Source of the DNA: Methylobacterium terrae
GTDB lineage: Bacteria; Pseudomonadota; Alphaproteobacteria; Rhizobiales; Beijerinckiaceae
Length of the DNA stretch: 64,000 nucleotides
Direction of reading: 5' to 3'
Assembly: GCF_003173755.1 (NCBI RefSeq)
Contig: NZ_CP029553.1
Location: 273,001 to 337,000 of the forward strand
A model generated the notes under the pieces. It did no database searches and was not told where the DNA came from. It saw only the letters and a list, made by a program, of their open reading frames with translations. Positions within the stretch are counted from its first letter, which is position 1. Each line of letters opens with the position of its first letter. This document shows positions 1 through 64,000 of this stretch, piece by piece. Made by a program: the position numbers and the translations under genes.

Positions 1-1660
1 ACCGCGCCACCTCGGCCCCGAGATGCTCGGACTGGCGCGACAGCTCGGTCGCCGAGGCGAGAACCTGGGTCGCCGCCGCGCCGGTCTCCTCGGCGGCGCC
101 CGCCACTCCGGCGATGTTGCCGGTGACCTCGCCGGTGCCGGTCGCGGCCTGGGAGACGTTGCGGACGATCTCCTGGGTCGCGACGCCCTGCTCCTCGACC
201 GCGGCGGCGATCGCCACCGTCACCGAATCGATCTCGCGGATGCGCGCGGTGATCGCGCCGATCGCCGAGACCGTCTCGCCGGTGGCGCTCTGCACCGCCG
301 CGATCTGCTGGCCGATCTCGTCGGTCGCCCGCGCGGTCTGGGCGGCGAGCTCCTTCACCTCGGCGGCGACGACCGCGAAGCCGCGGCCGGCTGCACCCGC
401 CCGGGCCGCCTCGATGGTGGCGTTGAGCGCGAGCAGGTTCGTCTGACTGGCGATCGACGAGATCAGACCGGCGACGTCGCCGATCCGGCCGACGATCCGG
501 CTCAGCTCGCGCACCCGGGCGCCGGTCTGGTCGGCCTCCGCCACCGCCTGCCGGGCAAGGCCGGCCGAGCCGTCGACCTGGCGGCCGATCTCGGAAACCG
601 AGGCGCCGAGCTCCTCCGCCGCCGCCGCGACGGTGCCGACATTCGAGGCCGCCTGCTCGGCGGCCGCCGCCACGGTCGCGGACTGGCTCGCCGTCTCGGT
701 CGCCGTCGCGGTCATCTGCCCGGCGGTCGCCTGCAGCTCGGTGGCCGAGGACGAGACCAGGCCGACGATGCCGCCGACCGCGCGCTCGAAGCCGTCGGCC
801 AGCGTGATCATCGTGCGCCGACGCTCCTCGGCGGCCGCCGCGTCGGCGTTCCGCTTGATCTCGGCCTGCTCGGCCGCCTTCCGGGCCACCAGCGCCTTGA
901 TACCCTCGACCGCGCGGCCGATGGCACCCACCTCGTCGCCGCGACGCGCCTCCGCGATCTCGGCCTCGATCTCGCCGCGGGCCATCCGCTCGAGGACGCC
1001 CACGAGGCGGTTGATCGGCCGGGTGACGCCGGCCAGGGCGACGAGGGCGACGGCGAGAAGTCCCAGCACCATGCCGAGCGCCGTCACCGCGATCAGCTGG
1101 TAGCGGGTCGCGTTGGTCTGGTCGGTGAGGTCGTCCGAGCTCTTCGCGACGTAATCCTGGATGTCGATGCCGATCTGGTTCGATTCCCGGATCAGTTCAC
1201 CGAGGACCGGGTCGACCGTGTCGTGATAGAGATCGAGGGCCTCCGCGTTCCTCTGCGCCATGCCCAGCTTGCGCACGGCACCGAGCTTGACCGTCAGCCC
1301 GTCGAGTCCGGCCGCGAGGGTGTCGATCCGCGCGGCGAAGGTCGGCGCCTGGCCGCGCATCTCGGTGAGCGCGGCCTTCACCTCGGACGAGGCCGCGTCG
1401 AACGTCTCGTTCGCGCGACGCATCAGGCCCGGCTCCGATTCCGCGACGATGCGGAACACGGCGTAGTTCATCGTGTAGACGAGGCGGTTGACCCGACGTG
1501 CCGTCACCGGTGCCCGCGCCTCGCGGACGATGAACAGGCTGTAGGCGTCGTCGATCGCCGTCATGCGCCCCTGGGCGTACCAGACGCAGCCGCCGACGAT
1601 CGCGGCGATCAGCGCGATGGCAGCCGTGAGCTTGTGCAGGATCTTGAAATTGGCGAGCAC
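1..1660 (-). CDS. methyl-accepting chemotaxis protein (partial, 3' end outside window)
   Basis: Membrane chemoreceptor that passes ligand sensing to the CheA/CheW kinase complex. About 553 residues are visible and the frame runs off the window edge. The GTG at 1660 is chosen because it directly precedes a hydrophobic first membrane segment (about residues 8-26). A short periplasmic sensor (about 30-175) and a second membrane segment (about 178-200) follow, then a HAMP linker beginning [15 protein letters not shown]. The cytoplasmic signalling coiled coil contains the hallmark hairpin tip [18 protein letters not shown] near residue 400. No chemotaxis genes lie beside it, so it is a stand-alone receptor; the ligand cannot be told. 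Only the extreme C-terminus is missing. Confidence 0.95.
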
Positions 1661-2427
1661 GGGCCCGGTCCCCACTGAAGGATGTCGTTCGGGCTCGAGG
1701 AAGCAACGGAAGATTTAAGACACCGTAAAGCGCCGGGCATTTGAGGGGGAACCGCCGGGGTGCCGGCCGATCTCAACGTCAAGCCTACGGTTTACGCAGC
1801 GACGGAATTACGACAACGGCGACTGGAGGCGAGATCTACGCTGCGACCACTCCGCAAGACCCAACAGACCGAGGACCGATCCTGAATCACGGTGCCGGGC
1901 GCACGACGGATATCCGCGATCTCATGTTCCCGCAGGACAACGCTCGATGCCGAGGTATGTTCCCGGGCTCCGCGCCGTCGGGAGAACTCCCATGGCAGCT
2001 GCCTGTCCGCGCCCGGTAACCGATCCGCTCGTGCTCGAAGCGATGCGGAAATCGCTCTGCTCGAGCCTCGCGCGGGCCTGCGCGACAAATGCCGCGCTTT
2101 GTCTCGCGCGGCATTCGATCGACCTGCTTGAGTGAGAGGAGAGCACGTCTCCCCCCCTCATCTCGACTTTGGCCATTCACGAGCCGAGAGCATAGGCCTA
2201 GGGAGCAGGTAGCTTGGAGCGAGATTTTGTTCGATTCCGTCGATGGGGCGATGTCGCCAGAGCGCGCCCGCGCGAGACCGCCCCTCACGGAAGCCAACAC
2301 ATCGGCGCAGGTCTGGCACGGTTCGGGGTACCACGCGGCTGTCGCAAGGCGCCGTCTTTGGCAGGCCGGGAGCCGCGTGGAGGGTGATCGCCGTATCGGA
2401 CCACTGCCGCTGGCTCTCTGGTCCTCC
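1661..2427. other. gene-poor stretch, no supportable gene
   Basis: About 770 bases between the chemoreceptor start and a transposase scrap. Short open frames exist on both strands, but none has a convincing ribosome-binding site, codon pattern or recognisable domain. Together with the decayed IS3 and glmU fragments that follow, it looks like eroded DNA. Confidence 0.5.
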
Positions 2428-2506
2428 CCCGTTTTGCTTCATCGCGGGTCGCCCATCGTCGCTGGTGGACGAGTTCGATCTTGAGGGTGGGGAAGACGCT
2501 CGCCAT
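2428..2506 (-). pseudogene. IS3-family transposase fragment (integrase C-terminus)
   Basis: A short minus-strand frame reads LKIELVHQRRWATRDEAKR. This is the motif near the end of the DDE integrase domain of IS3-family OrfB transposases (typically LK.ELVH.RR..TR.EAKR). The conserved sequence stops after about 26 residues, and the expected following segment (FEYIE.FYN..R.H) is absent. No terminal inverted repeats are visible. It is therefore a relic of a past insertion beside the glycosyltransferase island, not an active element. Confidence 0.6.
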
Positions 2507-2579
2507 AGGAGCATTATCGTGACGGCAGCCGGCGCGGCTCATGGAGGGCATCGCCGGATGACGGCAAGTGGTCTGCCGT

Positions 2580-2884
2580 CAGCCTCCGCCGCGTGCTCGC
2601 CCGGCGAGCCGCCGGCACCGCGTGGGCGGTGCCGAGGCGCTCTTCCTGCGGGCGGGTCTCGGCGCCCGGGACATCCCCGCCACCCGGTCGACGTCGTCGC
2701 GGCCGGGCTCGACCGCCAGGGCGAGGCGCCCCGCCACGGCGACGAGCACGAGGGAGAGCGCTGGCCGTCCGGCGATCAGGTGGAGCACCCTCGGCAGGTC
2801 GAAGCGCATCCGCGTGCCCTCGCCGGCGGCGAGCACCACGGCGACAAGGGAGCGGGCCCCGGCGGAGGTCCGCCTGAAGATCAT
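2580..2884 (-). pseudogene. frameshifted N-terminal remnant of GlmU (UDP-GlcNAc pyrophosphorylase)
   Basis: The minus-strand frame from 2884 contains [20 protein letters not shown] followed by LHLIAGRP, the nucleotide-binding signature at the start of GlmU (L.A..G.GTRM.S..PKVLH.I.G.P). After [13 protein letters not shown] the matching sequence continues in another frame as [17 protein letters not shown], equivalent to the GlmU segment Q.E.LGTAHAV.AA. A frameshift therefore lies near 2670. The acetyltransferase half and most of the uridylyltransferase half are missing. GlmU acts just after GlmS in UDP-GlcNAc synthesis, and glmS lies about 3.8 kb upstream on the same strand. I infer an ancestral glmU-glmS neighbourhood, or a fragment captured with the island. 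A functional glmU must be elsewhere. Confidence 0.7.
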
Positions 2885-3042
2885 TGAATAGCTGCCAAAC
2901 ACGTTGCTGGATCTACGAGCACCTCACTTCCTCAAGCACGTCGGGGTATCCTCTGGCGATAAAATCAATCCTGAAATGATTATTTTTATATTTTCAATAC
3001 CGTGGAATGATGAAATAAATAAACAATGCGTAAGTTTTTTCT

Positions 3043-3819
3043 TCATCCCCATCTGGAGATATCAAAATCCTCAGGAAGAGGCAATAACAGTCCTTCTTGC
3101 ATATTTTGCCGACCTAAGGAGCCATGTTGTTTTACCCTTATTATATGAACTGTGTTTGGAGCTATTTCGTGATTCATATCGTTCCAGGTTGTTTCGAGAT
3201 TCCATGCCCAATCTTCGACACCAAACCCTTTAAGTCGATCCACTGCGCGATAAGGAAACTTTTTATATACATTTTTATTGGCAAACGAATTAGCCGACCA
3301 AACGTTATTCATCAGGAGATTTCTCGGATCGAAATTCTCGTGCGTACTTGAGATATGTCTGAACCAGAACGATTTAGCATTTAGATTTGGATAGCTGCTT
3401 GTGCTGGAAAAATCAAAATCATGCTCATCGAAATACATGAGGTATTCCGGATGGATGATAGTTCTTTCGTTATCTTTATTGAATAAATAATTATAGGAAT
3501 TTACAATCCACTTCTCTCCCCAAAGATCATCGCCGTCAAAAAAGGTAACATATTCACCGCGGCTGTGGCTGAACGCAGTATTTCTACTAAGTCCGAGATC
3601 ACCGCAATCTGCTTCTATGATTGTATGTATATAGTCATCATTGGATTTTACTATCTGCGCAGTAAGAGCATCGGCCTTATCGAGGACTGCAATAACCTCG
3701 ACATTTATACCAGCATCTCTCGTATATCTCACCATTTCACGGAGACTCTTGAGAGCCGGTATGGCATAATATTTCTCATTATGAAATATAGCGATCGCAC
3801 TTACATCGACCTTAGACAT
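3043..3819 (-). CDS. GT2-type glycosyltransferase
   Basis: A 258-residue GT-A fold glycosyltransferase that probably adds a sugar to a surface polysaccharide or glycan precursor in the cytoplasm. It opens with a family-2-like strand (VSAIAIFHNEKYYAIPALKS). The nucleotide-sugar/metal motif FFDGDDLWGEKW lies at about residues 93-104, with D95, D97 and D98 as likely metal ligands. There is no membrane segment. The start codon overlaps the end of the upstream repeat-bearing glycosyltransferase by 8 bases, so the two are translationally coupled. The gene is AT-rich compared with the chromosome around it, as is its partner, which suggests acquisition by transfer. Donor and acceptor sugars cannot be deduced. 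Confidence 0.85.
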   Translation of the reverse strand: MSKVDVSAIAIFHNEKYYAIPALKSLREMVRYTRDAGINVEVIAVLDKADALTAQIVKSNDDYIHTIIEADCGDLGLSRNTAFSHSRGEYVTFFDGDDLWGEKWIVNSYNYLFNKDNERTIIHPEYLMYFDEHDFDFSSTSSYPNLNAKSFWFRHISSTHENFDPRNLLMNNVWSANSFANKNVYKKFPYRAVDRLKGFGVEDWAWNLETTWNDMNHEIAPNTVHIIRVKQHGSLGRQNMQEGLLLPLPEDFDISRWG

Positions 3820-6601
3820 TGAACAGTTTCTCCCTCACCGTGTTGCTATGGTTAGTAGCCGAATGCCTCAACTCGACTTGAGACTTAGCATTGACGATCA
3901 TGCTGTATCTCTCAGCCGGCTTTAAGTGCAGAACTTCCGCAAGCGCAGCATCGAAATTTTTTGCGCATACTTCTTTATCATCTACAATGCGTACAAATTT
4001 AACGCTTTCATCATCAAACGTGTCTCTTAACCCACCGACGTCGGATAGTATCATCGGAATCGCATGTTGGCTCATTTCCAGCACAGCATTTGGCAATCCT
4101 TCATAGAGGCTGGTGAATATGAACCCATCGTAGAGAGAGAAGTCTTCAACGTTTATATTTTTTACGACACCCTTCAGCTTGATATTAGGCAAATGCAGTC
4201 CAAGATGGTCGGCGTTCTCCGATCCTGTACCATACACGTCAAATTGATCGTGCGGTCTCATCTTCGCTAGTTTAGCTAAAATTTCCGTTCCTTTAAATAT
4301 TTCAATACGAGAATACCAAACCCATCTACGATGGCGATTATTTTTGTTTAACGTCGTCACATTTTTCTTATATCTTTCTTCAAACTTCCGGTCTGAAACG
4401 AGTTGTACTCTAGGCGGTATGACGATCGTGTTTCCGATTGAGATATGCGAGTATCGTTCATCTAAAATATGCTGCATAGGAGAATTATCGGTGAGAGATG
4501 TCGCAAAGGACGATGTAAGTCTTGGAAATCTAGTACCGTAAGGAACTCCCAAGCCGTTTACGCCCATACTGAAGTAGGCACAGAAAAGATTTGCATTTTG
4601 CGACAATCCTCTTCCGTATGTAGAAATTAGATCCAATCCTAAGCGACTATTAATTACAACGATTACTTTTGGAGCCAGGCCATTCAGCAATCTGGCCAAA
4701 GTTGTAACTGGATTATACGAATTATCGACATCTTTCCAGAATATTACGTTTGCTTTATGAAAAGGCTTCAGAACTGACAAACTAGACCAATCGCTGTCTT
4801 TCTCTGACTGTTCTGTAACCACCACGCTCACATTACCGTTATATATTGTAGTGGCAACATCTACCAAATCTGCCGCATATTTTTCAGCTCCTCCCGCCAG
4901 CAAATAAGGAATAAAAAATATAACAGACGTTTGACCGTTAAAACAATTCAATAACTGATCTACATCCACCCTATCTCTTGTTAGCAAGTCAGGGCCGTCA
5001 AATACGTTCAAGGCACTCAATGCCAATGCGCCCGCGGCATATATCGCTGGCTCATACTTAGCTTGTCTATGAACCTGATTGAGAATATCATCCGATATCA
5101 TATTCTCATATGCATATAAAAATTCGCCGTTCCATTTGAAATCATGCCTCGTCCACGTATCGTTCTGGAAGTTTTGCTGATTTTTAAAAATCTTGACATT
5201 CGGCGCCAAGGCGAACCCTGCCGAGAAACCGTACTTTAGCCAATGAAAAAACGGATCGATATTTGCTTCTGCCACATCACGATGCGCCTGCAGGTACATC
5301 TTCGGATCGAGCTTTTGTAAGACGAATTCCGCAAAAGCCTCGTCTTCGACCGAAATATCGGGAATGCGATAAATAAGATCGCCTAGCGCGACGCGAGACT
5401 GACGGACAGCGATCAGCTCTCCCTTCCAGCGATAATGCTGCCAGCTATCATCTTTCGTGCGCTCGGCATCTGACCCACGTCTTGTAACGATCGTAGGATG
5501 AAGAGGCCGGTTCTGATAGAGACCCCATCCTAACCAATGCCCAAATGGGTCAGCATTAACCTCTGCCACATCGCGATGCGCCTGCAGGTACATCTTCGGA
5601 TCGAGATTCTGCAGAACGAATTCCGCAAAAGCCTCGTCCTCGACCGAAATGTCCGGAATGAGATAAATAAGATCGCCCAGCGCGACGCCAGACTGACGGA
5701 CAGCGATCAGCTCTCCCTTCCAGCGATAATGCTGCCAGCTATCATCTTTCGTGCGCTCGGCATCTGACCCACGTCGTGTAACGATCGTAGGATGAAGAGG
5801 CCGGTTCTGATAGAGACCCCATCCTAACCAATGCCCAAATGGGTCAGCATTAATTTCTGCCACATCGCGATGCGCTTGCAGGTACATTTTCGGATCGAGA
5901 TTTTGCAGAACGAATTCCGCAAAAGCCTCGTCTTCGACCGAAATATCCGGGATGCGCTGAATAAGATCGCTCAGCGCAACACTTGACTGACGGACAACAA
6001 CCAGCTCTCCCTTCCACCGGTAACGCTGCCAGCTACTACCTTTCGTGCGCTCAGCATCCGGCCCATGCCGTGTCAGAACATCAGGATGCAGCAGAGTTCC
6101 TTCATACAAGCCGTGTTGCAGCCAGTGGTAAACTGGGTCAATATTTGCCTCCGCAACATCCCGACGCACCTGAAGGTAAAACTCAGGATCGAGATTTTGC
6201 AGAACGAATTCCGCAAAAGCTTCGTCTTCTACCGAAATGTCCGGAATGCGATGAATAAGATCGCCTAGCGCGACACGAGATTGGCGAACGGCGATCAGCT
6301 CTCCATTCCAGCGATAATGTTGCCAGTTATCGCCTTCCGCACGCTCGGCATCGGCCCCACGCCTTACAACGACTGTGGAGTGAAGTGGTCTTCCTTCAAA
6401 CAGACCATATTGCAACCAATGTATTATCGGATGAAGCCCCGAGTTTTTAACATCGGTGTTCATATCAAGGTATGAATTAGTAAAACCTAATCCATCTACA
6501 TAATTAGCAAACTCCTTATCTTCCGAAGAGAGGCCCTCGAAGTAAGCTTCGAAATTTTCCAAGTCATGATCGCTCGCGTTCTCGGCCGAGTCTTTAGCCA
6601 T
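3812..6601 (-). CDS. GT4-type glycosyltransferase with five N-terminal ~98-residue repeats
   Basis: A 929-residue protein. Residues 1 to about 510 form five tandem units. Each carries a motif of the type LDPKMYLQAHRDVAEINADP, then HWL..GLY..RPLHP, then WQHYRWKGEL. This resembles the DP.YYL..NPDV....DP..HYL..G..EGR module seen in other bacterial glycosyltransferases and secreted proteins. From about residue 555 a GT-B domain begins (IPYLLAGGAEKYAADL). It ends with the donor-binding E-x7-E motif EGLPNAVLE (E834, E842) and SDVGGLRD, typical of family GT4. The gene is AT-rich and overlaps the GT2 gene. The repeat array probably mediates protein-protein or glycan binding (inference). Sugar specificity is unknown. 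Confidence 0.87.
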   Translation of the reverse strand: MAKDSAENASDHDLENFEAYFEGLSSEDKEFANYVDGLGFTNSYLDMNTDVKNSGLHPIIHWLQYGLFEGRPLHSTVVVRRGADAERAEGDNWQHYRWNGELIAVRQSRVALGDLIHRIPDISVEDEAFAEFVLQNLDPEFYLQVRRDVAEANIDPVYHWLQHGLYEGTLLHPDVLTRHGPDAERTKGSSWQRYRWKGELVVVRQSSVALSDLIQRIPDISVEDEAFAEFVLQNLDPKMYLQAHRDVAEINADPFGHWLGWGLYQNRPLHPTIVTRRGSDAERTKDDSWQHYRWKGELIAVRQSGVALGDLIYLIPDISVEDEAFAEFVLQNLDPKMYLQAHRDVAEVNADPFGHWLGWGLYQNRPLHPTIVTRRGSDAERTKDDSWQHYRWKGELIAVRQSRVALGDLIYRIPDISVEDEAFAEFVLQKLDPKMYLQAHRDVAEANIDPFFHWLKYGFSAGFALAPNVKIFKNQQNFQNDTWTRHDFKWNGEFLYAYENMISDDILNQVHRQAKYEPAIYAAGALALSALNVFDGPDLLTRDRVDVDQLLNCFNGQTSVIFFIPYLLAGGAEKYAADLVDVATTIYNGNVSVVVTEQSEKDSDWSSLSVLKPFHKANVIFWKDVDNSYNPVTTLARLLNGLAPKVIVVINSRLGLDLISTYGRGLSQNANLFCAYFSMGVNGLGVPYGTRFPRLTSSFATSLTDNSPMQHILDERYSHISIGNTIVIPPRVQLVSDRKFEERYKKNVTTLNKNNRHRRWVWYSRIEIFKGTEILAKLAKMRPHDQFDVYGTGSENADHLGLHLPNIKLKGVVKNINVEDFSLYDGFIFTSLYEGLPNAVLEMSQHAIPMILSDVGGLRDTFDDESVKFVRIVDDKEVCAKNFDAALAEVLHLKPAERYSMIVNAKSQVELRHSATNHSNTVREKLFNV
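5066..6523 (-). repeat. five tandem ~294-bp coding repeats in the GT4 gene
   Basis: Unit boundaries (minus strand, first to fifth) are about 6523-6242, 6241-5948, 5947-5654, 5653-5360 and 5359-5066. Units three and four differ at very few bases and are exactly 294 bp apart, indicating a recent in-frame duplication. Units one and five are more diverged, and unit one lacks the leading DISVEDEAF block. Copy number could vary between strains by slippage or recombination. Confidence 0.9.
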
Positions 6602-6675
6602 TTTAACCGCTCCGACTTATCGTTGTAATTGCAGGCACGTATTATATTTCGTATTTTTTACTTAGAAATATATCC

Positions 6676-8502
6676 TCACTCCACGGTGACGGATTTTGCG
6701 AGGTTTCTCGGCTGGTCGACGTCTTTTCCGAGCGCCACGGCGGTGTGGTAGGCGAGCAGCTGCACCGGCACCGCGTAGACGATCGGGGCGACGACCGGAT
6801 CGAGGTCCGGCATCATCAGGGTGGCGAGCGTGTCGAGCCCGGCGGCGGCGGCGCCGCGCGCGTCGCCGATCAGCACGATCCGGCCGCCGCGGGCTGCCAC
6901 CTCCTGCATGTTCGAGACGGTCTTCTCGAACGTCGCGTCGTGGGGGGCGATCACCACCACCGGCACCGCATCGTCGATGAGCGCGATCGGCCCGTGCTTC
7001 AGCTCGCCCGCCGCGTAGCCCTCGGCGTGGATGTAGGAGATCTCCTTGAGCTTCAGCGCGCCCTCGAGCGCCATCGGGTAGGCGGTCCCGCGGCCGAGAT
7101 ACAGCACGTCGCGCGCCTTGGCGATCTCGCGGGACAGGATCTCGATCTCCTCCTCGCGCTTCAACGCCTCGGCCATCAGGCCCGGCACCGTGATCAGCGC
7201 GTCGACGAGGCGCTTCTCCGCCGCCTCGTCGAGGGTGCCCCGCGCCCGGCCCGCCGCCAGCGCCAGGCAGAGCAGCACGGTCAGCTGGCACGAGAACGCC
7301 TTGGTCGAGGCGACGCCGATCTCGGGGCCGGCCAGCGTCGGCACCACCGCCGAGGCCTCGCGGGCGATGGTCGAGGTCGGCACGTTGACCACCGCCAGCG
7401 TGTGCTGCCCCTGCGCCTTGGCGTAGCGCAGCGAGGCCAGGGTGTCGGCGGTCTCGCCCGATTGCGAGATGACGAGCGTCAGCCCGCCCTTCTCCAGCGG
7501 CGGCTCGCGGTAGCGGGTCTCGGAGGCGACGTCGATCTCGACCGGCAGGCGGGCCAGCGTCTCGAACCAGTACTTGGCGACGAGACCGGCATAGTAGGCG
7601 GTGCCGCAGGCGGTGATCGAGAGGCGGTTGAGCGACGCGAAGTCGAAGGGCAAGGCCTCCGGCAGGGCGACCCGGCCGGCGGCGAGGTCGACGTAGTGGG
7701 CGAAGGTGCGGCCGACCACCTCGGGCTGCTCGTAGATCTCCTTTGCCATGAAGTGCCGGTAGTTGCCCTTGTCGACCAGGAAGGCCTGCGTGGCGATCCT
7801 CTGGCGCGGGCGGGCGACGACGTGGCCGGCGGCGTCCCGGATCTCGGCGCCGTCGCGGGTCAGGATGGTCCAGTCGCCCTCCTCGAGATAGGTGATCTCG
7901 TCGGTGAAGGGGGCGAGCGCGAGCGCGTCGGAGCCGAGATAGGTCTCGCCGTCGCCGAAGCCGACCGCGAGCGGCGCGCCGTGGCGGGCGCCGATCAGGA
8001 AGTCCTCCTCGCCGGCGAACAGGAAGGCGAGCGCGAAGGCGCCGCGCAGGCGCGGCAGGGCCGCCTCGACGGCCGAGACGGGGCCGAGGCCGCCGCGCAT
8101 CAGGTGGCTGACGAGCTGGGCCACGACCTCGGTGTCGGTCTCGGTCTCGAACACGCAGCCCCGGGCCTGCAGCTCGGCCTTGAGCTCGCGGAAGTTCTCG
8201 ATGATCCCGTTATGCACGACCGCCAGGCGCTCGGTGGCGTGCGGGTGGGCGTTGGTCTCGTTCGGACGGCCGTGCGTCGCCCAGCGGGTGTGGCCGATGC
8301 CGATGGCGCCGGCGAGCGGGCTCTGCAGCAGCTTGAGCTGCAGGTTCGACAGCTTGCCCTCGGCGCGTCGGCGCTCGAGACGGCCGGATTCAAGCGTGGC
8401 GATGCCCGCCGAATCGTACCCGCGGTACTCAAGCCGCCGCAACGCGTCAACAACCTGTCCCGCCACCGCATTCCGGCCGACGATCCCAACGATCCCGCAC
8501 AT
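6676..8502 (-). CDS. glmS: glutamine--fructose-6-phosphate aminotransferase (isomerizing)
   Basis: Makes glucosamine-6-phosphate from fructose-6-phosphate and glutamine, the entry step to UDP-GlcNAc for peptidoglycan, lipid A and surface glycans. 608 residues, the usual length. The start is the ATG at 8502, because the catalytic Cys must become residue 1 after Met removal (MCGIVGIVG); a start six codons upstream would bury it. The N-terminal glutaminase domain holds GHTRWATHG and HNGIIENF. Two SIS sugar-isomerase domains follow (ISQSGETADT; SCGTA-like ITACGTAYYAG; EGALKLKEISY), and the protein ends with the conserved LAKSVTVE. It lies between galE and an AT-rich glycosyltransferase island but is itself GC-rich. 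No glmS ribozyme is visible upstream. Confidence 0.97.
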   Translation of the reverse strand: MCGIVGIVGRNAVAGQVVDALRRLEYRGYDSAGIATLESGRLERRRAEGKLSNLQLKLLQSPLAGAIGIGHTRWATHGRPNETNAHPHATERLAVVHNGIIENFRELKAELQARGCVFETETDTEVVAQLVSHLMRGGLGPVSAVEAALPRLRGAFALAFLFAGEEDFLIGARHGAPLAVGFGDGETYLGSDALALAPFTDEITYLEEGDWTILTRDGAEIRDAAGHVVARPRQRIATQAFLVDKGNYRHFMAKEIYEQPEVVGRTFAHYVDLAAGRVALPEALPFDFASLNRLSITACGTAYYAGLVAKYWFETLARLPVEIDVASETRYREPPLEKGGLTLVISQSGETADTLASLRYAKAQGQHTLAVVNVPTSTIAREASAVVPTLAGPEIGVASTKAFSCQLTVLLCLALAAGRARGTLDEAAEKRLVDALITVPGLMAEALKREEEIEILSREIAKARDVLYLGRGTAYPMALEGALKLKEISYIHAEGYAAGELKHGPIALIDDAVPVVVIAPHDATFEKTVSNMQEVAARGGRIVLIGDARGAAAAGLDTLATLMMPDLDPVVAPIVYAVPVQLLAYHTAVALGKDVDQPRNLAKSVTVE

Positions 8503-8530
8503 TCTCATCTCTTTTTTCAAATGGTGATTT

Positions 8531-8575
8531 TATATAGTTAAAATCTACCAAATCGAGGTAGATTTTAACTGTATA
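8531..8575. terminator. strong AT-rich hairpin between galE and glmS
   Basis: Arms 8531-8549 and 8557-8575 pair almost perfectly: 19 bp with one G-U wobble, around a 7-nt loop. The hairpin starts immediately after the galE stop and ends about 30 bases before the glmS start. A T-rich tail exists only in the plus direction (TTATTT), so for the minus-strand genes it may be a transcript-stabilising or processing element as much as a terminator. It is far more AT-rich than its surroundings. Confidence 0.6.
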
Positions 8576-9565
8576 TTATTTCTTATATCTTTTCAAAATC
8601 TCTTCCCATTGAATAGCTTGAGATACAATCTCTCTTAAATCCTGATATTGTGGCACCCACCCAAGTTGAAACTTGATTCGATCTGCCTGAGCGATAACTT
8701 GCGAAGGATCACCGGGTCGACGCGCCAACAGCTTGACCGGAAAGTCGACGCCGGAGACCGACTTCACCATGTCGATCACCTCCAGCACCGAGTAGCCGCG
8801 GCCGTAGCCGCAATTGAGCGTCAGGCTCTCGCCCCCGCCCCGCAGGTGGTTGAGCGCCGTGAGATGGGCCGCCGCGAGGTCGGAGACCTGGATGTAGTCG
8901 CGCAGGCACGAGCCGTCCGGCGTCGGGTAGTCGGTGCCGAACACCTCCAGATGGCTCCGCTTGCCGAGGGCGGCCTGGGTCGCGACCTTGAGGAGGTGGG
9001 TGGCGTTGGGGGTCGACTGGCCCGAGCGCCCGCGCGGATCGGCGCCCGCCACGTTGAAGTAGCGCAAGGCCACGTAGCTGATGCCGTGGGCGCGGGCGGC
9101 GTCCTCCAGCATCCACTCGGTCATCAGCTTCGAGCGGCCGTAGGGGTTGATCGGGTTCGGAGCCAGATCCTCGGGCACCGGCACCACGGCCGGCTCGCCG
9201 TAGACCGCCGCGGTCGAGGAGAAGATCACGTGGCGCACGCCGGCGCCGATCGCCGCCTCGATCAGCGCCCGCGACTTCACCGTGTTGGCGAGGTAGTAGC
9301 CCAGCGGATCCGAGACCGAATCCGGCACCACCGTTTTAGCAGCGAAGTGGGCCAGTGCGTTGATCCCGTGCCGGCGGATCGTCTCGGCGACGAGGGCCTG
9401 GTCTGCGACGTCGCCGCGCACCAGCGTGACTTCCGGCGGCAGCGCCCAGTCGAACCCGGTCGAGAGATCGTCGAGGACCACCACCTCGTCGTGCCCGGCA
9501 TCGATCAGGGCCAGCACCATGTGGCTGCCGATGTAGCCGGCACCACCCGTGACAAGTACCGCCAT
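8576..9565 (-). CDS. galE: UDP-glucose 4-epimerase
   Basis: Interconverts UDP-glucose and UDP-galactose (or the N-acetyl forms) for polysaccharide synthesis. 329 residues, an extended SDR. It has the NAD-binding GGAGYIGSH motif (G7, G10, G13), the catalytic S117/T118 region IFSSTAAVYGEP, and Y142/K146 in NPYGRSKLMTEW. DGSCLRDYIQVSDLA follows, as is usual in GalE. The last ~40 codons (8576 to about 8700) are strikingly AT-rich while the rest is GC-rich, although the protein stays full length and GalE-like. This suggests a recombination joint within the gene. It lies in the same orientation as glmS, which also makes nucleotide-sugar precursors. Confidence 0.95.
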   Translation of the reverse strand: MAVLVTGGAGYIGSHMVLALIDAGHDEVVVLDDLSTGFDWALPPEVTLVRGDVADQALVAETIRRHGINALAHFAAKTVVPDSVSDPLGYYLANTVKSRALIEAAIGAGVRHVIFSSTAAVYGEPAVVPVPEDLAPNPINPYGRSKLMTEWMLEDAARAHGISYVALRYFNVAGADPRGRSGQSTPNATHLLKVATQAALGKRSHLEVFGTDYPTPDGSCLRDYIQVSDLAAAHLTALNHLRGGGESLTLNCGYGRGYSVLEVIDMVKSVSGVDFPVKLLARRPGDPSQVIAQADRIKFQLGWVPQYQDLREIVSQAIQWEEILKRYKK

Positions 9566-10109
9566 TCCACCCTCTCAGATTTACAGGCGGGCATTAATGC
9601 ATGCCGCCGTGATGTCAAACGGCATCGGATCGGGGTCCAACCGGCCCATGACCGAGCGTAGGCCTTGGTGGAGATCGGGCGGGACGGCGAGTGCCCTCAC
9701 CCGATCACCTGGGCTGGCCGAATCGCGGCACCGAATTCCGCGTGCGCGCCGCCGGCGGCCCGTTCGGCCGGATCTACAAGACCCACGACGATGGCCTTCG
9801 CCCGGGCGCATGGGTGTCGTGCCTGACCTACCAGGCAGCCACAAGCTCCAGGAGCAGGTCCGGGCCCGGAGCAACCAGGCCGCAGCCGACGCGGTGCTCG
9901 CAGGCCTGGACGAGGCGTTGCGCTGGCACGCCGAGGGCGGGCAACGGCTGCTGCTGACGCGGCACGGTGCCCCGAACCGCGCGACCGACTGCCAGCAACG
10001 CATGCCTCTGACCTTTGTCATCGGCCGGGACGTGCCGTGACCCCACGGGTAGGAGGGGAGCAGCAGAAAGCCCGCCTTGCTCCAGGATGGGCTGACAGAT
10101 TGCCGCGCT
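9566..10109. other. intergenic stretch with only a possible decayed gene
   Basis: Between galE and the ABC-2 permease there is no gene I can support. On the plus strand a frame around 9720-9840 reads plausibly (GTEFRVRAAGGPFGRIYK), then coding character appears to shift to another frame ending at 10040 (AVLAGLDEALRWHAEGGQ). This could be the relic of an unrecognised gene broken by a frameshift, but neither part matches a family I know. Confidence 0.35.
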
Positions 10110-10889
10110 TCAGTTGAGGAAGCGCGGCACTACGAAGCGGATGCCTACGAGACCGGTCAGCGCCAGCGCGCCGCTGACCATGAGCACGAACAGGATATCG
10201 GCCTCCGCGCCGTAACCGGGATAGAAAGCCGATCGGCACACCTTGACGATGTGCATGAGCGGGTTCCAATCGAGGTACCCGTAGATGACTGCTGGCATCG
10301 CTTCGGTCATGACGATCGTGCCGCTGGTAAAATATATGATAAGAATAGGGACGACGACAATTAATTGCCATTGCGGGTACATCTGCGAGATGAAAACATT
10401 AAAAAAACCCATTCCCATCGCGAAAAACAACGCAAGCATCATACTTTCACAGAAAATATACGGATCTCTTGGAATGATCTGTGCGCCGCAGCACGCCGCG
10501 ATAAAAAACACCATAAAGATGCTCAGGCTGCTGGTGCACATTTCGACGAGGGCACGCGAAATGACAACATCGAAGAATTTAACCTGTGGAAAATATATCA
10601 AGTGCCTGTTCTGCAGTGGCCCTTCCATCATCTTGCGAGATGTATAATTAAGTATGATGTAAGGAGATAGGCCAGTCACGGCGAACAGCACGATGCTTTC
10701 ACCGATAGGCGTCGGCCTGTGCATGATGGCGTAGGCGGCGGTGATGACGAGGATGTGGGCGCAGGGCCAGCCAACCGCGATGCTGTAGCCCCATATCGTG
10801 CCGCCAAAGCGGGTGCGGATGTCACGCAGCATGAGCGCCCCGAGAACGTCGAGCTGGATCTCGAGCGCCGACTTCATTCGTTGTGTCAT
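10110..10889 (-). CDS. ABC-2 type polysaccharide export permease (KpsM/Wzm-like)
   Basis: Membrane subunit of an ABC exporter that moves capsular or O-antigen-type polysaccharide across the inner membrane. 259 residues from the ATG at 10889, which has GGGGA 5 bases upstream; an in-frame TTG 24 bases earlier is less likely. About six hydrophobic segments are visible, with the ABC-2 pattern LMLRDIRTRFGGTIWGYSIA near the N-terminus and WNPLMHIVKVCRSAFYPGY near the C-terminus. No ATPase subunit is next to it, which is unusual because KpsM- and KpsT-like genes normally adjoin. The central third (about 10330-10680) is AT-rich and both ends are GC-rich, suggesting mosaic ancestry. Confidence 0.85.
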   Translation of the reverse strand: MTQRMKSALEIQLDVLGALMLRDIRTRFGGTIWGYSIAVGWPCAHILVITAAYAIMHRPTPIGESIVLFAVTGLSPYIILNYTSRKMMEGPLQNRHLIYFPQVKFFDVVISRALVEMCTSSLSIFMVFFIAACCGAQIIPRDPYIFCESMMLALFFAMGMGFFNVFISQMYPQWQLIVVVPILIIYFTSGTIVMTEAMPAVIYGYLDWNPLMHIVKVCRSAFYPGYGAEADILFVLMVSGALALTGLVGIRFVVPRFLN

Positions 10890-11433
10890 GTGATCCCCGT
10901 TCAGCTGGTGCAATCAATCCTGTCACGGTTCTCAGGACAGCGCCGCCATCCCGCGGCCTAAGCGGCGATTGGGGCGGCTGGGTGACAGGCGTCGTGAGAT
11001 GCACGGTCAAGGCAAGTGAAAAACGCCGCTCGGCGCATGCCGGCGGGGCCGAAGGTGAGGCCTCTGGGGTCCAATGACGTCGGTGGTCACGGGCTGATGT
11101 TCAGTCCCGCTGTGCGGTGGTACGCTTGATGCCGCATCGAGGGACGCGCGATGGGACGGCTCTCCACGGCAGCGCCACGACGACTGATCCCGCCGTGCCA
11201 TCGAACGGACCCGCTCGAAGGCGCCGGCTAAGCCAGAACGGGCGTCGGCGCCGGTGTGCCGGACGCCTTGGCACCGACGCGTCGATCCCAAGGCGCGAGG
11301 GTATGGGACGGTCCGTTGGGCAATCCAAGGTCGTCGGGAGTGCGATTTGGCGTGGAACAGGGGTTCATCGGCGCTTTCGACGTTGATCGTTGAGAGCAGG
11401 CGTTGATCTGCGTAGTGCCCGTAGAGCAGCACG
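10890..11433. other. intergenic stretch, no supportable gene
   Basis: Lies upstream of the ABC-2 permease and in front of an ISL3-type transposase relic. Open frames here have no recognisable domain or ribosome-binding site. It probably includes eroded flanks of the transposon insertion. I could not find terminal inverted repeats. Confidence 0.4.
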
Positions 11434-12284
11434 GTGCCGATCTCGATGCCGTCGATCCCGGGCGGACGTCACGTCGATGATCTGACGCTGAACACCGCCG
11501 GGTCGCCGATTACCGCCCACACCACCGCTCACCAGGCGACCCGCCCGAGTTGCAGACCAATCTCGCCGCGGGTGGACAGCGCGTATTGGCGAGCCCTCAA
11601 GAATCTCCCCCGGCAAGATCGAACCGTGATGCGGTACCTGCTGGCCGGGGCGCAGGCCGACATCGGGATGGTGCTCGGCGGCGAGCGCGGCGCTTGCTTG
11701 TCACGATGATGGGCGATGCCGGTCGGCGGCGACACGGTTTTGCGCCTGATCCGTCGACGCGGCATCGTCTCCTCGCCTGCGCCGCCCGTGGTCGGCATCG
11801 ATGCTCGGGCGCGGCGGCTCGGTCGTTCCTACGGCACCCTCGATCGAGGCCTGGAACGGCGGAGCATCGTCGAGCCGCTGCTCGGCGCCGGTGCGAAACT
11901 GGCTCGTCGCCCATCCAAGCGTAGCCGTCGTGAGCCGCGACCGCGCCGGACCCTACGCCGAGGCTGCGCGTACGGGCGCTCCGGCGGCGAGGCAGGTTGC
12001 GGATCGCCGGCATCTGATCGTCAATGCCTCGGAGGCACTGCACGCCATCGTCGAACGGCACCAGTCCGACATCAGGACCGTGGCGGGGCACCCCATGCCC
12101 GAGCCTTCTCTCTCTCCTGATCGAGCGACGACCAAGCCCGTACCGGAGACGGGCCGCCCGCGACGCGACCGCTGCGAGGCAGCCCTGCGGCTCGACGGTG
12201 GAGGTCCGTCGACCAAGGAGATCGCTCGTCCTCTCGCTGCATCCCGCGATGCCGCGCGCCGCTGGATCCGGGCCGGCCAGTGCG
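11434..12284 (+). pseudogene. ISL3-family transposase, broken by several frameshifts
   Basis: Segments of one ISL3-type transposase occur in order on the plus strand but in different frames. The first, around 11480-11640, reads SPRVDSAYWRALKNLPRQDR (the N-terminal zinc-finger/HTH region). The second, from 11716, reads MPVGGDTVLRLIRRRGIV and PPVVGIDARARRLG (start of the DDE domain). The third, from about 11890, reads AVVSRDRAGPYAEAARTGAP and VADRRHLIVNASEALH, then a C-terminal HTH (STKEIARPLAASRDAARRWI). At least two frame changes separate them, and a stop falls just before 11716. It is an inactive relic; insertion ends are not recognisable. Confidence 0.75.
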
Positions 12285-12353
12285 TAGGGGGGTCAATCGA
12301 AGATCCCCCGTGGCTCGCCGGCGCCGCGGCAGCGGCCGGTCCCGCCGGAAGCG

Positions 12354-15248
12354 TCACCCCAGGATCGCCTCGAACGCCTCCCGCACCCCGGCCCGGGTCT
12401 CGGTCAGTTGCGCCGTCAGCGCCGCCTCGTCGGGCTGGCCGAGGGCCGCCGCGAGCCGCGCGCGGGCGGCCGGCGGCGCGGTGCGGCCGAAATCGCCCTC
12501 GACCATCAGGCGCTGCCAGTGGTGGGCGTCGTCGAGGAACCGGTAGGCGGTGACGAGGCGCCCCGCGAGGCCGGGTTCGAGGAGGCCGTGGTCGCCGGCG
12601 CGCTCCAGCACCCCCGGCGCGTCTAGCCCGACGAGGTCGGGATGTCGCGCGGCGTGGGACAGAACCAGGGCTTGTCCCAGGAAATCGAGGTCGAGGAGCC
12701 CGCCCGGGGCGAGCTTCAGGTCGAGGGGGCCGTGGTCGCCCTTCTCGCGGGCGACGAGCGCGCGCATCGCCCGCACCTCGCTGGCGACCGTGCGCGCGTC
12801 GCGGGGCTGGCGCAGGATCGCGCCCGCGGCCGCGTCGGCCTCCCGCATCAGGCTCGCGTCGCCCGCGATGGCGCGCGCGCGGGTCAGGGCCATGTGCTCC
12901 CACGGCTCCGCCTCCTCGCGCCAATAGGCCGCGAAGCGCTGCCACTGGTTGGCGATCGGCCCCTGGCCGCCGCTCGGGCGCAGGCGCAGATCCACCTCGT
13001 AGAGCCGGCCGCGCCGCGTCGGCACGGTGAGCGCCCCGACGAGGCGCTGGGTCAGGCGGTTGTAGTAGACCGCGGCGTCGAGGGCGCGCCTGCCGTCGCT
13101 CTCGCGCCGCGTCTCGTTGAAATCGTACAGGACGACGAGGTCGAGGTCGGAATCGGCGGTGAGCTGGCACGAGCCGAGGCGCCCGAGGCCCAGCACCGCG
13201 AACCGGCCCCCCGGCACCCGCCCGTGCTCCTCCGCGAAGGCCGATTCGACCGCCCGGAGCGCCGCCGCGACGGCGGCCTCGGCGATGCCCGCATAGGCCC
13301 GGCCGGCGCCCGAGGGCGGCAGGATGCCGGAGAGGAGGCGCGCTCCGGTGACGAAGCGCAGCTGCCGGGCGGCGTCGCGGCTGCGGTCGAGGAAATCCTC
13401 GAGGTCGCGGGGCTGGCCGATCCCGGCGCGGAACTGGAGCGCCAAGGCCTCGGCCTCGGTCACCGGCGCCACGAAGGCGGGGTCGATCACCGCGTCGAGG
13501 ACGTGCGGGCTGAACGCCACCGTGTCGGCGAGCCGCGGCACGGTGCCGAGGAGGTCGGCGAAGAGCAGCCGCAAGCGCTCGTGCGAGCGCAGGATGGTGA
13601 GGAGCTCGACGGCCGCCGGCATCCGCCCGAAGGCGCGGTCGAGGGCGGCGAGCGCCCCGTCCGGGTCGGCGGTACCCGACAGGGCCTGGATCAGGGCCGG
13701 CACCAGCTCGGTCAGCACCTCCCGCGCCCGCGGGCTCGTCACCGCCGGGCGGCGCCCGAAATGCCAGCCGCGCACGGTCTCGGTCGCCCGCTCCGGCGCC
13801 CGGAAGCCGAGGCGGCGCAAGGTCGCGAGCGTCTCGGGATCGTCGTCCGAGCCGGTGAAGACGAGGTCGCCCACCTCCGCCGCGAGGTCCGGCTCGGCCT
13901 CGAACAGCAGGGCGTAGTGGCCCTGCACCCGGCGCGCCTCCGCGGTCAGGGCCTCGCCGAAGGCGGCCTCGTCGGGATAGCCGAGGAAGCGGGCGAAGCG
14001 TCCGAGCTTCGAGGGTTCCTCGGGCAGGCGCTGGGTCTGCTCGTCCGCCACCATCTGCAGCCGGTGCTCGACGGTGCGCAGGAAGCGGTAGGCGTCGGAG
14101 AGCTCGTCCCGCGCTTGCGGCGTGATCCAGCCTTCGTCGTGCAGGACCGCCAGCATCTCGAGCGTGCGCCGGCCGCGCAGGGACGGGCGCCGGCCGCCGA
14201 AGACGAGCTGCTGGGTCTGGACGAAGAACTCGACCTCGCGGATGCCGCCGCGCCCGAGCTTGATGTCGTGGCCGGCGACCGCGATGGCGCCGTGGCCGCG
14301 CACGGCGTGGATCTGCCGCTTCATCGCGTGCACGTCGGCGATCGAGGCGAAGTCGAAGTACTTGCGCCAGATGAACGGACGCAGCTCGGAGAGGAAACGC
14401 TCGGCCAGCGGGAGGTCGCCGGCCACCGCCCTGGCCTTGATGAAGGCGGCGCGCTCCCAGTTCTGCCCCACCGTCTCGTAGTAGGTGTAGGCGGAAGGCA
14501 GCGACAGGGCGGTCGGGGTCGAGCCGGGATCGGGCCGCAGGCGGTAATCGACCCGGTGGACGTAGCCGTCGGCGGTGCGCTCCTGCAGGAGCTTGGCGAC
14601 CGTCTGCGCGATCCGGCTGAAGAACGGCGTCGCCTCGACGCCATCGCGCAGAGGGGCGACGTCGGGGTCGAACAGCACGATCAGGTCGACGTCGCTCGAA
14701 TAGTTGAGCTCGCCCGCCCCGAGCTTGCCCATGCCGAGCACGATGAGCCCGGATCCCTCCTGGGGCTTGCCCGGATCGGCGGGGCGGAAGCGGCCGGTGC
14801 CGGCGGCCTGGATCAGGGCCGCGTCGACCGCGGCGCTCACCGAGGCGTCGGCGAAATCGGAGAGTGCCGCCGTCACCTGCTCCAGCGACCAGACGCCGCC
14901 GATATCGGCGAGCGCCACCAGGAGCGCGTGGGCGGCGCGGTTGCGGCGCAGGCTGCCGGCGACGTCGCCGCCGGCGAGACCGGCCCCGCGCTGGTCGGCC
15001 AGGATCGCGGCGTTCGATTGCTCCGGCGAGCGCTCCAGCAGGCCGGCGAGCCGGCCGGGGTCGCGGGCGGCCAGGCCCCACAGGAACGGCGAGTGGTCGG
15101 CGAGGCCGAGGAGGAGGTCGCGGGCGGGCTCGAACCGGGGCGCGAGGTCCGGGGCCGCCTGCACCAGGTCGTCGAGGCGGTCCTTCGCCCGTTCCGGCTC
15201 GGCGAGGCGGGGCGCCCGGGTCAGGCGCGCGGCGAGCGGGTCCGTCAC
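12354..15248 (-). CDS. glnE: bifunctional glutamine synthetase adenylyltransferase/deadenylase
   Basis: Adds or removes AMP on glutamine synthetase in response to PII and glutamine, tuning nitrogen assimilation. 964 residues, the usual length. Two nucleotidyltransferase domains are visible: the deadenylase motif GMGKLGAGELNYSSDVDLIV (about 172-191) and the adenylylase motif GLGRLGSCQLTADSDLDLVV (near 690). Further conserved blocks are YRLRPDPG, HDIKLGRGGIREVEFFVQ and VDLRLRPSGGQGP. The GTG start at 15248 overlaps the stop of the histidine kinase gene as GTGA, so it is translationally coupled to the two-component pair. A similar feuPQ-glnE arrangement is known from other Rhizobiales as far as I recall. 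Confidence 0.96.
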   Translation of the reverse strand: MTDPLAARLTRAPRLAEPERAKDRLDDLVQAAPDLAPRFEPARDLLLGLADHSPFLWGLAARDPGRLAGLLERSPEQSNAAILADQRGAGLAGGDVAGSLRRNRAAHALLVALADIGGVWSLEQVTAALSDFADASVSAAVDAALIQAAGTGRFRPADPGKPQEGSGLIVLGMGKLGAGELNYSSDVDLIVLFDPDVAPLRDGVEATPFFSRIAQTVAKLLQERTADGYVHRVDYRLRPDPGSTPTALSLPSAYTYYETVGQNWERAAFIKARAVAGDLPLAERFLSELRPFIWRKYFDFASIADVHAMKRQIHAVRGHGAIAVAGHDIKLGRGGIREVEFFVQTQQLVFGGRRPSLRGRRTLEMLAVLHDEGWITPQARDELSDAYRFLRTVEHRLQMVADEQTQRLPEEPSKLGRFARFLGYPDEAAFGEALTAEARRVQGHYALLFEAEPDLAAEVGDLVFTGSDDDPETLATLRRLGFRAPERATETVRGWHFGRRPAVTSPRAREVLTELVPALIQALSGTADPDGALAALDRAFGRMPAAVELLTILRSHERLRLLFADLLGTVPRLADTVAFSPHVLDAVIDPAFVAPVTEAEALALQFRAGIGQPRDLEDFLDRSRDAARQLRFVTGARLLSGILPPSGAGRAYAGIAEAAVAAALRAVESAFAEEHGRVPGGRFAVLGLGRLGSCQLTADSDLDLVVLYDFNETRRESDGRRALDAAVYYNRLTQRLVGALTVPTRRGRLYEVDLRLRPSGGQGPIANQWQRFAAYWREEAEPWEHMALTRARAIAGDASLMREADAAAGAILRQPRDARTVASEVRAMRALVAREKGDHGPLDLKLAPGGLLDLDFLGQALVLSHAARHPDLVGLDAPGVLERAGDHGLLEPGLAGRLVTAYRFLDDAHHWQRLMVEGDFGRTAPPAARARLAAALGQPDEAALTAQLTETRAGVREAFEAILG

Positions 15249-16723
15249 GCGGCGATCTCCTTCGGCGCGGGCTCGCGCGACAGGGCCGGCAGCCGCAGGG
15301 TGGCGCGCAGGCCGAGTGTATCGGTTTCCCCGGAATTGTCCTCCAGGACGAGGCGGCCCTGGTGCAGGCGGGCGACCGCGTTGACGAGGCTCAGCCCCAG
15401 GCCGAAGCCCGGCCGGGTGCGGGCGGTCTCGAGGCGCACGAAGCGCTCCAGGACCCGGCCGCGCTCGGCCTCCGGGATGCCCTCGCCGCGATCGGCGACC
15501 GACAGGACGACCTCGCCGTCCTCGCGCCGGGCCGCGACGCGGACCACCGGCTCGGCCGCACCGGCCTCGGCCGCCTTCGCCCCGTATTTCAGGGCGTTGT
15601 CGATTAGGTTCGCCATCGCCTGTCCGATCAGCTCGCGGCTGCCATGCACCATCAGGCCGTCCTCGACCTCGGCCGTCACGACGATCCCGCGTTCCTCCGC
15701 CACCGCTTCGTACAGCTCCGCGACCTCGAGGGCGACCGCCCCGGCGTCGAATTCGTCCAGGCCCTCGCGGGCGTTCCCGGCCTCGAGGCGGGCGATCATC
15801 AGGAGGGCGTTGAACACCCGGATGAGGTTGTCGCTCTCCTCGATGTTGGCCTCCAGCGCCGCCCGCAGGGCGTCCGGGTCCCGTCCCTCGCGCAAAGCCG
15901 CATCGGCCTTGTTGCGCAGGCGGGTGAGCGGGGTCTTGAGGTCGTGGGCGATGTTGTCCGAGACCTCGCGCATGCCGCGCATCAATTCGCCGATCCGGTC
16001 GAGCATCGCGTTGAGGTTGCTCGCCAGCCGGTCGAGCTCGTCGCCGGTGCCGGCGAGCGTCAGGCGCCCGTCGAGGTCGCCCGCCATGATGCCGCGGGTG
16101 ATCTCGGTCATGTGGTCGACGCGCTTGAGCACCCGCTGGGCGATGAACCAGCTGCCGAGGAAGCCGAGGCCCACCACCAGCATCAGCGACCAGGCGAAGG
16201 CGCGCCCGATCACCGCCCGCAGGCGGTCGCGCTCCTCGACGTCGCGGCCGACGAGCAGGCGGAATCCCCCCGGCAGGGTGAAGATGCGCACGATCGCCCG
16301 GTGGTCGAGGCGGTCGCCGTCGGTGCTGCGGGCGTAGGCCGTCTCGGTCTGGCCGGGCTCGGCGAGGGTGCCGGGCGGCAGCGCCTCGACGTTGCCGACG
16401 ACGTGCTCCCCGGCCGGCGTGGTGACGAGGTAGAGCGAGGCGCCGGGCTCGCGCGAGCGGCGCTCGACCACGCTGACGAGGCGGCGGATGCCGCCGGTGG
16501 CGTACTGGTCGGACAGGCCGTTGATCTCGGCCTCGATGGTCGAGACGATCTGGTCGTCGAGGACCCGCCTCGCGTTCCAGGCGACGTAGCCGAGGGCGAA
16601 GAACGCGAAGGCGGCGAAGACCAGCAGGTAGGCGAGCGAGAGCTTGAAGGCGGTGGTGCGGAACAGCGCGCCGAGGCGCGCCAGCACCCCGTCCTGTCCG
16701 CCGGGCGCGACGGACGCGCTCAC
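15245..16723 (-). CDS. sensor histidine kinase (OmpR-partner type)
   Basis: Inner-membrane sensor that autophosphorylates and passes phosphate to the regulator encoded just upstream. 492 residues. Membrane segments lie at about 28-48 and 180-200 around a periplasmic sensor of ~130 residues, then a HAMP region. The H-box DNIAHDLKTPLTRLR carries the phosphorylated His. ATP-binding boxes are NLIDNALKYG (N), DRGEGIPEAE (G1) and GFGLGLSLV (G2). It overlaps the regulator gene by 4 bases (ATGA) and glnE by 4 bases (GTGA), so all three form one operon. The signal sensed is unknown; FeuQ-like function is possible from gene order but not shown. Confidence 0.94.
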   Translation of the reverse strand: MSASVAPGGQDGVLARLGALFRTTAFKLSLAYLLVFAAFAFFALGYVAWNARRVLDDQIVSTIEAEINGLSDQYATGGIRRLVSVVERRSREPGASLYLVTTPAGEHVVGNVEALPPGTLAEPGQTETAYARSTDGDRLDHRAIVRIFTLPGGFRLLVGRDVEERDRLRAVIGRAFAWSLMLVVGLGFLGSWFIAQRVLKRVDHMTEITRGIMAGDLDGRLTLAGTGDELDRLASNLNAMLDRIGELMRGMREVSDNIAHDLKTPLTRLRNKADAALREGRDPDALRAALEANIEESDNLIRVFNALLMIARLEAGNAREGLDEFDAGAVALEVAELYEAVAEERGIVVTAEVEDGLMVHGSRELIGQAMANLIDNALKYGAKAAEAGAAEPVVRVAARREDGEVVLSVADRGEGIPEAERGRVLERFVRLETARTRPGFGLGLSLVNAVARLHQGRLVLEDNSGETDTLGLRATLRLPALSREPAPKEIAA

Positions 16724-17418
16724 GCCTCGCCGCCGGCGCGGACCATGTAGCCGGCACCCCGCACGGTGTGGATCATCGGGCGCTCGAAGCCCTTGTCGAC
16801 CTTGGCGCGCAGGCGCGAGACGTGGACGTCGATGACGTTGGTCTGCGGGTCGAAATGGTAGTCCCAGACGTGCTCGAGCAGCATCGTGCGGGTGACGACC
16901 TGGCCGGCATGGCGCATCAGGTACTCGAGCAGGCGGAATTCCCGCGGCTGGAGCGGGATCTCCTGGCCGCTCCGGGTGACCCGGTGGGACAACCGGTCGA
17001 GCTCGAGGTCGCCGACGCGGTAGCTCGTCGCCTCGGTGCCGCCTCCGCCGCCGCGCCGGCGGGCCAGGACCTCGATCCGGGCCATCAGCTCGGAGAAGGC
17101 GTAGGGCTTCGGCAGGTAGTCGTCGCCGCCGGCCTTGAGGCCCTTCACCCGGTCGTCGACCTGGCCCAAGGCCGAGAGGATCAGGACCGGCGTCTCGACG
17201 CCCTGCTCGCGCAGGGAGCGGATCAGCGACAGGCCGTCGAGCTTCGGCAGCATCCGGTCGACCACCAGGACGTCGTAGGCGCCCTCGCGCGCCAGCGCGT
17301 AGCCGTCGAGCCCGTCATCGGCGGTGTCGGCGACGTGGCCGGCCTCGCGAAAGGCCTTGGAGAGGTAGGCGGACGCCTCGCGGTCGTCCTCGATGATCAG
17401 GAGGCGCATGTCGCTCAT
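16720..17418 (-). CDS. OmpR/PhoB-type response regulator
   Basis: DNA-binding partner of the adjacent histidine kinase. 232 residues from the ATG at 17418 (MSDMRLLIIEDD); a longer frame upstream is not supported by composition or a ribosome site. The receiver domain carries the acidic pocket EDD (10-12), phospho-acceptor D54 (LVVDRMLPKLDG), and the Thr/Ser and Lys switch residues in ILSALG and LPKPYAF. The C-terminal winged helix (LQPREFRLLEYLMRHAGQVV to DVHVSRLRAKVDKG) binds DNA. First gene of the operon with the kinase and glnE. Two large GC-rich hairpins lie upstream, so it probably has its own promoter between 17420 and 17507. Confidence 0.95.
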   Translation of the reverse strand: MSDMRLLIIEDDREASAYLSKAFREAGHVADTADDGLDGYALAREGAYDVLVVDRMLPKLDGLSLIRSLREQGVETPVLILSALGQVDDRVKGLKAGGDDYLPKPYAFSELMARIEVLARRRGGGGGTEATSYRVGDLELDRLSHRVTRSGQEIPLQPREFRLLEYLMRHAGQVVTRTMLLEHVWDYHFDPQTNVIDVHVSRLRAKVDKGFERPMIHTVRGAGYMVRAGGEA

Positions 17419-17507
17419 GGTAGGGCAGATCCCGGGCGCGCGGGAGATGTCCCGGGCCGGGCTCATCCCGGATCCGGGTCTCGGGCCCGGGTCACGGGCG
17501 GGCCCCG

Positions 17508-17595
17508 CCCGGCGTGCCGCGCTTCGGGGGAGGGATCGCGGCACGCCGGGCATCGCCGCCGGGGTCGGCAGGCCGAGCGGGGGGCTCGGCCTGCC
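17508..17595. terminator. two strong GC-rich hairpins in the DUF1275-to-regulator gap
   Basis: Hairpin one pairs 17508-17521 with 17537-17550 (14 bp, 15-nt loop). Hairpin two pairs 17567-17577 with 17585-17595 (11 bp, 7-nt loop). Both lie downstream of the DUF1275 gene on the minus strand and before the response regulator, in a 408-bp gap (17419-17826) that holds no gene. Most likely they end transcription from the DUF1275 gene; there is no clear T-run. Confidence 0.5.
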
Positions 17596-17826
17596 GCGGC
17601 GCGATGCACCGGGTCGTCTGGGGGGCGACGATGATGACCCGGCGCCTCGGCCCTCGGGGCCTTGAAGCGCGGCGCCGTCCCGGGGGGTGAGAGGGCGACG
17701 CCGCGTTCCGGCGACACTGCCGTTATGGGCGCTCCCGGCTTACGCGGGTGTCTCCGCTCGATGAACTCGGCGTAATCTTCGCCGGGGAGCGAGGCGGGCG
17801 GGGCCCGCCCCGCTCCCCGGGCGGCC

Positions 17827-18570
17827 TCAGACCACCGGCGGCGCCGTGGCGGCGGCGTCCGGGGCCGGGGACTTGGTGCCGGAGACGAGCGGCCCGTCGC
17901 CGTGGACGAGCGTCATCGCCAGGGCGACCGCCGCCAGCACCGCCGCCAGCACCGCCGGCACCAGGAAGGCGCGCTCGCCGAAGGCGCCGTGCAGCAGGCC
18001 GCCGGAGATCGCTCCGAGCGTCAGGGCGGCCCAGAGCGGCGCCTGGATCCAGAACGACGGCGAGGGATGGCCGAGCAGCAGGTTGGCGAGCCCGGTGCCG
18101 AAACGCACCACCGCGCCGGTGACGTAGGTCAGCGCCAGGCTGCGCCCCTCCTCGTCCTGCAGGACGGCGTTCTGCATGCCGAGCGCCAGCACGATCGGGT
18201 AGGCGTGGAGCGGGAACTCGAACGGACCGCGCGGCATGACGAGGCCGACGCAGAGCAGCAGCGCCTGGAGGCCGAGCAGCACCGCGAGGCGCCAGTAGCC
18301 GACAGCGGCGGCGATCAGCGTGCCGAGGAACGCCCCGAAGCAGAACAGCGCGATGGTGCTGCCGACCCGGGTGACGTTGCCCCAGTCGCCGAGGCTGACC
18401 GCCGCGCCGAGGCGGGTGGTGTTGCCGCTCATGAACGACATGAACAGCTGCGAGAATTCCAGGAACCCGATCGCGTCCGCGCAGCCGGCGAGTGCCGACA
18501 GGGCCAGCGCGAACGGAACCCGCGTGCTCGCGGCGGCCGGAAAGGCCTTGGTGTCCTTCTCTGCTGCCAT
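17827..18570 (-). CDS. YoaK/DUF1275 family membrane protein
   Basis: 247-residue inner-membrane protein of unknown function. About six hydrophobic segments are visible. The family signature follows the first one (GCADAIGFLEFSQLFMSFMSGNTTRLG), and QNAVLQDEEGRSLALTYVTG matches the usual QN......G...TTYVTG block. The ATG at 18570 has GGGAGAGAG close upstream. A GGAAC-N16-GGTT sequence on the minus strand at 18644-18620, the pattern used by the alphaproteobacterial general-stress sigma factor EcfG, would start transcription about 40 bases before the gene. I infer stress induction. No transport substrate can be assigned. Confidence 0.88.
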   Translation of the reverse strand: MAAEKDTKAFPAAASTRVPFALALSALAGCADAIGFLEFSQLFMSFMSGNTTRLGAAVSLGDWGNVTRVGSTIALFCFGAFLGTLIAAAVGYWRLAVLLGLQALLLCVGLVMPRGPFEFPLHAYPIVLALGMQNAVLQDEEGRSLALTYVTGAVVRFGTGLANLLLGHPSPSFWIQAPLWAALTLGAISGGLLHGAFGERAFLVPAVLAAVLAAVALAMTLVHGDGPLVSGTKSPAPDAAATAPPVV

Positions 18571-18619
18571 TCAGCCTCTCTCCCGTGCTGCCCTCAGGGC
18601 AGATGTCGCGTGAATGCAG

Positions 18620-18644
18620 AACCGGGAGAGAGCGTGACGGTTCC
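18620..18644 (-). promoter_or_regulatory. EcfG-type (general stress) promoter for the DUF1275 gene
   Basis: On the minus strand GGAAC (18644-18640) is followed after exactly 16 bases by GGTT (18623-18620). This fits the EcfG consensus GGAAC-N16/17-(C/G)GTT. The -10 box is about 50 bases upstream of the ATG. The same GGAAC-N16-GGTT layout occurs in front of csbD in this window. Confidence 0.6.
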
Positions 18645-18655
18645 GCTGCAGCGCA

Positions 18656-19027
18656 TCACGGACGGCGCAGGCCCGGCAGCAGGTCGGCCAGGGCCTCGTA
18701 GTCGAAGGGTTTCGACCAGGCCGGGATCGCCGCGTGCTCGGCCGGGATCGCGGCGGCATCGTAGCCGGTGGCGAAGATCATCGGCACGCCGCGCCGGTTC
18801 AGCTCGCCGACGAGCGAGTAGACGAGCTCGCCCCGCAGGTTGATGTCCAGGACCGCGAGGTCGAGGGCGTGCGACGCGAGAAGCGCGCGCGCCTCCTCGA
18901 CCGTCGGCACCGGGCCGACCACCTCGGCGCCGTGCCGGATCAGGGCACGGGAGATGTCGTCGGCGATGAAGTACTCGTCCTCGACGACGAGGACCCGGAG
19001 CCGGTGGGGCCTCTCCTGTCCTGGCAT
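18656..19027 (-). CDS. single-domain response regulator, FAT GUY type
   Basis: A 123-residue receiver domain with no output domain. Phosphorylation pocket: EDE at about 16-18 and acceptor D61 in AVLDINLRG. The segment PMIFATGYD (about 83-91) matches the FAT GUY motif of a receiver subfamily that includes SdrG of Sphingomonas, which acts in the phosphorelay controlling the general stress response. The conserved Lys is in WSKPFDYEAL. The ATG at 19027 has GCGAGGA about 8 bases upstream. It precedes the DUF1275 gene on the same strand, which carries an EcfG-type promoter, so a stress-signalling role is plausible. No partner kinase is in the window. Confidence 0.85.
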   Translation of the reverse strand: MPGQERPHRLRVLVVEDEYFIADDISRALIRHGAEVVGPVPTVEEARALLASHALDLAVLDINLRGELVYSLVGELNRRGVPMIFATGYDAAAIPAEHAAIPAWSKPFDYEALADLLPGLRRP

Positions 19028-19162
19028 CGGTGGGTCCTCGCCTCGGCCGGCACCCCCGCGCGGGCGCCTTCGGTCACATATGATAGCACGATGGGGCGGG
19101 GGCCGTCGTCGGCGCAACTCCCGGATGGCGGATCAGCGGGGACAACCACGGCGCGAGGCGCC

Positions 19163-19792
19163 TCAATAGAGCCGCGTCCGGTAGGATTCCTCCATCAGCC
19201 GCTCGGCCTCCGCGGTGGTCATCGCGCTCGTCTGCTCGGCGAGCACGCGGCCGAGGCTCGGGAAACCGTCGCGCGGGATCTGCGCGGCGGGGTCCCAGAG
19301 CCGCGCGCGCATCACCGCCTTGCCGCAATGGAAGAAAGCCTCGCGCACCGCGACGACGAGCCCGGTCGTCGGCACCTTCCCTTGCGCGGCGAGCGGCGCC
19401 AGCAGGTCCGGATCGGTGGTGATGCGGGCGGTGCCGTTGACCCGCAGGGTCTCGGTGATGCCGGGCACGAGGAAGATCAGGCCGATGCCCGGCGCCGCCA
19501 GCAGGTTGCCGAAGCTGTCGGCGCGGTTGTTGCCGCGCCGGTCCGGGATCAGCAGCGTGGCGTCGTCGAGGACCCGGACGAAGCCCGGCGCGTCGCCCCG
19601 CGGGCTGGCATCGGCGCGGCCCTCGGCGTCGGCGCTGGCGACGACCAGGAACGGCGAGAGCGCGATGAAGGCGCGGGCATGGCCGTCAAGCCGCGCGAGC
19701 ACCTTGCCCTCGGCCAGGCGGCTGACCGGGCCCATGTGGTCGCGCAGGTCCATCGCGTCACGGATCTCGGCGGCATCGCGCATCCCGTCCAT
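19163..19792 (-). CDS. pyridoxamine 5'-phosphate oxidase family flavoprotein
   Basis: 209-residue split-barrel protein of the FMN/F420-binding PPOX superfamily, resembling the MSMEG_1061-like FMN-dependent group. Typical strands are FIALSPFLVVASADAEGRADASPRGD and LIPDRRGNNRADSFGNLLAAPGIGLIFLVPG, then TLRVNGTARI. These are the core in which flavin phosphate binds. It probably reduces or detoxifies a small molecule; the true substrate is unknown, and it is not the pyridoxine pathway enzyme PdxH. It lies upstream of the receiver-domain gene on the same strand but 135 bases away. Confidence 0.85.
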   Translation of the reverse strand: MDGMRDAAEIRDAMDLRDHMGPVSRLAEGKVLARLDGHARAFIALSPFLVVASADAEGRADASPRGDAPGFVRVLDDATLLIPDRRGNNRADSFGNLLAAPGIGLIFLVPGITETLRVNGTARITTDPDLLAPLAAQGKVPTTGLVVAVREAFFHCGKAVMRARLWDPAAQIPRDGFPSLGRVLAEQTSAMTTAEAERLMEESYRTRLY

Positions 19793-19892
19793 CCGGCTCC
19801 CCCGCTGCGGCCTGTTGTCCGCTCCGCCCCCGCGGCGCGGCGCCGCCCTATCTCGGCGTCAGGGTGCGGGCTCCGCGCGATCGAAGCAAGCG

Positions 19893-20750
19893 ATGATCTC
19901 ACGAGCGATGGCCTTCGTCGGCATCAGGCGGTCCCGGTACGCCGGCCGCCTCGGCCTCGCCGCCCTCCTCATGGGCCTCCTCCCGGGCCTCCTGCCGGGC
20001 CTCGCCGGACCGGCCGCGGCGGGGCTGACGCCGAAGGATCTCTCCGGCGTCGGGCTCGCGCCGCCGCCCGGCGCCCGGGCGCCACTCGACGCCGCCTTCA
20101 CGGACGCGGCCGGCCGGCGCCTGAGCCTGGGCCAGGCCCTCGACGGGCGGCCCGCCCTGCTGATGCCCCTCGACTACGCCTGCCGCAACGTCTGCGACCC
20201 GATGCTCGCGGTGGCCGGCACGGCGCTCGCCGCCACCGGCCTCGCGCCGGGGACGGATTTCCGTCTGGTGACCCTCGGCATCAACCCGCGGGCCGACCAG
20301 GACACCGCCCGCGCGATGGTGGCCGAGCAGCTCGGCGCCGGCCCCCTGCTCGCGAGCGCCGTGGTGCTCACCGGGGCTCCGGGGCCGGTCGCGGCGGTGA
20401 CGCGGGCGATCGGCTATACCTACGCCTACGACCGGGACACCGATTCCTACGCCCATCCGGCCGGGGCCCTGGTGCTCACCGGCGACGGGCGGGTGGCCCG
20501 GGCCCTGTCGCCGCTCGCGATGACCGCCCGCGACCTGCGCCTCGCCCTGGTCGAGGCCGGCGAGGGCCGGGTCGGGGCGCTCTCCGACCGGCTGCTGCTG
20601 CTCTGCTACGGCTACGACCCGCAGACCGGGATCTACACCCCCCTGATCCGCCGGATCCTCACCGCCTCGGGGGTCGTCACGGTGCTGGCCATCGCCGGGC
20701 TGGTGGCGTGGCTGCACCGGCGCTCGCGCGGCGGAGCGACGCCGGCTTAA
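19893..20750 (+). CDS. SCO1/SenC-type copper chaperone, membrane anchored
   Basis: Thioredoxin-fold protein of the SCO family, which delivers copper to the CuA site of cytochrome c oxidase or acts as a thiol reductant in the periplasm. 285 residues. An N-terminal signal or anchor (about 15-45, ending AGPAAAG) is followed by the copper-binding CRNVC motif (C-x3-C), and a candidate copper-ligand His lies in DSYAHPAGALVL. A second hydrophobic segment near the C-terminus (VVTVLAIAGLVAWLHRR) should anchor it. The ATG at 19893 is used; another in-frame ATG is 15 bases later. No oxidase genes are adjacent. Confidence 0.88.
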   Translation: MISRAMAFVGIRRSRYAGRLGLAALLMGLLPGLLPGLAGPAAAGLTPKDLSGVGLAPPPGARAPLDAAFTDAAGRRLSLGQALDGRPALLMPLDYACRNVCDPMLAVAGTALAATGLAPGTDFRLVTLGINPRADQDTARAMVAEQLGAGPLLASAVVLTGAPGPVAAVTRAIGYTYAYDRDTDSYAHPAGALVLTGDGRVARALSPLAMTARDLRLALVEAGEGRVGALSDRLLLLCYGYDPQTGIYTPLIRRILTASGVVTVLAIAGLVAWLHRRSRGGATPA

Positions 20751-20905
20751 CGACGACCCGAGTCTCCTGTGGGCGGCGGGGCGCCGAGGGTGCACACTGC
20801 CCCGCGGGCGAGCGCGGCGCGACAGGCGGCGACGGGGCGCGAGCCCCGCCCACCGCGAGCCCGACGGCCCCGCCGGGCCGTCCCCGAACGGAACCTGAGA
20901 GACAG

Positions 20906-21739
20906 ATGGCCCTCCCCCTCGTCATCACGGTGGCGCCGAACGGCGCCCGCCGCACCAAGGCCGACCACCCCGCCCTGCCGATCGACCCGCGGGAGATCGG
21001 CCTCGAGGCGGCGCGCTGCCGCGAGGCCGGCGCCGCGATGATCCACCTGCACGTGCGGGATGCCGAACAGCGCCACACCCTCGACCTCGACCGCTACCGC
21101 GCGGCGCTCGCCGCCGTGCGCCGGGAGGCCGGGCCGGAGATGATCTGCCAGGTCACCACCGAGGCGGTCGGCCTCTACAGCCCGGCCGAGCAGATGGCGG
21201 CGATGCGGGCGTTGAAGCCCGAGGCGTTCTCGGTGGCGTTGCGCGAACTCTTCGCCGAACCGGAGGACGAGGCGGCGGCGGCCGCCTTCCTGGCCGAGCA
21301 GGCCCGGGCCGGTGTGCTGGTGCAGCACATCCTGTACGATGCCGGGGACGTCACCCGGTTCCAGGGCCTGGCGGCGCGGGGGCTGATCCCGCTCGAGCGG
21401 GCGAGCGTCCTGTTCGTGCTCGGCCGCTACGCCGTCGGCCAGCGCTCGGACCCGGCCGACCTGCTGCCGTTCCTGGCCGCCTGGAATTCCGAGCACCACC
21501 TCGACCTGCCCTGGGCGCTCTGCGCGTTCGGGCCGCGGGAGGCGGCCTGCCTCGTCGCCGCGGCGGCGCTCGGCGGTCACGCCCGGGTCGGGTTCGAGAA
21601 CAACCTGTGGCGGCCGGACGGGAGCCTCGCGCCGGACAACGCCGCGCAGGTCGCGAACCTCGCCGCGCACGCGCGCGCGATCGGCATCGCCGTCGCATCG
21701 CCCGCGCAGGCGCGGGCCCTGTTCGTCGGGGAGGCGTGA
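20906..21739 (+). CDS. BKACE (DUF849) family beta-keto acid cleavage enzyme
   Basis: Zinc-dependent enzyme of the family founded by 3-keto-5-aminohexanoate cleavage enzyme (Kce), which splits beta-keto acids with acetyl-CoA. 277 residues, normal length. Key features are ITVAPNGARRTKADHPALPI near the start, zinc ligands in MIHLHVRD (His47 and His49 region), TTEAVG, and ALGGHARVGFENNLWRPDG near the C-terminus. ATG at 20906 after GAGAGACAG. It follows the SCO gene by 155 bases without an obvious link. The substrate cannot be inferred from the neighbours, since no lysine-fermentation or carnitine genes are present. Confidence 0.9.
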   Translation: MALPLVITVAPNGARRTKADHPALPIDPREIGLEAARCREAGAAMIHLHVRDAEQRHTLDLDRYRAALAAVRREAGPEMICQVTTEAVGLYSPAEQMAAMRALKPEAFSVALRELFAEPEDEAAAAAFLAEQARAGVLVQHILYDAGDVTRFQGLAARGLIPLERASVLFVLGRYAVGQRSDPADLLPFLAAWNSEHHLDLPWALCAFGPREAACLVAAAALGGHARVGFENNLWRPDGSLAPDNAAQVANLAAHARAIGIAVASPAQARALFVGEA

Positions 21740-21745
21740 GGATCG

Positions 21746-21789
21746 CCCGGACCCGGGGGGAAGTTCCAAGCTCCCCGCGTCGGTCCGGG
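21746..21789. terminator. hairpin terminator between convergent genes
   Basis: CCCGGACC (21746-21753) pairs with GGTCCGGG (21782-21789), with further G-rich/C-rich pairing inside. It lies just after the BKACE stop and before the 3' end of the convergent transglycosylase gene, so it can serve both. Confidence 0.55.
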
Positions 21790-21836
21790 TGCCGGCGACC
21801 GTTCGGGGCGCTCGCGAGGCCGTCGCCTTCCGAAGC

Positions 21837-22922
21837 CTACTGGCTGATCGCGGCCGAGGCCGGCTCGGGCGTCGCCGCCGCGGTCTGGGGCACCGGCGGC
21901 GCGGGCTTGCGGACGACGAAGTGGCGGAACTCGACCGGGCGGCGCGGAGGCAGCGGCATCTTCGGGCCGGCCTCGGGTTCGACGGCGGCGGGCGCCAGGG
22001 CGGCGACCGTGGTCGGGGCGGCGGAGGCGGGCTGCGGGACCGGCGCGGCCTGCGCGGCGGCGGGCACTGCCGCGAGGCTGACCGTCTGCCCGGAGGTCGG
22101 GAACGGCAGGCCGGCGGCGGCGGTGTTGCCCGCATAGGCGAGCGCCGGGCCGGCGGGGGAAGTCGGGGCGGCGTGGAAGGCCAGGGAGGCCGGGCGCACC
22201 GGCGGCAGCGGCACGGTGACCGTCGGCTCGGCGGCCTCCTGAGCCACCTGGGCGGACACCATCTGGACCGGAGCGGCTTGAGAGGGAGCGGTCTGGGCCG
22301 CCGCGACCGGCTGAGGAGCGGCGGGGGCGGGCAGGGTGTAGGGCTGCGCGGACGCCTGCTGGGCGTAGGCGCCCGCCAGGGCGGCGACCGACGGGTCGGC
22401 GGAGGCGGTCGCGGTGGTGGCCGCCGGGCGGCCGCCGAAGACGTTGCCGAAGAACTTGCCGAGCGGGTTGACGGGGGCTTCCCGCACCGGCGGCGCCTCG
22501 AGCTCGGCCACGTCGGTGCGCACGCCCGCCCGCTTGGCGGCGTAGTAGTAGCCCCGGGCGTAGTAGCTGTAGGCCTGGGCCTCGTTGCCGTGGGCCGTCT
22601 TGTAGGCGCCGGCGAGGTAGGCGACGCCGTAGGTCAGGTTGACCTTGGCATCGAGCAGGCCGGCGGCCGGGCCGCTGTAGCCGAGCGCCCGGGCGGTGCC
22701 GTGCTTGATCTGCATCAGGCCCATCGCGCCGCCGCGACCGACCGCGCGGGGATTGTAGCCGCTCTCCCGCTTCACCACCCGGTGGATGAAGCTCGCCGGG
22801 ACGCCGTTGGCCTTGGCATGTGCCTCGATCAGCGCGTCGATGTTGTCGCGGACGGGGCTCACCTGGGCCGTGGCCGGGAGCGGCGCCGCGACGGCGACGG
22901 CGATGAGGAGGCGCTTGCGCAT
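21837..22922 (-). CDS. secreted lytic transglycosylase (SLT domain)
   Basis: Periplasmic enzyme that cleaves peptidoglycan glycan strands. 361 residues. A signal peptide covers residues 1-20 (cleavage after PATAQ). The SLT domain carries catalytic Glu53 in KRESGYNPRAVG, then GGAMGLMQIKHGTARALGY and a NLTYGVAYLAG block with YYARGYYY. From about residue 160 to the end the sequence is a low-complexity Pro/Ala/Gln-rich tail of ~200 residues without a domain, probably disordered and wall- or envelope-spanning. This tail is longer than in most family members. It stands alone; no secretion-system genes flank it. Confidence 0.92.
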   Translation of the reverse strand: MRKRLLIAVAVAAPLPATAQVSPVRDNIDALIEAHAKANGVPASFIHRVVKRESGYNPRAVGRGGAMGLMQIKHGTARALGYSGPAAGLLDAKVNLTYGVAYLAGAYKTAHGNEAQAYSYYARGYYYAAKRAGVRTDVAELEAPPVREAPVNPLGKFFGNVFGGRPAATTATASADPSVAALAGAYAQQASAQPYTLPAPAAPQPVAAAQTAPSQAAPVQMVSAQVAQEAAEPTVTVPLPPVRPASLAFHAAPTSPAGPALAYAGNTAAAGLPFPTSGQTVSLAAVPAAAQAAPVPQPASAAPTTVAALAPAAVEPEAGPKMPLPPRRPVEFRHFVVRKPAPPVPQTAAATPEPASAAISQ

Positions 22923-23155
22923 GCAGGACCTGCTGGAGGGAGCCGGTGCGCTGCCGCACCGACGGGAAGGCCCATCCTGCTCCGTTTCAAATGCGGCGGG
23001 AAAGAGACTTGGCCGTTCCGGACCCTGACTTGGCCGTTAACTCCACCGGAAAACGGCTGAGTTTCGCAGTGCGATGTGGCCGGAAGAACACAGGATACCG
23101 TCGGCGCCGGCCCATCCACAGCCGTCGCGGCGGCCGCCGATTCGGCCGATTCGCC

Positions 23156-24586
23156 TCAACGCCGCCCGCCGCCGAAGCCGCCGCCTCCCCCAAAGCCGCC
23201 CCCGCCCCCGAAACCGCCCGGCCCTTCGCCGCCCGGACGACCGAAGCCGCCGGGGCCGCCGAAACCACCCGGGCCGCCGCCCCCCGGGCCGCCGAAGCCC
23301 CCCGGAGCACCGGAGCCGCCCTGACCGCCGAAGCGGCCCGCCCCCTCCCCGCCCGGCATGCGCGGGTCGAGTTCCCCGCGCCCGCCGAATCGCCCGCCCT
23401 CGCCGCCGGGCGCGCCGTCGCCGGGTCCCGGCCGGCCGAAGCCGCCGGAGCGTCCGTCCGGGCCGCCGCCAGGGCCGCCAGGGGATCCGCCAGGGGATCC
23501 GCCGTGAGATCCGCCGCGCGATCCACCGTGAGATCCGCCGGGAGACCCTCCATGGGAGGGGCCGCCCGCGCCGCCGCGGCCGGGGCCACCGGTCCCGCCG
23601 CGCGGCCTGCTTCCGTCGCCGCGCCCGGCCGGATCCGGCCGCAGGCGCACGGCATCGAGGTCGAGCCGGCCGCCGCGGCCGGTGCGCCCGTCGAGGATCG
23701 CGAGCCCGCCGCCCGCCGGCACGAGGCCGCCCCGCCCGGCCACCGCGTAGCCGGCGCCGGTGCGCAGGGTGCCGCCCTCTCGGGTCACGTAGGCCTCGAT
23801 CGACAGGCGCCGCGCCTCGGCGCCGAACGGATCCGTCGCCGGCACCGCCCGCGCGACCGCGAACCGGGCGCCGCTGAGGCTGCCCTCCGCCACCGCCCGC
23901 CCGCCGGCGAGGGCCGGGTCGATCCCCGAGAGCGGCAGGTTGCCGATGCGCAGCGCGCCCGCCGGCCCGCGCGTCACCGGGCCGGCGACGAGATCCGGGG
24001 CGGACCCGGCCGGGTCGATCCGGCTCGCCGCGATGCTGCCGTCCGGCCGGCGCAGGCCGCTGACCGCCACCCGCTCGCCGAGCTTCGGCCGGGGCATCTC
24101 GGGCGGCATTCCGGCGGTGGCGACCGCCTGGCCGAGCACCGTCAGCCGGTCGGCGGCGACGCGCTGCACCGGCCCGACCACCTCGTGGATCACCGCGATG
24201 CCGGCGGTGGCGAGCCCGCTCTCCCCGGTCTGCGCCAGGGTGCGCACCACCTGCCCGACGCGCAGGTCGCCGACCCCGGCCGGCCGGCCATCGACCGTCA
24301 CCGAGACGTCCGGCGGGTAGGCGATGCGCAGGTCGTTGACGATGATGCTGCCGAAGCCCCGGATGGTGCCGACGACGCCGGTGCCGCCGATGCCGCGGTC
24401 GCCCTCCTCGTCGGGCCCCGGCCGGATGCCGGTACCGCCGATGCCCTGGTCGAGGATCTTGTCGCCCGCCGCCCCCGCGGGCCCGGCGGCCGCGAGCCAG
24501 CTCGCGCCGGAGAGGAGCCGCAGGAGGCCGCGCCGGGTGACGGGGCCCGTGACGGGGGATGCGCGCCGCACCGGTGGCGCCCTCAC
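23156..24586 (-). CDS. DUF5666 domain protein with Gly-rich C-terminal tail
   Basis: Exported protein of unknown function, about 476 residues from a GTG at 24586 that overlaps the stop of the upstream DUF6502 gene as GTGA. TRRGLLRLLSGASWLAAA resembles a twin-arginine export signal. The body (about 40-320) contains repeated small beta domains of the DUF5666 type (GTIRGFGSIIVNDLRIAYPP; LTVLGQAVATAGMPP; VAVSGLRRPDGSIAASRIDP). The last ~150 residues are a Gly/Pro/Arg-rich repeat region (GGFGGPGGFGRPGG), predicted disordered. Coupled translation with the DUF6502 gene suggests a joint role. A later in-frame GTG at 24571 is an alternative start. Confidence 0.82.
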   Translation of the reverse strand: MRAPPVRRASPVTGPVTRRGLLRLLSGASWLAAAGPAGAAGDKILDQGIGGTGIRPGPDEEGDRGIGGTGVVGTIRGFGSIIVNDLRIAYPPDVSVTVDGRPAGVGDLRVGQVVRTLAQTGESGLATAGIAVIHEVVGPVQRVAADRLTVLGQAVATAGMPPEMPRPKLGERVAVSGLRRPDGSIAASRIDPAGSAPDLVAGPVTRGPAGALRIGNLPLSGIDPALAGGRAVAEGSLSGARFAVARAVPATDPFGAEARRLSIEAYVTREGGTLRTGAGYAVAGRGGLVPAGGGLAILDGRTGRGGRLDLDAVRLRPDPAGRGDGSRPRGGTGGPGRGGAGGPSHGGSPGGSHGGSRGGSHGGSPGGSPGGPGGGPDGRSGGFGRPGPGDGAPGGEGGRFGGRGELDPRMPGGEGAGRFGGQGGSGAPGGFGGPGGGGPGGFGGPGGFGRPGGEGPGGFGGGGGFGGGGGFGGGRR

Positions 24587-25464
24587 GCCTTCGGCTCGGG
24601 CCGGGGCGCGGCCTCGCCCCGGGCTCGCGGCGCGTCCTCTTTCTGGGCTCGCGGCGCGTCCTCGGCGTAGATGTAGATGCCGAAGTTCCAGCGCGCCTCG
24701 CCGCCCGGGTCGGTCTCGCAGGCCGCGTGCGCCTCGCGGTTGGCCTGCTGCAGCGCGTCCATGGCGATCTCCCGCGCCCGCGTCTCGAGCCGCCGGGCGA
24801 GCGCGGGCGACAGCCCGTCGTAATGTACGGCGCGCTCGAGGAAGCGCGGCTTCTCCTCCAGGATGTTGGCGACGGAGGCGGCGATGTGGTCGTGCAGGTT
24901 GCGGCCGAAATAATAGAGCTGCTGCGTCCCCCCGCCGCTCGGCACGAAGGCGGCCTCGGCCAGCACGATGCGCTCCTCGGCGTCCAGGGTGACGAGGCCG
25001 CGGTCGAGCCACTCGTCGAGCACCGCGCGGGGGCGCAGGTCGCGGGTCACCGAGGCGACCAGGCTCTCGAAGGACGGGCCGTCCTCGGCGGCGCGCGGCA
25101 GGGCCTTCGGCCGCCCGTCGGCCTCGGTGAATTCGGGCGCCGCGACCCAGCGGGCGATGATGCGGCTGGTGCGCGAGACCGCGGCCGGCACCGCGCTCAC
25201 CGGCGCGCCGGCCCCGCGCAGGCGCCGCACCTCCTTGCGGTGGATGCCGGTGAGCAGGCTCACCCGGCTGTCGGTCTGGTCCTTGCCGGGCAGGGCGAAG
25301 TCGTACTCGGCGACGTTCACGTACAGCTCGCGCAGGAGGTCGGTCAGCGCCGGGAAGGTGATCCCGCTGCGCACGAACAGGCGCACCAGCGGCCGCAGCA
25401 GCCGGGCGAGCGGGGCCTGCAGCGCGCCCGCATCGGGCGCAAATCTCGGGTTCGGCTCTGACAT
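24583..25464 (-). CDS. DUF6502 family protein, possible DNA-binding regulator
   Basis: 293-residue cytoplasmic protein of unknown function. LRPLVRLFVRSGITFPALTD and TDSRVSLLTGIHRKEVRRLR (about 63-82) have the spacing of a winged helix-turn-helix, so I infer DNA binding; this is not established for the family as far as I know. ATG at 25464 follows a candidate -10 (TAGAAC, 25479-25474) by only about ten bases, so the mRNA may be nearly leaderless. Its stop overlaps the start of the DUF5666 gene. The promoter region contains three copies of a GTGGG-N7-CCCAC palindrome, an autoregulation-like layout. The Ala/Pro/charged C-terminus has little structure. Confidence 0.8.
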   Translation of the reverse strand: MSEPNPRFAPDAGALQAPLARLLRPLVRLFVRSGITFPALTDLLRELYVNVAEYDFALPGKDQTDSRVSLLTGIHRKEVRRLRGAGAPVSAVPAAVSRTSRIIARWVAAPEFTEADGRPKALPRAAEDGPSFESLVASVTRDLRPRAVLDEWLDRGLVTLDAEERIVLAEAAFVPSGGGTQQLYYFGRNLHDHIAASVANILEEKPRFLERAVHYDGLSPALARRLETRAREIAMDALQQANREAHAACETDPGGEARWNFGIYIYAEDAPRAQKEDAPRARGEAAPRPEPKA

Positions 25465-25473
25465 CACACGATC

Positions 25474-25501
25474 GTTCTAGCCCAGGCGCCGTGGGACACA
25501 A
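25474..25501 (-). promoter_or_regulatory. candidate promoter of the DUF6502 gene
   Basis: On the minus strand TTGTGT (25501-25496) and TAGAAC (25479-25474) are 16 bases apart, a reasonable sigma-70 pair. The -35 box sits inside operator copy one (25491-25507), so a bound regulator would block it. Confidence 0.45.
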
Positions 25502-25587
25502 TCCCACAAAAGCGCGGCGCACCGCGTTTTCCGATTGACGTGGGAAAATTGCCCACATACATCATCGGTCGTGGTCGGATTTCCCAC
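25491..25587. promoter_or_regulatory. three-copy operator array, GTGGG-N7-CCCAC
   Basis: Copies lie at 25491-25507 (GTGGGACACAATCCCAC), 25540-25556 (GTGGGAAAATTGCCCAC) and 25571-25587 (GTGGTCGGATTTCCCAC, one mismatch). All are 17 bases with identical spacing of the half-sites; centres are 49 and 31 bases apart. They fill the divergent region between the DUF6502 gene and two small plus-strand genes and overlap both core promoters. This is a strong sign of a dimeric repressor. Confidence 0.75.
25535..25563 (+). promoter_or_regulatory. sigma-70-like promoter with operator between -35 and -10
   Basis: TTGACG (25535-25540) and TACATC (25558-25563) are separated by 17 bases, and operator copy two occupies almost exactly that spacer. 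It would drive the small genes starting at 25627 and 25861. Confidence 0.5.
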
Positions 25588-25626
25588 GCCAACGCCGCCC
25601 ACCAGGACCAGCCGCAGGATCAGCCG

Positions 25627-25842
25627 ATGGCCAGCCTCCCTCCCCTCGTGTGCCGTAGCATCGGTCCGGAGCCGCTCCGGCTCTCCGCCCCGCGGCGCCG
25701 GCCCGCGTTCCGGCTGCCCCGTTCGCGACCGACCGTGGCGATGCTGGTGCGCAGCCTCGCGCTCATCGCCGGGCTGGGCATGCCGGTGGCGGCCGCGACC
25801 CTGGCCGACCTCGCCCACCCGGCGCCGGCCTCGGTCCGCTGA
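25627..25842 (+). CDS. small hypothetical protein with one hydrophobic segment
   Basis: 71 residues from the ATG at 25627. The N-terminal half is Arg/Pro-rich, and the C-terminal part has a hydrophobic stretch (AMLVRSLALIAGLGMPVAAATLADL) that could be a membrane anchor. I do not recognise it. It begins about 60 bases after the operator-controlled plus-strand promoter and is followed 18 bases later by another small membrane gene, so the two probably form an operon divergent from the DUF6502 gene. Confidence 0.5.
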   Translation: MASLPPLVCRSIGPEPLRLSAPRRRPAFRLPRSRPTVAMLVRSLALIAGLGMPVAAATLADLAHPAPASVR

Positions 25843-25860
25843 CGAAGGAGTGTTGTCGTG

Positions 25861-26076
25861 ATGCTCGAAGCCCTGCGCAGCGACCGGAGCCGCCCGGCGC
25901 CCCTCGGCCGCTCCTTTCCGGCGCCCGAGATCGAGGCCTTCCGCCCGGCCCTCCGCTCCCGGCGCCCGCCGGCGGATGGCGGCGAGGCGGTGATCCTCGC
26001 CGCCCTGTGCCTCGTCATCGGCGGCGCGATCCTGCTGGTCGCCCTCCAGGCGATCTGCATCGTCCAGAACCTCTGA
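25861..26076 (+). CDS. small hypothetical membrane protein
   Basis: 71 residues from the ATG at 25861 (a GTG one codon earlier also fits), with GAAGGAG 7-10 bases upstream, a strong ribosome site. The C-terminal half is one clear transmembrane helix (VILAALCLVIGGAILLVALQAICIV). No family is recognised. It follows another small gene under the operator-controlled promoter and precedes a porin-like gene by 95 bases. Confidence 0.6.
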   Translation: MLEALRSDRSRPAPLGRSFPAPEIEAFRPALRSRRPPADGGEAVILAALCLVIGGAILLVALQAICIVQNL

Positions 26077-26171
26077 CCGGTTCGGACGCGGCCGGCCGAA
26101 TGCCGGCTCCCGACGACCGGGGCGGCTCCCTGCCCCGGCTCCTCCCCGAAGACCAACCAACGGCATCCACG

Positions 26172-26939
26172 ATGACGAGATTCACCGAAGCGCTCCGGCT
26201 GGCCGGGGCGCTCGCCCTGACGGCTGCCTTCACGGCCGCCTCGCCGGCCGGCGCCGCCGACCTGCCGCGCCGGGTCGCCCCGCCGCCGGCCTTCACCCCC
26301 GTCCCGGTCTTCACCTGGACCGGCTTCTACGCCGGCGTGAACGCGGGCGCCGGCTTCGGCGGCGGAGGCGGCACCTTCACGGATGCCACCTACGGCACGG
26401 TGACCCCGGGCAGCCGCGACGCGGCCTTCGTCGGCGGCGGCCAGATCGGCTACAATTACCAGCTCACGCCGGGCTCCGGCTTCGTGATCGGCGCCGAGGC
26501 CGACATCCAGGGCACCACCTTCGGGCGGGCCCGCAGCGGCCTCGTCGGCACGACCACCTTCTACGACATCGGCCCCAGCCTCGACTGGTTCGGCACGGTC
26601 CGGGGCCGGATCGGCTACGCCTTCGACCGCTTCCTGGTCTACGGCACCGGCGGTTTCGCCTATGGCGGCGGCAGCACGCCGTCGACCGCCTCGTATTACA
26701 CCGGCACCCTGCCGGGGACCTTCCGCACCGGCTGGACCGCCGGCGGCGGCGTCGACTACGCCATCACCGACCGCCTGAGCGCCCGGATCGAGGCGCTCTA
26801 CGTCAGCCTCGACCGCAACGGCGGCAGCGGCGGCCTCGTCTACGACACAGCCACCAGCGCCTATTACGGTCTCGGCAAGTCCAAGACGGAGTTCGGCGTG
26901 GTCCGCGCCGGCCTGAACTACCGGTTCTCGACCGACTGA
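26172..26939 (+). CDS. Omp25/Omp31-type outer-membrane beta-barrel protein
   Basis: 255-residue outer-membrane protein of the OmpA-like barrel group common in Rhizobiales. A signal peptide (about 1-28) ends at SPAGAAD, followed by a Pro-rich linker. The barrel starts with the diagnostic TWTGFYAGVNAGAGFGGG, continues with QIGYNYQL..GSGFVIGAEADI and WFGTVRGRIGYAFDRFLVYG, and ends with VVRAGLNYRF, a C-terminal aromatic typical of BAM substrates. It probably gives structural stability or passive diffusion. A strong hairpin terminator follows directly. Confidence 0.9.
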   Translation: MTRFTEALRLAGALALTAAFTAASPAGAADLPRRVAPPPAFTPVPVFTWTGFYAGVNAGAGFGGGGGTFTDATYGTVTPGSRDAAFVGGGQIGYNYQLTPGSGFVIGAEADIQGTTFGRARSGLVGTTTFYDIGPSLDWFGTVRGRIGYAFDRFLVYGTGGFAYGGGSTPSTASYYTGTLPGTFRTGWTAGGGVDYAITDRLSARIEALYVSLDRNGGSGGLVYDTATSAYYGLGKSKTEFGVVRAGLNYRFSTD

Positions 26940-26966
26940 CATCCCCCAGCATCAGGACGGTCGAGA

Positions 26967-26996
26967 GGGCCGGAGGCGGGCGACCGCCTCCGGCCC
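26967..26996. terminator. 13-bp perfect hairpin between porin gene and aroQ
   Basis: 26967-26979 pairs perfectly with 26984-26996 around a 4-nt loop (GCGA). It lies in the 65-bp gap between two convergent genes and can act as a bidirectional terminator. Confidence 0.7.
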
Positions 26997-27004
26997 ACCT
27001 CCCT

Positions 27005-27451
27005 TTACGCCTTCTCGCCGATCAGATGCGCCACCCGGCGCAGCGCCAGCCCGTACCCCTGCGTGCCGAGTCCCGCGATCACCCCGTCGGCGCGCAGCGA
27101 GACGTAGGAGTGGTGGCGGAAGGACTCGCGCTTGTGGACGTTCGAGATGTGCACCTCGATCACCGGCGCCTCGAAGGTGTTCAGCGCATCGAGGATCGCC
27201 ACCGAGGTGTGGGTGAAGGCCGCCGGGTTGATGACGATGCCGCCGGCGGTCTCGCGGGCCTCGTGGATCCAGTCGATGATCTCGTACTCGCGGTTCGACT
27301 GGTGGAAGCGGATCTCGAGCCCCAGCTCGCCCGCGAGCGCCCGGCAGGACGCCTCGACGTCCGCCAGGGTCTCGCTGCCGTAGATGTGCGGCTGGCGCTT
27401 GCCGAGCAGGTTCAGGTTCGGGCCGTTCAGCACGTAGACGAGGCGGCTCAT
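27005..27451 (-). CDS. aroQ: type II 3-dehydroquinate dehydratase
   Basis: Third step of the shikimate pathway: dehydration of 3-dehydroquinate to 3-dehydroshikimate in the cytoplasm. 148 residues, the usual length for the dodecameric type II enzyme. It shows [17 protein letters not shown] with catalytic Tyr24 and nearby Arg19, [27 protein letters not shown] (substrate-binding Asn) and [18 protein letters not shown] with the catalytic His. In many alphaproteobacteria accB-accC follow aroQ; here they do not, and it stands alone. Confidence 0.96.
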
Positions 27452-27677
27452 GGGGCTCTCCAGGAGGTGGGCGCGCCGGGCGCCGGATTGCGGATCGCGA
27501 GGCCCCGTTTAGGCGCCCTTCCCCCTCCCTGCGTCAACCGCCGCCGGCCCCTCACGAGAGCCGGACGGCATCGCCACGATAGGCGAACGGCATTGGCACG
27601 CGGGGGCCCGCCGCGGCGATGATCCTCCTCGACGAACGGGGCATCCCGCCCCGCCCCCCGCGAAGGGACCAACCCCG

Positions 27678-27935
27678 ATGCGCAGCCTTCTCCTCGCCGG
27701 CGCCGTGCTCGCCGCCTTCTCCACATCCGCCGGCGCCTGGACCCAGTCGCTCCTGCATCCCGAGGGCGGTGACGCCGCCATCGCGGCCGCGATGCCCGCC
27801 CCCCCGCGCTACGCCGCCCATGGCGAGGCCGGCCCGCTGACGGCACCGCTCCCGGCCCCTCGGGCGACGATCCGCAGGACCGGGCCGTCGCGCCCCTCGG
27901 ACCCGCCGGCCTGGCGCTCCTGCCCGTGGTGCTGA
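27678..27935 (+). CDS. small secreted hypothetical protein
   Basis: 85 residues with a good signal peptide (MRSLLLAGAVLAAFSTSAGA, cleavage before WTQS). GAAGGGA lies about 10 bases before the ATG. The mature part is short, Pro/Arg-rich and ends in a CPWC pair of cysteines. No family is recognised. The strong signal peptide and ribosome site argue that it is real, but short GC-rich frames can mimic both. Confidence 0.5.
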   Translation: MRSLLLAGAVLAAFSTSAGAWTQSLLHPEGGDAAIAAAMPAPPRYAAHGEAGPLTAPLPAPRATIRRTGPSRPSDPPAWRSCPWC

Positions 27936-28054
27936 TGCGATCCGTGCCCACCGGCCCGCGCCCCCATCCCGGCAGCCTCGTTCCCGGCCCGCCTCCGCGG
28001 TGTTAGCCTCGCGACCGTCCCCGGCGCCGGGGCCCCGCGGTTCGAGGGCGACGA

Positions 28055-28987
28055 ATGGAGATGCATCAGGTCCGCTACTTCCTGGCGCTGTGCGAGGAGC
28101 ACAACTTCACCCGCGCGGCCCAGGCCTGCAACGTGACCCAGCCCTCGCTCACCCGGGCGATCCACTTCCTGGAGCAGGAGCTGGGCGGGGCCCTGTTCCA
28201 CCGCGAGCGCGCCGGGACGCAGCTCTCCGAGCTCGGGCGCACCGTGCGGCCCTATCTCGAGGAGGTCTACGCCAAGGCGCTCGCCGCCCAGGCCGAGGCC
28301 CGCGCCTTCGGGCAGCAGCGCCGCACCCGGCTGACCCTCGGGGTGATGTGCACGATCCAGCCCGACGCCCTCGTCGGGCTGATCGGGGGCTTGCGGGCGC
28401 GGCATCCCGGCCTCGAGCTCGACATCGTCGATGCCAGCGCCGGCGCCCTGGAGGAGCGCCTGCTCGCCGGCAGCCTGGAGGTGGCGCTCTACTGCCTGCC
28501 GGGCCGCGAGCCCGATCCGCGCCTCCACCACCTCGCCCTGTTCCGCGAGCCGATGGTGATCGCGGTGGCGGCCGGCCACCCGCTCGCCGCCCGCGACGCG
28601 GTCCGCCCGCAGGATCTCAGCGGCCAGCACTACGTCCACCGCCTCAACTGCGAGTTCCGCGGCGTCGCCGGCCCGATCTGGGAGGCCCAGGGCTGCGCCG
28701 ATTGCGAGACGATCTACCGGAGCGAGCGCGACGACTGGATCCTGGCGATGATCGCGGCGGGGCTCGGCTTCGGCTTCATGCCGCGCTCCTGCGTCACGCA
28801 TCCCGGCGTGGTCGCGCGCCCGCTGGTCGAGCCGGAATTCTGGCGCGAGGTCGCCCTCGTCACCGTCCGCGGCCGGCCGCACGCCCCGGCGGTCGGGGCG
28901 CTGCTGCGCGAGGCGATGCGCGCGAGCTGGTTCGGCGCCCCGGCCCTCGCGACGGAGCGCGAGCGGGCGCGGGGCGAGGAGACTTGA
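28055..28987 (+). CDS. LysR-family transcriptional regulator
   Basis: 310-residue regulator. N-terminal winged HTH (about 3-62: MHQVRYFLALCEEHNFTRAA, then CNVTQPSLTRAIHFLEQELG) followed by a periplasmic-binding-like effector domain (TRLTLGVMCTIQPDALVGLI onward). The effector domain has a cysteine-containing segment GCADCETIY. LysR regulators usually control a divergent neighbour, but the upstream gene here is a small secreted protein on the same strand, so its target is not evident from context. Confidence 0.93.
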   Translation: MEMHQVRYFLALCEEHNFTRAAQACNVTQPSLTRAIHFLEQELGGALFHRERAGTQLSELGRTVRPYLEEVYAKALAAQAEARAFGQQRRTRLTLGVMCTIQPDALVGLIGGLRARHPGLELDIVDASAGALEERLLAGSLEVALYCLPGREPDPRLHHLALFREPMVIAVAAGHPLAARDAVRPQDLSGQHYVHRLNCEFRGVAGPIWEAQGCADCETIYRSERDDWILAMIAAGLGFGFMPRSCVTHPGVVARPLVEPEFWREVALVTVRGRPHAPAVGALLREAMRASWFGAPALATERERARGEET

Positions 28988-28994
28988 ACCCGCC

Positions 28995-29159
28995 CTACCC
29001 TTCCGCCTTGTCGCCCTGCCCCTGCTTGGCGCCGCCCGCCGGGTCGGTCGCGTCCTCGCCGCCATCCTCCGGCGCGTCGCGCCCCTGCGGGGTCAGCCGC
29101 GGCCGGCTGATCGCGTCCTCGTCGACGCCCGGCGGCTGGGTCTTCGTCGGATCGGCCAT
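28995..29159 (-). CDS. small hydrophilic hypothetical protein
   Basis: 54 residues, rich in Asp, Gly, Pro and Gln (MADPTKTQPPGVDEDAIS), with no hydrophobic stretch and probably disordered. The ATG at 29159 has GGGAG 7 bases upstream. Composition and ribosome site resemble short conserved proteins often annotated in Methylobacterium, but I cannot name it. Its 3' end is convergent with the LysR gene, 7 bases apart. Confidence 0.55.
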   Translation of the reverse strand: MADPTKTQPPGVDEDAISRPRLTPQGRDAPEDGGEDATDPAGGAKQGQGDKAEG

Positions 29160-29328
29160 GGTATACTCCCGGGATGTTACCTCCGGGACCAACGTCCGAT
29201 GGTCGGGGCGGTTCGCGCCTCCTGTCGCATGACGGTCCTGACCGTCTCGGTGTCGTCCCGGGGGCGACGCGGCGCGACCCGGGACGACGACGAGGGATTC
29301 GGTGGCGTCGGCGAGACAGGTCCTCGAA

Positions 29329-30534
29329 CTACCGCTTGCGGTAATACTGGTCGATGCTGACCGCCCCCAGCAGCACCAGGCCCTTGATGACCTGCTGGTA
29401 ATCGATGCCGATGCCGAGGATCGACATGCCGTTGTTCATGACGCCCATGATCAGCGCACCGACCACCGCGCCCGTGACCTTGCCGACGCCGCCCGAGGCC
29501 GAGGCGCCGCCGATGAAGCAGGCGGCGATCACGTCGAGCTCGAAGCCGAGGCCCGCCTTCGGGGTCGCGGTGTTGAGGCGGGCGGCGAAGATCAGGCCGG
29601 CGAGGGCGGCGAGCACCCCCATGTTGACGAAGGTGAGGAAGGTCAGGCGCTCGGTGTTGATGCCCGACAGCTTCGCCGCCTTCTCGTTGCCGCCGAGGGC
29701 GTAGACGCGCCGGCCGATCACCGTGCGGCTGGTGACGAACCGGTAGAGCAGGATCAGCGCGAACATCACGATCAGGACGTTGGGCAGGCCGCGATAGGTG
29801 GCGAGCCAGGTGCTGAACGCGACGATGATTGCGGCGACGAGCGCGTTCTTGAGCGCGAAGGCGCCCATCGGCTCCGGGGTGAAGCCCTGGCGCTGCTGGC
29901 CCAGCCGCCGGCGCAGGTTCGAGCCGACGAGGATCAACGCCAAGCCGACGCCGACGAGGACCGAGGTGATGCGCAGCGAGCCGCCGGTGGCGATGTCCGG
30001 GATGAAGCCGGAGCTGAGCTTCTGGAAGTCGGGCGGGAACGGCCCGACCGACTGGCCGGCGAGCAGCGCGAGCGTCAGGCCCTTGAACACCAGCATCCCG
30101 GCGAGCGTCACGATGAAGGACGGGATGCGCAGGTAGGCCACCCACCACCCCTGCGCCGCGCCGATGAGCCCGCCGGCGACGAGGCAGAGCAGGGTGGCGA
30201 GGAGCGGGTGCAGGCCCATCTGCACCATCAGGACCGCGGCGAGCGCGCCGATGAAGCCGGCGGTGGAGCCGACCGACAGGTCGATGTGGCCTGCCACGAT
30301 GACCAGCAGCATGCCGAGCGCCATCACCACGATGTAGCTGTTCTGCAGCACCAGGTTGGTCAGGTTGAGCGGGCGCAGGAGCGCTCCGTCGGTGAAGAAC
30401 TGGAAGAAGATCACGATGCCGACGAGGCACAGGATCATGCCGTAGTCGCGCAGCGAGCCGGAGAACGCCTTGGCGTTGAAGCCCGCGAGGGCGGGAGGGC
30501 GCGGGGCCTGGAGGGGGGTGGCGGTGTCGCTCAT
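29329..30534 (-). CDS. gguB: multiple-sugar ABC transporter permease GguB
   Basis: Inner-membrane permease of a CUT2-class monosaccharide importer. 401 residues with about ten hydrophobic segments. The RbsC/XylH-type motifs GHIDLSVGSTAGFIGALAA and ASASGGVGKVTGAVVGALIMG are present, along with ALGGNEKAAKLSGIN, the cytoplasmic EAA-like loop. Third gene of a chvE-gguA-gguB operon, nine bases after gguA. Such importers take up galactose, arabinose, xylose or glucose, which fits the aldose-oxidising genes upstream. Confidence 0.93.
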   Translation of the reverse strand: MSDTATPLQAPRPPALAGFNAKAFSGSLRDYGMILCLVGIVIFFQFFTDGALLRPLNLTNLVLQNSYIVVMALGMLLVIVAGHIDLSVGSTAGFIGALAAVLMVQMGLHPLLATLLCLVAGGLIGAAQGWWVAYLRIPSFIVTLAGMLVFKGLTLALLAGQSVGPFPPDFQKLSSGFIPDIATGGSLRITSVLVGVGLALILVGSNLRRRLGQQRQGFTPEPMGAFALKNALVAAIIVAFSTWLATYRGLPNVLIVMFALILLYRFVTSRTVIGRRVYALGGNEKAAKLSGINTERLTFLTFVNMGVLAALAGLIFAARLNTATPKAGLGFELDVIAACFIGGASASGGVGKVTGAVVGALIMGVMNNGMSILGIGIDYQQVIKGLVLLGAVSIDQYYRKR

Positions 30535-30543
30535 TGTTGGTCG

Positions 30544-32127
30544 CTAGCCTCCCGAGGTGACGATGGCCCGCATGATCGCCTCCTGCGAAGCCTCCCCGGA
30601 GGAGAGTTCGCCGACGATGCGGCCCCGGTTCATGACGAGGATGCGGTCGCACATGCCGAGCAGTTCCGGCATCTCCGACGAGATGATCAGCACGCCCTTC
30701 CCTTGGGCGGCGAGGTCGTTGATGATGGCGTAGATCTCGTACTTGGCGCCGACGTCGATGCCGCGGGTCGGCTCGTCGAGGATCAGCACGTCCGGGTCGG
30801 CGAAGAGCCACTTGCTCAGGACGACCTTCTGCTGGTTGCCGCCCGACAGGTTGACCGTGGCCTGGTCGATGCCCGACGAGCGGATGCGCAGGCGCTCGCG
30901 GTAGCGCTCGGCCACGGCCCGCTCCCGGTCCTCGTCGATGACGCCCCTGGCGGCGACGCCGCGCAGGTTCGCCAGCGACACGTTGGTGCGGATGTCCTCG
31001 TGGAGCACCAGGCCGTAGCCCTTGCGGTCCTCGGTGGCGTAGGCGAGGCCGGCCCGAATCGCCTTCTCGACGCTGCCGAGATCGGCGGGCTCGCCCTTCA
31101 GGCGCGCCTCGCCGGCGACGCGCTGGCCGTAGGCGCCGCCGAACAGGCTCATGGCGAACTCGGTCCGCCCGGCGCCGAGCAGGCCCGCCATGCCGACGAC
31201 CTCGCCGCGGCGGACCGTCAGGCTCACCGCCTCGACCGCGAGACGATCGGGATGGAGCGGGTGGCGCACGCTCCAGTTCCGCACCTCCAGGAGAGGCTCG
31301 CCGATGGAAACGCCCTCCCGCGGCGGATAGCGGTGGGCGAGGTCGCGCCCGACCATGCCCTTGATGATCCGGTCCTCGTCGAGCCGGCCGTCGGGCCCCA
31401 GCATCGCCTCGCGGGCTAACGTCTCGACGCTGGCGCCGTCGCGCAGGATCGTGACGCTGTCGGCGACGCGGGCGATCTCGTTGAGCTTGTGCGAGATCAG
31501 GATCGAGGTGATGCCCTGCTCGCGAAAGGTCTCGAGCAGGGTGAGGAGCGCGGCGCTGTCGCCCTCGTTGAGGGAGGCGGTCGGCTCGTCGAGGATGAGG
31601 AGCCGCACCCGCTTCGAGAGCGCCTTGGCGATCTCGACGAGCTGCTGCTTGCCGACGCCGAGGTCGGTGACAAGCGTCTCGGGCGCCTCGTCGAGGCCGA
31701 CGCGGGCGAGCAGGTCGCGGGTGCGCGCCATGACGAGGGGCCAGTCGATGACCCCGAAGCGCGACGCCGCCTCGTTGCCGAGGAAGATGTTCTCGGCGAT
31801 CGACAACAAGGGGACCAGGGCGAGCTCCTGGTGGATGATGATGATGCCGAGGGCCTCGCTGTCGGGGATGCCTGAGAAGCGCCGCTCCTCGCCGTCGAAC
31901 AGGATGCTGCCGTCGTAGGAGCCGGCGGGGTAGACCCCGCTCAGCACCTTCATCAGGGTCGACTTCCCGGCCCCGTTCTCGCCGCAGACGGCGTGGATCT
32001 CGCCGGCGCGCACGGCGAGGGTGACGTTGTCGAGCGCCTTTACGCCCGGGAACGCCTTGGTGATGCCGCGCATCTCCAGGATCGGAGAGGAGCGCGGCAC
32101 CGCCGCCAAGGCCGGGGACGCCGCCAT
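30544..32127 (-). CDS. gguA: multiple-sugar ABC transporter ATP-binding protein GguA
   Basis: Tandem-ATPase subunit that powers sugar import. 527 residues with two ABC domains. The first has Walker [10 protein letters not shown], the signature region [13 protein letters not shown] and Walker B LLILDEP. The second has a degenerate Walker A ([10 protein letters not shown]), the signature [15 protein letters not shown] and Walker [15 protein letters not shown], the normal pattern of MglA/XylG-type proteins. ATG at 32127 shares its A with the chvE stop (TGATG), so translation is coupled. gguB follows directly. Confidence 0.95.
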
Positions 32128-33191
32128 CACTTGACCTGCTGGGCCTTGTAGTAGCCGCTGTCGACCAGCGTCTTCTCCCAGTTCGACTTGTCGACCGTCA
32201 CCGGCTTCAGGAGGTAGGACGGCACCACCTTGACGCCGTTGTTGTAGGTCTTGGTGTCGTTGACCGGGACCTCCTTGCCGGCCGAGATCGCGTCGACCAT
32301 GTCGCTCGTGACCTTGGCGAGCTCGCGGGTGTCCTTGAACACCGTCATGCTCTGGTCGCCGCGGATGATCGCCTTGACGGAGGGGATCTCGGCGTCCTGG
32401 CCGGTGATGATCGGCATCGGCTGGTCGGACGAGCCGTAGCCGACGCCCTTCAGCGACGAGATGATGCCGATCGAGATGCCGTCATAGGGCGACAACACCG
32501 CGTCGAGGCGCTTGTTGCCGTAGAAGGCGGAGAGCAGGTTGTCCATCCGGGCCTGGGCCGCCGCGCCGTCCCAGCGCAGGGTCGAGACCTTGTCCATCCC
32601 GAGCTGCTTGCTCGGCACGGTCAGCTTGCCGGAATCGATGTAGGGCTTCAGCACCGACATCGCGCCGTCGTAGAAGAAGTAGGCGTTGTTGTCGTCGGGC
32701 GAGCCGCCGAACAGCTCGACCGTGAACGGCCCCTTGCCGTCCTTGAGGCCGAGCTTGTCGACGATGTAGCTGCCCTGCAGCACGCCGACCTGGAAGTTGT
32801 CGAAGGTGGCGTAGTAATCGATGGTCTTCGAGCCGCGGATCAGGCGGTCGTAGGCGATGACCTTGATGCCGCGCTCGCTCGCCTGCTGCAGCACGTCCGA
32901 CAGGGTGGTGCCGTCGATCGCGGCGATCACCAGCACCTTGGCGCCGGTGGTGATCATGTTCTCGATCTGCGAGAGCTGGTTGGGGATCTCGTCCTCGGCG
33001 TATTGCAGGTCGGGGGTGTAGCCCTTGGCCTTGAGCGCCTGGACGAGGCCCTGGCCGTCGGCGATCCAGCGCGCCGACGACTTCGTCGGCATCGACACGC
33101 CGATCTTGCCCTTCTGCTGGGCGTGAGCGGGGGTTGCGAGCATCGCGGCAGCCATCAGGGCTCCGCCGACGAGGGCGACGAACGACTTCAT
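32127..33191 (-). CDS. chvE: ChvE-like periplasmic sugar-binding protein
   Basis: Binds monosaccharides in the periplasm and feeds GguAB; in Agrobacterium ChvE also signals sugars to VirA, a role not implied here. 354 residues from the ATG at 33191, preceded by GGGAGGAACC. Signal peptide 1-25 (TPAHAQQ). Family features: [63 protein letters not shown] and [18 protein letters not shown]. First gene of the transporter operon. A large palindromic element lies upstream (33365-33580). Confidence 0.95.
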
Positions 33192-33364
33192 GGTTCCTCC
33201 CAAATCCCCGCCTCTTCGTCGCGCGGGGCTGCCGGTGAGTGGTGCCCGGCAGGATCGCGTCCTGCCATTCTGCCGGGGTCGGTGTTTCTGTCGTGTGGCT
33301 GATGGGTGGGAACACCCTGATACTTCCGCTGGGGGAGGTTCGGGGCTGTCCGGAACAAGACATG

Positions 33365-33580
33365 GCGCGGGTTCCCCTCTCCCCGCGGGCGGGGAGAGGG
33401 CCGCTGACCCCTTGTCGGGTCAGCGGCAAGCGCAGGCGAAGCCAGAGCGAGGGTGAGGGGGTATTTCCGGAAGAGCCTCATCCGGAGACACCCCCTCACC
33501 CTCGCCCTGCGGGCTTGCTTCACCCCCGACAAGAGGGGTGAAGCCCTCTCCCCGCCCGCGGGGAGAGGGGAAACCCGCGC
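33365..33580. repeat. composite palindromic element upstream of chvE
   Basis: Outer arms 33365-33400 and 33544-33580 are inverted copies (about 36 bases, one extra T). Inside are smaller hairpins: CCGCTGAC/GTCAGCGG (33401-33426), a GAGGGTGAGGGGG/CCCCCTCACCCTC pair flanking about 33462-33489, and CTTCACCCC/GGGGTGAAG. It fills most of the 429-bp gap between chvE and the SDR gene. Similar CCCTCTCCC-type hairpins occur at about 50408, so this is probably a dispersed intergenic repeat family of this genome. Confidence 0.75.
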
Positions 33581-33620
33581 TACGATCGGCTCCCGGCAGA
33601 CCCGCGGGAGCCGCGTCCCC

Positions 33621-34379
33621 TCACACCCAGCCGCCATCCACGACGTAGTGCTGATTGGTGCAGGCGCCGGCCTCCTCCGAGGCGAGGAACACCGCGAAGC
33701 GGGCGACGTCCGCCGGCACGAGCTTGCGCTTGAGGCATTGGCGGGCGTTGATCTCCGCGTCGGATTCCGGCGTCACCCACAGGGCGAGCTGGCGCTCGGT
33801 CATGATCCAGCCCGGGGCGAGCGCGTTGACGCGGATGCCGTAGGGGCCGAAGTCGCGGGCGAGCGACCGGGTCAGCCCGATCACCCCCGACTTGCAGGCG
33901 GTGTAGGCCGCCATGCCGCCCTGGCCGATCATCCACGAGACCGAGCCGAAATTCACGATCGCGCCGCCGCCCTTCGCCTTCATGTCGGGCAGGACGGCTT
34001 GCGCGGCGAAGAACTGGTGCTTCAGGTTCACGGCGATGCGGCCGTCCCAGTAGGCCTCCGTCACCTCCTCGGTGGGGTGGCGCTCGTCGTGGGCGGCGTT
34101 GTTCATCAGCACGTCGACCGGGCCGAACCGCTCGCGGATCCGGCCGATCGCGGCCTTGAGCGCTGGAATGTCGGTGACGTCGGCGTGCTCGAAGGCGACG
34201 GCCAGCCCCTCGCCTTCCAGCTCGGAGGCCAGCGCCCGCGAGGGCTCGTCGGCGATGTCCAGGAAGCCGACCCGGGCCTTCTGCCGGGCGAAGTGCCGGA
34301 CCAGCTCCGCCCCGATGCCGGAGCCGCCGCCCGTCACGACCACGACCTTGCCCGCAAGGTCCGGATAGATTGCCGCCAC
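33621..34379 (-). CDS. short-chain dehydrogenase, probably an aldose 1-dehydrogenase
   Basis: 252-residue classical SDR. GTG at 34379 is chosen because GGGAGGA sits just upstream. The NAD(P)-binding TGGGSGIGAELV motif is followed by D-type NAD specificity (FLDIAD), NNAAH, and the catalytic Ser/Tyr/Lys set in NFGSVSW and AAYTACKSGV. The C-terminus NQHYVVDGGWV is typical. Context (sugar importer, epimerase, lactonase) suggests it oxidises an aldose such as galactose, arabinose or xylose to its lactone; substrate unproven. It is divergent from the FadR-type regulator, which probably controls it. Confidence 0.85.
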   Translation of the reverse strand: MAAIYPDLAGKVVVVTGGGSGIGAELVRHFARQKARVGFLDIADEPSRALASELEGEGLAVAFEHADVTDIPALKAAIGRIRERFGPVDVLMNNAAHDERHPTEEVTEAYWDGRIAVNLKHQFFAAQAVLPDMKAKGGGAIVNFGSVSWMIGQGGMAAYTACKSGVIGLTRSLARDFGPYGIRVNALAPGWIMTERQLALWVTPESDAEINARQCLKRKLVPADVARFAVFLASEEAGACTNQHYVVDGGWV

Positions 34380-34514
34380 CGCTTCCTCCCTCGAAGCCCG
34401 TCGGTCCGCTCGACGCACTGAAAATCATTTAATATGACTATTCCAGTGGCCCGGCCCTTATCGCGGAATCCTGACGCGCGGGCAAGAGGCGAAAATCGAC
34501 GGGAGGATGCAACC

Positions 34515-35297
34515 TTGGATGAGATCGGCGCCGGGATCGTGTCGCGCGGGGCCCCGGGTCACGCCCGGGTGGCGCGGGCGCTCGGCACCGGCATCGTCGC
34601 CGGGCGCTTTCCCGAAGGCGAGGTGCTGCCGGGCGAGGCGGCCCTGCTCACCCGCTTCGGCGTGTCGCGCACGGTCCTGCGCGAGGCGGTCAAGACGCTG
34701 TCGGGCAAGGGCATGCTGGAGGCCCGCACCCGCGTCGGCACGCGGGTGCGCGAGCGGGCGGCCTGGAACCTGTTCGACCGCGACGTGCTGGCCTGGTACC
34801 TCGACGCCGGGATCGACGGGCGCTTCCTGCGCGACCTCGCGGAGATCCGCCTGGCGATCGAGCCCGCCGCGGCGGCGCTCGCCGCGATGCGCCGGATGCC
34901 CCCCGACATCGCGCGGCTCGAGGCCTGCGTCGCCGCGATGCGCGACGCGCCCGGCCTCGACCCGGCCTTCGCGAGCGCCGACCTCGCCTTCCACCTCGCG
35001 CTGGCCGACGCCTCCGGCAACGTCTTCATGCATTCCGTCGGCGCGGTGACCGAGGCCGCCCTCGACGTGGTGTTCCGGATGAGCCGGCCGACCGACCCGC
35101 ACGCGCACGACGCCTCCTGGCGCGCCCACGCGGCGATCGCGGCGGCGATCCGGGCCGGCGACCCGGCCGCCGCCGCCCGGGCGACCGAGTTCGTGGTCCG
35201 CGACGGGCTCCGCAACGGCGCCGCAGCGGTGGAGGCGGCGGGGGCTGCGCCCTACCCTTGTGCGGACCCGCCCTGCGCCAGAGAGAATCCGACATGA
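34515..35297 (+). CDS. GntR-family (FadR subfamily) transcriptional regulator
   Basis: About 260 residues. The TTG at 34515 has GGGAGG eight bases upstream and is preferred over the ATG at 34434, which has no ribosome site; with the latter it would be 27 residues longer. HTH: GEVLPGEAALLTRFGVSRTVLREAV. The FCD ligand domain from about residue 90 includes RLAIEPAAAALAA and the metal-binding His/Asp positions in DLAFHLALADAS and AHAAIAAAIRAGD. First gene of a plus-strand run with the epimerase and lactonase, divergent from the SDR. An AT-rich segment at 34419-34445 is the likely shared promoter region. Likely effector: a sugar or sugar acid (inference). Confidence 0.88.
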   Translation: MDEIGAGIVSRGAPGHARVARALGTGIVAGRFPEGEVLPGEAALLTRFGVSRTVLREAVKTLSGKGMLEARTRVGTRVRERAAWNLFDRDVLAWYLDAGIDGRFLRDLAEIRLAIEPAAAALAAMRRMPPDIARLEACVAAMRDAPGLDPAFASADLAFHLALADASGNVFMHSVGAVTEAALDVVFRMSRPTDPHAHDASWRAHAAIAAAIRAGDPAAAARATEFVVRDGLRNGAAAVEAAGAAPYPCADPPCARENPT

Positions 35298-35310
35298 CCG
35301 GGAGCCCGAG

Positions 35311-36321
35311 ATGAGCGACGAGAAGCCCGTCCCGGTCGGCACGATGCCGGACGGCAGCCCGATCCTCGAGGCGCGCCTCGAGGGAGAAGGGCTCGCGGTC
35401 GCGATCCTGAGCCTCGGGGCGGTGATCCGCCGGCTCGACGTCGACGGGCGCCCGATGGTGCTCGGCCGCGACGACCCGCACGACTACGTGGCGAAGACCC
35501 CGCAATGCGGCGCGATCGTCGGCCGCTTCGCCAACCGTATCGCCGGCGGGCGCTTCACCCTCGACGGCACGCCCTACGCGCTGCCCCGCAACGAGGCCGG
35601 CCGCAACCACCTGCACGGCGGCGCGGAAGGGTTCTCGCGGCGCAACTGGACCTTCGCGGAGGTGGGCGGGCGGAGCGTCACCCTCGCCTACCACGCGGAG
35701 GACGGTGAGGAGGGCTATCCGGGCGCCCTCGACGCGACCTGCACCTACGCCATCACCGGCCCCGGCACCCTGCGCATCACCCTGACGGCGCGGACGGACG
35801 CGCCGACCCTCGTCAACCTGACGAACCACACCTACTTCAACCTGCTGCTGCCGCCCGGGGGCTTTCCGGCCCCGGCCATCGACGACCACGTGATCGCGAT
35901 CCCGGCCGAGGCGTACCTGCCGGTCGACGAGGGCCAGATCCCCACCGGCGAGATCGCCCCGGTGGCCGGCACGCGCTTCGACCTGCGCCGCCCGACCCGG
36001 ATCGGCACGCAAGCCTTCGACCACGCCTTCGTGCTCGGGCGCGAGACGCTGGCTGAGCCGCGGCCCGTCGGGCGGGTGACGGCGGCGGGCAGCGACGTGG
36101 CGCTCACCGTGCTGGCGACGGCCCCGGCGGTGCAGTTCTACGACGGCACCCACCTCGCCAAGGCGGGCCTCGGCTACGCCGCCCGCTCCGCGCTCTGCCT
36201 CGAGCCCGAGGCGTTCCCCGACGCGCCGAACCACCCGGGCTTCCCGAGCGCGGTCCTGCACCCGGGCGAGACCTACCGGCAGGTCATCGCGTATCGGTTC
36301 GAGAAGGAGACCGCCCGATGA
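35311..36321 (+). CDS. aldose 1-epimerase
   Basis: Mutarotase converting alpha- and beta-anomers of aldoses, so that the dehydrogenase sees its preferred anomer. 336 residues. GalM family motifs: QCGAIVGRFANRIAGGRFTL, RNHLHGGAEGFSRRNW with an active-site His, NLTNHTYFNL with the second His, DHAFVLG, and a C-terminal ALCLEPEAFPDAPNHP carrying the catalytic Glu. It starts 13 bases after the regulator gene and its stop overlaps the next start (ATGA), so the three form an operon. Confidence 0.93.
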   Translation: MSDEKPVPVGTMPDGSPILEARLEGEGLAVAILSLGAVIRRLDVDGRPMVLGRDDPHDYVAKTPQCGAIVGRFANRIAGGRFTLDGTPYALPRNEAGRNHLHGGAEGFSRRNWTFAEVGGRSVTLAYHAEDGEEGYPGALDATCTYAITGPGTLRITLTARTDAPTLVNLTNHTYFNLLLPPGGFPAPAIDDHVIAIPAEAYLPVDEGQIPTGEIAPVAGTRFDLRRPTRIGTQAFDHAFVLGRETLAEPRPVGRVTAAGSDVALTVLATAPAVQFYDGTHLAKAGLGYAARSALCLEPEAFPDAPNHPGFPSAVLHPGETYRQVIAYRFEKETAR

Positions 36322-37193
36322 GCGGCTGGGCCGGCATCTTCTGCGACCGCGCCTGCATCCTCGGCGAGGGGCCTGTGGCGCATCCCGGCCTCGGCCGGCT
36401 CTACTGGGTCGACATCCTCGGCAGGCACCTGGCCGAGCGGCCGTTCTCGGGCGGGAGCACCACCCTGCACGATCTGCCGGTGATGGCCTCGATGGTGGCG
36501 CGGGTCGACGACACCACCCTGCTCCTCGGCGCCGAGGACGGCCTGTACCTGCGCGACATCGGAACCGGGCGGCTCTCGCTCCTCACGGCGCTCGAGGCCG
36601 ACCGGCCCGGGACCCGCTCCAACGACGGCCGGGTCCACCCGAGCGGCGCGCTCTGGCTCGGCACGATGGGTAAGAACGCCGAGAGCGGGGCCGGGTCGAT
36701 CTACTGGTTCTTCCGCGGCGAGGTACGGACCCTGTTCACCGGCCTCACCATCCCGAACGCCATCGCGTTCGCGGCCGACGGCACCCACGCGTTCTTCGCC
36801 GATTCCGACGCCGGCACGATCTGGCGCGTCGCGACCGACCCCGTCACGGGGCTGCCCACCGGCGAGCGCCGGGTCTTCGTCACGATTCCGGCCTCCGAGG
36901 GCGCGCCGGACGGCGCGGTGGTCGATGCCGACGGCCTGGTCTGGAACGCCCGCTGGGGCGGAGCGAGCCTCGACGCCTACGCCCCCGACGGCACCCGGGT
37001 GCGCAGCATCGCGATGCCGGCGCGCCAGGTGACCTGCCCGGCCTTCATCGGGCCGGACGCCGACACCCTGGTGGTCACCTCGGCGACGGAAGGGCTCGAC
37101 CCGGACCGCAGCGACGACCGCTTCGCCGGGCGGACCTTCACCGTGCCGGTGAGGGTGAAGGGGCGGTTCGAGCCGGCCGTGCGGGTGGCCTGA
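36318..37193 (+). CDS. SMP-30/gluconolactonase family lactonase
   Basis: 291-residue six-bladed propeller enzyme that hydrolyses sugar lactones to aldonic acids using a divalent metal. Family features: ILGEGPVAHPGLGRLYWVDI (metal-binding Glu), RSNDGRVHPSGALWLGTMG (substrate Arg/Asn), IPNAIAFAADG (metal Asn) and DGAVVDADGLVWNARWGG (metal Asp). Start overlaps the epimerase stop by 4 bases. With the SDR and the epimerase it gives the first three steps of an oxidative sugar pathway; the aldonate dehydratase expected next is not in the window. Confidence 0.92.
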   Translation: MSGWAGIFCDRACILGEGPVAHPGLGRLYWVDILGRHLAERPFSGGSTTLHDLPVMASMVARVDDTTLLLGAEDGLYLRDIGTGRLSLLTALEADRPGTRSNDGRVHPSGALWLGTMGKNAESGAGSIYWFFRGEVRTLFTGLTIPNAIAFAADGTHAFFADSDAGTIWRVATDPVTGLPTGERRVFVTIPASEGAPDGAVVDADGLVWNARWGGASLDAYAPDGTRVRSIAMPARQVTCPAFIGPDADTLVVTSATEGLDPDRSDDRFAGRTFTVPVRVKGRFEPAVRVA

Positions 37194-37194
37194 C

Positions 37195-38403
37195 GTGCCG
37201 CGCCGCGTCCTCATCACCGGCGCCAGCATCGCCGGCACCACCGCCGCCTGGTGGCTCGGCCGCGCCGGGTTCGACGTCACGGTGGTCGAGCGCACGCCCG
37301 CCTTCCGCGACGGCGGCCAGAACGTCGACGTGCGCGGCGTCGGCCGCACGATCCTGCGCGAGATGGGCCTGGAGCGCGCGGCGCTCGAGGGCGGCACCGG
37401 CGAGGAGGGCACCGCCTTCGTCGACGGGGCGGGCCGGCCGGCCGCACGCTTCATGGCCGGCGACACGGCGGGCGAGGGCCCGACCGCCGAGATGGAGATC
37501 CTGCGCGGCGACCTCGCCCGCCTGCTGTTCGAGGCCGCCCGCCCCCACGCCGCCTTCCGCTTCGGCGATTCCGTCGCGCGGATCGACGAGGACGACGCGG
37601 CGGCGACCGTGACCTTCGCGGGCGGCGCGACCGAGCGCTTCGACGCGGTGATCGTCGCCGAGGGTGTCGGCTCCGCCACCCGCGAGCAGGTGTTCCCGGG
37701 CGAGAACGACCCGCGCTGGATGGACCTGACCATCGCCTACTTCACGGTTCCCCGCACGCCCGACGACGACCGGTTCTGGCGCTGGTACAACGCGCCCGGC
37801 GGCCGCAGCCTGTCGCTGCGCCCCGACCCGCACGGCACCACCCGGGCGATGCTGTCGCTCCACGGACCGCTCGCCGAGGCGCAGGCCTGGGATACCGCCC
37901 GCCGGAAAGCGTTCCTGCGCGAGCGCTTCGCCGACGCCGGCTGGCAGATTCCGCGGGTGCTCGCCGCCCTCGAGACGACCGACGACTTCTACTTCGACGT
38001 GCTGCGCCAGGTGCGGATGCGGCGCTGGTCGCGCGGCCGCGTCGTCCTCACCGGGGACGCCGCCTGGTGCGCGACGCCGCTCGCCGGCATCGGCGCCACG
38101 CTGGCGATCACCGGCGCGCGGGTGCTCGCCGGGGAGATGGCGGGGAGCGACGACGTACCGGGCGCGTTCGCGGCCTACGAGCGGGCGATGCGCCCGATGG
38201 TCGAGGAGGCGCAAGGCGTGCCGAAGTTCGTGCCGCGGCTGATGCACCCGCGCACGCGCTCCGGCATCCGCCTGCTGCACGCGGGCTTGTGGGCGGCGAG
38301 CACGCCACCCTTGCGCAGCGCGGCGGCGCGGCTCTTCGGCGGGGCGAGGGCCGAGCCGGACCTGACGCGCTACGCGGGCGAGCGGGCCGAGGCGGCGGCC
38401 TGA
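37195..38403 (+). CDS. FAD-dependent monooxygenase (PHBH fold)
   Basis: 402-residue flavoprotein of the aromatic hydroxylase group. N-terminal FAD motif VLITGASIAGTTAAWWLGRA with acidic ERTP after the second strand, the QNVDVRG segment, and the second FAD motif GRVVLTGDAAWCATPLAGIG near the C-terminus (GD followed by P-x-x-G). GTG start two bases after the lactonase stop, so cotranscribed with it. Substrate unknown; members of this subgroup hydroxylate aromatic compounds or polyketide-like rings, and a sugar role is unlikely despite the operon position. Confidence 0.9.
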   Translation: MPRRVLITGASIAGTTAAWWLGRAGFDVTVVERTPAFRDGGQNVDVRGVGRTILREMGLERAALEGGTGEEGTAFVDGAGRPAARFMAGDTAGEGPTAEMEILRGDLARLLFEAARPHAAFRFGDSVARIDEDDAAATVTFAGGATERFDAVIVAEGVGSATREQVFPGENDPRWMDLTIAYFTVPRTPDDDRFWRWYNAPGGRSLSLRPDPHGTTRAMLSLHGPLAEAQAWDTARRKAFLRERFADAGWQIPRVLAALETTDDFYFDVLRQVRMRRWSRGRVVLTGDAAWCATPLAGIGATLAITGARVLAGEMAGSDDVPGAFAAYERAMRPMVEEAQGVPKFVPRLMHPRTRSGIRLLHAGLWAASTPPLRSAAARLFGGARAEPDLTRYAGERAEAAA

Positions 38404-38419
38404 CCGCGGCCCGGCCGCC

Positions 38420-40042
38420 TCATCTCCCGTCGAGCGAAGCGCGCCCGGCCTCGCCGTCCGGCCAGGCGAGGTCGGCGTAGTGGGCCCTGAGCTCGCGCTT
38501 GAGCAGCTTGCCGGCGGTGTTCCGGGGCAGGTCGTCCTGGAAGATGATGCGCTTGGGCACCTTGAACGGCGCCAGCCCGGTGCGGCAATGGGCGATGAGG
38601 TCGTCGGCCGAGGCCTCGGCGCCCGGGCGCAGGACCACGACGGCGGTCACCGCCTCGATCCATTTCGGGTGCGGCAGGGCGACCACCGCCACCTCCGACA
38701 CGCCCGGATGGGTGAACAGCACCTCCTCGACCTCGCGGCTCGCCACGATGGTGCCGCCGGTCTTGATCACGTCCTTCACCCGGTCGACGACCGTGATGAA
38801 GCCCTCCTCGTCCATCACCCCGACATCGCCGGAATGGAACCAGCCGCCCCGGAACGCCTCACGGGTCTCCTCCGGCTTGTCCCAGTAGCCGGCCATGAGT
38901 TGCGGCGAGCGGTGGACGATCTCGCCCCGCTCGCCCGCCGCCACGTCCTGCATCGCATCGTCGACGATCCGGGTCTCGACGTTGAAGACCGGGCGGCCGC
39001 AGGAGGCCGGGCGGGCATCGTGCTCCTCGGGGCGGAGCACGGTGGCGAGGGGGGCGATCTCGCTCTGGCCGTAGCAATTTTAGGGCTCGGCCCCGGGCAG
39101 GCGGGCGCGCAGTTCCTCGAGCACCGGCACCGGCATGATCGAGGCGCCGTAATAGACGTGGCGCAGGGACGAGAGGTCCCGCCGCGCGAAGTCGGGCGAG
39201 CGCAGCAGGCTGATCCAGACCGTCGGCGGCGCGAAGAACGAGGTGAGGCGGTGCTCCTCGATCAGGCGCAGGCAGGTCTCGGGGTTGGGGGCCTCGATCA
39301 GCACCGTCTCGGCCCCGGCGAGCAGCTGGGGCATGGTGAAGGCGTGCATCTGCGCCGTGTGGTAGAGCGGCAGCGCGGCGAGCGCCCGGTCGCGCGGCCC
39401 GAAATCGAGGGCGGTGACGCAGCTGAGATACTCGGCCAGCAATCCCCGGCTCGTCATCATCGCGCCCTTGGGCGCCGCGGTGGTGCCCGAGGTGTAGAGG
39501 AGCTGGACCACGTCGTCGTCCTCGACCGCGACGTCGACCTCCGGCGCCTCCCCTTCGCCTTCGGCGAGCCGCAGCACGTCGAGGCCGCCGCCGCCGAACA
39601 GGCTCCCGAACCAGGGGGCCGTCCCCTCCCCCGGCCCGCCCTCGCCCAAGGCGTCCCGGGCCGCGGGTTCGAGGGCCGGATCGGCGATCAGCGCCCGCGC
39701 CCCCGATTGCTCGACGATGTAGCGCAGCTCCCGGCCGGTCAGGGCGTAGTTCACCGGGACGTGGATGATCCCGGCGCGGGCGCAGGCGAGCCACAGGATC
39801 AGGTAGGCGTCCGAGTTGCGCCCGAGCGCCCCGAGCCGGTCCCCCCGCACCAGACCCGCCGCGATCAGGCCGCCCGCGACCCGGTCGACGGCGCGGTCGA
39901 GGCGCGCAAAGCTCCAGCGCCGGTCGCCGAAGGACAGGGCGGTACGCTCGCGGTGGCGCCGTGCGGCGCGGCGCAGGGCGTCGGAGATCGTGTCGCGGCG
40001 GGCGCGCGCGGCCTCGTGCCCGGCGGGCAGATCGGATGCCAT
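38420..40042 (-). pseudogene. AMP-dependent acyl-CoA synthetase interrupted by an in-frame stop
   Basis: A full-length acyl-CoA synthetase frame from ATG 40042 (GAGGGAG upstream) to 38420, about 540 codons, broken only by a TAA at 39080-39078. Before it lie the ATP motif LLYTSGTTAAPKGAMM and PLYHTAQMHAF. Right after it the same frame continues with NCYGQSEIAPLATVL, GGWFHSGDVGVMDEEGFI and the C-terminal catalytic-Lys region PRNTAGKLLKRELR. There is no frameshift. The stop replaces a residue just before the A5 motif (usually Y/F before NCYGQ), and the residue before it is Pro where Leu is common. It would activate a carboxylic acid to its CoA ester if intact. Recent inactivation or a sequencing error are both possible. 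Confidence 0.85.
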
Positions 40043-40179
40043 GGCGGTGTCTCCCTCAAGGCATCGCCCGACGGCGCGGGGCCGGCGCGTCGGACGCGAT
40101 GCGTCACTGGCGAAAAGCATGCGGGCGGCTCCCGGTCGCCGCGCGACCGGGAGCCGCCCTGTCGGTCTTCGGGCCCGAT

Positions 40180-41400
40180 CTACTGCGACCGCGCGACGAG
40201 GCGGCACTGGCTCTCGGCGAGCGGGCGGAACGCCTGCTCCGGCGGGATCTTGGCGACGAGCTTGTAGATGTCGTTGCGGCCCTTCGATTCCGCCGGCGTC
40301 TTCACCTGGAACAGGTACATGTCGTGCATCTTGCGGCCGTCCTCGCGGATGCTGCCGGTGCCGAGGACCGGATCGTCGGTCGGCATCTGCTTCATCTTGG
40401 CGAGCACCGGCCCGGCCTCCTTGGTGCCGGCCGCCTGCACCGCCTTGAGGTAGTGCAGCACCGAGGAGTAGACGCCGGCCTGGACCGAGGTCGGAAGGCG
40501 GCCCTGGTAGGCGCGGGCGAACCGCTCGGCGAAGTCGCGGGTCTTGTCGTTGAGGTCGGCGTAGTACGCCTCCGTCAGGACCAGACCCTGCGCCACGTCG
40601 AGCCCGATCGCCTGGATGTCGCTGGAGAAGACCAGGAGGCCGGCGAGCTTCTGGCCGCCCTGGGTGATGCCGAACTCCTTGGCCTGCTTGATGGCGTTGA
40701 TGGTGTCGCCGCCGGCATTCGCCAGCCCGATCACCTTGGCGCCCGAGCCCTGCGCCTGGATCAGGAACGACGAGAAATCCTGGCCCGGGAAGGGATGGCG
40801 CACCTTGCCGACGACCTTGCCGCCGGCCTGCATCACCACCGCCTCGGTGTCGCGCTCCAGCGCGTGGCCGAAGGCGTAGTCGGCGGTGACGAAGAACCAG
40901 GTGTCGTCGCCGCCCCGCACCATCGCGCCGCCGGTGCCGCGGCTGAGCGCGTAGGTGTCGAAGGTCCAGTGGATGGTGTTGGGCGAGCACGCCTTGCCGG
41001 TCAGGTCCGAGGTCCCGCCGCCGGAGACCAGCAGGATCTTGTTCTTCTCCCGGGTGATCTCGTTCACGGCGAGCGCCACCGAGGAAGTCGGCACGTCGAC
41101 GATCACGTCGACGCCGTCCTTGTCGTACCAGGTGCGGGCGACGTTCGCGCCGACATCGGGCTTGTTCTGGTGATCGGCGCCGACGACCGTGACCTCGATG
41201 CCCTTCTCGCGGGCCTTGAAGTCCTCGACCGCCATCCGGGCGGCCGCCGCCGATCCCTCGCCGGTGATGTCGGCATAGACGCCGGACCGGTCGTTCAAAA
41301 CGCCGATCTTGGTCCTGATCTGCGCCTGGGCCTGTCCGGCGCTCATCACGCCGATGAGGCCGGCGACGATGGCCTTCCAGGGTCTCATCGATGATCTCAT
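40180..41400 (-). CDS. branched-chain amino acid/aromatic-type ABC substrate-binding protein
   Basis: 406-residue periplasmic protein of the Leu/Ile/Val-binding (Peripla_BP_6) family. Signal peptide 1-26 (SAGQAQAQ) and a two-lobe fold with IGVLNDRSGVYADITGEGSA and NKILLVSGGGTSDLTGKACS. ATG at 41400 after GGGAGGAGCCC. No permease or ATPase genes accompany it. It lies 137 bases upstream of the broken acyl-CoA synthetase, an arrangement that elsewhere suggests uptake of an aromatic or other carboxylic acid that is then CoA-activated (inference). Ligand unknown. Confidence 0.92.
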   Translation of the reverse strand: MRSSMRPWKAIVAGLIGVMSAGQAQAQIRTKIGVLNDRSGVYADITGEGSAAAARMAVEDFKAREKGIEVTVVGADHQNKPDVGANVARTWYDKDGVDVIVDVPTSSVALAVNEITREKNKILLVSGGGTSDLTGKACSPNTIHWTFDTYALSRGTGGAMVRGGDDTWFFVTADYAFGHALERDTEAVVMQAGGKVVGKVRHPFPGQDFSSFLIQAQGSGAKVIGLANAGGDTINAIKQAKEFGITQGGQKLAGLLVFSSDIQAIGLDVAQGLVLTEAYYADLNDKTRDFAERFARAYQGRLPTSVQAGVYSSVLHYLKAVQAAGTKEAGPVLAKMKQMPTDDPVLGTGSIREDGRKMHDMYLFQVKTPAESKGRNDIYKLVAKIPPEQAFRPLAESQCRLVARSQ

Positions 41401-41680
41401 GGGCTCCTCCCGCTGCGCGCGCTTCGCGTCGTGCGGCGCGCTTCCAGCCGATTGGCGTTTCCTCGTGGGTCGATTCGTTCTTGTCGTTCGGGACGCCGCA
41501 GCTTCCCGAACGGGAGCCTGCCCGAGGTCCTAGTCTTCGTCAACGACGGGGCGGTCTTGTTCTTGCTCTATCACGAAAGTCGTGCCGGCTCGCCGCACCG
41601 GCTTCGACTTTCGTTGTATCAAGGCGGCGCGGCGTACGGACCGGTGCACGCAGTCCGGGACATTCGCGCCTCACACGGGA

Positions 41681-42361
41681 TCACGCGCCGTGGAACACCG
41701 TGTAGCTCTCCACCGGCTCCCGCTCGGCCCGCAGCGCATTCACCGGCTCGTCCGGATCGGCGAAGCCCAACGCCATGCCGCAGACCACCATCTCGCCCTC
41801 CGGCACGCCGAGCTCGGCCCGCACCACCCCCGGATAGCTCGCGATCGCCGCCTGCGGGCAGGTGTCGAGGCCGCGGCCGCGGGCGGCGATCATCAGGGAT
41901 TGCAGGAACATGCCGTAATCGAGCCAGCTGCCCTGCTCCATGTCGCGGTCGATGGTGAAGACGAGGCCGACGGGGGCGCCGAAGAACGTGAAGTTGCGCC
42001 CCATCTGGCGCTTGGCGCCCTCGCGGTCGCCCTTGCCGATCCCGGCGAGCCCGTAGAGCTGCCAGCCGAGCGTCCGGCGCCGGCCGAGATAGGGGTCCCG
42101 CCAGTTCACCGGGTAATACTCGTATTCCCGTGCCTCCGGCGCGTCGCTCTCGTGCGCGGCAGAGAGGGCGGCCGTCAGGCGCGCGAGCGCCGCCCCGGTG
42201 ACGACGTGGACCTTCCAGGGCTGGATGTTGCTGCCGCTCGGCGCCCGTCCGGCGAGCGCGATCAGGTCGCGGATCGTCTCGTCCGGTACCGGGTCCGGCC
42301 GGTAGCCCCGGACGCTGCGCCGGCTCTCGATCGCGGCGTCGACGGCGTTGCGCTCTGTCAT
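41681..42361 (-). CDS. nitroreductase family protein
   Basis: 226-residue FMN-dependent oxidoreductase. Core motifs: AAIESRRSVRGYRPDPVP (FMN phosphate Arg), AGRAPSGSNIQPWKVHVV, WLDYGMFLQSLMIAARGRGLDTC and VVCGMALGFADPD with the closing PVESYTVFHG. Probably a dimer using NAD(P)H. The physiological substrate cannot be told. ATG at 42361 has GAGGAG about nine bases upstream. It is divergent from the amine-oxidase-like flavoprotein gene, with about 100 bases between starts. Confidence 0.93.
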   Translation of the reverse strand: MTERNAVDAAIESRRSVRGYRPDPVPDETIRDLIALAGRAPSGSNIQPWKVHVVTGAALARLTAALSAAHESDAPEAREYEYYPVNWRDPYLGRRRTLGWQLYGLAGIGKGDREGAKRQMGRNFTFFGAPVGLVFTIDRDMEQGSWLDYGMFLQSLMIAARGRGLDTCPQAAIASYPGVVRAELGVPEGEMVVCGMALGFADPDEPVNALRAEREPVESYTVFHGA

Positions 42362-42465
42362 GCGGGCGTCTCCTCGCCTCCTGAGTGCCACGCCCCGCGC
42401 CCCGCTTCCAGCGGTGGCGCCGATCGGGCATGGTGCCGGGCCGCATTCAGGAACCCGACCGCCCC

Positions 42466-43767
42466 GTGAACAACGATCCCCGCTCGCACGGCCTCTGGGA
42501 GAGAACAGCCCCGCCCGCCCCCGACGCCGTGCCCCTGAGGGGCGAGGCGCGGGCCGACGTGGCGGTGGTGGGCGCCGGCTATACCGGCCTCTCGGCGGCC
42601 CTGCACCTCGCGAAGGCCGGCGCCCGGGTGACGGTGCTCGAGGGCGAGGCGGTCGGGTTCGGCGGGTCGGGGCGCAATGTCGGCCTCGTCAATGCCGGCC
42701 TGTGGGTGAAGCCCGATCTCGTGCCGGCGGCGTTGGGGCTCGAGCGCGGCGAGCGCCTGCTGGCGCTGCTCGGCGCCGCGCCCCGCCTCGTCTTCGACCT
42801 CGTCGCCGAGCACGGCATCGCCTGCGAGGCGGTATCCGAGGGCACGCTGCACTGCGCGGTCGGGAATAAGGGCCTGTCCGATCTCGAGGACCGGGCCCGG
42901 CAGTGGCAGGCGCGCGGGGCACCGGTCCGCCTCCTCGACGCGGCGGAGGCCGCGCGGGCCACCGGCACGCCGGCCTACGCGGGCGCGCTCCTCGACGCGC
43001 GCGCCGGCACGATCCAGCCGCTCGCCTATGCCCGCGGCCTCGGCCGGGCGGCGCTCGCCGCCGGGGCGGTCCTGCACACCGGCAGCCCGGTCGTCGGCGT
43101 CGCCGAGGAGGGATCGCGCTGGCGCCTGACGACGCCCGGCGGCACGGTGAGCGCCGAGTGGGTGATCGTCGCCACCAACGCCTACACGCGGGCGCCGTGG
43201 CCGGAGATCCGGGCCGAGATCGCCCACCTGCCCTACTTCAACATCGCGACCGCGCCGCTCTCCGACAACCTGCGCGGCACGATCCTGCCCGGCCGCCAGG
43301 GCGCCTGGGACACGAAGGCGGTGCTGACCTCCTTCCGCCTCGACGCCGCCGGGCGCCTCGTGATCGGCAGCGTCGGGGCGTTGCGGGGCACGGCGGCGTC
43401 CGTGCATCGGGCCTGGGCGCGGCGCACGCTGAGAAAACTCTACCCGCAGGCCGGCGACGTGCCGTTCGAGGCCGAGTGGTACGGCAAGATCGGCATGACG
43501 GCGGACGCCCTGCCGCGCTTCCACCGCCTCGCCCGCCGGGTCGTGGCGTTCAGCGGCTATAACGGGCGCGGCATCGCCCCCGGCACCGCCTTCGGCCGCG
43601 TCCTCGCCGACCTCGTCGCGGGCAGGATCGCGGACGTCGACCTGCCCCTGCCGGTCACGGCGCCGGAGCCGATCGGCTTCCGGGCGGTGCGGGAACTCGC
43701 CTACGAGGCCGGGGCGCAGGCGGTGCACTGGGGCGAGGCGCGGTTTCCGGGACGGGCGCTGCCGTAG
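42466..43767 (+). CDS. FAD-dependent oxidoreductase (DAO fold, PuuB-like)
   Basis: 433 residues from a GTG at 42466 (NNDPRSHGLWERTAPPAP); an ATG 36 bases upstream would add 12 residues. Contains the dinucleotide motif VVGAGYTGLSAALHLAKAG, GSGRNVGLVNAGLWVKP (the flavin-covering loop typical of this group) and the C-terminal GYNGRGIAPGTAFGRVLADL. The family oxidises amines or D-amino acids; gamma-glutamylputrescine oxidase is the best-known relative. The amino-acid transporter operon begins about 390 bases downstream and could supply its substrate (inference). Confidence 0.9.
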   Translation: MNNDPRSHGLWERTAPPAPDAVPLRGEARADVAVVGAGYTGLSAALHLAKAGARVTVLEGEAVGFGGSGRNVGLVNAGLWVKPDLVPAALGLERGERLLALLGAAPRLVFDLVAEHGIACEAVSEGTLHCAVGNKGLSDLEDRARQWQARGAPVRLLDAAEAARATGTPAYAGALLDARAGTIQPLAYARGLGRAALAAGAVLHTGSPVVGVAEEGSRWRLTTPGGTVSAEWVIVATNAYTRAPWPEIRAEIAHLPYFNIATAPLSDNLRGTILPGRQGAWDTKAVLTSFRLDAAGRLVIGSVGALRGTAASVHRAWARRTLRKLYPQAGDVPFEAEWYGKIGMTADALPRFHRLARRVVAFSGYNGRGIAPGTAFGRVLADLVAGRIADVDLPLPVTAPEPIGFRAVRELAYEAGAQAVHWGEARFPGRALP

Positions 43768-43820
43768 AGGCAGATGGTCCGCCACCTGTCTTCGACCAGG
43801 ACGTTCGACACCCCTCCATC

Positions 43821-43957
43821 GTCATCCCGGGGCCGCGCCGCGGAAACCCGGATCCACGGCCGCGGACGATGCAGGATGACGCGAAACGTCGTAAGCGATG
43901 TCGGGCACCGTCGCGGTCACGGATCCCGGGTTCTCGCCTCCGACGCGCCCCAGGATG
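43821..43957. repeat. imperfect inverted repeat in an intergenic gap
   Basis: The segment 43821-43855 (CATCCCGGGGC...AACCCGGATCC) is repeated inverted at 43921-43957 with several mismatches. It lies in the 383-bp gap 43768-44153, which holds no gene, and looks like a dispersed intergenic element (BIME-like) common in these genomes. Confidence 0.55.
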
Positions 43958-44153
43958 CCATGGCACTTCCTACGCGAACCGGCGATCGTCCCAACCCGGA
44001 TCCCGCTTCACCCGGAGAACGCTGCATCCTCCGGCGAGGGGCGAGACGGCACGGACCTGCGGATTCCTTCGCGCTGGCGCTCACAGCCCTTCCCTCTGGC
44101 CCGCCACGTGCTAAGCGCGACCGTGGGGAGACGCCCGTGAAGAAGGAATCGTG

Positions 44154-45008
44154 ATGATGCTGTCGCGCAGATCGCTGGCGAGCCTTGTTGGGGCCGGCAC
44201 CGTGGCGGCGGGGGCCGCCGCCTCCGTGATCGCCAACCCGGCCCTGGCGCAGGACGCGTCCGAGAGCGCCTTCGACCGGATCCGGCGCACGAAGAAGCTG
44301 CGCACCGCGGCGGTGGCCGGCGGCGCGCCGTACTACCAGAAGGACATCGCCACCGGGCAGTGGCGCGGCTTCTACGTCGACATGGCGAAGGCGCTGGCCG
44401 CCGAGCTCGAGGCCGAGCTCGAACTGTCCGAGACCACCTGGGGCAACGCGGTGCTCGACCTCCAGGCCAACAAGATCGACATGTTCTTCGGCCTCAACCC
44501 GACCCCGAAGCGGGCGCTCGTCGTCGACTTCTCGGTGCCGGTGTTCAGCAACGCCTTCACGGTCATCGCCAAGAAGGGCTTTGCCGCGAAGACCTGGGCC
44601 GAGCTGAACAGCCCCGACGTGAAGCTCGCGGTCGATGTCGGCTCCTCGCACGACGCCGTGGTGACGCGGCTGTGCCCGAAGGCCCAGATCGTGCGCTTCA
44701 AGTCCGCCGACGAGGCGACGCTGGCGCTCTCGACCGGGCGGGTCGACGCGCAATGCCTGATCCTGATGCTGGCGCTGACCGTGCTGAAGAAGAATCCGGC
44801 GCTCGGCCAGCTCGTGGTGCCGAACCCGGTCTTCGCCACCACCTCGAATGCCGGCTTCCGGCGCGAGCGCGACAAGACGCTGCGCGATTTCGTCAACACC
44901 TGGATCGACTACAACAAGGGCCTCGGCTTCATCCGCCAGACCATCGTGTCGAACATGGAGCTGGTCGGCGTGACCGAGGCCGACATGCCGGCCGGCGTCT
45001 CGCTGTAA
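44154..45008 (+). CDS. polar amino acid ABC transporter substrate-binding protein
   Basis: 284-residue periplasmic receptor of the PBPb (SBP_bac_3) family. A twin-arginine-like signal (SRRSLASLVGAG, cleavage near NPALAQD) suggests Tat export. The binding domain includes KKLRTAAVAGGAPYY, DFSVPVFSNAFTVIAKKG and VDVGSSHDAVVTRL. AAGGA lies just upstream; GTG 44151 and ATG 44157 are alternative starts. First gene of a five-gene run: permease, ATPase, SDR and enolase-superfamily enzyme. It probably binds an amino acid or derivative that the later enzymes convert (inference). Confidence 0.92.
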   Translation: MMLSRRSLASLVGAGTVAAGAAASVIANPALAQDASESAFDRIRRTKKLRTAAVAGGAPYYQKDIATGQWRGFYVDMAKALAAELEAELELSETTWGNAVLDLQANKIDMFFGLNPTPKRALVVDFSVPVFSNAFTVIAKKGFAAKTWAELNSPDVKLAVDVGSSHDAVVTRLCPKAQIVRFKSADEATLALSTGRVDAQCLILMLALTVLKKNPALGQLVVPNPVFATTSNAGFRRERDKTLRDFVNTWIDYNKGLGFIRQTIVSNMELVGVTEADMPAGVSL

Positions 45009-45052
45009 CCCTCGAGACCGGGCGAGGCGACCTGACATGGACAGGTTCGGAC

Positions 45053-45715
45053 ATGTATAACTGGGATTTCGGCTCGCTCTGGACCTACCGCTGGCTGTTC
45101 GTCCAGGGGCTCGGCGTCACCGTGGCCTTCACGGTCGCGATCGTGGTGATCGGGCTCCTGGTCGGTCTCGCGGCCGGCCTCGCCAAGCTGTCCGGCTTCG
45201 CGCCCCTGCGCTGGCTCAGCAACGCCTATATCGAGGTGTTCCGCTGCACCCCGCTGCTGGTGCAGCTGGTGTGGTTCTACTACGCCCTGCCGATCCTCGC
45301 CGGGATCGAGATCTCGGCGGTCGGCGCCTCGGTGCTGGCGCTGTCGCTCTACGGCGGCTCGTTCTACGCCGAGATCATCCGCGGCGGCATCGTGTCGATC
45401 GACCGCGGGCAGGGCGAGGCGGCCGCGGCGCTCGGCATGACCCCGGCCCAGAGCCTGCGCCGGATCGTGCTGCCCCAGGCGTTGAAGCGCATGGTGCCGC
45501 CGCTGATGAACCAGTCGATCATCCAGTTCAAGAACACCTCGCTCGTCTCGGTGCTGGCGGTACCGGACCTGCTCTACCAGGGCCAGGTCGCGGCCCATGA
45601 CAGCTACCGGCCGCTCGAGATCTACACGCTCGTGGCCGTCCTCTACTTCGCGGCGCTCTACCCGCTCACCTGGATCGTGCGCCGGGGCGAGAAGCGCCTC
45701 GCCACCAGCGATTGA
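45053..45715 (+). CDS. amino acid ABC transporter permease
   Basis: 220-residue HisM/GlnP-type inner-membrane permease with about five transmembrane segments. FRCTPLLVQLVWFYYALP and the EAA loop GEAAAALGMTPAQSLRRIVLPQALKRMVPP, which contacts the ATPase, are diagnostic. Start at ATG 45053 (MYNWDFGSLWTYRWL), 44 bases after the binding-protein gene. A single permease gene serves the transporter, so it presumably works as a homodimer. Confidence 0.94.
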   Translation: MYNWDFGSLWTYRWLFVQGLGVTVAFTVAIVVIGLLVGLAAGLAKLSGFAPLRWLSNAYIEVFRCTPLLVQLVWFYYALPILAGIEISAVGASVLALSLYGGSFYAEIIRGGIVSIDRGQGEAAAALGMTPAQSLRRIVLPQALKRMVPPLMNQSIIQFKNTSLVSVLAVPDLLYQGQVAAHDSYRPLEIYTLVAVLYFAALYPLTWIVRRGEKRLATSD

Positions 45716-45727
45716 GGCTCGACCGCC

Positions 45728-46522
45728 ATGGCAAACGAGACTTCCGGCGAACCGAAGATCGCGATCACCCGCCTCGCCAAGAGCTTCGGCGGGAACGCGG
45801 TGCTCAAGGACGTGTCGCTCACCGTGCCCGCGGGCGGCGTGGTGGCGCTGATCGGGCCGTCGGGCTCCGGCAAGTCGACGCTGCTACGCTGCATCAACCT
45901 CCTGGTGGTGCCGGATGGCGGCGAGGTCCGGGTCGGGGGCGACGCCTTCCGGTTCGGCCCCGGCACGAGGCTGCCGGGCATAAAGGCCCTGGCGCGTTTC
46001 CGCGCCGGGACCGGCATGGTGTTCCAGCACTTCAATCTGTTCCCGCACCTCACCGCGCTCCAGAACATCATGGAGGGGCCGCTCACCGTGAAGCGGATGC
46101 CGAAGGCGCAGGCCGAGGCGCGGGCCCGCGCGCTGCTCGCCAAGGTCGGCCTCGCCGACAAGGCCGAGCAGTATCCGAGCCGGCTGTCGGGCGGGCAGAA
46201 GCAGCGCGTCGCCATCGCCCGCGCCCTCGCCATGGAGCCCGAGGTGATGCTGTTCGACGAGGCGACCTCGGCCCTCGACCCGGAGCTCGTCGGCGAGGTG
46301 CTCGGCGTGATGCGGGCGCTCGCCGCCGACGGCATGACGATGGTGATCGTCACCCACGAGATCGCCTTCGCCCGCGAGGTCGCCGACCGGGTGGTGTTCC
46401 TGCGCGACGGCGTCGTGGTCGAGGAAGGCCCCGCCCGCACCCTGATCGACGCGCCGCGGCACCCCGACACCCGGGCCTTCCTCGCCCATTTCCACCGCCG
46501 CGGCGAGGCGCCGGCGGCATGA
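45728..46522 (+). CDS. amino acid ABC transporter ATP-binding protein
   Basis: 264-residue GlnQ/HisP-type ATPase. Walker A GPSGSGKST, Q-loop MVFQHFNLFPHLT, signature LSGGQKQRVAIARAL, Walker B VMLFDEATSALDPE and H-loop TMVIVTHE are all intact. It starts 12 bases after the permease and overlaps the next gene by 4 bases (ATGA). Energises uptake by the adjacent permease. Confidence 0.96.
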   Translation: MANETSGEPKIAITRLAKSFGGNAVLKDVSLTVPAGGVVALIGPSGSGKSTLLRCINLLVVPDGGEVRVGGDAFRFGPGTRLPGIKALARFRAGTGMVFQHFNLFPHLTALQNIMEGPLTVKRMPKAQAEARARALLAKVGLADKAEQYPSRLSGGQKQRVAIARALAMEPEVMLFDEATSALDPELVGEVLGVMRALAADGMTMVIVTHEIAFAREVADRVVFLRDGVVVEEGPARTLIDAPRHPDTRAFLAHFHRRGEAPAA

Positions 46523-47304
46523 GCGCGGACCCACGCGCCGCCTTGCCGGAGGGTACGGCCGCCCGGGTGACGCTGGTGACGGGGGCGGGCAGCGGCATCG
46601 GCCGGGCCACGGCGCTCGCGCTCGCCGCCCCCGGCCACGGCCTCGTGCTCCACAGCGGCCGCAACGCCGACGGCCTCGCCGCGGTGGCGGCCGCCGCCCG
46701 CGCCCGCGGCGCCACCGTGGCGACCTGGCTCGACGACCTCGCCGACCCGCAGACCGGCCCGCGCGGCGTGGCGCTGGCCTCGGAGGCCTTCGGGCGTCTC
46801 GACGCCGTGGTGGCGGCGGCCGGCAAGGCGCAACGCGGCGGCGCGCTCGCGCTCGAGGCGGGGAGCCTCGCGGACGCGCTCGCGCTCTCGGCCGGGTCGT
46901 TCCTGCACCTCGCCCAGGCCGCCGCGCCGCTGCTGCGGGCGGGCGACGCGCCCCGGATCGTCGCGGTGTCGTCCTACGTCGCCCATCTCACCCGGGCCGA
47001 TCTCGGCCTGTTCGCGGCCTCCGCCGCCGGCCGCGCCGCCCTGGAGGCGCTGGTGCGCAGCCTGTCCCGGGAGCTCGCGCCGGACGGCATCACCGTCAAC
47101 GCCGTGGCGCCGGGCCTGACCGCCAAGGATCCGGGCCGCGGCGGCGCGCTCTCGAGCGAGGCGATCGCGACCCTGGAGGCCGCCATTCCCCTCGGGCGCC
47201 GGGCCGATCCGGCGGAGGTCGCGGCGGTCATCGCCTTCCTGGCCTCGCCGGCCGCCTCCTACGTCACCGGCCAGGTCGTCCACGTCGACGGAGGGCTCAC
47301 GTGA
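46519..47304 (+). CDS. SDR-family protein lacking the catalytic Tyr/Lys
   Basis: 261 residues with a clear SDR fold: cofactor motif TLVTGAGSGIGRATAL, SSYVAH, ITVNAVAPGL and VTGQVVHVDGG. The usual YxxxK active site reads FAASA (F165, A169), and the NNAG motif reads AAAG, so the Tyr, Lys and Asn of the classical catalytic set are all replaced. Only Ser151/152 remains. Either it has lost dehydrogenase activity and binds nucleotide for another reason, or it uses different chemistry. It overlaps the ATPase gene before it and the enolase-superfamily gene after it by 4 bases each, so it is expressed with them. Confidence 0.88.
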   Translation: MSADPRAALPEGTAARVTLVTGAGSGIGRATALALAAPGHGLVLHSGRNADGLAAVAAAARARGATVATWLDDLADPQTGPRGVALASEAFGRLDAVVAAAGKAQRGGALALEAGSLADALALSAGSFLHLAQAAAPLLRAGDAPRIVAVSSYVAHLTRADLGLFAASAAGRAALEALVRSLSRELAPDGITVNAVAPGLTAKDPGRGGALSSEAIATLEAAIPLGRRADPAEVAAVIAFLASPAASYVTGQVVHVDGGLT

Positions 47305-48434
47305 GCTCCGATTCCCTCATCATCGAGAACCTGCGCGTCGTCCTGATCGAGAGCCCGATCAGGATGGCCCGCCGCCAGGGCGTCGGCGACGTCAAGGGCA
47401 GCGTCAAGCGGGTGCTCCTGCGGCTCACCACCCGCGAGGGCGTGGTCGGCTGGGGCGAGGCCGCCCCCTGGGAGGTGTTCACCGGCACCGCCGAGGGCGC
47501 CTTCGCGGCGCTGGACACCTACCTGCGCCCGCTGATCCTCGGCCGCTCGGCGCGCGGCGTGCGGGCGCTCGCCGCCGACCTCGACCGGGCGCTCACCGGC
47601 CACACCGACGCCAAGGCGGCGGTCGAGATGGCGCTGTTCGACATCCTCGGCCACGCCTGCGGGCTCTCGGTGGCGGAACTCCTCGGCGGCCGGGTGCGGG
47701 ACACGATCCCGCTCTCGTTCTCGATCGCCGACCCGGATTTCGAGGCCGACCTCGCCCGCATGCACGCCATGACGGCGACCGGCCACCGCCTGTTCAAGGT
47801 GAAGACCGGGGTGAAGACCCACGCCGAGGACTTGCGCCATCTCGAGGCGATGCGGGCGGCCTTCGGCGAGCGCATCGACCTCAGGGTCGACTACAACCAG
47901 GCCCTCGACCCGTTCGGGGCGCTGCGCACGCTTCGCGACGTCGAGGCCTTCCGGCCGACCTTCATCGAGCAGCCGGTGGCGCGCCGCCACCTCGACGCCA
48001 TGGCGGCGCTCACCGCCGCCCTCGACACACCGATCCTCGCCGACGAGAGCTGCTTCGATGCCGCCGACGCCCTGGAGGTGGTGAAGCGCCGGGCCGCCGA
48101 CGCGGTCTCGGTCAAGCTGATGAAGTGCGGCGGGATGCTGAAGGCGCAGAGCCTGATGGCGATCGCCGACACCGCCGGGCTGCCGGGCTACGGCGGCACC
48201 CTGTGGGAGGGGGGCATCGCGCTCGCCGCCGGCACCCAGATGATCGCCGCGACGCCCGGCATCTCGCTCGGCTGCGAGTTCTACATGCCCCACCACGTGC
48301 TGACCGACGACGTGCTGGAGGCGCGCGTGCCGGTCGAGGGCGGGGAAGTCGTGGTGCCGAAGGGGCCGGGTCTCGGGATCGCGGTGAGCGAGGCGGCGAT
48401 CCGGGGCAACGCGCGGGTGCTGGCGGAGGCGTGA
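47301..48434 (+). CDS. enolase-superfamily enzyme (muconate cycloisomerase/racemase type)
   Basis: 377 residues from a GTG overlapping the SDR stop (GTGA). The MLE-subgroup catalytic set is complete: K166 and K168 in FKVKTG, metal ligands D197 (VDYNQ), E223 (FIEQP) and D248 (LADES), and K272 (SVKLMKCGG). Enzymes of this subgroup do muconate cycloisomerisation, o-succinylbenzoate synthesis or amino-acid racemisation/epimerisation. In an operon with an amino-acid ABC transporter, racemase or epimerase activity on an amino-acid derivative is most plausible (inference). Length and motif order are normal. Confidence 0.9.
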   Translation: MSSDSLIIENLRVVLIESPIRMARRQGVGDVKGSVKRVLLRLTTREGVVGWGEAAPWEVFTGTAEGAFAALDTYLRPLILGRSARGVRALAADLDRALTGHTDAKAAVEMALFDILGHACGLSVAELLGGRVRDTIPLSFSIADPDFEADLARMHAMTATGHRLFKVKTGVKTHAEDLRHLEAMRAAFGERIDLRVDYNQALDPFGALRTLRDVEAFRPTFIEQPVARRHLDAMAALTAALDTPILADESCFDAADALEVVKRRAADAVSVKLMKCGGMLKAQSLMAIADTAGLPGYGGTLWEGGIALAAGTQMIAATPGISLGCEFYMPHHVLTDDVLEARVPVEGGEVVVPKGPGLGIAVSEAAIRGNARVLAEA

Positions 48435-48475
48435 GGCGCGAGCCTCCCTCGACGGTTCCGCCAGCTTCCCGGATC

Positions 48476-49717
48476 TCACGCCGCCGCCCGCGGCGCCTGC
48501 GCCACCAGCTCGTCCGCCGGCCCGAAGAACTCGTAGCGGATCCGCGCCGCCGGCACGCCCAGGCGGGCGAGGCCGTGGACGAGGCTCGCGAGGAAGGGCT
48601 TCGGGCCGCAGAGATAGTAGGTCGCCTCCGCGGGCGTGTGGGCGACCAGCCACTCGGGCGTGATGCGGCCGGCGGCGTCGTAGTCCACGCCGGGCCGGTC
48701 CGAACCGAGCGGGACCTCGTAGACGGTGTGCAGGCGGATCGCCGGGCGGCCGGCGGCGAGCTGCCGGGCCTGCGCGGCCATGGCGTGGACCCGGCCGTTC
48801 AGCGCCCCGTGGACGTACCAGGTCGGGCGCTCCGGCGTCTCGGCGTGGATCGTCTCCAGCATGCTCATCATCGGGGTCAGCCCGACGCCGCCGCTCACCA
48901 GCACCACCGGCGAGGCCGCATCGCGGTCGAGCACGAAGTCGCCGGCGGGGGCGGCGGCCTCCAGCACCGTGCCGGGGCGGGCACCATCGTGCAGCCAGGA
49001 CGAGACGAGGCCCGCGGGATGGCCCGGCGTCGCCTCGCGCTTCACGGTGATGCGGTAGGCCCGGCCGTTCGGCGCGCAGGAGACCGAGTAGTTGCGCACC
49101 ACCACGCCGTGGCCCGGCAGGTCGAACCGCAGGCCGAGAAATTGACCCGGCCGGTGAGCCAGCACCGGCCCGCCGTCGACCGGCACCAGCACGAAGGAGC
49201 GGATCGTCGCGCTCTCGGCGTGGACGCTCTCGATGCGGAACTCCCGCCAGCCGGACCAGCCGCCGGGCCGCGCCTCGTGATCGTGGTAGATCGCGGCCTC
49301 GCGATCGATCAGGATGTCGGCCAGGAACCAGTAGGCCTCGCCCCAGGCGGCGCAGATCTCGGGCGTGGCGGCCTCGGCCAGCACGTCCCGGATCGCCCCG
49401 AGCAGCGCCTCGGCGACGGAGCGGTAATGCGCGGGCTGGATCGCCAGGGTGACGTGCTTCTGGGCGATGCGCTCGACCGCGCCGGCGAGCGCGCCGAGGT
49501 CGTCGATGTGGCGCGCATAGGCCAGCACGGCATCGGCGAGCGCCTTGGGCTGGGACCCGGTCGCGCCGTGATGCGACTGGTTGAACAGGTCGCGGATCGC
49601 CGGATCCTCGAACAGGCGCTCGTACATCCGGCGCGTGATCGCCAGCCCGTGGATCTCCAGGGCCGGCACGGTGGCCTTGACGAGGGCGATGGTGGCGGGG
49701 CTCAGCGGGATCGGCAT
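48476..49717 (-). CDS. hmp: flavohemoprotein nitric oxide dioxygenase
   Basis: Converts NO to nitrate using O2 and NAD(P)H, protecting against nitrosative stress. 413 residues. The globin domain has distal Tyr32 and Gln56 and proximal His88 (AQKHVTLAIQPAHY). The FAD domain carries RNYSVSCAP, and the NAD domain SGGVGLTPMMSML and LCGPKPFLASL, ending with the typical RYEFFGPADEL. Divergent from an nsrR-type repressor gene; an NsrR box lies 29 bases upstream of the start, so expression should rise when NO destroys the repressor's iron-sulfur cluster. Confidence 0.97.
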   Translation of the reverse strand: MPIPLSPATIALVKATVPALEIHGLAITRRMYERLFEDPAIRDLFNQSHHGATGSQPKALADAVLAYARHIDDLGALAGAVERIAQKHVTLAIQPAHYRSVAEALLGAIRDVLAEAATPEICAAWGEAYWFLADILIDREAAIYHDHEARPGGWSGWREFRIESVHAESATIRSFVLVPVDGGPVLAHRPGQFLGLRFDLPGHGVVVRNYSVSCAPNGRAYRITVKREATPGHPAGLVSSWLHDGARPGTVLEAAAPAGDFVLDRDAASPVVLVSGGVGLTPMMSMLETIHAETPERPTWYVHGALNGRVHAMAAQARQLAAGRPAIRLHTVYEVPLGSDRPGVDYDAAGRITPEWLVAHTPAEATYYLCGPKPFLASLVHGLARLGVPAARIRYEFFGPADELVAQAPRAAA

Positions 49718-49745
49718 GGCGCGGCTCGAAGGTCCGTTCGGTTAA

Positions 49746-49768
49746 AAGGTGTATTCAATATGCACCTT
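49746..49768. promoter_or_regulatory. NsrR operator at the hmp promoter
   Basis: A 23-base palindrome, AAGGTGTATT...TATGCACCTT, matching the NsrR consensus AAGNTGNATTT-N-AAATGCATCTT in spacing and most positions. It lies between the divergent hmp and nsrR-like genes, nearer hmp. Confidence 0.8.
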
Positions 49769-49784
49769 ATAGGCCGGCGGATAA

Positions 49785-49807
49785 AAGGTGTATAGGAATT
49801 ACATGTT
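49785..49807. promoter_or_regulatory. second, weaker NsrR operator at the repressor gene
   Basis: AAGGTGTATA followed by the degraded half TTACATGTT, the same 23-base layout with one good half-site. It is 21 bases upstream of the repressor start and probably mediates autoregulation. The left half is identical to that of the hmp-side box through AAGGTGTAT. Confidence 0.6.
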
Positions 49808-49827
49808 ATGAGGCGGGCACGGCTCCC

Positions 49828-50304
49828 ATGCGCCTGACGCGCTACACCGACTACGCCCTGCGCACGCTGCTGTATCTCGGTGCCCAAGACATCGGTGCCC
49901 ATGAGCCGCGGCAGAGCTCGATCGGCGAGATCGCCCGGGCCTACGGCATCTCGGAGAACCACCTGACCAAGGTGGTGCACCAGCTCGGGCGGCTCGGCCT
50001 GGTCCGCACGATCCGCGGCCGCGGCGGCGGCCTGCGCCTCGCCCTGCCGCCCGGCGAGATCGTGGTCGGCGCGGTGGTGCGGCAGATGGAAGAAGATCTC
50101 ACCCTGGTCGAGTGCTTCGGCGCGGGCGCCTGTGCCATCACCCCGGCCTGCCGCCTGCGCGTCGCCCTCGGCGAGGCGCTCGCCGCGTTCCTGACGGTGC
50201 TCGACCGCTACACCCTGGCGGACCTGCTCGCGGGCGGGGCGGCGCCCGACCTGGCGCGGCTCCTCGGCCTGCCGGAGGCGGGGGCCGAGCGGGCGGGACG
50301 CTAG
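49828..50304 (+). CDS. nsrR: NsrR-type Rrf2 family NO-sensing repressor
   Basis: 158 residues. Winged HTH MRLTRYTDYALRTLLYLG and ISENHLTKVVHQLGRLGLVR with the RGRGGGLRLA wing, and three cysteines in ECFGAGACAITPACRL (C-x5-C-x5-C) placed to hold an iron-sulfur cluster that NO attacks. Paired with hmp and two matching operator boxes, the assignment is firm. It is slightly longer at the C-terminus than the E. coli protein. Confidence 0.93.
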   Translation: MRLTRYTDYALRTLLYLGAQDIGAHEPRQSSIGEIARAYGISENHLTKVVHQLGRLGLVRTIRGRGGGLRLALPPGEIVVGAVVRQMEEDLTLVECFGAGACAITPACRLRVALGEALAAFLTVLDRYTLADLLAGGAAPDLARLLGLPEAGAERAGR

Positions 50305-50407
50305 GGACCGCCAGCCCGACGAAGGAGCACGATCGAGGATCGCGTGCACACTCTCCCCGCTGCGCAGGGCCGTCGGGGGGCAATCCCGTTCGGACACAAG
50401 CGCGGGT

Positions 50408-50429
50408 CCCTCTCCCGTGCGGGAGAGGG
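50408..50429. terminator. hairpin between convergent nsrR and udh
   Basis: CCCTCTCCC (50408-50416) pairs perfectly with GGGAGAGGG (50421-50429) over a 4-nt loop. A related GCGGGAGAGGG copy lies near 50482. It sits in the 202-bp gap between converging genes and belongs to the same sequence type as the palindromes at 33365-33580. Confidence 0.5.
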
Positions 50430-50506
50430 GGGCCTGCGCTCCATTCTCGATCCGGAACGTCTCCGGCCAGCCCTGCCCCTTGCGGGAGAGGGTGCATTCC
50501 CCGGCC

Positions 50507-51343
50507 TCAGCCCCTCGCCCGCCCCGGCCGGTTCTCCTCCGGCGTGTAGTCGATCGTCGTGAAGCTGCCGCCCTGGAGGGTGCGGGCGACCGGGTCGAGG
50601 GGGTTCTCCTGCGCCAGGATCTCCTCGGCCCAATCCTCCGCCGACTGGGTCGGCCGGTAGCCGATCGCCGCCGCGGCGGCACTGTTGTCCCAGTAGCTGC
50701 GCGGGTTGTTCGACGCGCCCCAGACCGCGACGTAGCCGGGGATCGGCGCCGCGATACTGCGCAGCACGAGCTGGGCGAGGTCGTCGTGGCCGAGCCAGGT
50801 CGAGAGGTGGCGGAACTCGGTCGGGCGCGGCAGCGCGCTGCCGATGCGCAACGCCACCCCCTCGATGCCGTGCCGGTCCCAGTACATCTGGCCCATCAGC
50901 TCGCCCCAGGCCTTGCTGAGGCCGTAGGCGCCGTCCGGCCGGAACGGCGCCGCGGCGTCGAGCCGCTCGGTCACCTTGTGCATGCCGAAGGCGTGGTTGG
51001 AACTGGCGAACACCACCCGGCGAAGGCCGTGACGGCGGGCGCCCTCGTAGACCGCGTGCAGGGCGATGAGGTTGTTCTCGATCACCTCCGGCAGCGGCTT
51101 CTCCACGCTGGTGCCGGCGAGGTGCACCAGCACCTCGGTCCCCTCGAGCAGCCGGTCGACGGCCCCGGGGTCGCGCAGGTCGCCGGTCGTCACGGTCTCG
51201 GATTCCGAGAGCGGCGTCAGCGCCGTCGGTCCCCCGCCCGAGCGCAGAACGCAGCCGGCGGCGACGAGCCGCGGCCGCAGCACCGCCCCGACCTGCCCGC
51301 CCGCCCCCGACAGGGCGACCCGGATCCCCGCTGCCTCGCTCAT
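50507..51343 (-). CDS. udh: uronate dehydrogenase
   Basis: NAD-dependent oxidation of galacturonate or glucuronate to the aldaro-lactone. 278 residues, extended SDR. Distinctive matches to known uronate dehydrogenases: SGAGGQVGAVLRPRL at the cofactor site, VVFASSNHAFGMH, PDGAYGLSKAWGELMGQMYW with the catalytic Tyr and Lys, ALRIGSALPRP, LSTWLGHDDLAQLV and AVWGASNNPRSYWDNS. It lies next to a GntR regulator on the same strand, and across from an MFS transporter and an SMP-30 lactonase, together a uronate catabolic cluster. Confidence 0.9.
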   Translation of the reverse strand: MSEAAGIRVALSGAGGQVGAVLRPRLVAAGCVLRSGGGPTALTPLSESETVTTGDLRDPGAVDRLLEGTEVLVHLAGTSVEKPLPEVIENNLIALHAVYEGARRHGLRRVVFASSNHAFGMHKVTERLDAAAPFRPDGAYGLSKAWGELMGQMYWDRHGIEGVALRIGSALPRPTEFRHLSTWLGHDDLAQLVLRSIAAPIPGYVAVWGASNNPRSYWDNSAAAAAIGYRPTQSAEDWAEEILAQENPLDPVARTLQGGSFTTIDYTPEENRPGRARG

Positions 51344-51391
51344 GCTTCCTCCCGTTTCATGGTTCGTGGGTGGGCGCCCCGCCGGGGCGCG

Positions 51392-52084
51392 TCACGCCTC
51401 ATCATCGAGGAGCGACGGTCCGTCGTCGAGGATCGTCGCGACGTGGTGGGACAGGGCGCGGGCGAGCGCCGGCCCGTCCCGGCTCTCCGCCGCCGCCACG
51501 ATCCCCAGATGGCGCTGCGCCGTGTGGGCGAGGTCCGCCGGCCCGGCGATCAGCTTGAAGCGGTGGTTGTGGGTCAGGCAGCGCAGGAGCATCGGCTCCA
51601 GGCTCGGCCACCCGGCCTGCGCGAAGAGCCGGCGGTGGAACTCGCGGTCGGCCTGGGCGAGGGCGTAGGGGTCGCCGGCGGTGGCCGCCGCCTCCATCAG
51701 GCCGAGCTGCACCTCGAGGTCGGTCCGCAAGCTCCCCGATGCGCCGGGAGGCCCCGCGCAGGCCCGGCGGGCGGCGCGGCATTCGAGGTCGCGGCGCAGC
51801 CGCAGCATCTCCACCGCCTCGTCGGGGTTGAGGTCCGAGACCCGGGTGCCGCGATGGCCGGAGCGCTGCACCAGCCCCTCCTCCTGCAGCAGCAGCAGCG
51901 CCTCGCGGATCACCCCCTGGCTGCAGCCGAACCGGCCGGCGAGTTCCAGTTCGAGCAGGGCGGCGCCCGGCGGCGTCTCGCCGAGCATGACGGCCCGGCG
52001 CAACGCGTCGGCCACCTGCACGTGGCGGCGGGCCCGTGACGGAATCGGTACGACGGCGGCGATCATGCCTCCGGCCTCGGTCAT
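51392..52084 (-). CDS. GntR-family (FCD domain) regulator, likely of uronate genes
   Basis: 230 residues from the ATG at 52084, which has AGGGAGGGGGC just upstream; a start seven codons earlier is less likely. HTH: GAALLELELAGRFGCSQGVIREALLLL. The FCD effector domain follows (RLRRDLECRAARRA; ADREFHRRLFAQAG; HNHRFKLIAGP). It is 48 bases upstream of udh on the same strand and divergent from the transporter gene. A perfect 18-bp palindrome in the divergent region (52104-52121) is its probable operator. Presumed inducer: a uronate or its oxidation product. Confidence 0.9.
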   Translation of the reverse strand: MTEAGGMIAAVVPIPSRARRHVQVADALRRAVMLGETPPGAALLELELAGRFGCSQGVIREALLLLQEEGLVQRSGHRGTRVSDLNPDEAVEMLRLRRDLECRAARRACAGPPGASGSLRTDLEVQLGLMEAAATAGDPYALAQADREFHRRLFAQAGWPSLEPMLLRCLTHNHRFKLIAGPADLAHTAQRHLGIVAAAESRDGPALARALSHHVATILDDGPSLLDDEA

Positions 52085-52103
52085 GCCCCCTCCCTTGTCA
52101 AGC

Positions 52104-52121
52104 ATTATCGATATCGATAAT
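52104..52121. promoter_or_regulatory. perfect 18-bp palindrome, candidate GntR operator
   Basis: ATTATCGATATCGATAAT is self-complementary across all 18 bases. It lies 20 bases before the regulator start and 112 bases before the MFS transporter start, and is AT-rich against its surroundings. Placement and symmetry fit a dimeric regulator controlling both directions. Confidence 0.65.
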
Positions 52122-52232
52122 CACCGCAAAGCTCGCCGCGACCGCCCCCGGCACCAAGACCGGGACCGCGCAGGGCATTGATTCTGCATTGTTTCCGGCC
52201 CGGCCGGCAATGCCCCACGGGAGGGACACGCG

Positions 52233-53567
52233 ATGGGGAAGGTGAGCGGCCTGCGAACGCAAACCAGGAAGGTGAGCGGCCTGCGAACGCAAGCCGGCAA
52301 GCCGAGCGGCCTGCGGTGGCGCATCCTGGCGCTCGTCGGGCTCGGCACGGTCGTCAACTACATCGACCGCAACACGCTCGGCGTGCTGGCGCCGGTGCTG
52401 AAGGACCAACTCGGCGTCTCGACCGAGCAGTACTCGTTCATCGTCGCGGCGTTCCAGATCTCCTACGGGGTGATGCAGCCGGCGGCGGGCTTCCTCACCG
52501 ACCTGATCGGCCTGCGCACCGGCTACTGCCTGTTCGCGCTCGTCTGGGGTTCGGCCTGCGCGCTGCACGCGCTCGCCGGCAACTGGCAGGCGATGGCGGC
52601 GTTCCGGGGCCTGCTCGGCCTCGGCGAGGCGGCGGCGATCCCCTCGGCGGTGAAGACCTCGACCCTGTGGTTCCCGCCCCGGGAGCGCTCGATCGCCACC
52701 GGCTGGTTCAACACCGGCTCGTCGGTCGGCGCGATGATCGCGCCGCCGCTCGTCGTGTGGCTGTCGCTGACCTGGAGCTGGCAGGTCGCCTTCGTGGTCA
52801 CCGGCCTCATGTCGGTCGGCGTCGCCGCCCTGTGGTGGCTGCTCTACCGCGATCCGCACGACCATCCCGGCCTCGGCGAGGCGGAGCGGGCGCATATCGG
52901 CACCGACGCGCCGCGGGCGGTGCTGGCGAAGCCCTCCGTCGGGGCGGTGGTCGGCCGGCGGCAGTTCTGGGGCATCGCGGTCGCGCGCTTCCTCACCGAG
53001 CCGGCCTGGCAGACCTTCAGCTACTGGATCCCGCTCTACATGGTCAGCGCGCGGGGCATGGACATCAAGCAGTTCGCGCTGTTCGCCTGGCTGCCGTTCC
53101 TCGCCGCCGATCTCGGCTGCGTGCTCAGCGGCTACCTCTCGCCCTACCTCGCCCGGCGCTTCCGGATCTCGCTCGCCAATTCCCGCATCGCCGGCATCGG
53201 CATCGGCGCCGTCTGCATGGTCGGCCCGGGGCTGATCGGCCTCGCCTCGAGCCCGTTCGCGGCGATCTGCCTGTTCTCGCTCGGCGCCTTCGCCCACCAG
53301 GTGCTGTCGAGCCTGCTCTACGCGGTCGTCACCGACAATTTCGCGCCGCACGAGGTCGCCACGGCGACGGGCTTCTGCGGCATGGCGGGCTATCTCGGCG
53401 GCACCCTGTTCTCGCTGCTGATCGGGCAGCTCGCCGGGCGCATCGGCTTCGAGCCGCTCTTCGCCTGCCTCACCGTCTTCGACCTCGTGGCGCTGCTCGT
53501 GGTCTGGCTGGTGCTGGGCGAGCGCCGGCGGGGGCGGCCGCTGCCGGCGGGCGCTGCGGCGCACTGA
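52233..53567 (+). CDS. MFS transporter of the anion:cation symporter (hexuronate) family
   Basis: 444 residues, twelve hydrophobic segments. ALVGLGTVVNYIDRNTLGVL and QPAAGFLTDLIGLRTGY are typical of the ExuT/GudP group that imports hexuronates and aldarates with protons. FRGLLGLGEAAAIPSAVKT is the usual fifth-helix motif. ATG at 52233 has GGGAGGG upstream. The first ~27 residues are made of a tandem octapeptide-containing repeat (KVSGLRTQ twice, then KPSGLR), which is unusual for the family. Followed by an SMP-30 lactonase gene, divergent from the GntR regulator. Confidence 0.9.
   Translation: MGKVSGLRTQTRKVSGLRTQAGKPSGLRWRILALVGLGTVVNYIDRNTLGVLAPVLKDQLGVSTEQYSFIVAAFQISYGVMQPAAGFLTDLIGLRTGYCLFALVWGSACALHALAGNWQAMAAFRGLLGLGEAAAIPSAVKTSTLWFPPRERSIATGWFNTGSSVGAMIAPPLVVWLSLTWSWQVAFVVTGLMSVGVAALWWLLYRDPHDHPGLGEAERAHIGTDAPRAVLAKPSVGAVVGRRQFWGIAVARFLTEPAWQTFSYWIPLYMVSARGMDIKQFALFAWLPFLAADLGCVLSGYLSPYLARRFRISLANSRIAGIGIGAVCMVGPGLIGLASSPFAAICLFSLGAFAHQVLSSLLYAVVTDNFAPHEVATATGFCGMAGYLGGTLFSLLIGQLAGRIGFEPLFACLTVFDLVALLVVWLVLGERRRGRPLPAGAAAH
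52239..52316 (+). repeat. 30-bp tandem repeat at the start of the MFS gene
   Basis: Two full 30-bp units (52239-52268, 52269-52298) differ at three bases, and a partial third continues to 52316. Because 30 is a multiple of three, each unit adds ten residues to the cytoplasmic N-terminus. A possible site of length variation. Confidence 0.8.
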
Positions 53568-53665
53568 GTCGGCGCCCGGCAACACCCGCCCGAGGAACGC
53601 CTTGCATCCCGCGCGGCGGGCCGCGAAGGTCCGCCGCGAGAAGAACCATCAGGAGGACAAAGCCC

Positions 53666-54601
53666 GTGTGGACGCCGACGACCCGGTATCCCGACCCCGC
53701 CATCGAGGTCCTCGACCCCTCCTTCGCCCGCTACCGGGTGTTCAGCGCCGGGGTCGAGCGCCTCGCCACCGGCTGCCGCTGGAGCGAGGGCCCGGTCTGG
53801 TTCGGCGACGGGCGCTACCTCCTGTGGAGCGACATCCCCAACAACCGGATCCTGCGCTTCGACGAGGAGACCGGCGCGGTCTCGGTCTTCCGCAAGCCGT
53901 CGAACTTCGCCAACGGCAACACCCGCGACCGCCAGGGCCGCCTCGTCACCTGCGAGCATGGCGGGCGCCGGGTGACGCGCACCGAGTACGACGGCAGCAT
54001 CACGGTGCTGGCCGATTCCCACGAGGGCAAGCGCCTCAACTCGCCCAACGACGTGGTGGTGGCCTCCGACGGCGCGGTCTGGTTCACCGACCCGCCCTTC
54101 GGGATCCTCGGCAACTACGAGGGCGAGCGGGCCGAGCCGGAGCTGCCGCAGAACGTCTACCGCCTCGATCCCGTCACGGGCGCGCTCGACGCCGTGGCGA
54201 CCGACCTCGCCGGGCCGAACGGCCTGTGCTTCTCGCCCGACGAATCGATCCTCTACCTCGTCGAGTCGCGGGCGCAGCCGAACCGCCGCATCCTCGCCTT
54301 CGACGTCGAGGGCGGGCGCCTGACCAACAAGCGCGTCCACATCGATGCCGGCCCGGGCACGCCGGACGGCTTCCGCTGCGACACAGACGGCAACCTGTGG
54401 TGCGGCTGGGGCATGGGCACCGACGCCCTCGACGGGGTGATGGTCTACAACCCGGAAGGCACCCTGATCGGCCGCATCCGCCTGCCGGAGCGCTGCGCCA
54501 ACCTCTGCTTCGGCGGCCGCCACCGCAACCGGCTGTTCATGGCGGCGAGCCAGTCGCTCTACGCGCTCTACGTCGACGTGCAGGGCGTGGCCGGGGGATA
54601 A
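53666..54601 (+). CDS. SMP-30/gluconolactonase family lactonase (aldarolactonase candidate)
   Basis: 311 residues from a GTG at 53666 preceded by AGGAGG. Six-bladed propeller features: GCRWSEGPVWFGDGRYLLW (metal Glu), NGNTRDRQGRLVTCEHGGRR, NSPNDVVVASDGAVWFTDPP (metal Asn), GPNGLCFSPDES and GTPDGFRCDTDGNLWCGWG (metal Asp). In this cluster it should open the galactaro- or glucarolactone made by uronate dehydrogenase. It lies 98 bases after the transporter. It is a different paralogue from the lactonase at 36318, with low similarity. Confidence 0.9.
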   Translation: MWTPTTRYPDPAIEVLDPSFARYRVFSAGVERLATGCRWSEGPVWFGDGRYLLWSDIPNNRILRFDEETGAVSVFRKPSNFANGNTRDRQGRLVTCEHGGRRVTRTEYDGSITVLADSHEGKRLNSPNDVVVASDGAVWFTDPPFGILGNYEGERAEPELPQNVYRLDPVTGALDAVATDLAGPNGLCFSPDESILYLVESRAQPNRRILAFDVEGGRLTNKRVHIDAGPGTPDGFRCDTDGNLWCGWGMGTDALDGVMVYNPEGTLIGRIRLPERCANLCFGGRHRNRLFMAASQSLYALYVDVQGVAGG

Positions 54602-55044
54602 GGTGGCAGGCCGGGCGGGCGTCCCGGCCACCGCGGGGTCCTCCCCCGCCCGGCATTCCCGTGCGGCACGGGCAGAGGATCCGGGAACGGACGATCCCGC
54701 GGGCGCCGCGTCCGCCCCGGGGCGCGGCGCGCCCGCGTCGAGGGCCGAGGCCGTCGCGCGGCGCCCGGTGAAGCGGTGATCCACACCGAAGAACATCGTC
54801 GCACATGTCGCGGCATCAAAGAAAAGTACTCCCAAATTCTGCGGTAATATCAGAACATCATTCCGGTTGACGCTCACCGCATCCCTGATCACAGTCCGAC
54901 ATGCATCGAATTCGGGTCGTTCTCGATCTCGTTGCTTGCCACGTGCCGGATCGAAACCCGATCCCGCCCAGGAAGGACCGTGATCATGATCCCGTGCCGC
55001 GCGTTCCGGCACCCTCGCCCCGGCGCCCAGCGGGGCGTCGCGGC
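54602..55044. other. intergenic region before the sulfur-type cluster
   Basis: No gene is supported. The first part is GC-rich. The second (54780-54900) is distinctly AT-richer and includes a possible -35 TTGACG near 54867, so it probably contains the promoter of the three-gene cluster that starts at 55045. Confidence 0.4.
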
Positions 55045-56217
55045 ATGACGATCCCGTTGCGCCGCCCCATCCCCGCGCCACCGGCCGAGGGCGCGATCGC
55101 GGTCGCGCGGGCGCTGAAGCCGGTCCTGGCGCCGCTCGCCGCGGCGGACGACCGCGACGGGCGCTTCGCCCATGCGAGCCTCGCGGCGATCCGGGATGCG
55201 GGCCTTCCCGCCCTGACGGTGCCGGCGGCCCGGGGCGGCGGGGGTGCCGGTCTCGCGGTCGCGAGCGCGGTGATCGGGGCGTTGGCCGAGGCCGACCCGG
55301 CGGCGAGCCTGGTCCTGGCGATGCAGTTCGTCCACCACGCGAGCCTTGCCCGAGCACCAAGCTCTGCGTCGGGACCGCTCGCCCGGCTGCAGCAGGCGGC
55401 CCTGCGCGAGGGCGCCTTCGTCAACGCGCTCAGGGTCGAGCCGGCCCTCGGCTCGCCGGCCCGCGGCGGCCTGCCCGAGACCGTGGCGCAGGCCACGCCC
55501 GAGGGCTGGCGGGTCAGCGGGCGCAAGATCTACTCCACCGGGGCGCCGATCCTGTCCCACGGGCTGGTCTGGGCCCGCACCGACGAGGCGAGCCCGCGGG
55601 TCGGGTTCGTGCTGGTGCCGATGGGCGCGCCGGGCGTGCGGATCGAGGAGACGTGGGACCATCTCGGCCTGCGGGCAAGCGGCAGCCACGACGTCGTCCT
55701 CGACCGGGTGCCGGTGCCCGACGACCACGCCCTCGACCTGCGCCCGCCCGCCGCCTGGGGGGCGCCCGACCCCGTGACGCTCGCCTGGAACACGACGCTG
55801 CTGGCGAGCCTCTACGACGGCGTCGCGCGGGCGGCGCAGGGCTGGCTGTGCGAGCACCTGAACGGGCGCGCGCCTTCCAATCTCGGTGCGCCGCTCGCGA
55901 GCCTGCCCCGGTTCCAGGAGGCAGTCGGCGAGAACGCGCGCCGCCTCGCGGTCAACCGCCGGCTCCTCGGCGGCGTCGCCGCCGAGACCGATGCCGGGGA
56001 GCCGCCCGCGGCGGGCGAGAGCGGGCTCGTCAAGCTCACCGTCACGCAGAACGCGATCCGCGTGGTCGAGGACGCGGTCGCGCTCGTCGGCAATCCGGGC
56101 CTCTCGCGGAAGAACCCGCTCGAGCGCCACCTGCGCGACGTGCTGTGCGCGCGCATCCACACCCCCCAGGGCGACGCGGTCCGGCTGGCGGCCGGGCGCG
56201 CGGCGCTCATGGCCTGA
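55045..56217 (+). CDS. acyl-CoA dehydrogenase-fold flavoprotein (DszC/SfnB-like)
   Basis: 390 residues. Acyl-CoA dehydrogenase-type fold: an N-terminal helical domain, then VSGRKIYSTGAPILSHGLVWA and WDHLGLRASGSHDVVLDRVPVP in the middle beta domain, and a C-terminal helical domain. With an SsuD-like monooxygenase and an SsuA-like binding protein next in line, it best fits the sulfur-scavenging branch (SfnB, DszC relatives), which oxidises organosulfur compounds with FMNH2, rather than fatty-acid oxidation. Start at ATG 55045; an in-frame ATG at 54901 would add a poorly folded 48-residue extension. Confidence 0.82.
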   Translation: MTIPLRRPIPAPPAEGAIAVARALKPVLAPLAAADDRDGRFAHASLAAIRDAGLPALTVPAARGGGGAGLAVASAVIGALAEADPAASLVLAMQFVHHASLARAPSSASGPLARLQQAALREGAFVNALRVEPALGSPARGGLPETVAQATPEGWRVSGRKIYSTGAPILSHGLVWARTDEASPRVGFVLVPMGAPGVRIEETWDHLGLRASGSHDVVLDRVPVPDDHALDLRPPAAWGAPDPVTLAWNTTLLASLYDGVARAAQGWLCEHLNGRAPSNLGAPLASLPRFQEAVGENARRLAVNRRLLGGVAAETDAGEPPAAGESGLVKLTVTQNAIRVVEDAVALVGNPGLSRKNPLERHLRDVLCARIHTPQGDAVRLAAGRAALMA

Positions 56218-56232
56218 GAAGGACCGACCGTC

Positions 56233-57354
56233 ATGGCACAGGCAACGGCACAAGCAGCGGTGGAAGCACAGGACGTGCATTTCATCGGCTTCGTCTCGGC
56301 CCAGTACGGGTCGGAGATCCACGCCCCCTCCGGGCCGGTCGTCGACCGGGCCTACCTCCGGGCCTCGGCCCAGGCGCACGAGCATGGCGGCTTCGACCGG
56401 GTGCTGGTCGCCTTCCACTCGACCGCGCCCGACAGCGTCGCGCTGGCGCAGTCCATCACCTCCGTCACCGAGCGGATCGGCCTGATGATCGCGCACCGGC
56501 CGGGCTTCCAGGCGCCCACGGTCGCCGCCCGCCAGCTCGCCACCCTCGACCACCTCACCGGCGGGCGCGCCGGGGTCCACATCATCACCGGCGGCAACGA
56601 CGCGGAACTCGCCCAGGACGGCGACTTCCTGACCAAGGACGAGCGCTACGCCCGCACCGGCGAGTATCTCGACATCGTCAAGGCATCCTGGACCCACTCG
56701 GCCCCGTTCGACTATGATGGGCGCTACTACCGCGTCGCGGGGGCGTTCTCGGCGGTGAAGCCGGTGCAGCAGCCGCACCTGCCGGTCTATTTCGGCGGCT
56801 CCTCGGACGCGGCGATCGCGGTGGCGGGCCAGCACGCCGACACCTACGCCCTCTGGGGCGAGACCCAGGCGCAGGTGCGCGAGACGATCGCGCGGGTGCG
56901 CGCCGCCGCGAGACCCCACGGGCGCGAGGACCGGATCCGCTTCAGCCTGTCGTTCCGCCCGATCCTCGCCGCGACCGAGGCGGCGGCCTGGGCACGGGCG
57001 GAAGACATCCTCGCGCGTACCCGGGCCTTGCGGGCCGCCCGCGGCCTCGGCCCCGCCGCGGTGCCGCAGAACGAGGGCTCGCGCCGGCTGCTCGCGGCCG
57101 CCGCGCAAGGCGACCGGCTCGACCGGCGGCTCTACACCGCCATCGCCGCCGAGACCGGGGCGCAGGGCAATTCCACGGCGCTCGTCGGCACGCCCGAGCA
57201 GGTGGCGCAAGCGCTGCACGAGTACCGGGCGCTCGGAGTGACGACCTTCCTGATCCGCGGCTTCGATCCGCTGGAGGACGCGGTGCAGTACGGGCGCGAG
57301 CTGATCCCGGCCTTCCGGCAGCTCGCCGGGGCCCGCCGCCCGGCCGCCGCGTGA
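56233..57354 (+). CDS. LLM-class FMNH2-dependent alkanesulfonate monooxygenase (SsuD-like)
   Basis: 373-residue bacterial luciferase-fold enzyme that would release sulfite from alkanesulfonates with FMNH2 and O2. Family blocks: GFDRVLVAFHSTAPDSVALA, RIGLMIAHRPGFQAPTVAAR, GGRAGVHIITGGNDAELAQDG, DERYARTGEYLDIVK, PVYFGGSSDAAI and GTPEQVAQALHEYRALGVTT, close to SsuD. It starts 15 bases after the flavoprotein gene and overlaps or abuts the binding-protein gene (GTGA). No partner flavin reductase gene (SsuE) is nearby. Confidence 0.9.
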   Translation: MAQATAQAAVEAQDVHFIGFVSAQYGSEIHAPSGPVVDRAYLRASAQAHEHGGFDRVLVAFHSTAPDSVALAQSITSVTERIGLMIAHRPGFQAPTVAARQLATLDHLTGGRAGVHIITGGNDAELAQDGDFLTKDERYARTGEYLDIVKASWTHSAPFDYDGRYYRVAGAFSAVKPVQQPHLPVYFGGSSDAAIAVAGQHADTYALWGETQAQVRETIARVRAAARPHGREDRIRFSLSFRPILAATEAAAWARAEDILARTRALRAARGLGPAAVPQNEGSRRLLAAAAQGDRLDRRLYTAIAAETGAQGNSTALVGTPEQVAQALHEYRALGVTTFLIRGFDPLEDAVQYGRELIPAFRQLAGARRPAAA

Positions 57355-57362
57355 GGCCCGGC

Positions 57363-58310
57363 ATGCGCCCGATCCTCGGCGTCCTCGCCCTTCTCCTCGC
57401 CGCCCTCCCCGTCCGTGCCGAGACCGTCCTGCGGGTCGGCGACCAGAAGGGCGGCTCGCGCGCCCTGATGGAGGCGGCGGGTGTCCTCGACGGCCTGCCC
57501 TACCGGCTCGAATGGCGCGAGTTCCCGGCCGCCGCGCCGCTCCTCGAGGCGCTCAATGCCGGGGCGATCGACACCGGCATCGCCGGCGACGCGCCCTTCA
57601 CCTTCGCGGCCGCCGCCGGCGCGCCGATCAAGGCGATCTTCGCCATCCGCCAGAACCAGGCCGGCCTCGCCCTGCTGGTGCGGCCGGATTCGCCGGTGCG
57701 GTCCTTCGCCGACCTCAAGGGCCGGCGGATCGCGACGGGGCGCGGCTCGATCGGCCACATGCTGGTCCTGGCGCAAGGCGAGAGCGCGGGCTGGGGCCCG
57801 GGCGACGTCGCGCTGTCGTTCCTCCTGCCCGCCGACGCCCAGATGGCGCTCACCTCCGGCGCCATCGACGCCTGGGCGACCTGGGAGCCCTACACCTCGC
57901 AACTCGAGGTTTCGGGCCGGGCCCGGATCGTCGCCGACGGGCGCGGGCTGACGCCGGGCCTGAGCTTCCAGATCGCCCGCGACGACGCCATCGCGTCGAA
58001 GCGCCCGGCGCTGGAGGATTTCGTGCGGCGCCTCGCCCAGGCCCGGGTCTGGGGCACGGCGCACCAGCAAGCCTTCGCCCGCCGCTGGTCGGCGCTGATC
58101 GGCCTGCCCGAGGCGGTGCCGCTCGCCTGGTTCCGCCGGGCCGACATCCGCCCGGCACCGATCGACGAGGGCGTGATCGCCGACGAGCAGCGCGTCGCCG
58201 ACCTCTACCACCGCGCCGGGCTGATCCCGCGCCGGCTCGAGGCGCCGTCGGTGTTCGACCCCTCGTTCGGCGACGCCGCCCGCGCCGGGGCGGCGGCAGC
58301 GACGCAGTAG
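57363..58310 (+). CDS. SsuA/TauA-like ABC transporter substrate-binding protein
   Basis: 315 residues from ATG 57363 (an overlapping GTG at 57351 would add four residues). Signal peptide 1-18 (LPVRAET). Sulfonate/nitrate-binding fold: RVGDQKGGSRALMEAAG, GAIDTGIAGDAPFTFAAAAG, FADLKGRRIATGRGSIGHML and AWATWEPYTSQLE. It should bind an aliphatic sulfonate. The transporter is incomplete here: no SsuB ATPase or SsuC permease follows, since the next gene, four bases away, is convergent. Confidence 0.9.
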   Translation: MRPILGVLALLLAALPVRAETVLRVGDQKGGSRALMEAAGVLDGLPYRLEWREFPAAAPLLEALNAGAIDTGIAGDAPFTFAAAAGAPIKAIFAIRQNQAGLALLVRPDSPVRSFADLKGRRIATGRGSIGHMLVLAQGESAGWGPGDVALSFLLPADAQMALTSGAIDAWATWEPYTSQLEVSGRARIVADGRGLTPGLSFQIARDDAIASKRPALEDFVRRLAQARVWGTAHQQAFARRWSALIGLPEAVPLAWFRRADIRPAPIDEGVIADEQRVADLYHRAGLIPRRLEAPSVFDPSFGDAARAGAAAATQ

Positions 58311-58314
58311 GGGC

Positions 58315-59562
58315 TCAGCCGTAGCGCCGCGCCGCCTCGACGGTGAGCCCGAGGCCGACCGAGCCGAAGGTGTCGCCCTCGACCACCCGGGCCTCCGGCG
58401 CCGTCGCCAGGATGGCGGCGCGCACCGGGGCGAGGCGGGTCGAGCCGCCGGTGAGGAACAGGGCATCGATCTTCCCCGGGGCCACGCCCGCGTCGCGCAG
58501 GCACCGCGCGATGCAGGCCCCGATGCGCCGGGCGAGGTCGGCCGAGTGCCGGGCGAGGTCGGGGCGGCCGATCTCGGCCGTCAGGCCGGGCTCGACCCAG
58601 CCGAGCGGCAGGCCGATCCGGTCGACCTCCGACAGGGCGATCTTGGCATCCTCGACCTCCATCGCCAGGGTGTGGCCGCGCTCGGCCTCGATCACCGCGG
58701 CGAGGCGGTCGATCAGCTCGGGGCGCGCCACCTCGCGGCGCAGGGAGCGCAGCTCGCGCAGGGTTCGGCCGTCGTAGAGCCGGTTGATCTGCGACCAGGT
58801 GGCGAGGTCGTGGTAGTAGGCCGAGGGCACGTCGAGGCCCGGGCGCCGCATCGGGCTGCCGAGGCCGAGGAGCGGCATCACCTCGCCGACGCTGAGCGTG
58901 CGGTCGAAGTCGGTGCCGCCGATCCGCACGCCGTCGTTGGACAGGATGTCGCCGGCCCGCTCCACCGCCCGGTGCCGCTCGGGGCTCAGGCGCACCACCG
59001 AGAAGTCCGACGTGCCGCCGCCGATATCGGCGATCAGCGCCACCTCCTCGCGGGCGAGCCCGCGCTCGTAGTCGAGCGCGGCGGCGATCGGCTCGTACTG
59101 GAACGACACCTCGGCGAAGCCGACCTCCCGGGCGATGGCGGCCAGCGCCTCCTCGGCCCGGCGGTCGCCGTCGGGGTCGCCGTCGACGAAGTGGACCGGG
59201 CGGCCATGGACCACCCGGGTCAGGGCCTCTCCCGCTTGGCTCTCCGCCCGCGCCTTCACGGCGGCGAGATAGCGGGCGATCACCGCCCGGAACGACAGCC
59301 GCCGGCGCCCGACCGGCGTCGTCTCCTCGAGGAGCGAGGAGCCGAGCACCGATTTCAGGCTGCGCATCAGCCGCCCGGGCGTGCCCTCGACATAGGCCGC
59401 GATGGCGGCCCGGCCGATCGCCTCGTCGCCGGCGGGCGGGAAGAAGATCGCGCTCGGGATCGTGACCGCCTCGCCCTCCAGCCGCGCCAGCGCGGGCCCG
59501 TCGGCCCGGTTGAGTCCGAGAGTGGTGTTCGAGGTGCCGAAATCGAGGCCGCAGGCCGCCAT
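58315..59562 (-). CDS. Hsp70-like protein (YegD type)
   Basis: 415 residues, containing only the actin-like ATPase domain and lacking the substrate-binding domain of DnaK. Phosphate-binding loops: CGLDFGTSNTTLGLNR and LIADIGGGTSDFSVVRL; adenosine motif LFLTGGSTRLAPVRAAI near the C-terminus. YegD-like proteins have no settled function. ATG at 59562 is chosen because homologues begin right before GLDFGTSN. Its 3' end lies four bases from the SsuA-like gene. Confidence 0.92.
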   Translation of the reverse strand: MAACGLDFGTSNTTLGLNRADGPALARLEGEAVTIPSAIFFPPAGDEAIGRAAIAAYVEGTPGRLMRSLKSVLGSSLLEETTPVGRRRLSFRAVIARYLAAVKARAESQAGEALTRVVHGRPVHFVDGDPDGDRRAEEALAAIAREVGFAEVSFQYEPIAAALDYERGLAREEVALIADIGGGTSDFSVVRLSPERHRAVERAGDILSNDGVRIGGTDFDRTLSVGEVMPLLGLGSPMRRPGLDVPSAYYHDLATWSQINRLYDGRTLRELRSLRREVARPELIDRLAAVIEAERGHTLAMEVEDAKIALSEVDRIGLPLGWVEPGLTAEIGRPDLARHSADLARRIGACIARCLRDAGVAPGKIDALFLTGGSTRLAPVRAAILATAPEARVVEGDTFGSVGLGLTVEAARRYG

Positions 59563-59661
59563 GCCGAATCTCTGCCGGTGCCGGGGAGGAGGGGCGCGCG
59601 ACCTAGCGGGTTCCGCCGCCACGGTCCAGCCCGGACGCCGGGCCAAGCCGTCTCTCGCTAC

Positions 59662-59686
59662 GGAACAATGCGCCGTCTCGGCGGTT
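59662..59686 (+). promoter_or_regulatory. EcfG-type (general stress) promoter for csbD
   Basis: GGAAC (59662-59666) followed after 16 bases by GGTT (59683-59686), matching the alphaproteobacterial EcfG consensus. The -10 is 47 bases before the csbD start. CsbD-type genes are stress-induced in other bacteria, which supports the call. Confidence 0.65.
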
Positions 59687-59733
59687 CGTCAGACCTGAGC
59701 AGTCGCTGAACTGCAGGAGACGAGGAGCTTCCC

Positions 59734-59937
59734 ATGAGCAGCACCACCGACAAGATCAAGGGCCTGGCCAACGAGGCGGTCGGCAACATCAAGCAGGGCA
59801 TCGGCAGCGCCACCGGCAACGACAAGCTGCAGGCCGAGGGCAAGGCCCAGGAGCTGAAGGGCGAGGCCCAGAAGACCACCGGCGACGTCAAGGACGGCAT
59901 CAAGAATGCCGCCGACACGGTGAAGAGCAAGCTCTGA
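59734..59937 (+). CDS. CsbD family stress protein
   Basis: 67-residue, highly charged helical protein of the CsbD family, known as a general-stress-induced protein in Bacillus and others; its molecular role is unsettled. [20 protein letters not shown] matches the family start, followed by [11 protein letters not shown] and [12 protein letters not shown] follows GGAGACGAGGAG. An EcfG-type promoter lies 50-70 bases upstream and a terminator follows, so it is probably a single-gene stress transcript. Confidence 0.92.
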
Positions 59938-59985
59938 GCCGGGCGCGGGCCGGCGACCGCGCCGGCCCCTCCCCGCGAACGATCG

Positions 59986-60029
59986 GGCCGGTCCCTCGCA
60001 CCCCGTGCGGGAGGCCGGCCTTTTCTTTT
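59986..60029 (+). terminator. rho-independent terminator after csbD
   Basis: GC-rich hairpin between 59986-60001 and 60005-60020 (with wobbles and a few mismatches), then TTTTCTTTT at 60021-60029. It is the clearest classical terminator in the window. Confidence 0.75.
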
Positions 60030-60052
60030 GCCGAACCGGAGAGGAAACCACG

Positions 60053-60445
60053 ATGAACAGGGACCAGATCGAGGGCGGCCTGCGCAACATCAAGGGCCGC
60101 GGCCAGACCGCGCTCGGCGCCGTGTCGGGCCGCGCCCGGCCCCAGGTCGAAGGCGCGCTCAACCAGGTCGTCGGCGGAGCCCAGTACGCCTACGGCCGCG
60201 GCCGGCGCGTCGCCGAGGACCTGACGCATGACGGTGCGGCGCTGGCCGGCCAGATCGAGAAGCGCGGGCGCCATGCCTACGACCGCGGTCGCGACGCCTA
60301 CGAGCGCGGGCGAGAGGCCTACGGCGAGGCGCGTCACCGCGGCCGTGCCGCCCTGCGCCGGGCCGAGGCGCACCCGACCGAGACGCTGCTGGCGGTCGCC
60401 GGCCTCGCCTTCGTCGCCGGCTGGCTGCTGAAGGGGCGCCGCTGA
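60053..60445 (+). CDS. CsbD-related protein with C-terminal DUF883/ElaB-like membrane tail
   Basis: 130 residues. The N-terminus (MNRDQIEGGLRNIKGRGQTA) follows the CsbD pattern (NWDQIEGNWKQ.KG). The middle is a Gly/Arg/Tyr-rich helical stretch with repeated YxRGR units (YDRGRDAYERGREAYGEAR). The end (HPTETLLAVAGLAFVAGWLLKGRR) is a short membrane helix with basic tail as in ElaB/YqjD proteins, which bind ribosomes in stationary phase. Likely a stress or stationary-phase membrane protein. GGAGAGGAAACC precedes the ATG. Its last codons lie within a tandem 32-bp repeat. Confidence 0.75.
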   Translation: MNRDQIEGGLRNIKGRGQTALGAVSGRARPQVEGALNQVVGGAQYAYGRGRRVAEDLTHDGAALAGQIEKRGRHAYDRGRDAYERGREAYGEARHRGRAALRRAEAHPTETLLAVAGLAFVAGWLLKGRR

Positions 60446-60516
60446 CGCGGCGCTGGCTGCTGAAAGGGCGCCGCCGACGCGGCGCTGGCTCTTGAAGGGG
60501 CGCCGCCGATGCGGCG
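60421..60516 (+). repeat. three tandem 32-bp units at the 3' end of the CsbD-related gene
   Basis: Units 60421-60452, 60453-60484 and 60485-60516 differ by a few bases. The first contains the last seven codons and stop (WLLKGRR stop); the other two repeat them outside the gene. As 32 is not a multiple of three, added copies leave the protein unchanged as long as the first stop holds. Confidence 0.85.
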
Positions 60517-60647
60517 ACTGGGCGTGCCGCCGCCGCAACGCAGCAGCCCCATGTTGCATTGCGGCGGGCGGGGGCCGGCTTCGCCCTCGCCTCCGGGTTG
60601 CTTATGGTCTAGCTTAGGGACCATCCCCGCGCCAGCCGAACGACCCG

Positions 60648-61457
60648 ATGACCCAGAGCACGCCCCCCGGTCCGCCAGACGCCGCCCCGGTTGCGATCGA
60701 CCCCGGCATCGCTGCCGAGAAGACCGCTCCCGCGACGGTGGCCGCTGCCCTGGCGGCCCCGGCCCTGCCCTTCTCGGTCCAGGAGCACCTCGGCGAGCGG
60801 CTGCGCGCGCACTACGCCGCGGTCGCTGAGGAGCCGGCGCCCGCCGCCTTCGCGGACCTGCTCGCGCGGCTCGAGCAGGCGCTCGCCATCATGGGCGCGC
60901 CGAAGAAGGACGCGTTTCGCGAGGATCTGCTCGCCGCCGCGCCGGCCCTCCGCCGCTTCGCCCTGACCCTGACCGCCAACCCGGTCCGCGCCGACGACCT
61001 GGTGCAGGACACGATGCTGAAGGCCTGGCAGAACCGCGACCGGTTCGAGGCCGGGACCAACCTCAGCGCCTGGCTGTTCACGATCATGCGCAACGCCTTC
61101 TACTCGGAGCACCGCAAGCGCGCCCGGGAGGTCGAGGACAGCGAGGGCGTCTACTCGGCCCGCCTGACCTCGGCACCGAACCAGGGCGACCGGCTCGACG
61201 TGCAGGACCTGCAGGCCGCGCTCAACAAGCTGGTGGCCGAGCAGCGCGAGGCCCTGATGCTGGTCGCGGTCGGCGACCTCTCCTACGAGGATGCGGCCGC
61301 GCTGATGCAGTGCAAGGTCGGCACGGTGAAGAGCCGGGTCTGCCGCGCCCGCGACAAGCTCGCCGAGCTCCTGGGCTACAGCGGCGGCGAGCTCGGGGCC
61401 GACCGGCTGACCCGCTCGGTGATGGGGCATTCCGGCGCGGTGGCCCTCGACGGCTGA
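60648..61457 (+). CDS. EcfG-type sigma factor with an N-terminal NepR-like domain
   Basis: 269 residues. Residues about 44-79 (VQEHLGERLRAHYAAVAEEP, then APAAFADLLARLEQA) match the NepR anti-sigma consensus (iG..Lra.Y...v.epvPd.f.dLL..Le). From residue 86 an EcfG-like sigma factor follows: region 2 (ALTLTANPVRADDLVQDTML; FEAGTNLSAWLFTIMRNAFY) and region 4 (LVAEQREALMLVAVGDLSYE; CKVGTVKSRVCRARDKLAEL). In most alphaproteobacteria NepR and EcfG are separate, often adjacent genes, and PhyR relieves the inhibition. Here both lie in one uninterrupted frame. It follows two CsbD-type stress genes. No PhyR is in the window. Confidence 0.85.
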   Translation: MTQSTPPGPPDAAPVAIDPGIAAEKTAPATVAAALAAPALPFSVQEHLGERLRAHYAAVAEEPAPAAFADLLARLEQALAIMGAPKKDAFREDLLAAAPALRRFALTLTANPVRADDLVQDTMLKAWQNRDRFEAGTNLSAWLFTIMRNAFYSEHRKRAREVEDSEGVYSARLTSAPNQGDRLDVQDLQAALNKLVAEQREALMLVAVGDLSYEDAAALMQCKVGTVKSRVCRARDKLAELLGYSGGELGADRLTRSVMGHSGAVALDG

Positions 61458-62286
61458 CAGGACCTGCTCCGAAGGCGCCCTCCCCCGGGCGGGCTTTCCT
61501 CGGGCATCACCTCGCGCGGCCTGCCGCCCCCTGCCGGACGGCATCGATCCGAGCGGTGCGGCGGCCGGCGCGCGCCATTCGGCCTATGGGCGCCCGGCCG
61601 GACAGGCGCCGTCCGCCACGGACGGCCGCATCGGCCCCAGGCCCCGGGCGGATCGCCGCACGACACCTGAAGTATCGATCCGGGCTGGCCCCGCGCAAAC
61701 GACGCGCGCGATTCAGGCGTGGCCGACCATTCAACCGACGCTGACGCTGCTGCGCCTTCGCGCCGCCCCCCGGCCAATCCTTCGGCCGGTGAGTTGAGTC
61801 GCGCGTCATACTTTTGCGTACGTTGCGTCGGCGGACCCGCTAGCCGACGCCGGATCTGGCGAGATGACATTCCGGCCGTTCGTCGGCGACGCGGGGACTG
61901 TCGCGCCTCGAAAGTTCGACATCGTCTTGATTGAGAGAAACCGTTCGGCCCACGCAAAGAAATCGTGGCTGATTTTTTTCAGGAGATGAACCGGCACCGT
62001 GACCGTTTGGATTGAATTGCATCAAAACGATGCTTCACATAGTGGGCACCAGTATATTTCGCATCGCAACATCATGGACTCGGCTGACAGAGATAGGCCA
62101 GAATCATTCGCACAATGTTCGAAATTGGACAGACGCGAGACTGCCGTATCGTTAGATCAAGGGAGGGCTCGCCGTGAACGCGTGGTTGGGCGATGCGAGG
62201 GGCCTCCCGCGATCGTCGCCTCTTCGGACGGTGCCGCCCTCCGGCCGGACCGTGCGGCGGATTCCCGATTTCCGGAGACGACGACG
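61458..62286. other. 829-bp gap, no supportable gene
   Basis: GC falls toward the right side (61800-62160), suggesting a long regulatory leader or foreign DNA. A hairpin pairs 61825-61832 with 61843-61850 (GCGTCGGC/GCCGACGC). Frames on both strands lack recognisable domains. The frame of the downstream Crp/Fnr gene stays open back to 61999 but has no family similarity before about 62290. Confidence 0.5.
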
Positions 62287-63075
62287 TTGAATGCGCCGGA
62301 TGAGCCTCGGTCCCCCGAGGCCGGTCTTTTCGAGGGCAACCTCCTGCTCGAGGCGCTCGACACGGGCGACCGCGCCCTGCTGGCGCCCTATCTCGAGCGC
62401 GGGCAGCGGACCCGCGGGACCGTGCTGTTCCGGGCCGGCGAGGACGTCTCGCACGTCACCTTCCCGCTGAGCCAGACGACCGTGACCCTGGTCTCGCGCA
62501 TGCGCGACGGGCGCATGGTCGAGACCGCGACGGTGGGGCACGAGGGCGCCATCGGCGGCGTGGTGAGCCACGGCTACCTGCCGGCCTTCAGCGAGGCGAT
62601 CGTGCAGGTCTCGGGCGGCGTGCTGCGCCTCGACGCCGAGCGGCTGACCCGGGCCAGGGCCGCCTCCCCGACCCTGCGCGACCTGTTCGTGCGCTACGCC
62701 GACTGCCTCCTCGCCCAGGTGCTGCAATCGGTGGCGTGCAACGCCGTCCATCCGATCGAGGAGCGCTGCCTGCGCTGGCTCCTGACCTTCCAGGACCGGC
62801 TCGGCACGCCGGTCCTGCCGGTGACCCAGGAGATGCTGGCCGAGATGCTGGGCGTGCGCCGCACCTACCTCACCGGCGTGATCGGTGCGCTCCAGCGCCG
62901 GGGCCTGATCTCGGTGCGCCGCGGCCAGATCACCATCCTGGACCGGGCCGCGGCCGAGCATTCGGCCTGCGAGTGCTACGGCAAGGTCCGGCACCATTTC
63001 AGGTCCGTGCTCGGAGCGGTCTACAGCGAGACCGGCGGCATCGTGGCAGTCGATCCGACGCAGCGGCACGAGTAG
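62287..63075 (+). CDS. Crp/Fnr family transcriptional regulator
   Basis: 262 residues if started at the TTG at 62287 (LNAPDEPRSPEAGLF), with GGAGA upstream; the frame is open further upstream, so the true start is uncertain. The cyclic-nucleotide-type beta barrel is visible (RGTVLFRAGEDVSHVTFPLS; MVETATVGHEGAIGGV) with a C-terminal HTH (LPVTQEMLAEMLGVRRTYLTGVIGALQRRGLI). The cysteines (SACECYG, SVACNAVHP) do not form the classical Fnr cluster pattern. Proteins of this type often act in stress or light responses in Methylobacterium and relatives. Its 3' end is 6 bases from the convergent SMR gene. Confidence 0.87.
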   Translation: MNAPDEPRSPEAGLFEGNLLLEALDTGDRALLAPYLERGQRTRGTVLFRAGEDVSHVTFPLSQTTVTLVSRMRDGRMVETATVGHEGAIGGVVSHGYLPAFSEAIVQVSGGVLRLDAERLTRARAASPTLRDLFVRYADCLLAQVLQSVACNAVHPIEERCLRWLLTFQDRLGTPVLPVTQEMLAEMLGVRRTYLTGVIGALQRRGLISVRRGQITILDRAAAEHSACECYGKVRHHFRSVLGAVYSETGGIVAVDPTQRHE

Positions 63076-63081
63076 CACCCG

Positions 63082-63396
63082 TCAGGCGACCAGCTTGAGC
63101 CCGAGGATGCTGAGCACGATGAGGCCGATGCAGGCGAGCCGCGCCGCATCGGCCGGCTCGCCGAACAGCGCGATGCCGAGAAGCGCGGTGCCGACCGTGC
63201 CGATGCCGGTCCAGACCGCGTAGGCGGTGCCGACCGGCAGGCTGCGGAGCGCGAGGCCGAGCAGGCCCACGCTCGCCAGCATGCCGAGGCCGGTGAGGAG
63301 CGAGGGCAGCGGCCGGGTGAAGCCGTCGGTGTCCTTGAGGCCGATCGCCCAGCCGACCTCGAGCAGGCCGGCGACGAGGAGTAGGAGCCAGGCCAC
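63082..63396 (-). CDS. gdx: SMR-family guanidinium exporter (Gdx/SugE)
   Basis: 104 residues, four transmembrane helices, a dual-topology proton antiporter subunit. [20 protein letters not shown] carries the essential Glu13 in the LEVGWA context typical of the SugE/Gdx branch, which exports guanidinium, rather than EmrE-type drug pumps. [20 protein letters not shown] is the conserved third-helix region. GTG start at 63396. A guanidine-II type riboswitch lies directly upstream (63477-63417), strongly supporting the guanidinium assignment. Confidence 0.92.
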
Positions 63397-63416
63397 GAAA
63401 AGAACCCCTGTCGCGG

Positions 63417-63477
63417 GCAGGGCCGTCCCTGCGGAGCGTCACCGCCCCGGGGACAGGGCGGCCGGGTCGTCACGGCC
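63417..63477 (-). promoter_or_regulatory. guanidine-II (mini-ykkC) riboswitch
   Basis: Read on the minus strand there are two hairpins with ACGR loops. The first at 63477-63460 is GGCCGTG-ACGA-CCCGGCC (7-bp stem, one mismatch); the second at 63432-63417 is GCAGGG-ACGG-CCCTGC (perfect 6-bp stem). The linker is 27 nt, within the usual range. The second hairpin ends 20 bases before the GTG of the SMR gene, leaving just room for the ribosome site. In this class guanidinium docks the two loops and frees the ribosome site. Confidence 0.85.
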
Positions 63478-63528
63478 CCGCCCAGATGGGGCCGGCTCGC
63501 GCCGGCGCAACCGCCGCGCTCTCCCCGG

Positions 63529-63879
63529 TCAGGGGCGGACGCAGAGGCGGGTGCGCGTGTTGACCCAGCACGCTCCCTCGCGCCGGACCGGCCCGAGGGG
63601 CGCGTCGGCGTGGGTGGCGCCACGCTCCCCGTTCCAGCTCGCCTGCGCCGTGGCGGGACCGGTCCGGCTCACGAAGGCGACGTAATCGACTTGCCCGCCC
63701 CGGTCGGCGGTGTTGAAGGTGAAGCTGCCATCCGCCATCGCGTCGACGTCGCAGGGTCGATCGACCAGGACCCGGCCGTCGACCGACAGGAAGCAGCCCC
63801 GTGTCACGGGCGCGGCCAGCAGCGGCACGGCGGCGACGGTGAGCACGATCGCGGCGGGCACGGCGAGGAATTGGCGCAT
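63529..63879 (-). CDS. small secreted hypothetical protein
   Basis: 116 residues with a signal peptide (about 1-22, MRQFLAVPAAIVLTVAAVPL, cleavage near LLAAPV). The mature part has four cysteines (RGCFLSVDG, DRPCDVDA, EGACWVNT, RLCVRP) that could form two disulfides, and a short beta-rich core (GSFTFNTADRG). No family is recognised. ATG at 63879 with GGGAG about 10 bases upstream. It lies upstream of the gdx riboswitch on the same strand but is separated by about 50 bases. Confidence 0.7.
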   Translation of the reverse strand: MRQFLAVPAAIVLTVAAVPLLAAPVTRGCFLSVDGRVLVDRPCDVDAMADGSFTFNTADRGGQVDYVAFVSRTGPATAQASWNGERGATHADAPLGPVRREGACWVNTRTRLCVRP

Positions 63880-64000
63880 GGGGCATCGGCTCCCGTCGGT
63901 GGCACGATCATCCCGAGCAGGGCCGACCGGACGAGAACGGCCCCTCGCATCGGGCGAGGACGGGGCGATCCTCGCGTCCTGCCGCCGCCGACGCGTGACG

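Follow-up and report, generated by a model that had tools for sequence, protein, structure and literature searches.

What role can an inhibitor have once it is part of the same protein as its sigma factor? The question is raised by a gene of Methylobacterium terrae that joins a NepR-like inhibitor piece to an EcfG-type general-stress sigma factor. The gene occupies positions 333648-334454 of a 6.16-Mb single contig, within a stretch of 64,000 nucleotides (273001-337000 of that contig) that was analysed as a whole and is called the window below. The architecture has already been described in Methylobacterium, and the window gene is a further, uncharacterised, lineage-specific copy. We observe the fusion itself, its conservation across the genus, purifying selection, a linker of near-constant length and, in the same family, an unfused pair of the two genes in one frame. 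On this base, we give about an even chance to the reading that the gene is a stop-lost and duplicated paralogue of the NepR-extended sigma-EcfG factors of Methylobacteriaceae, and that its NepR helices act as a cover, in cis, of the NepR-binding face.

A NepR domain in frame with an EcfG-type sigma factor

The initial annotation, made from the sequence alone, read a NepR domain in frame with an EcfG-type sigma factor, and this reading was correct. A single open frame of 269 aa, with an ATG at 60648, a TGA at 61455-61457 and no internal stop, encodes a protein that matches the Pfam profiles for NepR and for sigma regions 2 and 4 (Table 1). The proposed boundaries, NepR at residues ~44-79 and sigma from residue 86, agree well with those of Pfam (45-78, and 98 onward). 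The NepR match expected within residues 40-80 is significant (41.2 bits against a gathering cut-off of 25.7; E 1.2e-10), and a six-frame search of the organism's own genome returned the same match inside a stop-free frame of 279 codons. Being one chain of 269 residues, the protein contains a NepR domain without itself being a stand-alone NepR protein.

Table 1. Features of the fused gene, in window coordinates
Feature	Position	Strand	Evidence
Fused NepR-sigma-EcfG gene, 269 aa	60648..61457	+	Open frame, Pfam domains, orthologues in named Methylobacterium species
N-terminal tail, residues 1-43, poorly conserved, mostly predicted disordered	60648..60776	+	omega 0.69; pLDDT 36-45
NepR domain, residues 45-78	60780..60881	+	PF18557, 41.2 bits; two model helices, 42-58 and 66-81; omega 0.34
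Residues 79-88, end of the stretch from NepR helix 2 to sigma region 2	60882..60911	+	Spacing count in fused proteins
Sigma region 2, residues 89-165	60912..61142	+	Sigma70_r2, PF04542, residues 98-160, 67.2 bits; omega 0.12
Sigma region 4, residues 187-242	61206..61373	+	Sigma70_r4_2, PF08281, residues 187-238, 56.1 bits; omega 0.09

Among solved structures, the sigma part is closest to 5uxx_A, the sigma factor of the Bartonella RpoE-NepR complex (E 2e-51), and the NepR part searched alone is closest, weakly, to chain B of the same entry (E 0.007). Canonical NepR-EcfG systems such as this one have the same partners and domain types but consist of two chains from two genes, whereas here there is one chain. 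Aligned with 28 sigma factors of genera other than Methylobacterium and Methylorubrum, the sigma part shows 42-53% identity. Among the best 25 of 93 NCBIfam matches, no model is named ECF15; the top one, PRK12546.1, scores 215 bits, below its cut-off of 270.

In an AlphaFold model of the fused chain (pTM 0.49), the two NepR helices are predicted at a pLDDT of about 70-84, and residues 1-40 at 36-45 per ten-residue block. The sigma part of this model takes a closed, anti-sigma-bound-like arrangement resembling 5uxx, and the NepR part is barely covered by fold matches. The sigma part modelled alone as a control (pTM 0.57) shows the same arrangement with a better fit; because this control is equally closed, the models say nothing on packing in cis.

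The NepR-like extension of the sigma-EcfG proteins of M. extorquens was noted, and termed an ancient fusion, by Francez-Charlot et al. (2016; PMC4814048). Whether the fusion had been studied, a point left open by the initial annotation, thus has a divided answer: the architecture was noted and part-tested in that species, and the present paralogue is uncharacterised. General-stress transcription and NepR binding by truncated forms are published for the M. extorquens paralogues only (PMC4814048). Like sigma-EcfG1 to sigma-EcfG6 of M. extorquens AM1, the window protein is of the EcfG type with an in-frame NepR-like N-terminal extension, and in both organisms the genome carries several paralogues, all away from the phyR locus and all lacking a sigma-EcfG promoter directly upstream (PMC4814048). 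The window paralogue differs in belonging to a restricted group within the genus rather than to the genus-wide copy. The passages of two reviews that deal with fused or extended ECF factors (PMC8999054, PMC8103513) make no mention of a NepR fusion, and our literature searches found no later functional study of the extension. An inhibitor and a sigma factor also share one polypeptide in IutY/ECF243 and in ECF36 with DUF2275; there the inhibitor parts are membrane-bound and released by proteolysis, as shown for IutY and proposed for ECF36 (PMC8999054), whereas here we see a small, soluble N-terminal helix pair.

Distribution and origin of the fusion

A fused frame might reflect an error of sequencing or assembly, or a missed stop between two genes, and beyond the genus nepR and ecfG are frequently found as separate genes. 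A stop between the halves in close relatives had been proposed as the sign of such an artefact, and none was found: the window protein finds its best match, in each of the 41 Methylobacterium genomes searched, in a stop-free fusion that aligns from query residue 38 or earlier, the fusion is present in named species, and in Microvirga terrae one annotated CDS spans it. The artefact is thus refuted by the orthologues, and we consider its probability negligible. A phage origin was rejected as well, as the 49 phage records that match the query in part all fall short of 80% coverage.

Matches of at least 80% identity to the window gene occur in only 7 of the 41 genomes, its own included, and the gene is therefore a lineage-specific paralogue. 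Its nearest named relatives are in M. variabile (98% identity over the 159 residues that its contig holds) and M. terricola (90%). A second fused copy, with about 60% identity, is spread across the genus and lies at 516987 in the M. terrae genome.

Beyond the genus, we searched 249 genomes of the order, 167 of which had a match, with up to 12 candidates scored per genome. Outside the family, 11 genomes account for the listed matches that start at query positions 1-10, and every one of these matches has at least one in-frame stop; in the ten of these 11 genomes that were read, nepR ends and ecfG then starts. The unfused relatives read, which include genomes of other families in the order as well as some same-family ones such as G316, have nepR and ecfG as separate genes. 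A search of 80 genomes of the family revealed, among the matches listed, uninterrupted fusions in Methylobacterium and in G312, G348 and G352, which represent two other genera. Three more loci were read, two of them fused (G312 and G348) and one an unfused pair with an in-frame stop (G316); the fusion in the Microvirga terrae record was likewise read at the locus, and that in G352 comes from the family-wide search. All ten listed stop-free matches outside Methylobacterium with a query start at 11-24 (three from other families, seven from this one) are unfused. A class-wide NepR scan gave 51 matches in 45 of 385 genomes (E 1e-6, up to 19 candidates scored per genome), and none of the four longest frames outside Methylobacterium that were read (180 to 548 codons) continues into a sigma factor. 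Rarer fusions elsewhere could be missed by these searches because they cover best matches and a limited number of candidates per genome, and because the Pfam model misses divergent NepR domains.

The unfused pair in G316, a genome that shares its genus with the fused G352, likely pictures the state before fusion. Here, nepR and ecfG lie in one frame (LLKKLESPEG-stop-IMTIEPDLRD), with about 12 codons, the stop included, from the LE of NepR helix 2 to the LR that starts sigma region 2. In the fused proteins, 13 residues, nearly invariant, lead from the helix-2 LE to the FR that starts sigma region 2. Of 59 fused proteins, 56 have ADDLVQ at a distance of 44 from the helix-2 motif, one at 46 and two at 47, the last two being early pattern matches judged by eye; because many of these proteins are closely related, they do not amount to 59 independent events. 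In the ten unfused operons read in other families, the stretch is 17 to 23 codons long, as counted by eye. Loss of the stop codon in a compact nepR-ecfG operon is, we infer, most likely the simplest account of the fusion.

A tree of the sigma domains (69 rows, 44 fused and 25 unfused) requires one change between the fused and unfused states, which is seen in 74% of 200 bootstrap trees, with a branch support of 75/57. Within this tree, a set of 42 fused rows is supported at 96/96 and the window clade of seven rows at 95/86; two Microvirga-type fused rows sit outside the 42-row set. The tree allows, with weak support, a single origin of the fusion.

Paralogues, the phyR locus and neighbouring genes

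The window protein has ten matches in its own genome. Seven are EcfG-type by score, a count that leaves out three weak ECF matches. The initial annotation had raised the number of nepR and ecfG genes as a point to settle, and the outcome is that six of the seven EcfG-type genes are fused to NepR and one is unfused, a canonical nepR standing next to phyR. The unfused nepR-ecfG pair, at 369405-370471 of contig 1, in which the nepR stop overlaps the ecfG start codon, thus exists beside six fused copies; an AM1 counterpart is not mentioned in the relevant sections of PMC4814048. We note that in five other Methylobacterium genomes a NepR frame adjoining an EcfG match has a stop of its own, the sigma frame being displayed for two of them.

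The genome contains one phyR (813929-814732) and, divergent from it, the canonical nepR (frame 813481-813918, minus strand). No EcfG-type gene adjoins this locus, and the window gene lies away from it on the same contig. Also near phyR, at 812344-812664 on the plus strand, a NepR-like frame was seen by eye; it is absent from the Pfam NepR matches of the genome and could be a candidate PhyR-binding NepR paralogue.

Two csbD-type genes precede the fused gene in the window (59734-59937 and 60005-60445, the second below the Pfam cut-off); by tblastn, the six named orthologue loci all have the first, and five of them have the second. A GGAAC-N16-GGTT site at 59662-59686 on the plus strand, 72 bases before the csbD gene at 59734, is kept at 71-72 bases in six of seven species. 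The sigma-EcfG promoter type is GGAAC-N15-18-C/G-GTT (PMC4814048), and the conserved site therefore makes csbD a likely general-stress target. Within 300 bases upstream, neither the window gene nor any of four orthologues has a sigma-EcfG promoter, apart from one single-mismatch site in one orthologue; across the whole window, the CGTT form of the pattern occurs at chance level (1 found, 1.32 expected). Read-through from the csbD promoter could provide indirect feedback on the fused gene.

Two further neighbours recur in the named relatives. An Hsp70-like ATPase gene, read by eye at 58315-59646 on the minus strand, opposite to the csbD genes, lies beside them in five of six. A Crp-type regulator gene downstream of the fused gene (61999-63075, plus strand; HTH_Crp_2 at 54.2 bits, cyclic-nucleotide domain at 14.2 bits, below the cut-off) is likewise found downstream in five of six.

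Constraint on the NepR part and its possible roles

The extension may be a leftover of the fusion, free of any regulatory role and retained because translation now starts ahead of it, a possibility that we regard as unlikely. The authors of PMC4814048 call its role 'currently not known', and the Pfam NepR profile fades in relatives: of ten fused proteins scanned singly, one scored above the cut-off, three below it and six gave no match at E 0.1. The NepR part has an omega of 0.34 (0.21-0.55), sigma region 2 one of 0.12 and region 4 one of 0.09; these are pooled Nei-Gojobori estimates for the window gene in seven genomes, with bootstrap intervals that are rough, since pairs are non-independent and stretches short. 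In the genus-wide copy, omega is 0.31 (0.14-0.57) for the NepR part and 0.03-0.04 for the sigma regions, so that the NepR part exceeds the sigma domains in omega by a factor of about three to ten. The same upper bounds, 0.55 and 0.57 in two paralogue groups, nevertheless lie well below 1, and the tail of the named orthologues reaches 0.69. Eight further fused copies, from fourteen chosen genomes of the genus, score above the NepR cut-off. The two-helix pattern, too, is present in all 59 proteins taken as fused, with the near-fixed spacing described above. Compared with the canonical NepR core in the same genomes (0.16; 0.07-0.30), the fused NepR domain is apparently constrained, but less than stand-alone NepR.

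What such constraint may serve is suggested by the work on M. extorquens (PMC4814048). There, sigma-EcfG1 binds NepR in vitro only without the extension, and in a two-hybrid assay NepR is bound strongly by truncated sigma-EcfG1 and weakly by truncated sigma-EcfG5. In vivo, NepR pulls down both isoforms of sigma-EcfG1, the full-length one and one lacking 14 residues. A sextuple mutant is complemented by ecfG1 and by ecfG2 cloned as whole reading frames, and permanent 1:1 inhibition, one of the roles first suggested for the tethered domain, therefore does not fit; the suggested role that agrees best with NepR binding by truncated sigma-EcfG1 alone is an effect in cis. We favour a cis role because of this truncation-dependent binding, the purifying selection and the near-fixed spacing to sigma region 2 despite the variable loop between the NepR helices.

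In the mechanism that we propose, an ancestral nepR-ecfG operon, its two genes neighbours in one frame, would have lost the nepR stop, and the fused gene would then have duplicated and diverged. The 13-residue linker would fix the register of the tethered NepR helices, which would cover the sigma factor's own NepR-binding face. Such a lid would be a built-in competitor that, in this paralogue, may keep off free NepR and possibly other partners until something moves it, tuning access to the sigma factor with no lasting silencing. Phosphorylated PhyR might act on the lid directly.

Alternatively, the fused NepR could be a putative docking site or decoy for PhyR, such that phosphorylated PhyR binds it directly and either activates the attached sigma factor without free NepR or is titrated; we consider this doubtful. 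By their entry titles, the solved complexes 5uxx, 4qic and 2lfw show NepR both with EcfG and with PhyR. In M. extorquens, PhyR is bound by two stand-alone NepR paralogues for which no binding to any sigma-EcfG was found, and PMC4814048, in the sections concerned, gives no route for phyR control of sigma-EcfG2. Against this, the fused domain and the genome's canonical NepR are 45% identical over 49 residues, a figure that cannot separate PhyR-binding from sigma-binding residues. It is quite improbable, in our estimate, that the protein is a one-chain partner switch, in which the NepR helices inhibit in cis and phosphorylated PhyR pulls them off directly, free NepR playing no part, with an affinity tuned in each of the six fused paralogues.

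The unfused in-frame pair in G316, the near-fixed linker and the selection on the NepR part are new here; the function of the extension was left open in 2016 (PMC4814048). Given linker constancy, purifying selection and an in-frame neighbour that is still unfused, we consider a role in cis likelier than a relic. Stop loss is a simple route by which an inhibitor and its target become one protein, and a switch in cis, if shown, could explain how phyR controls those sigma-EcfG paralogues that do not bind free NepR.
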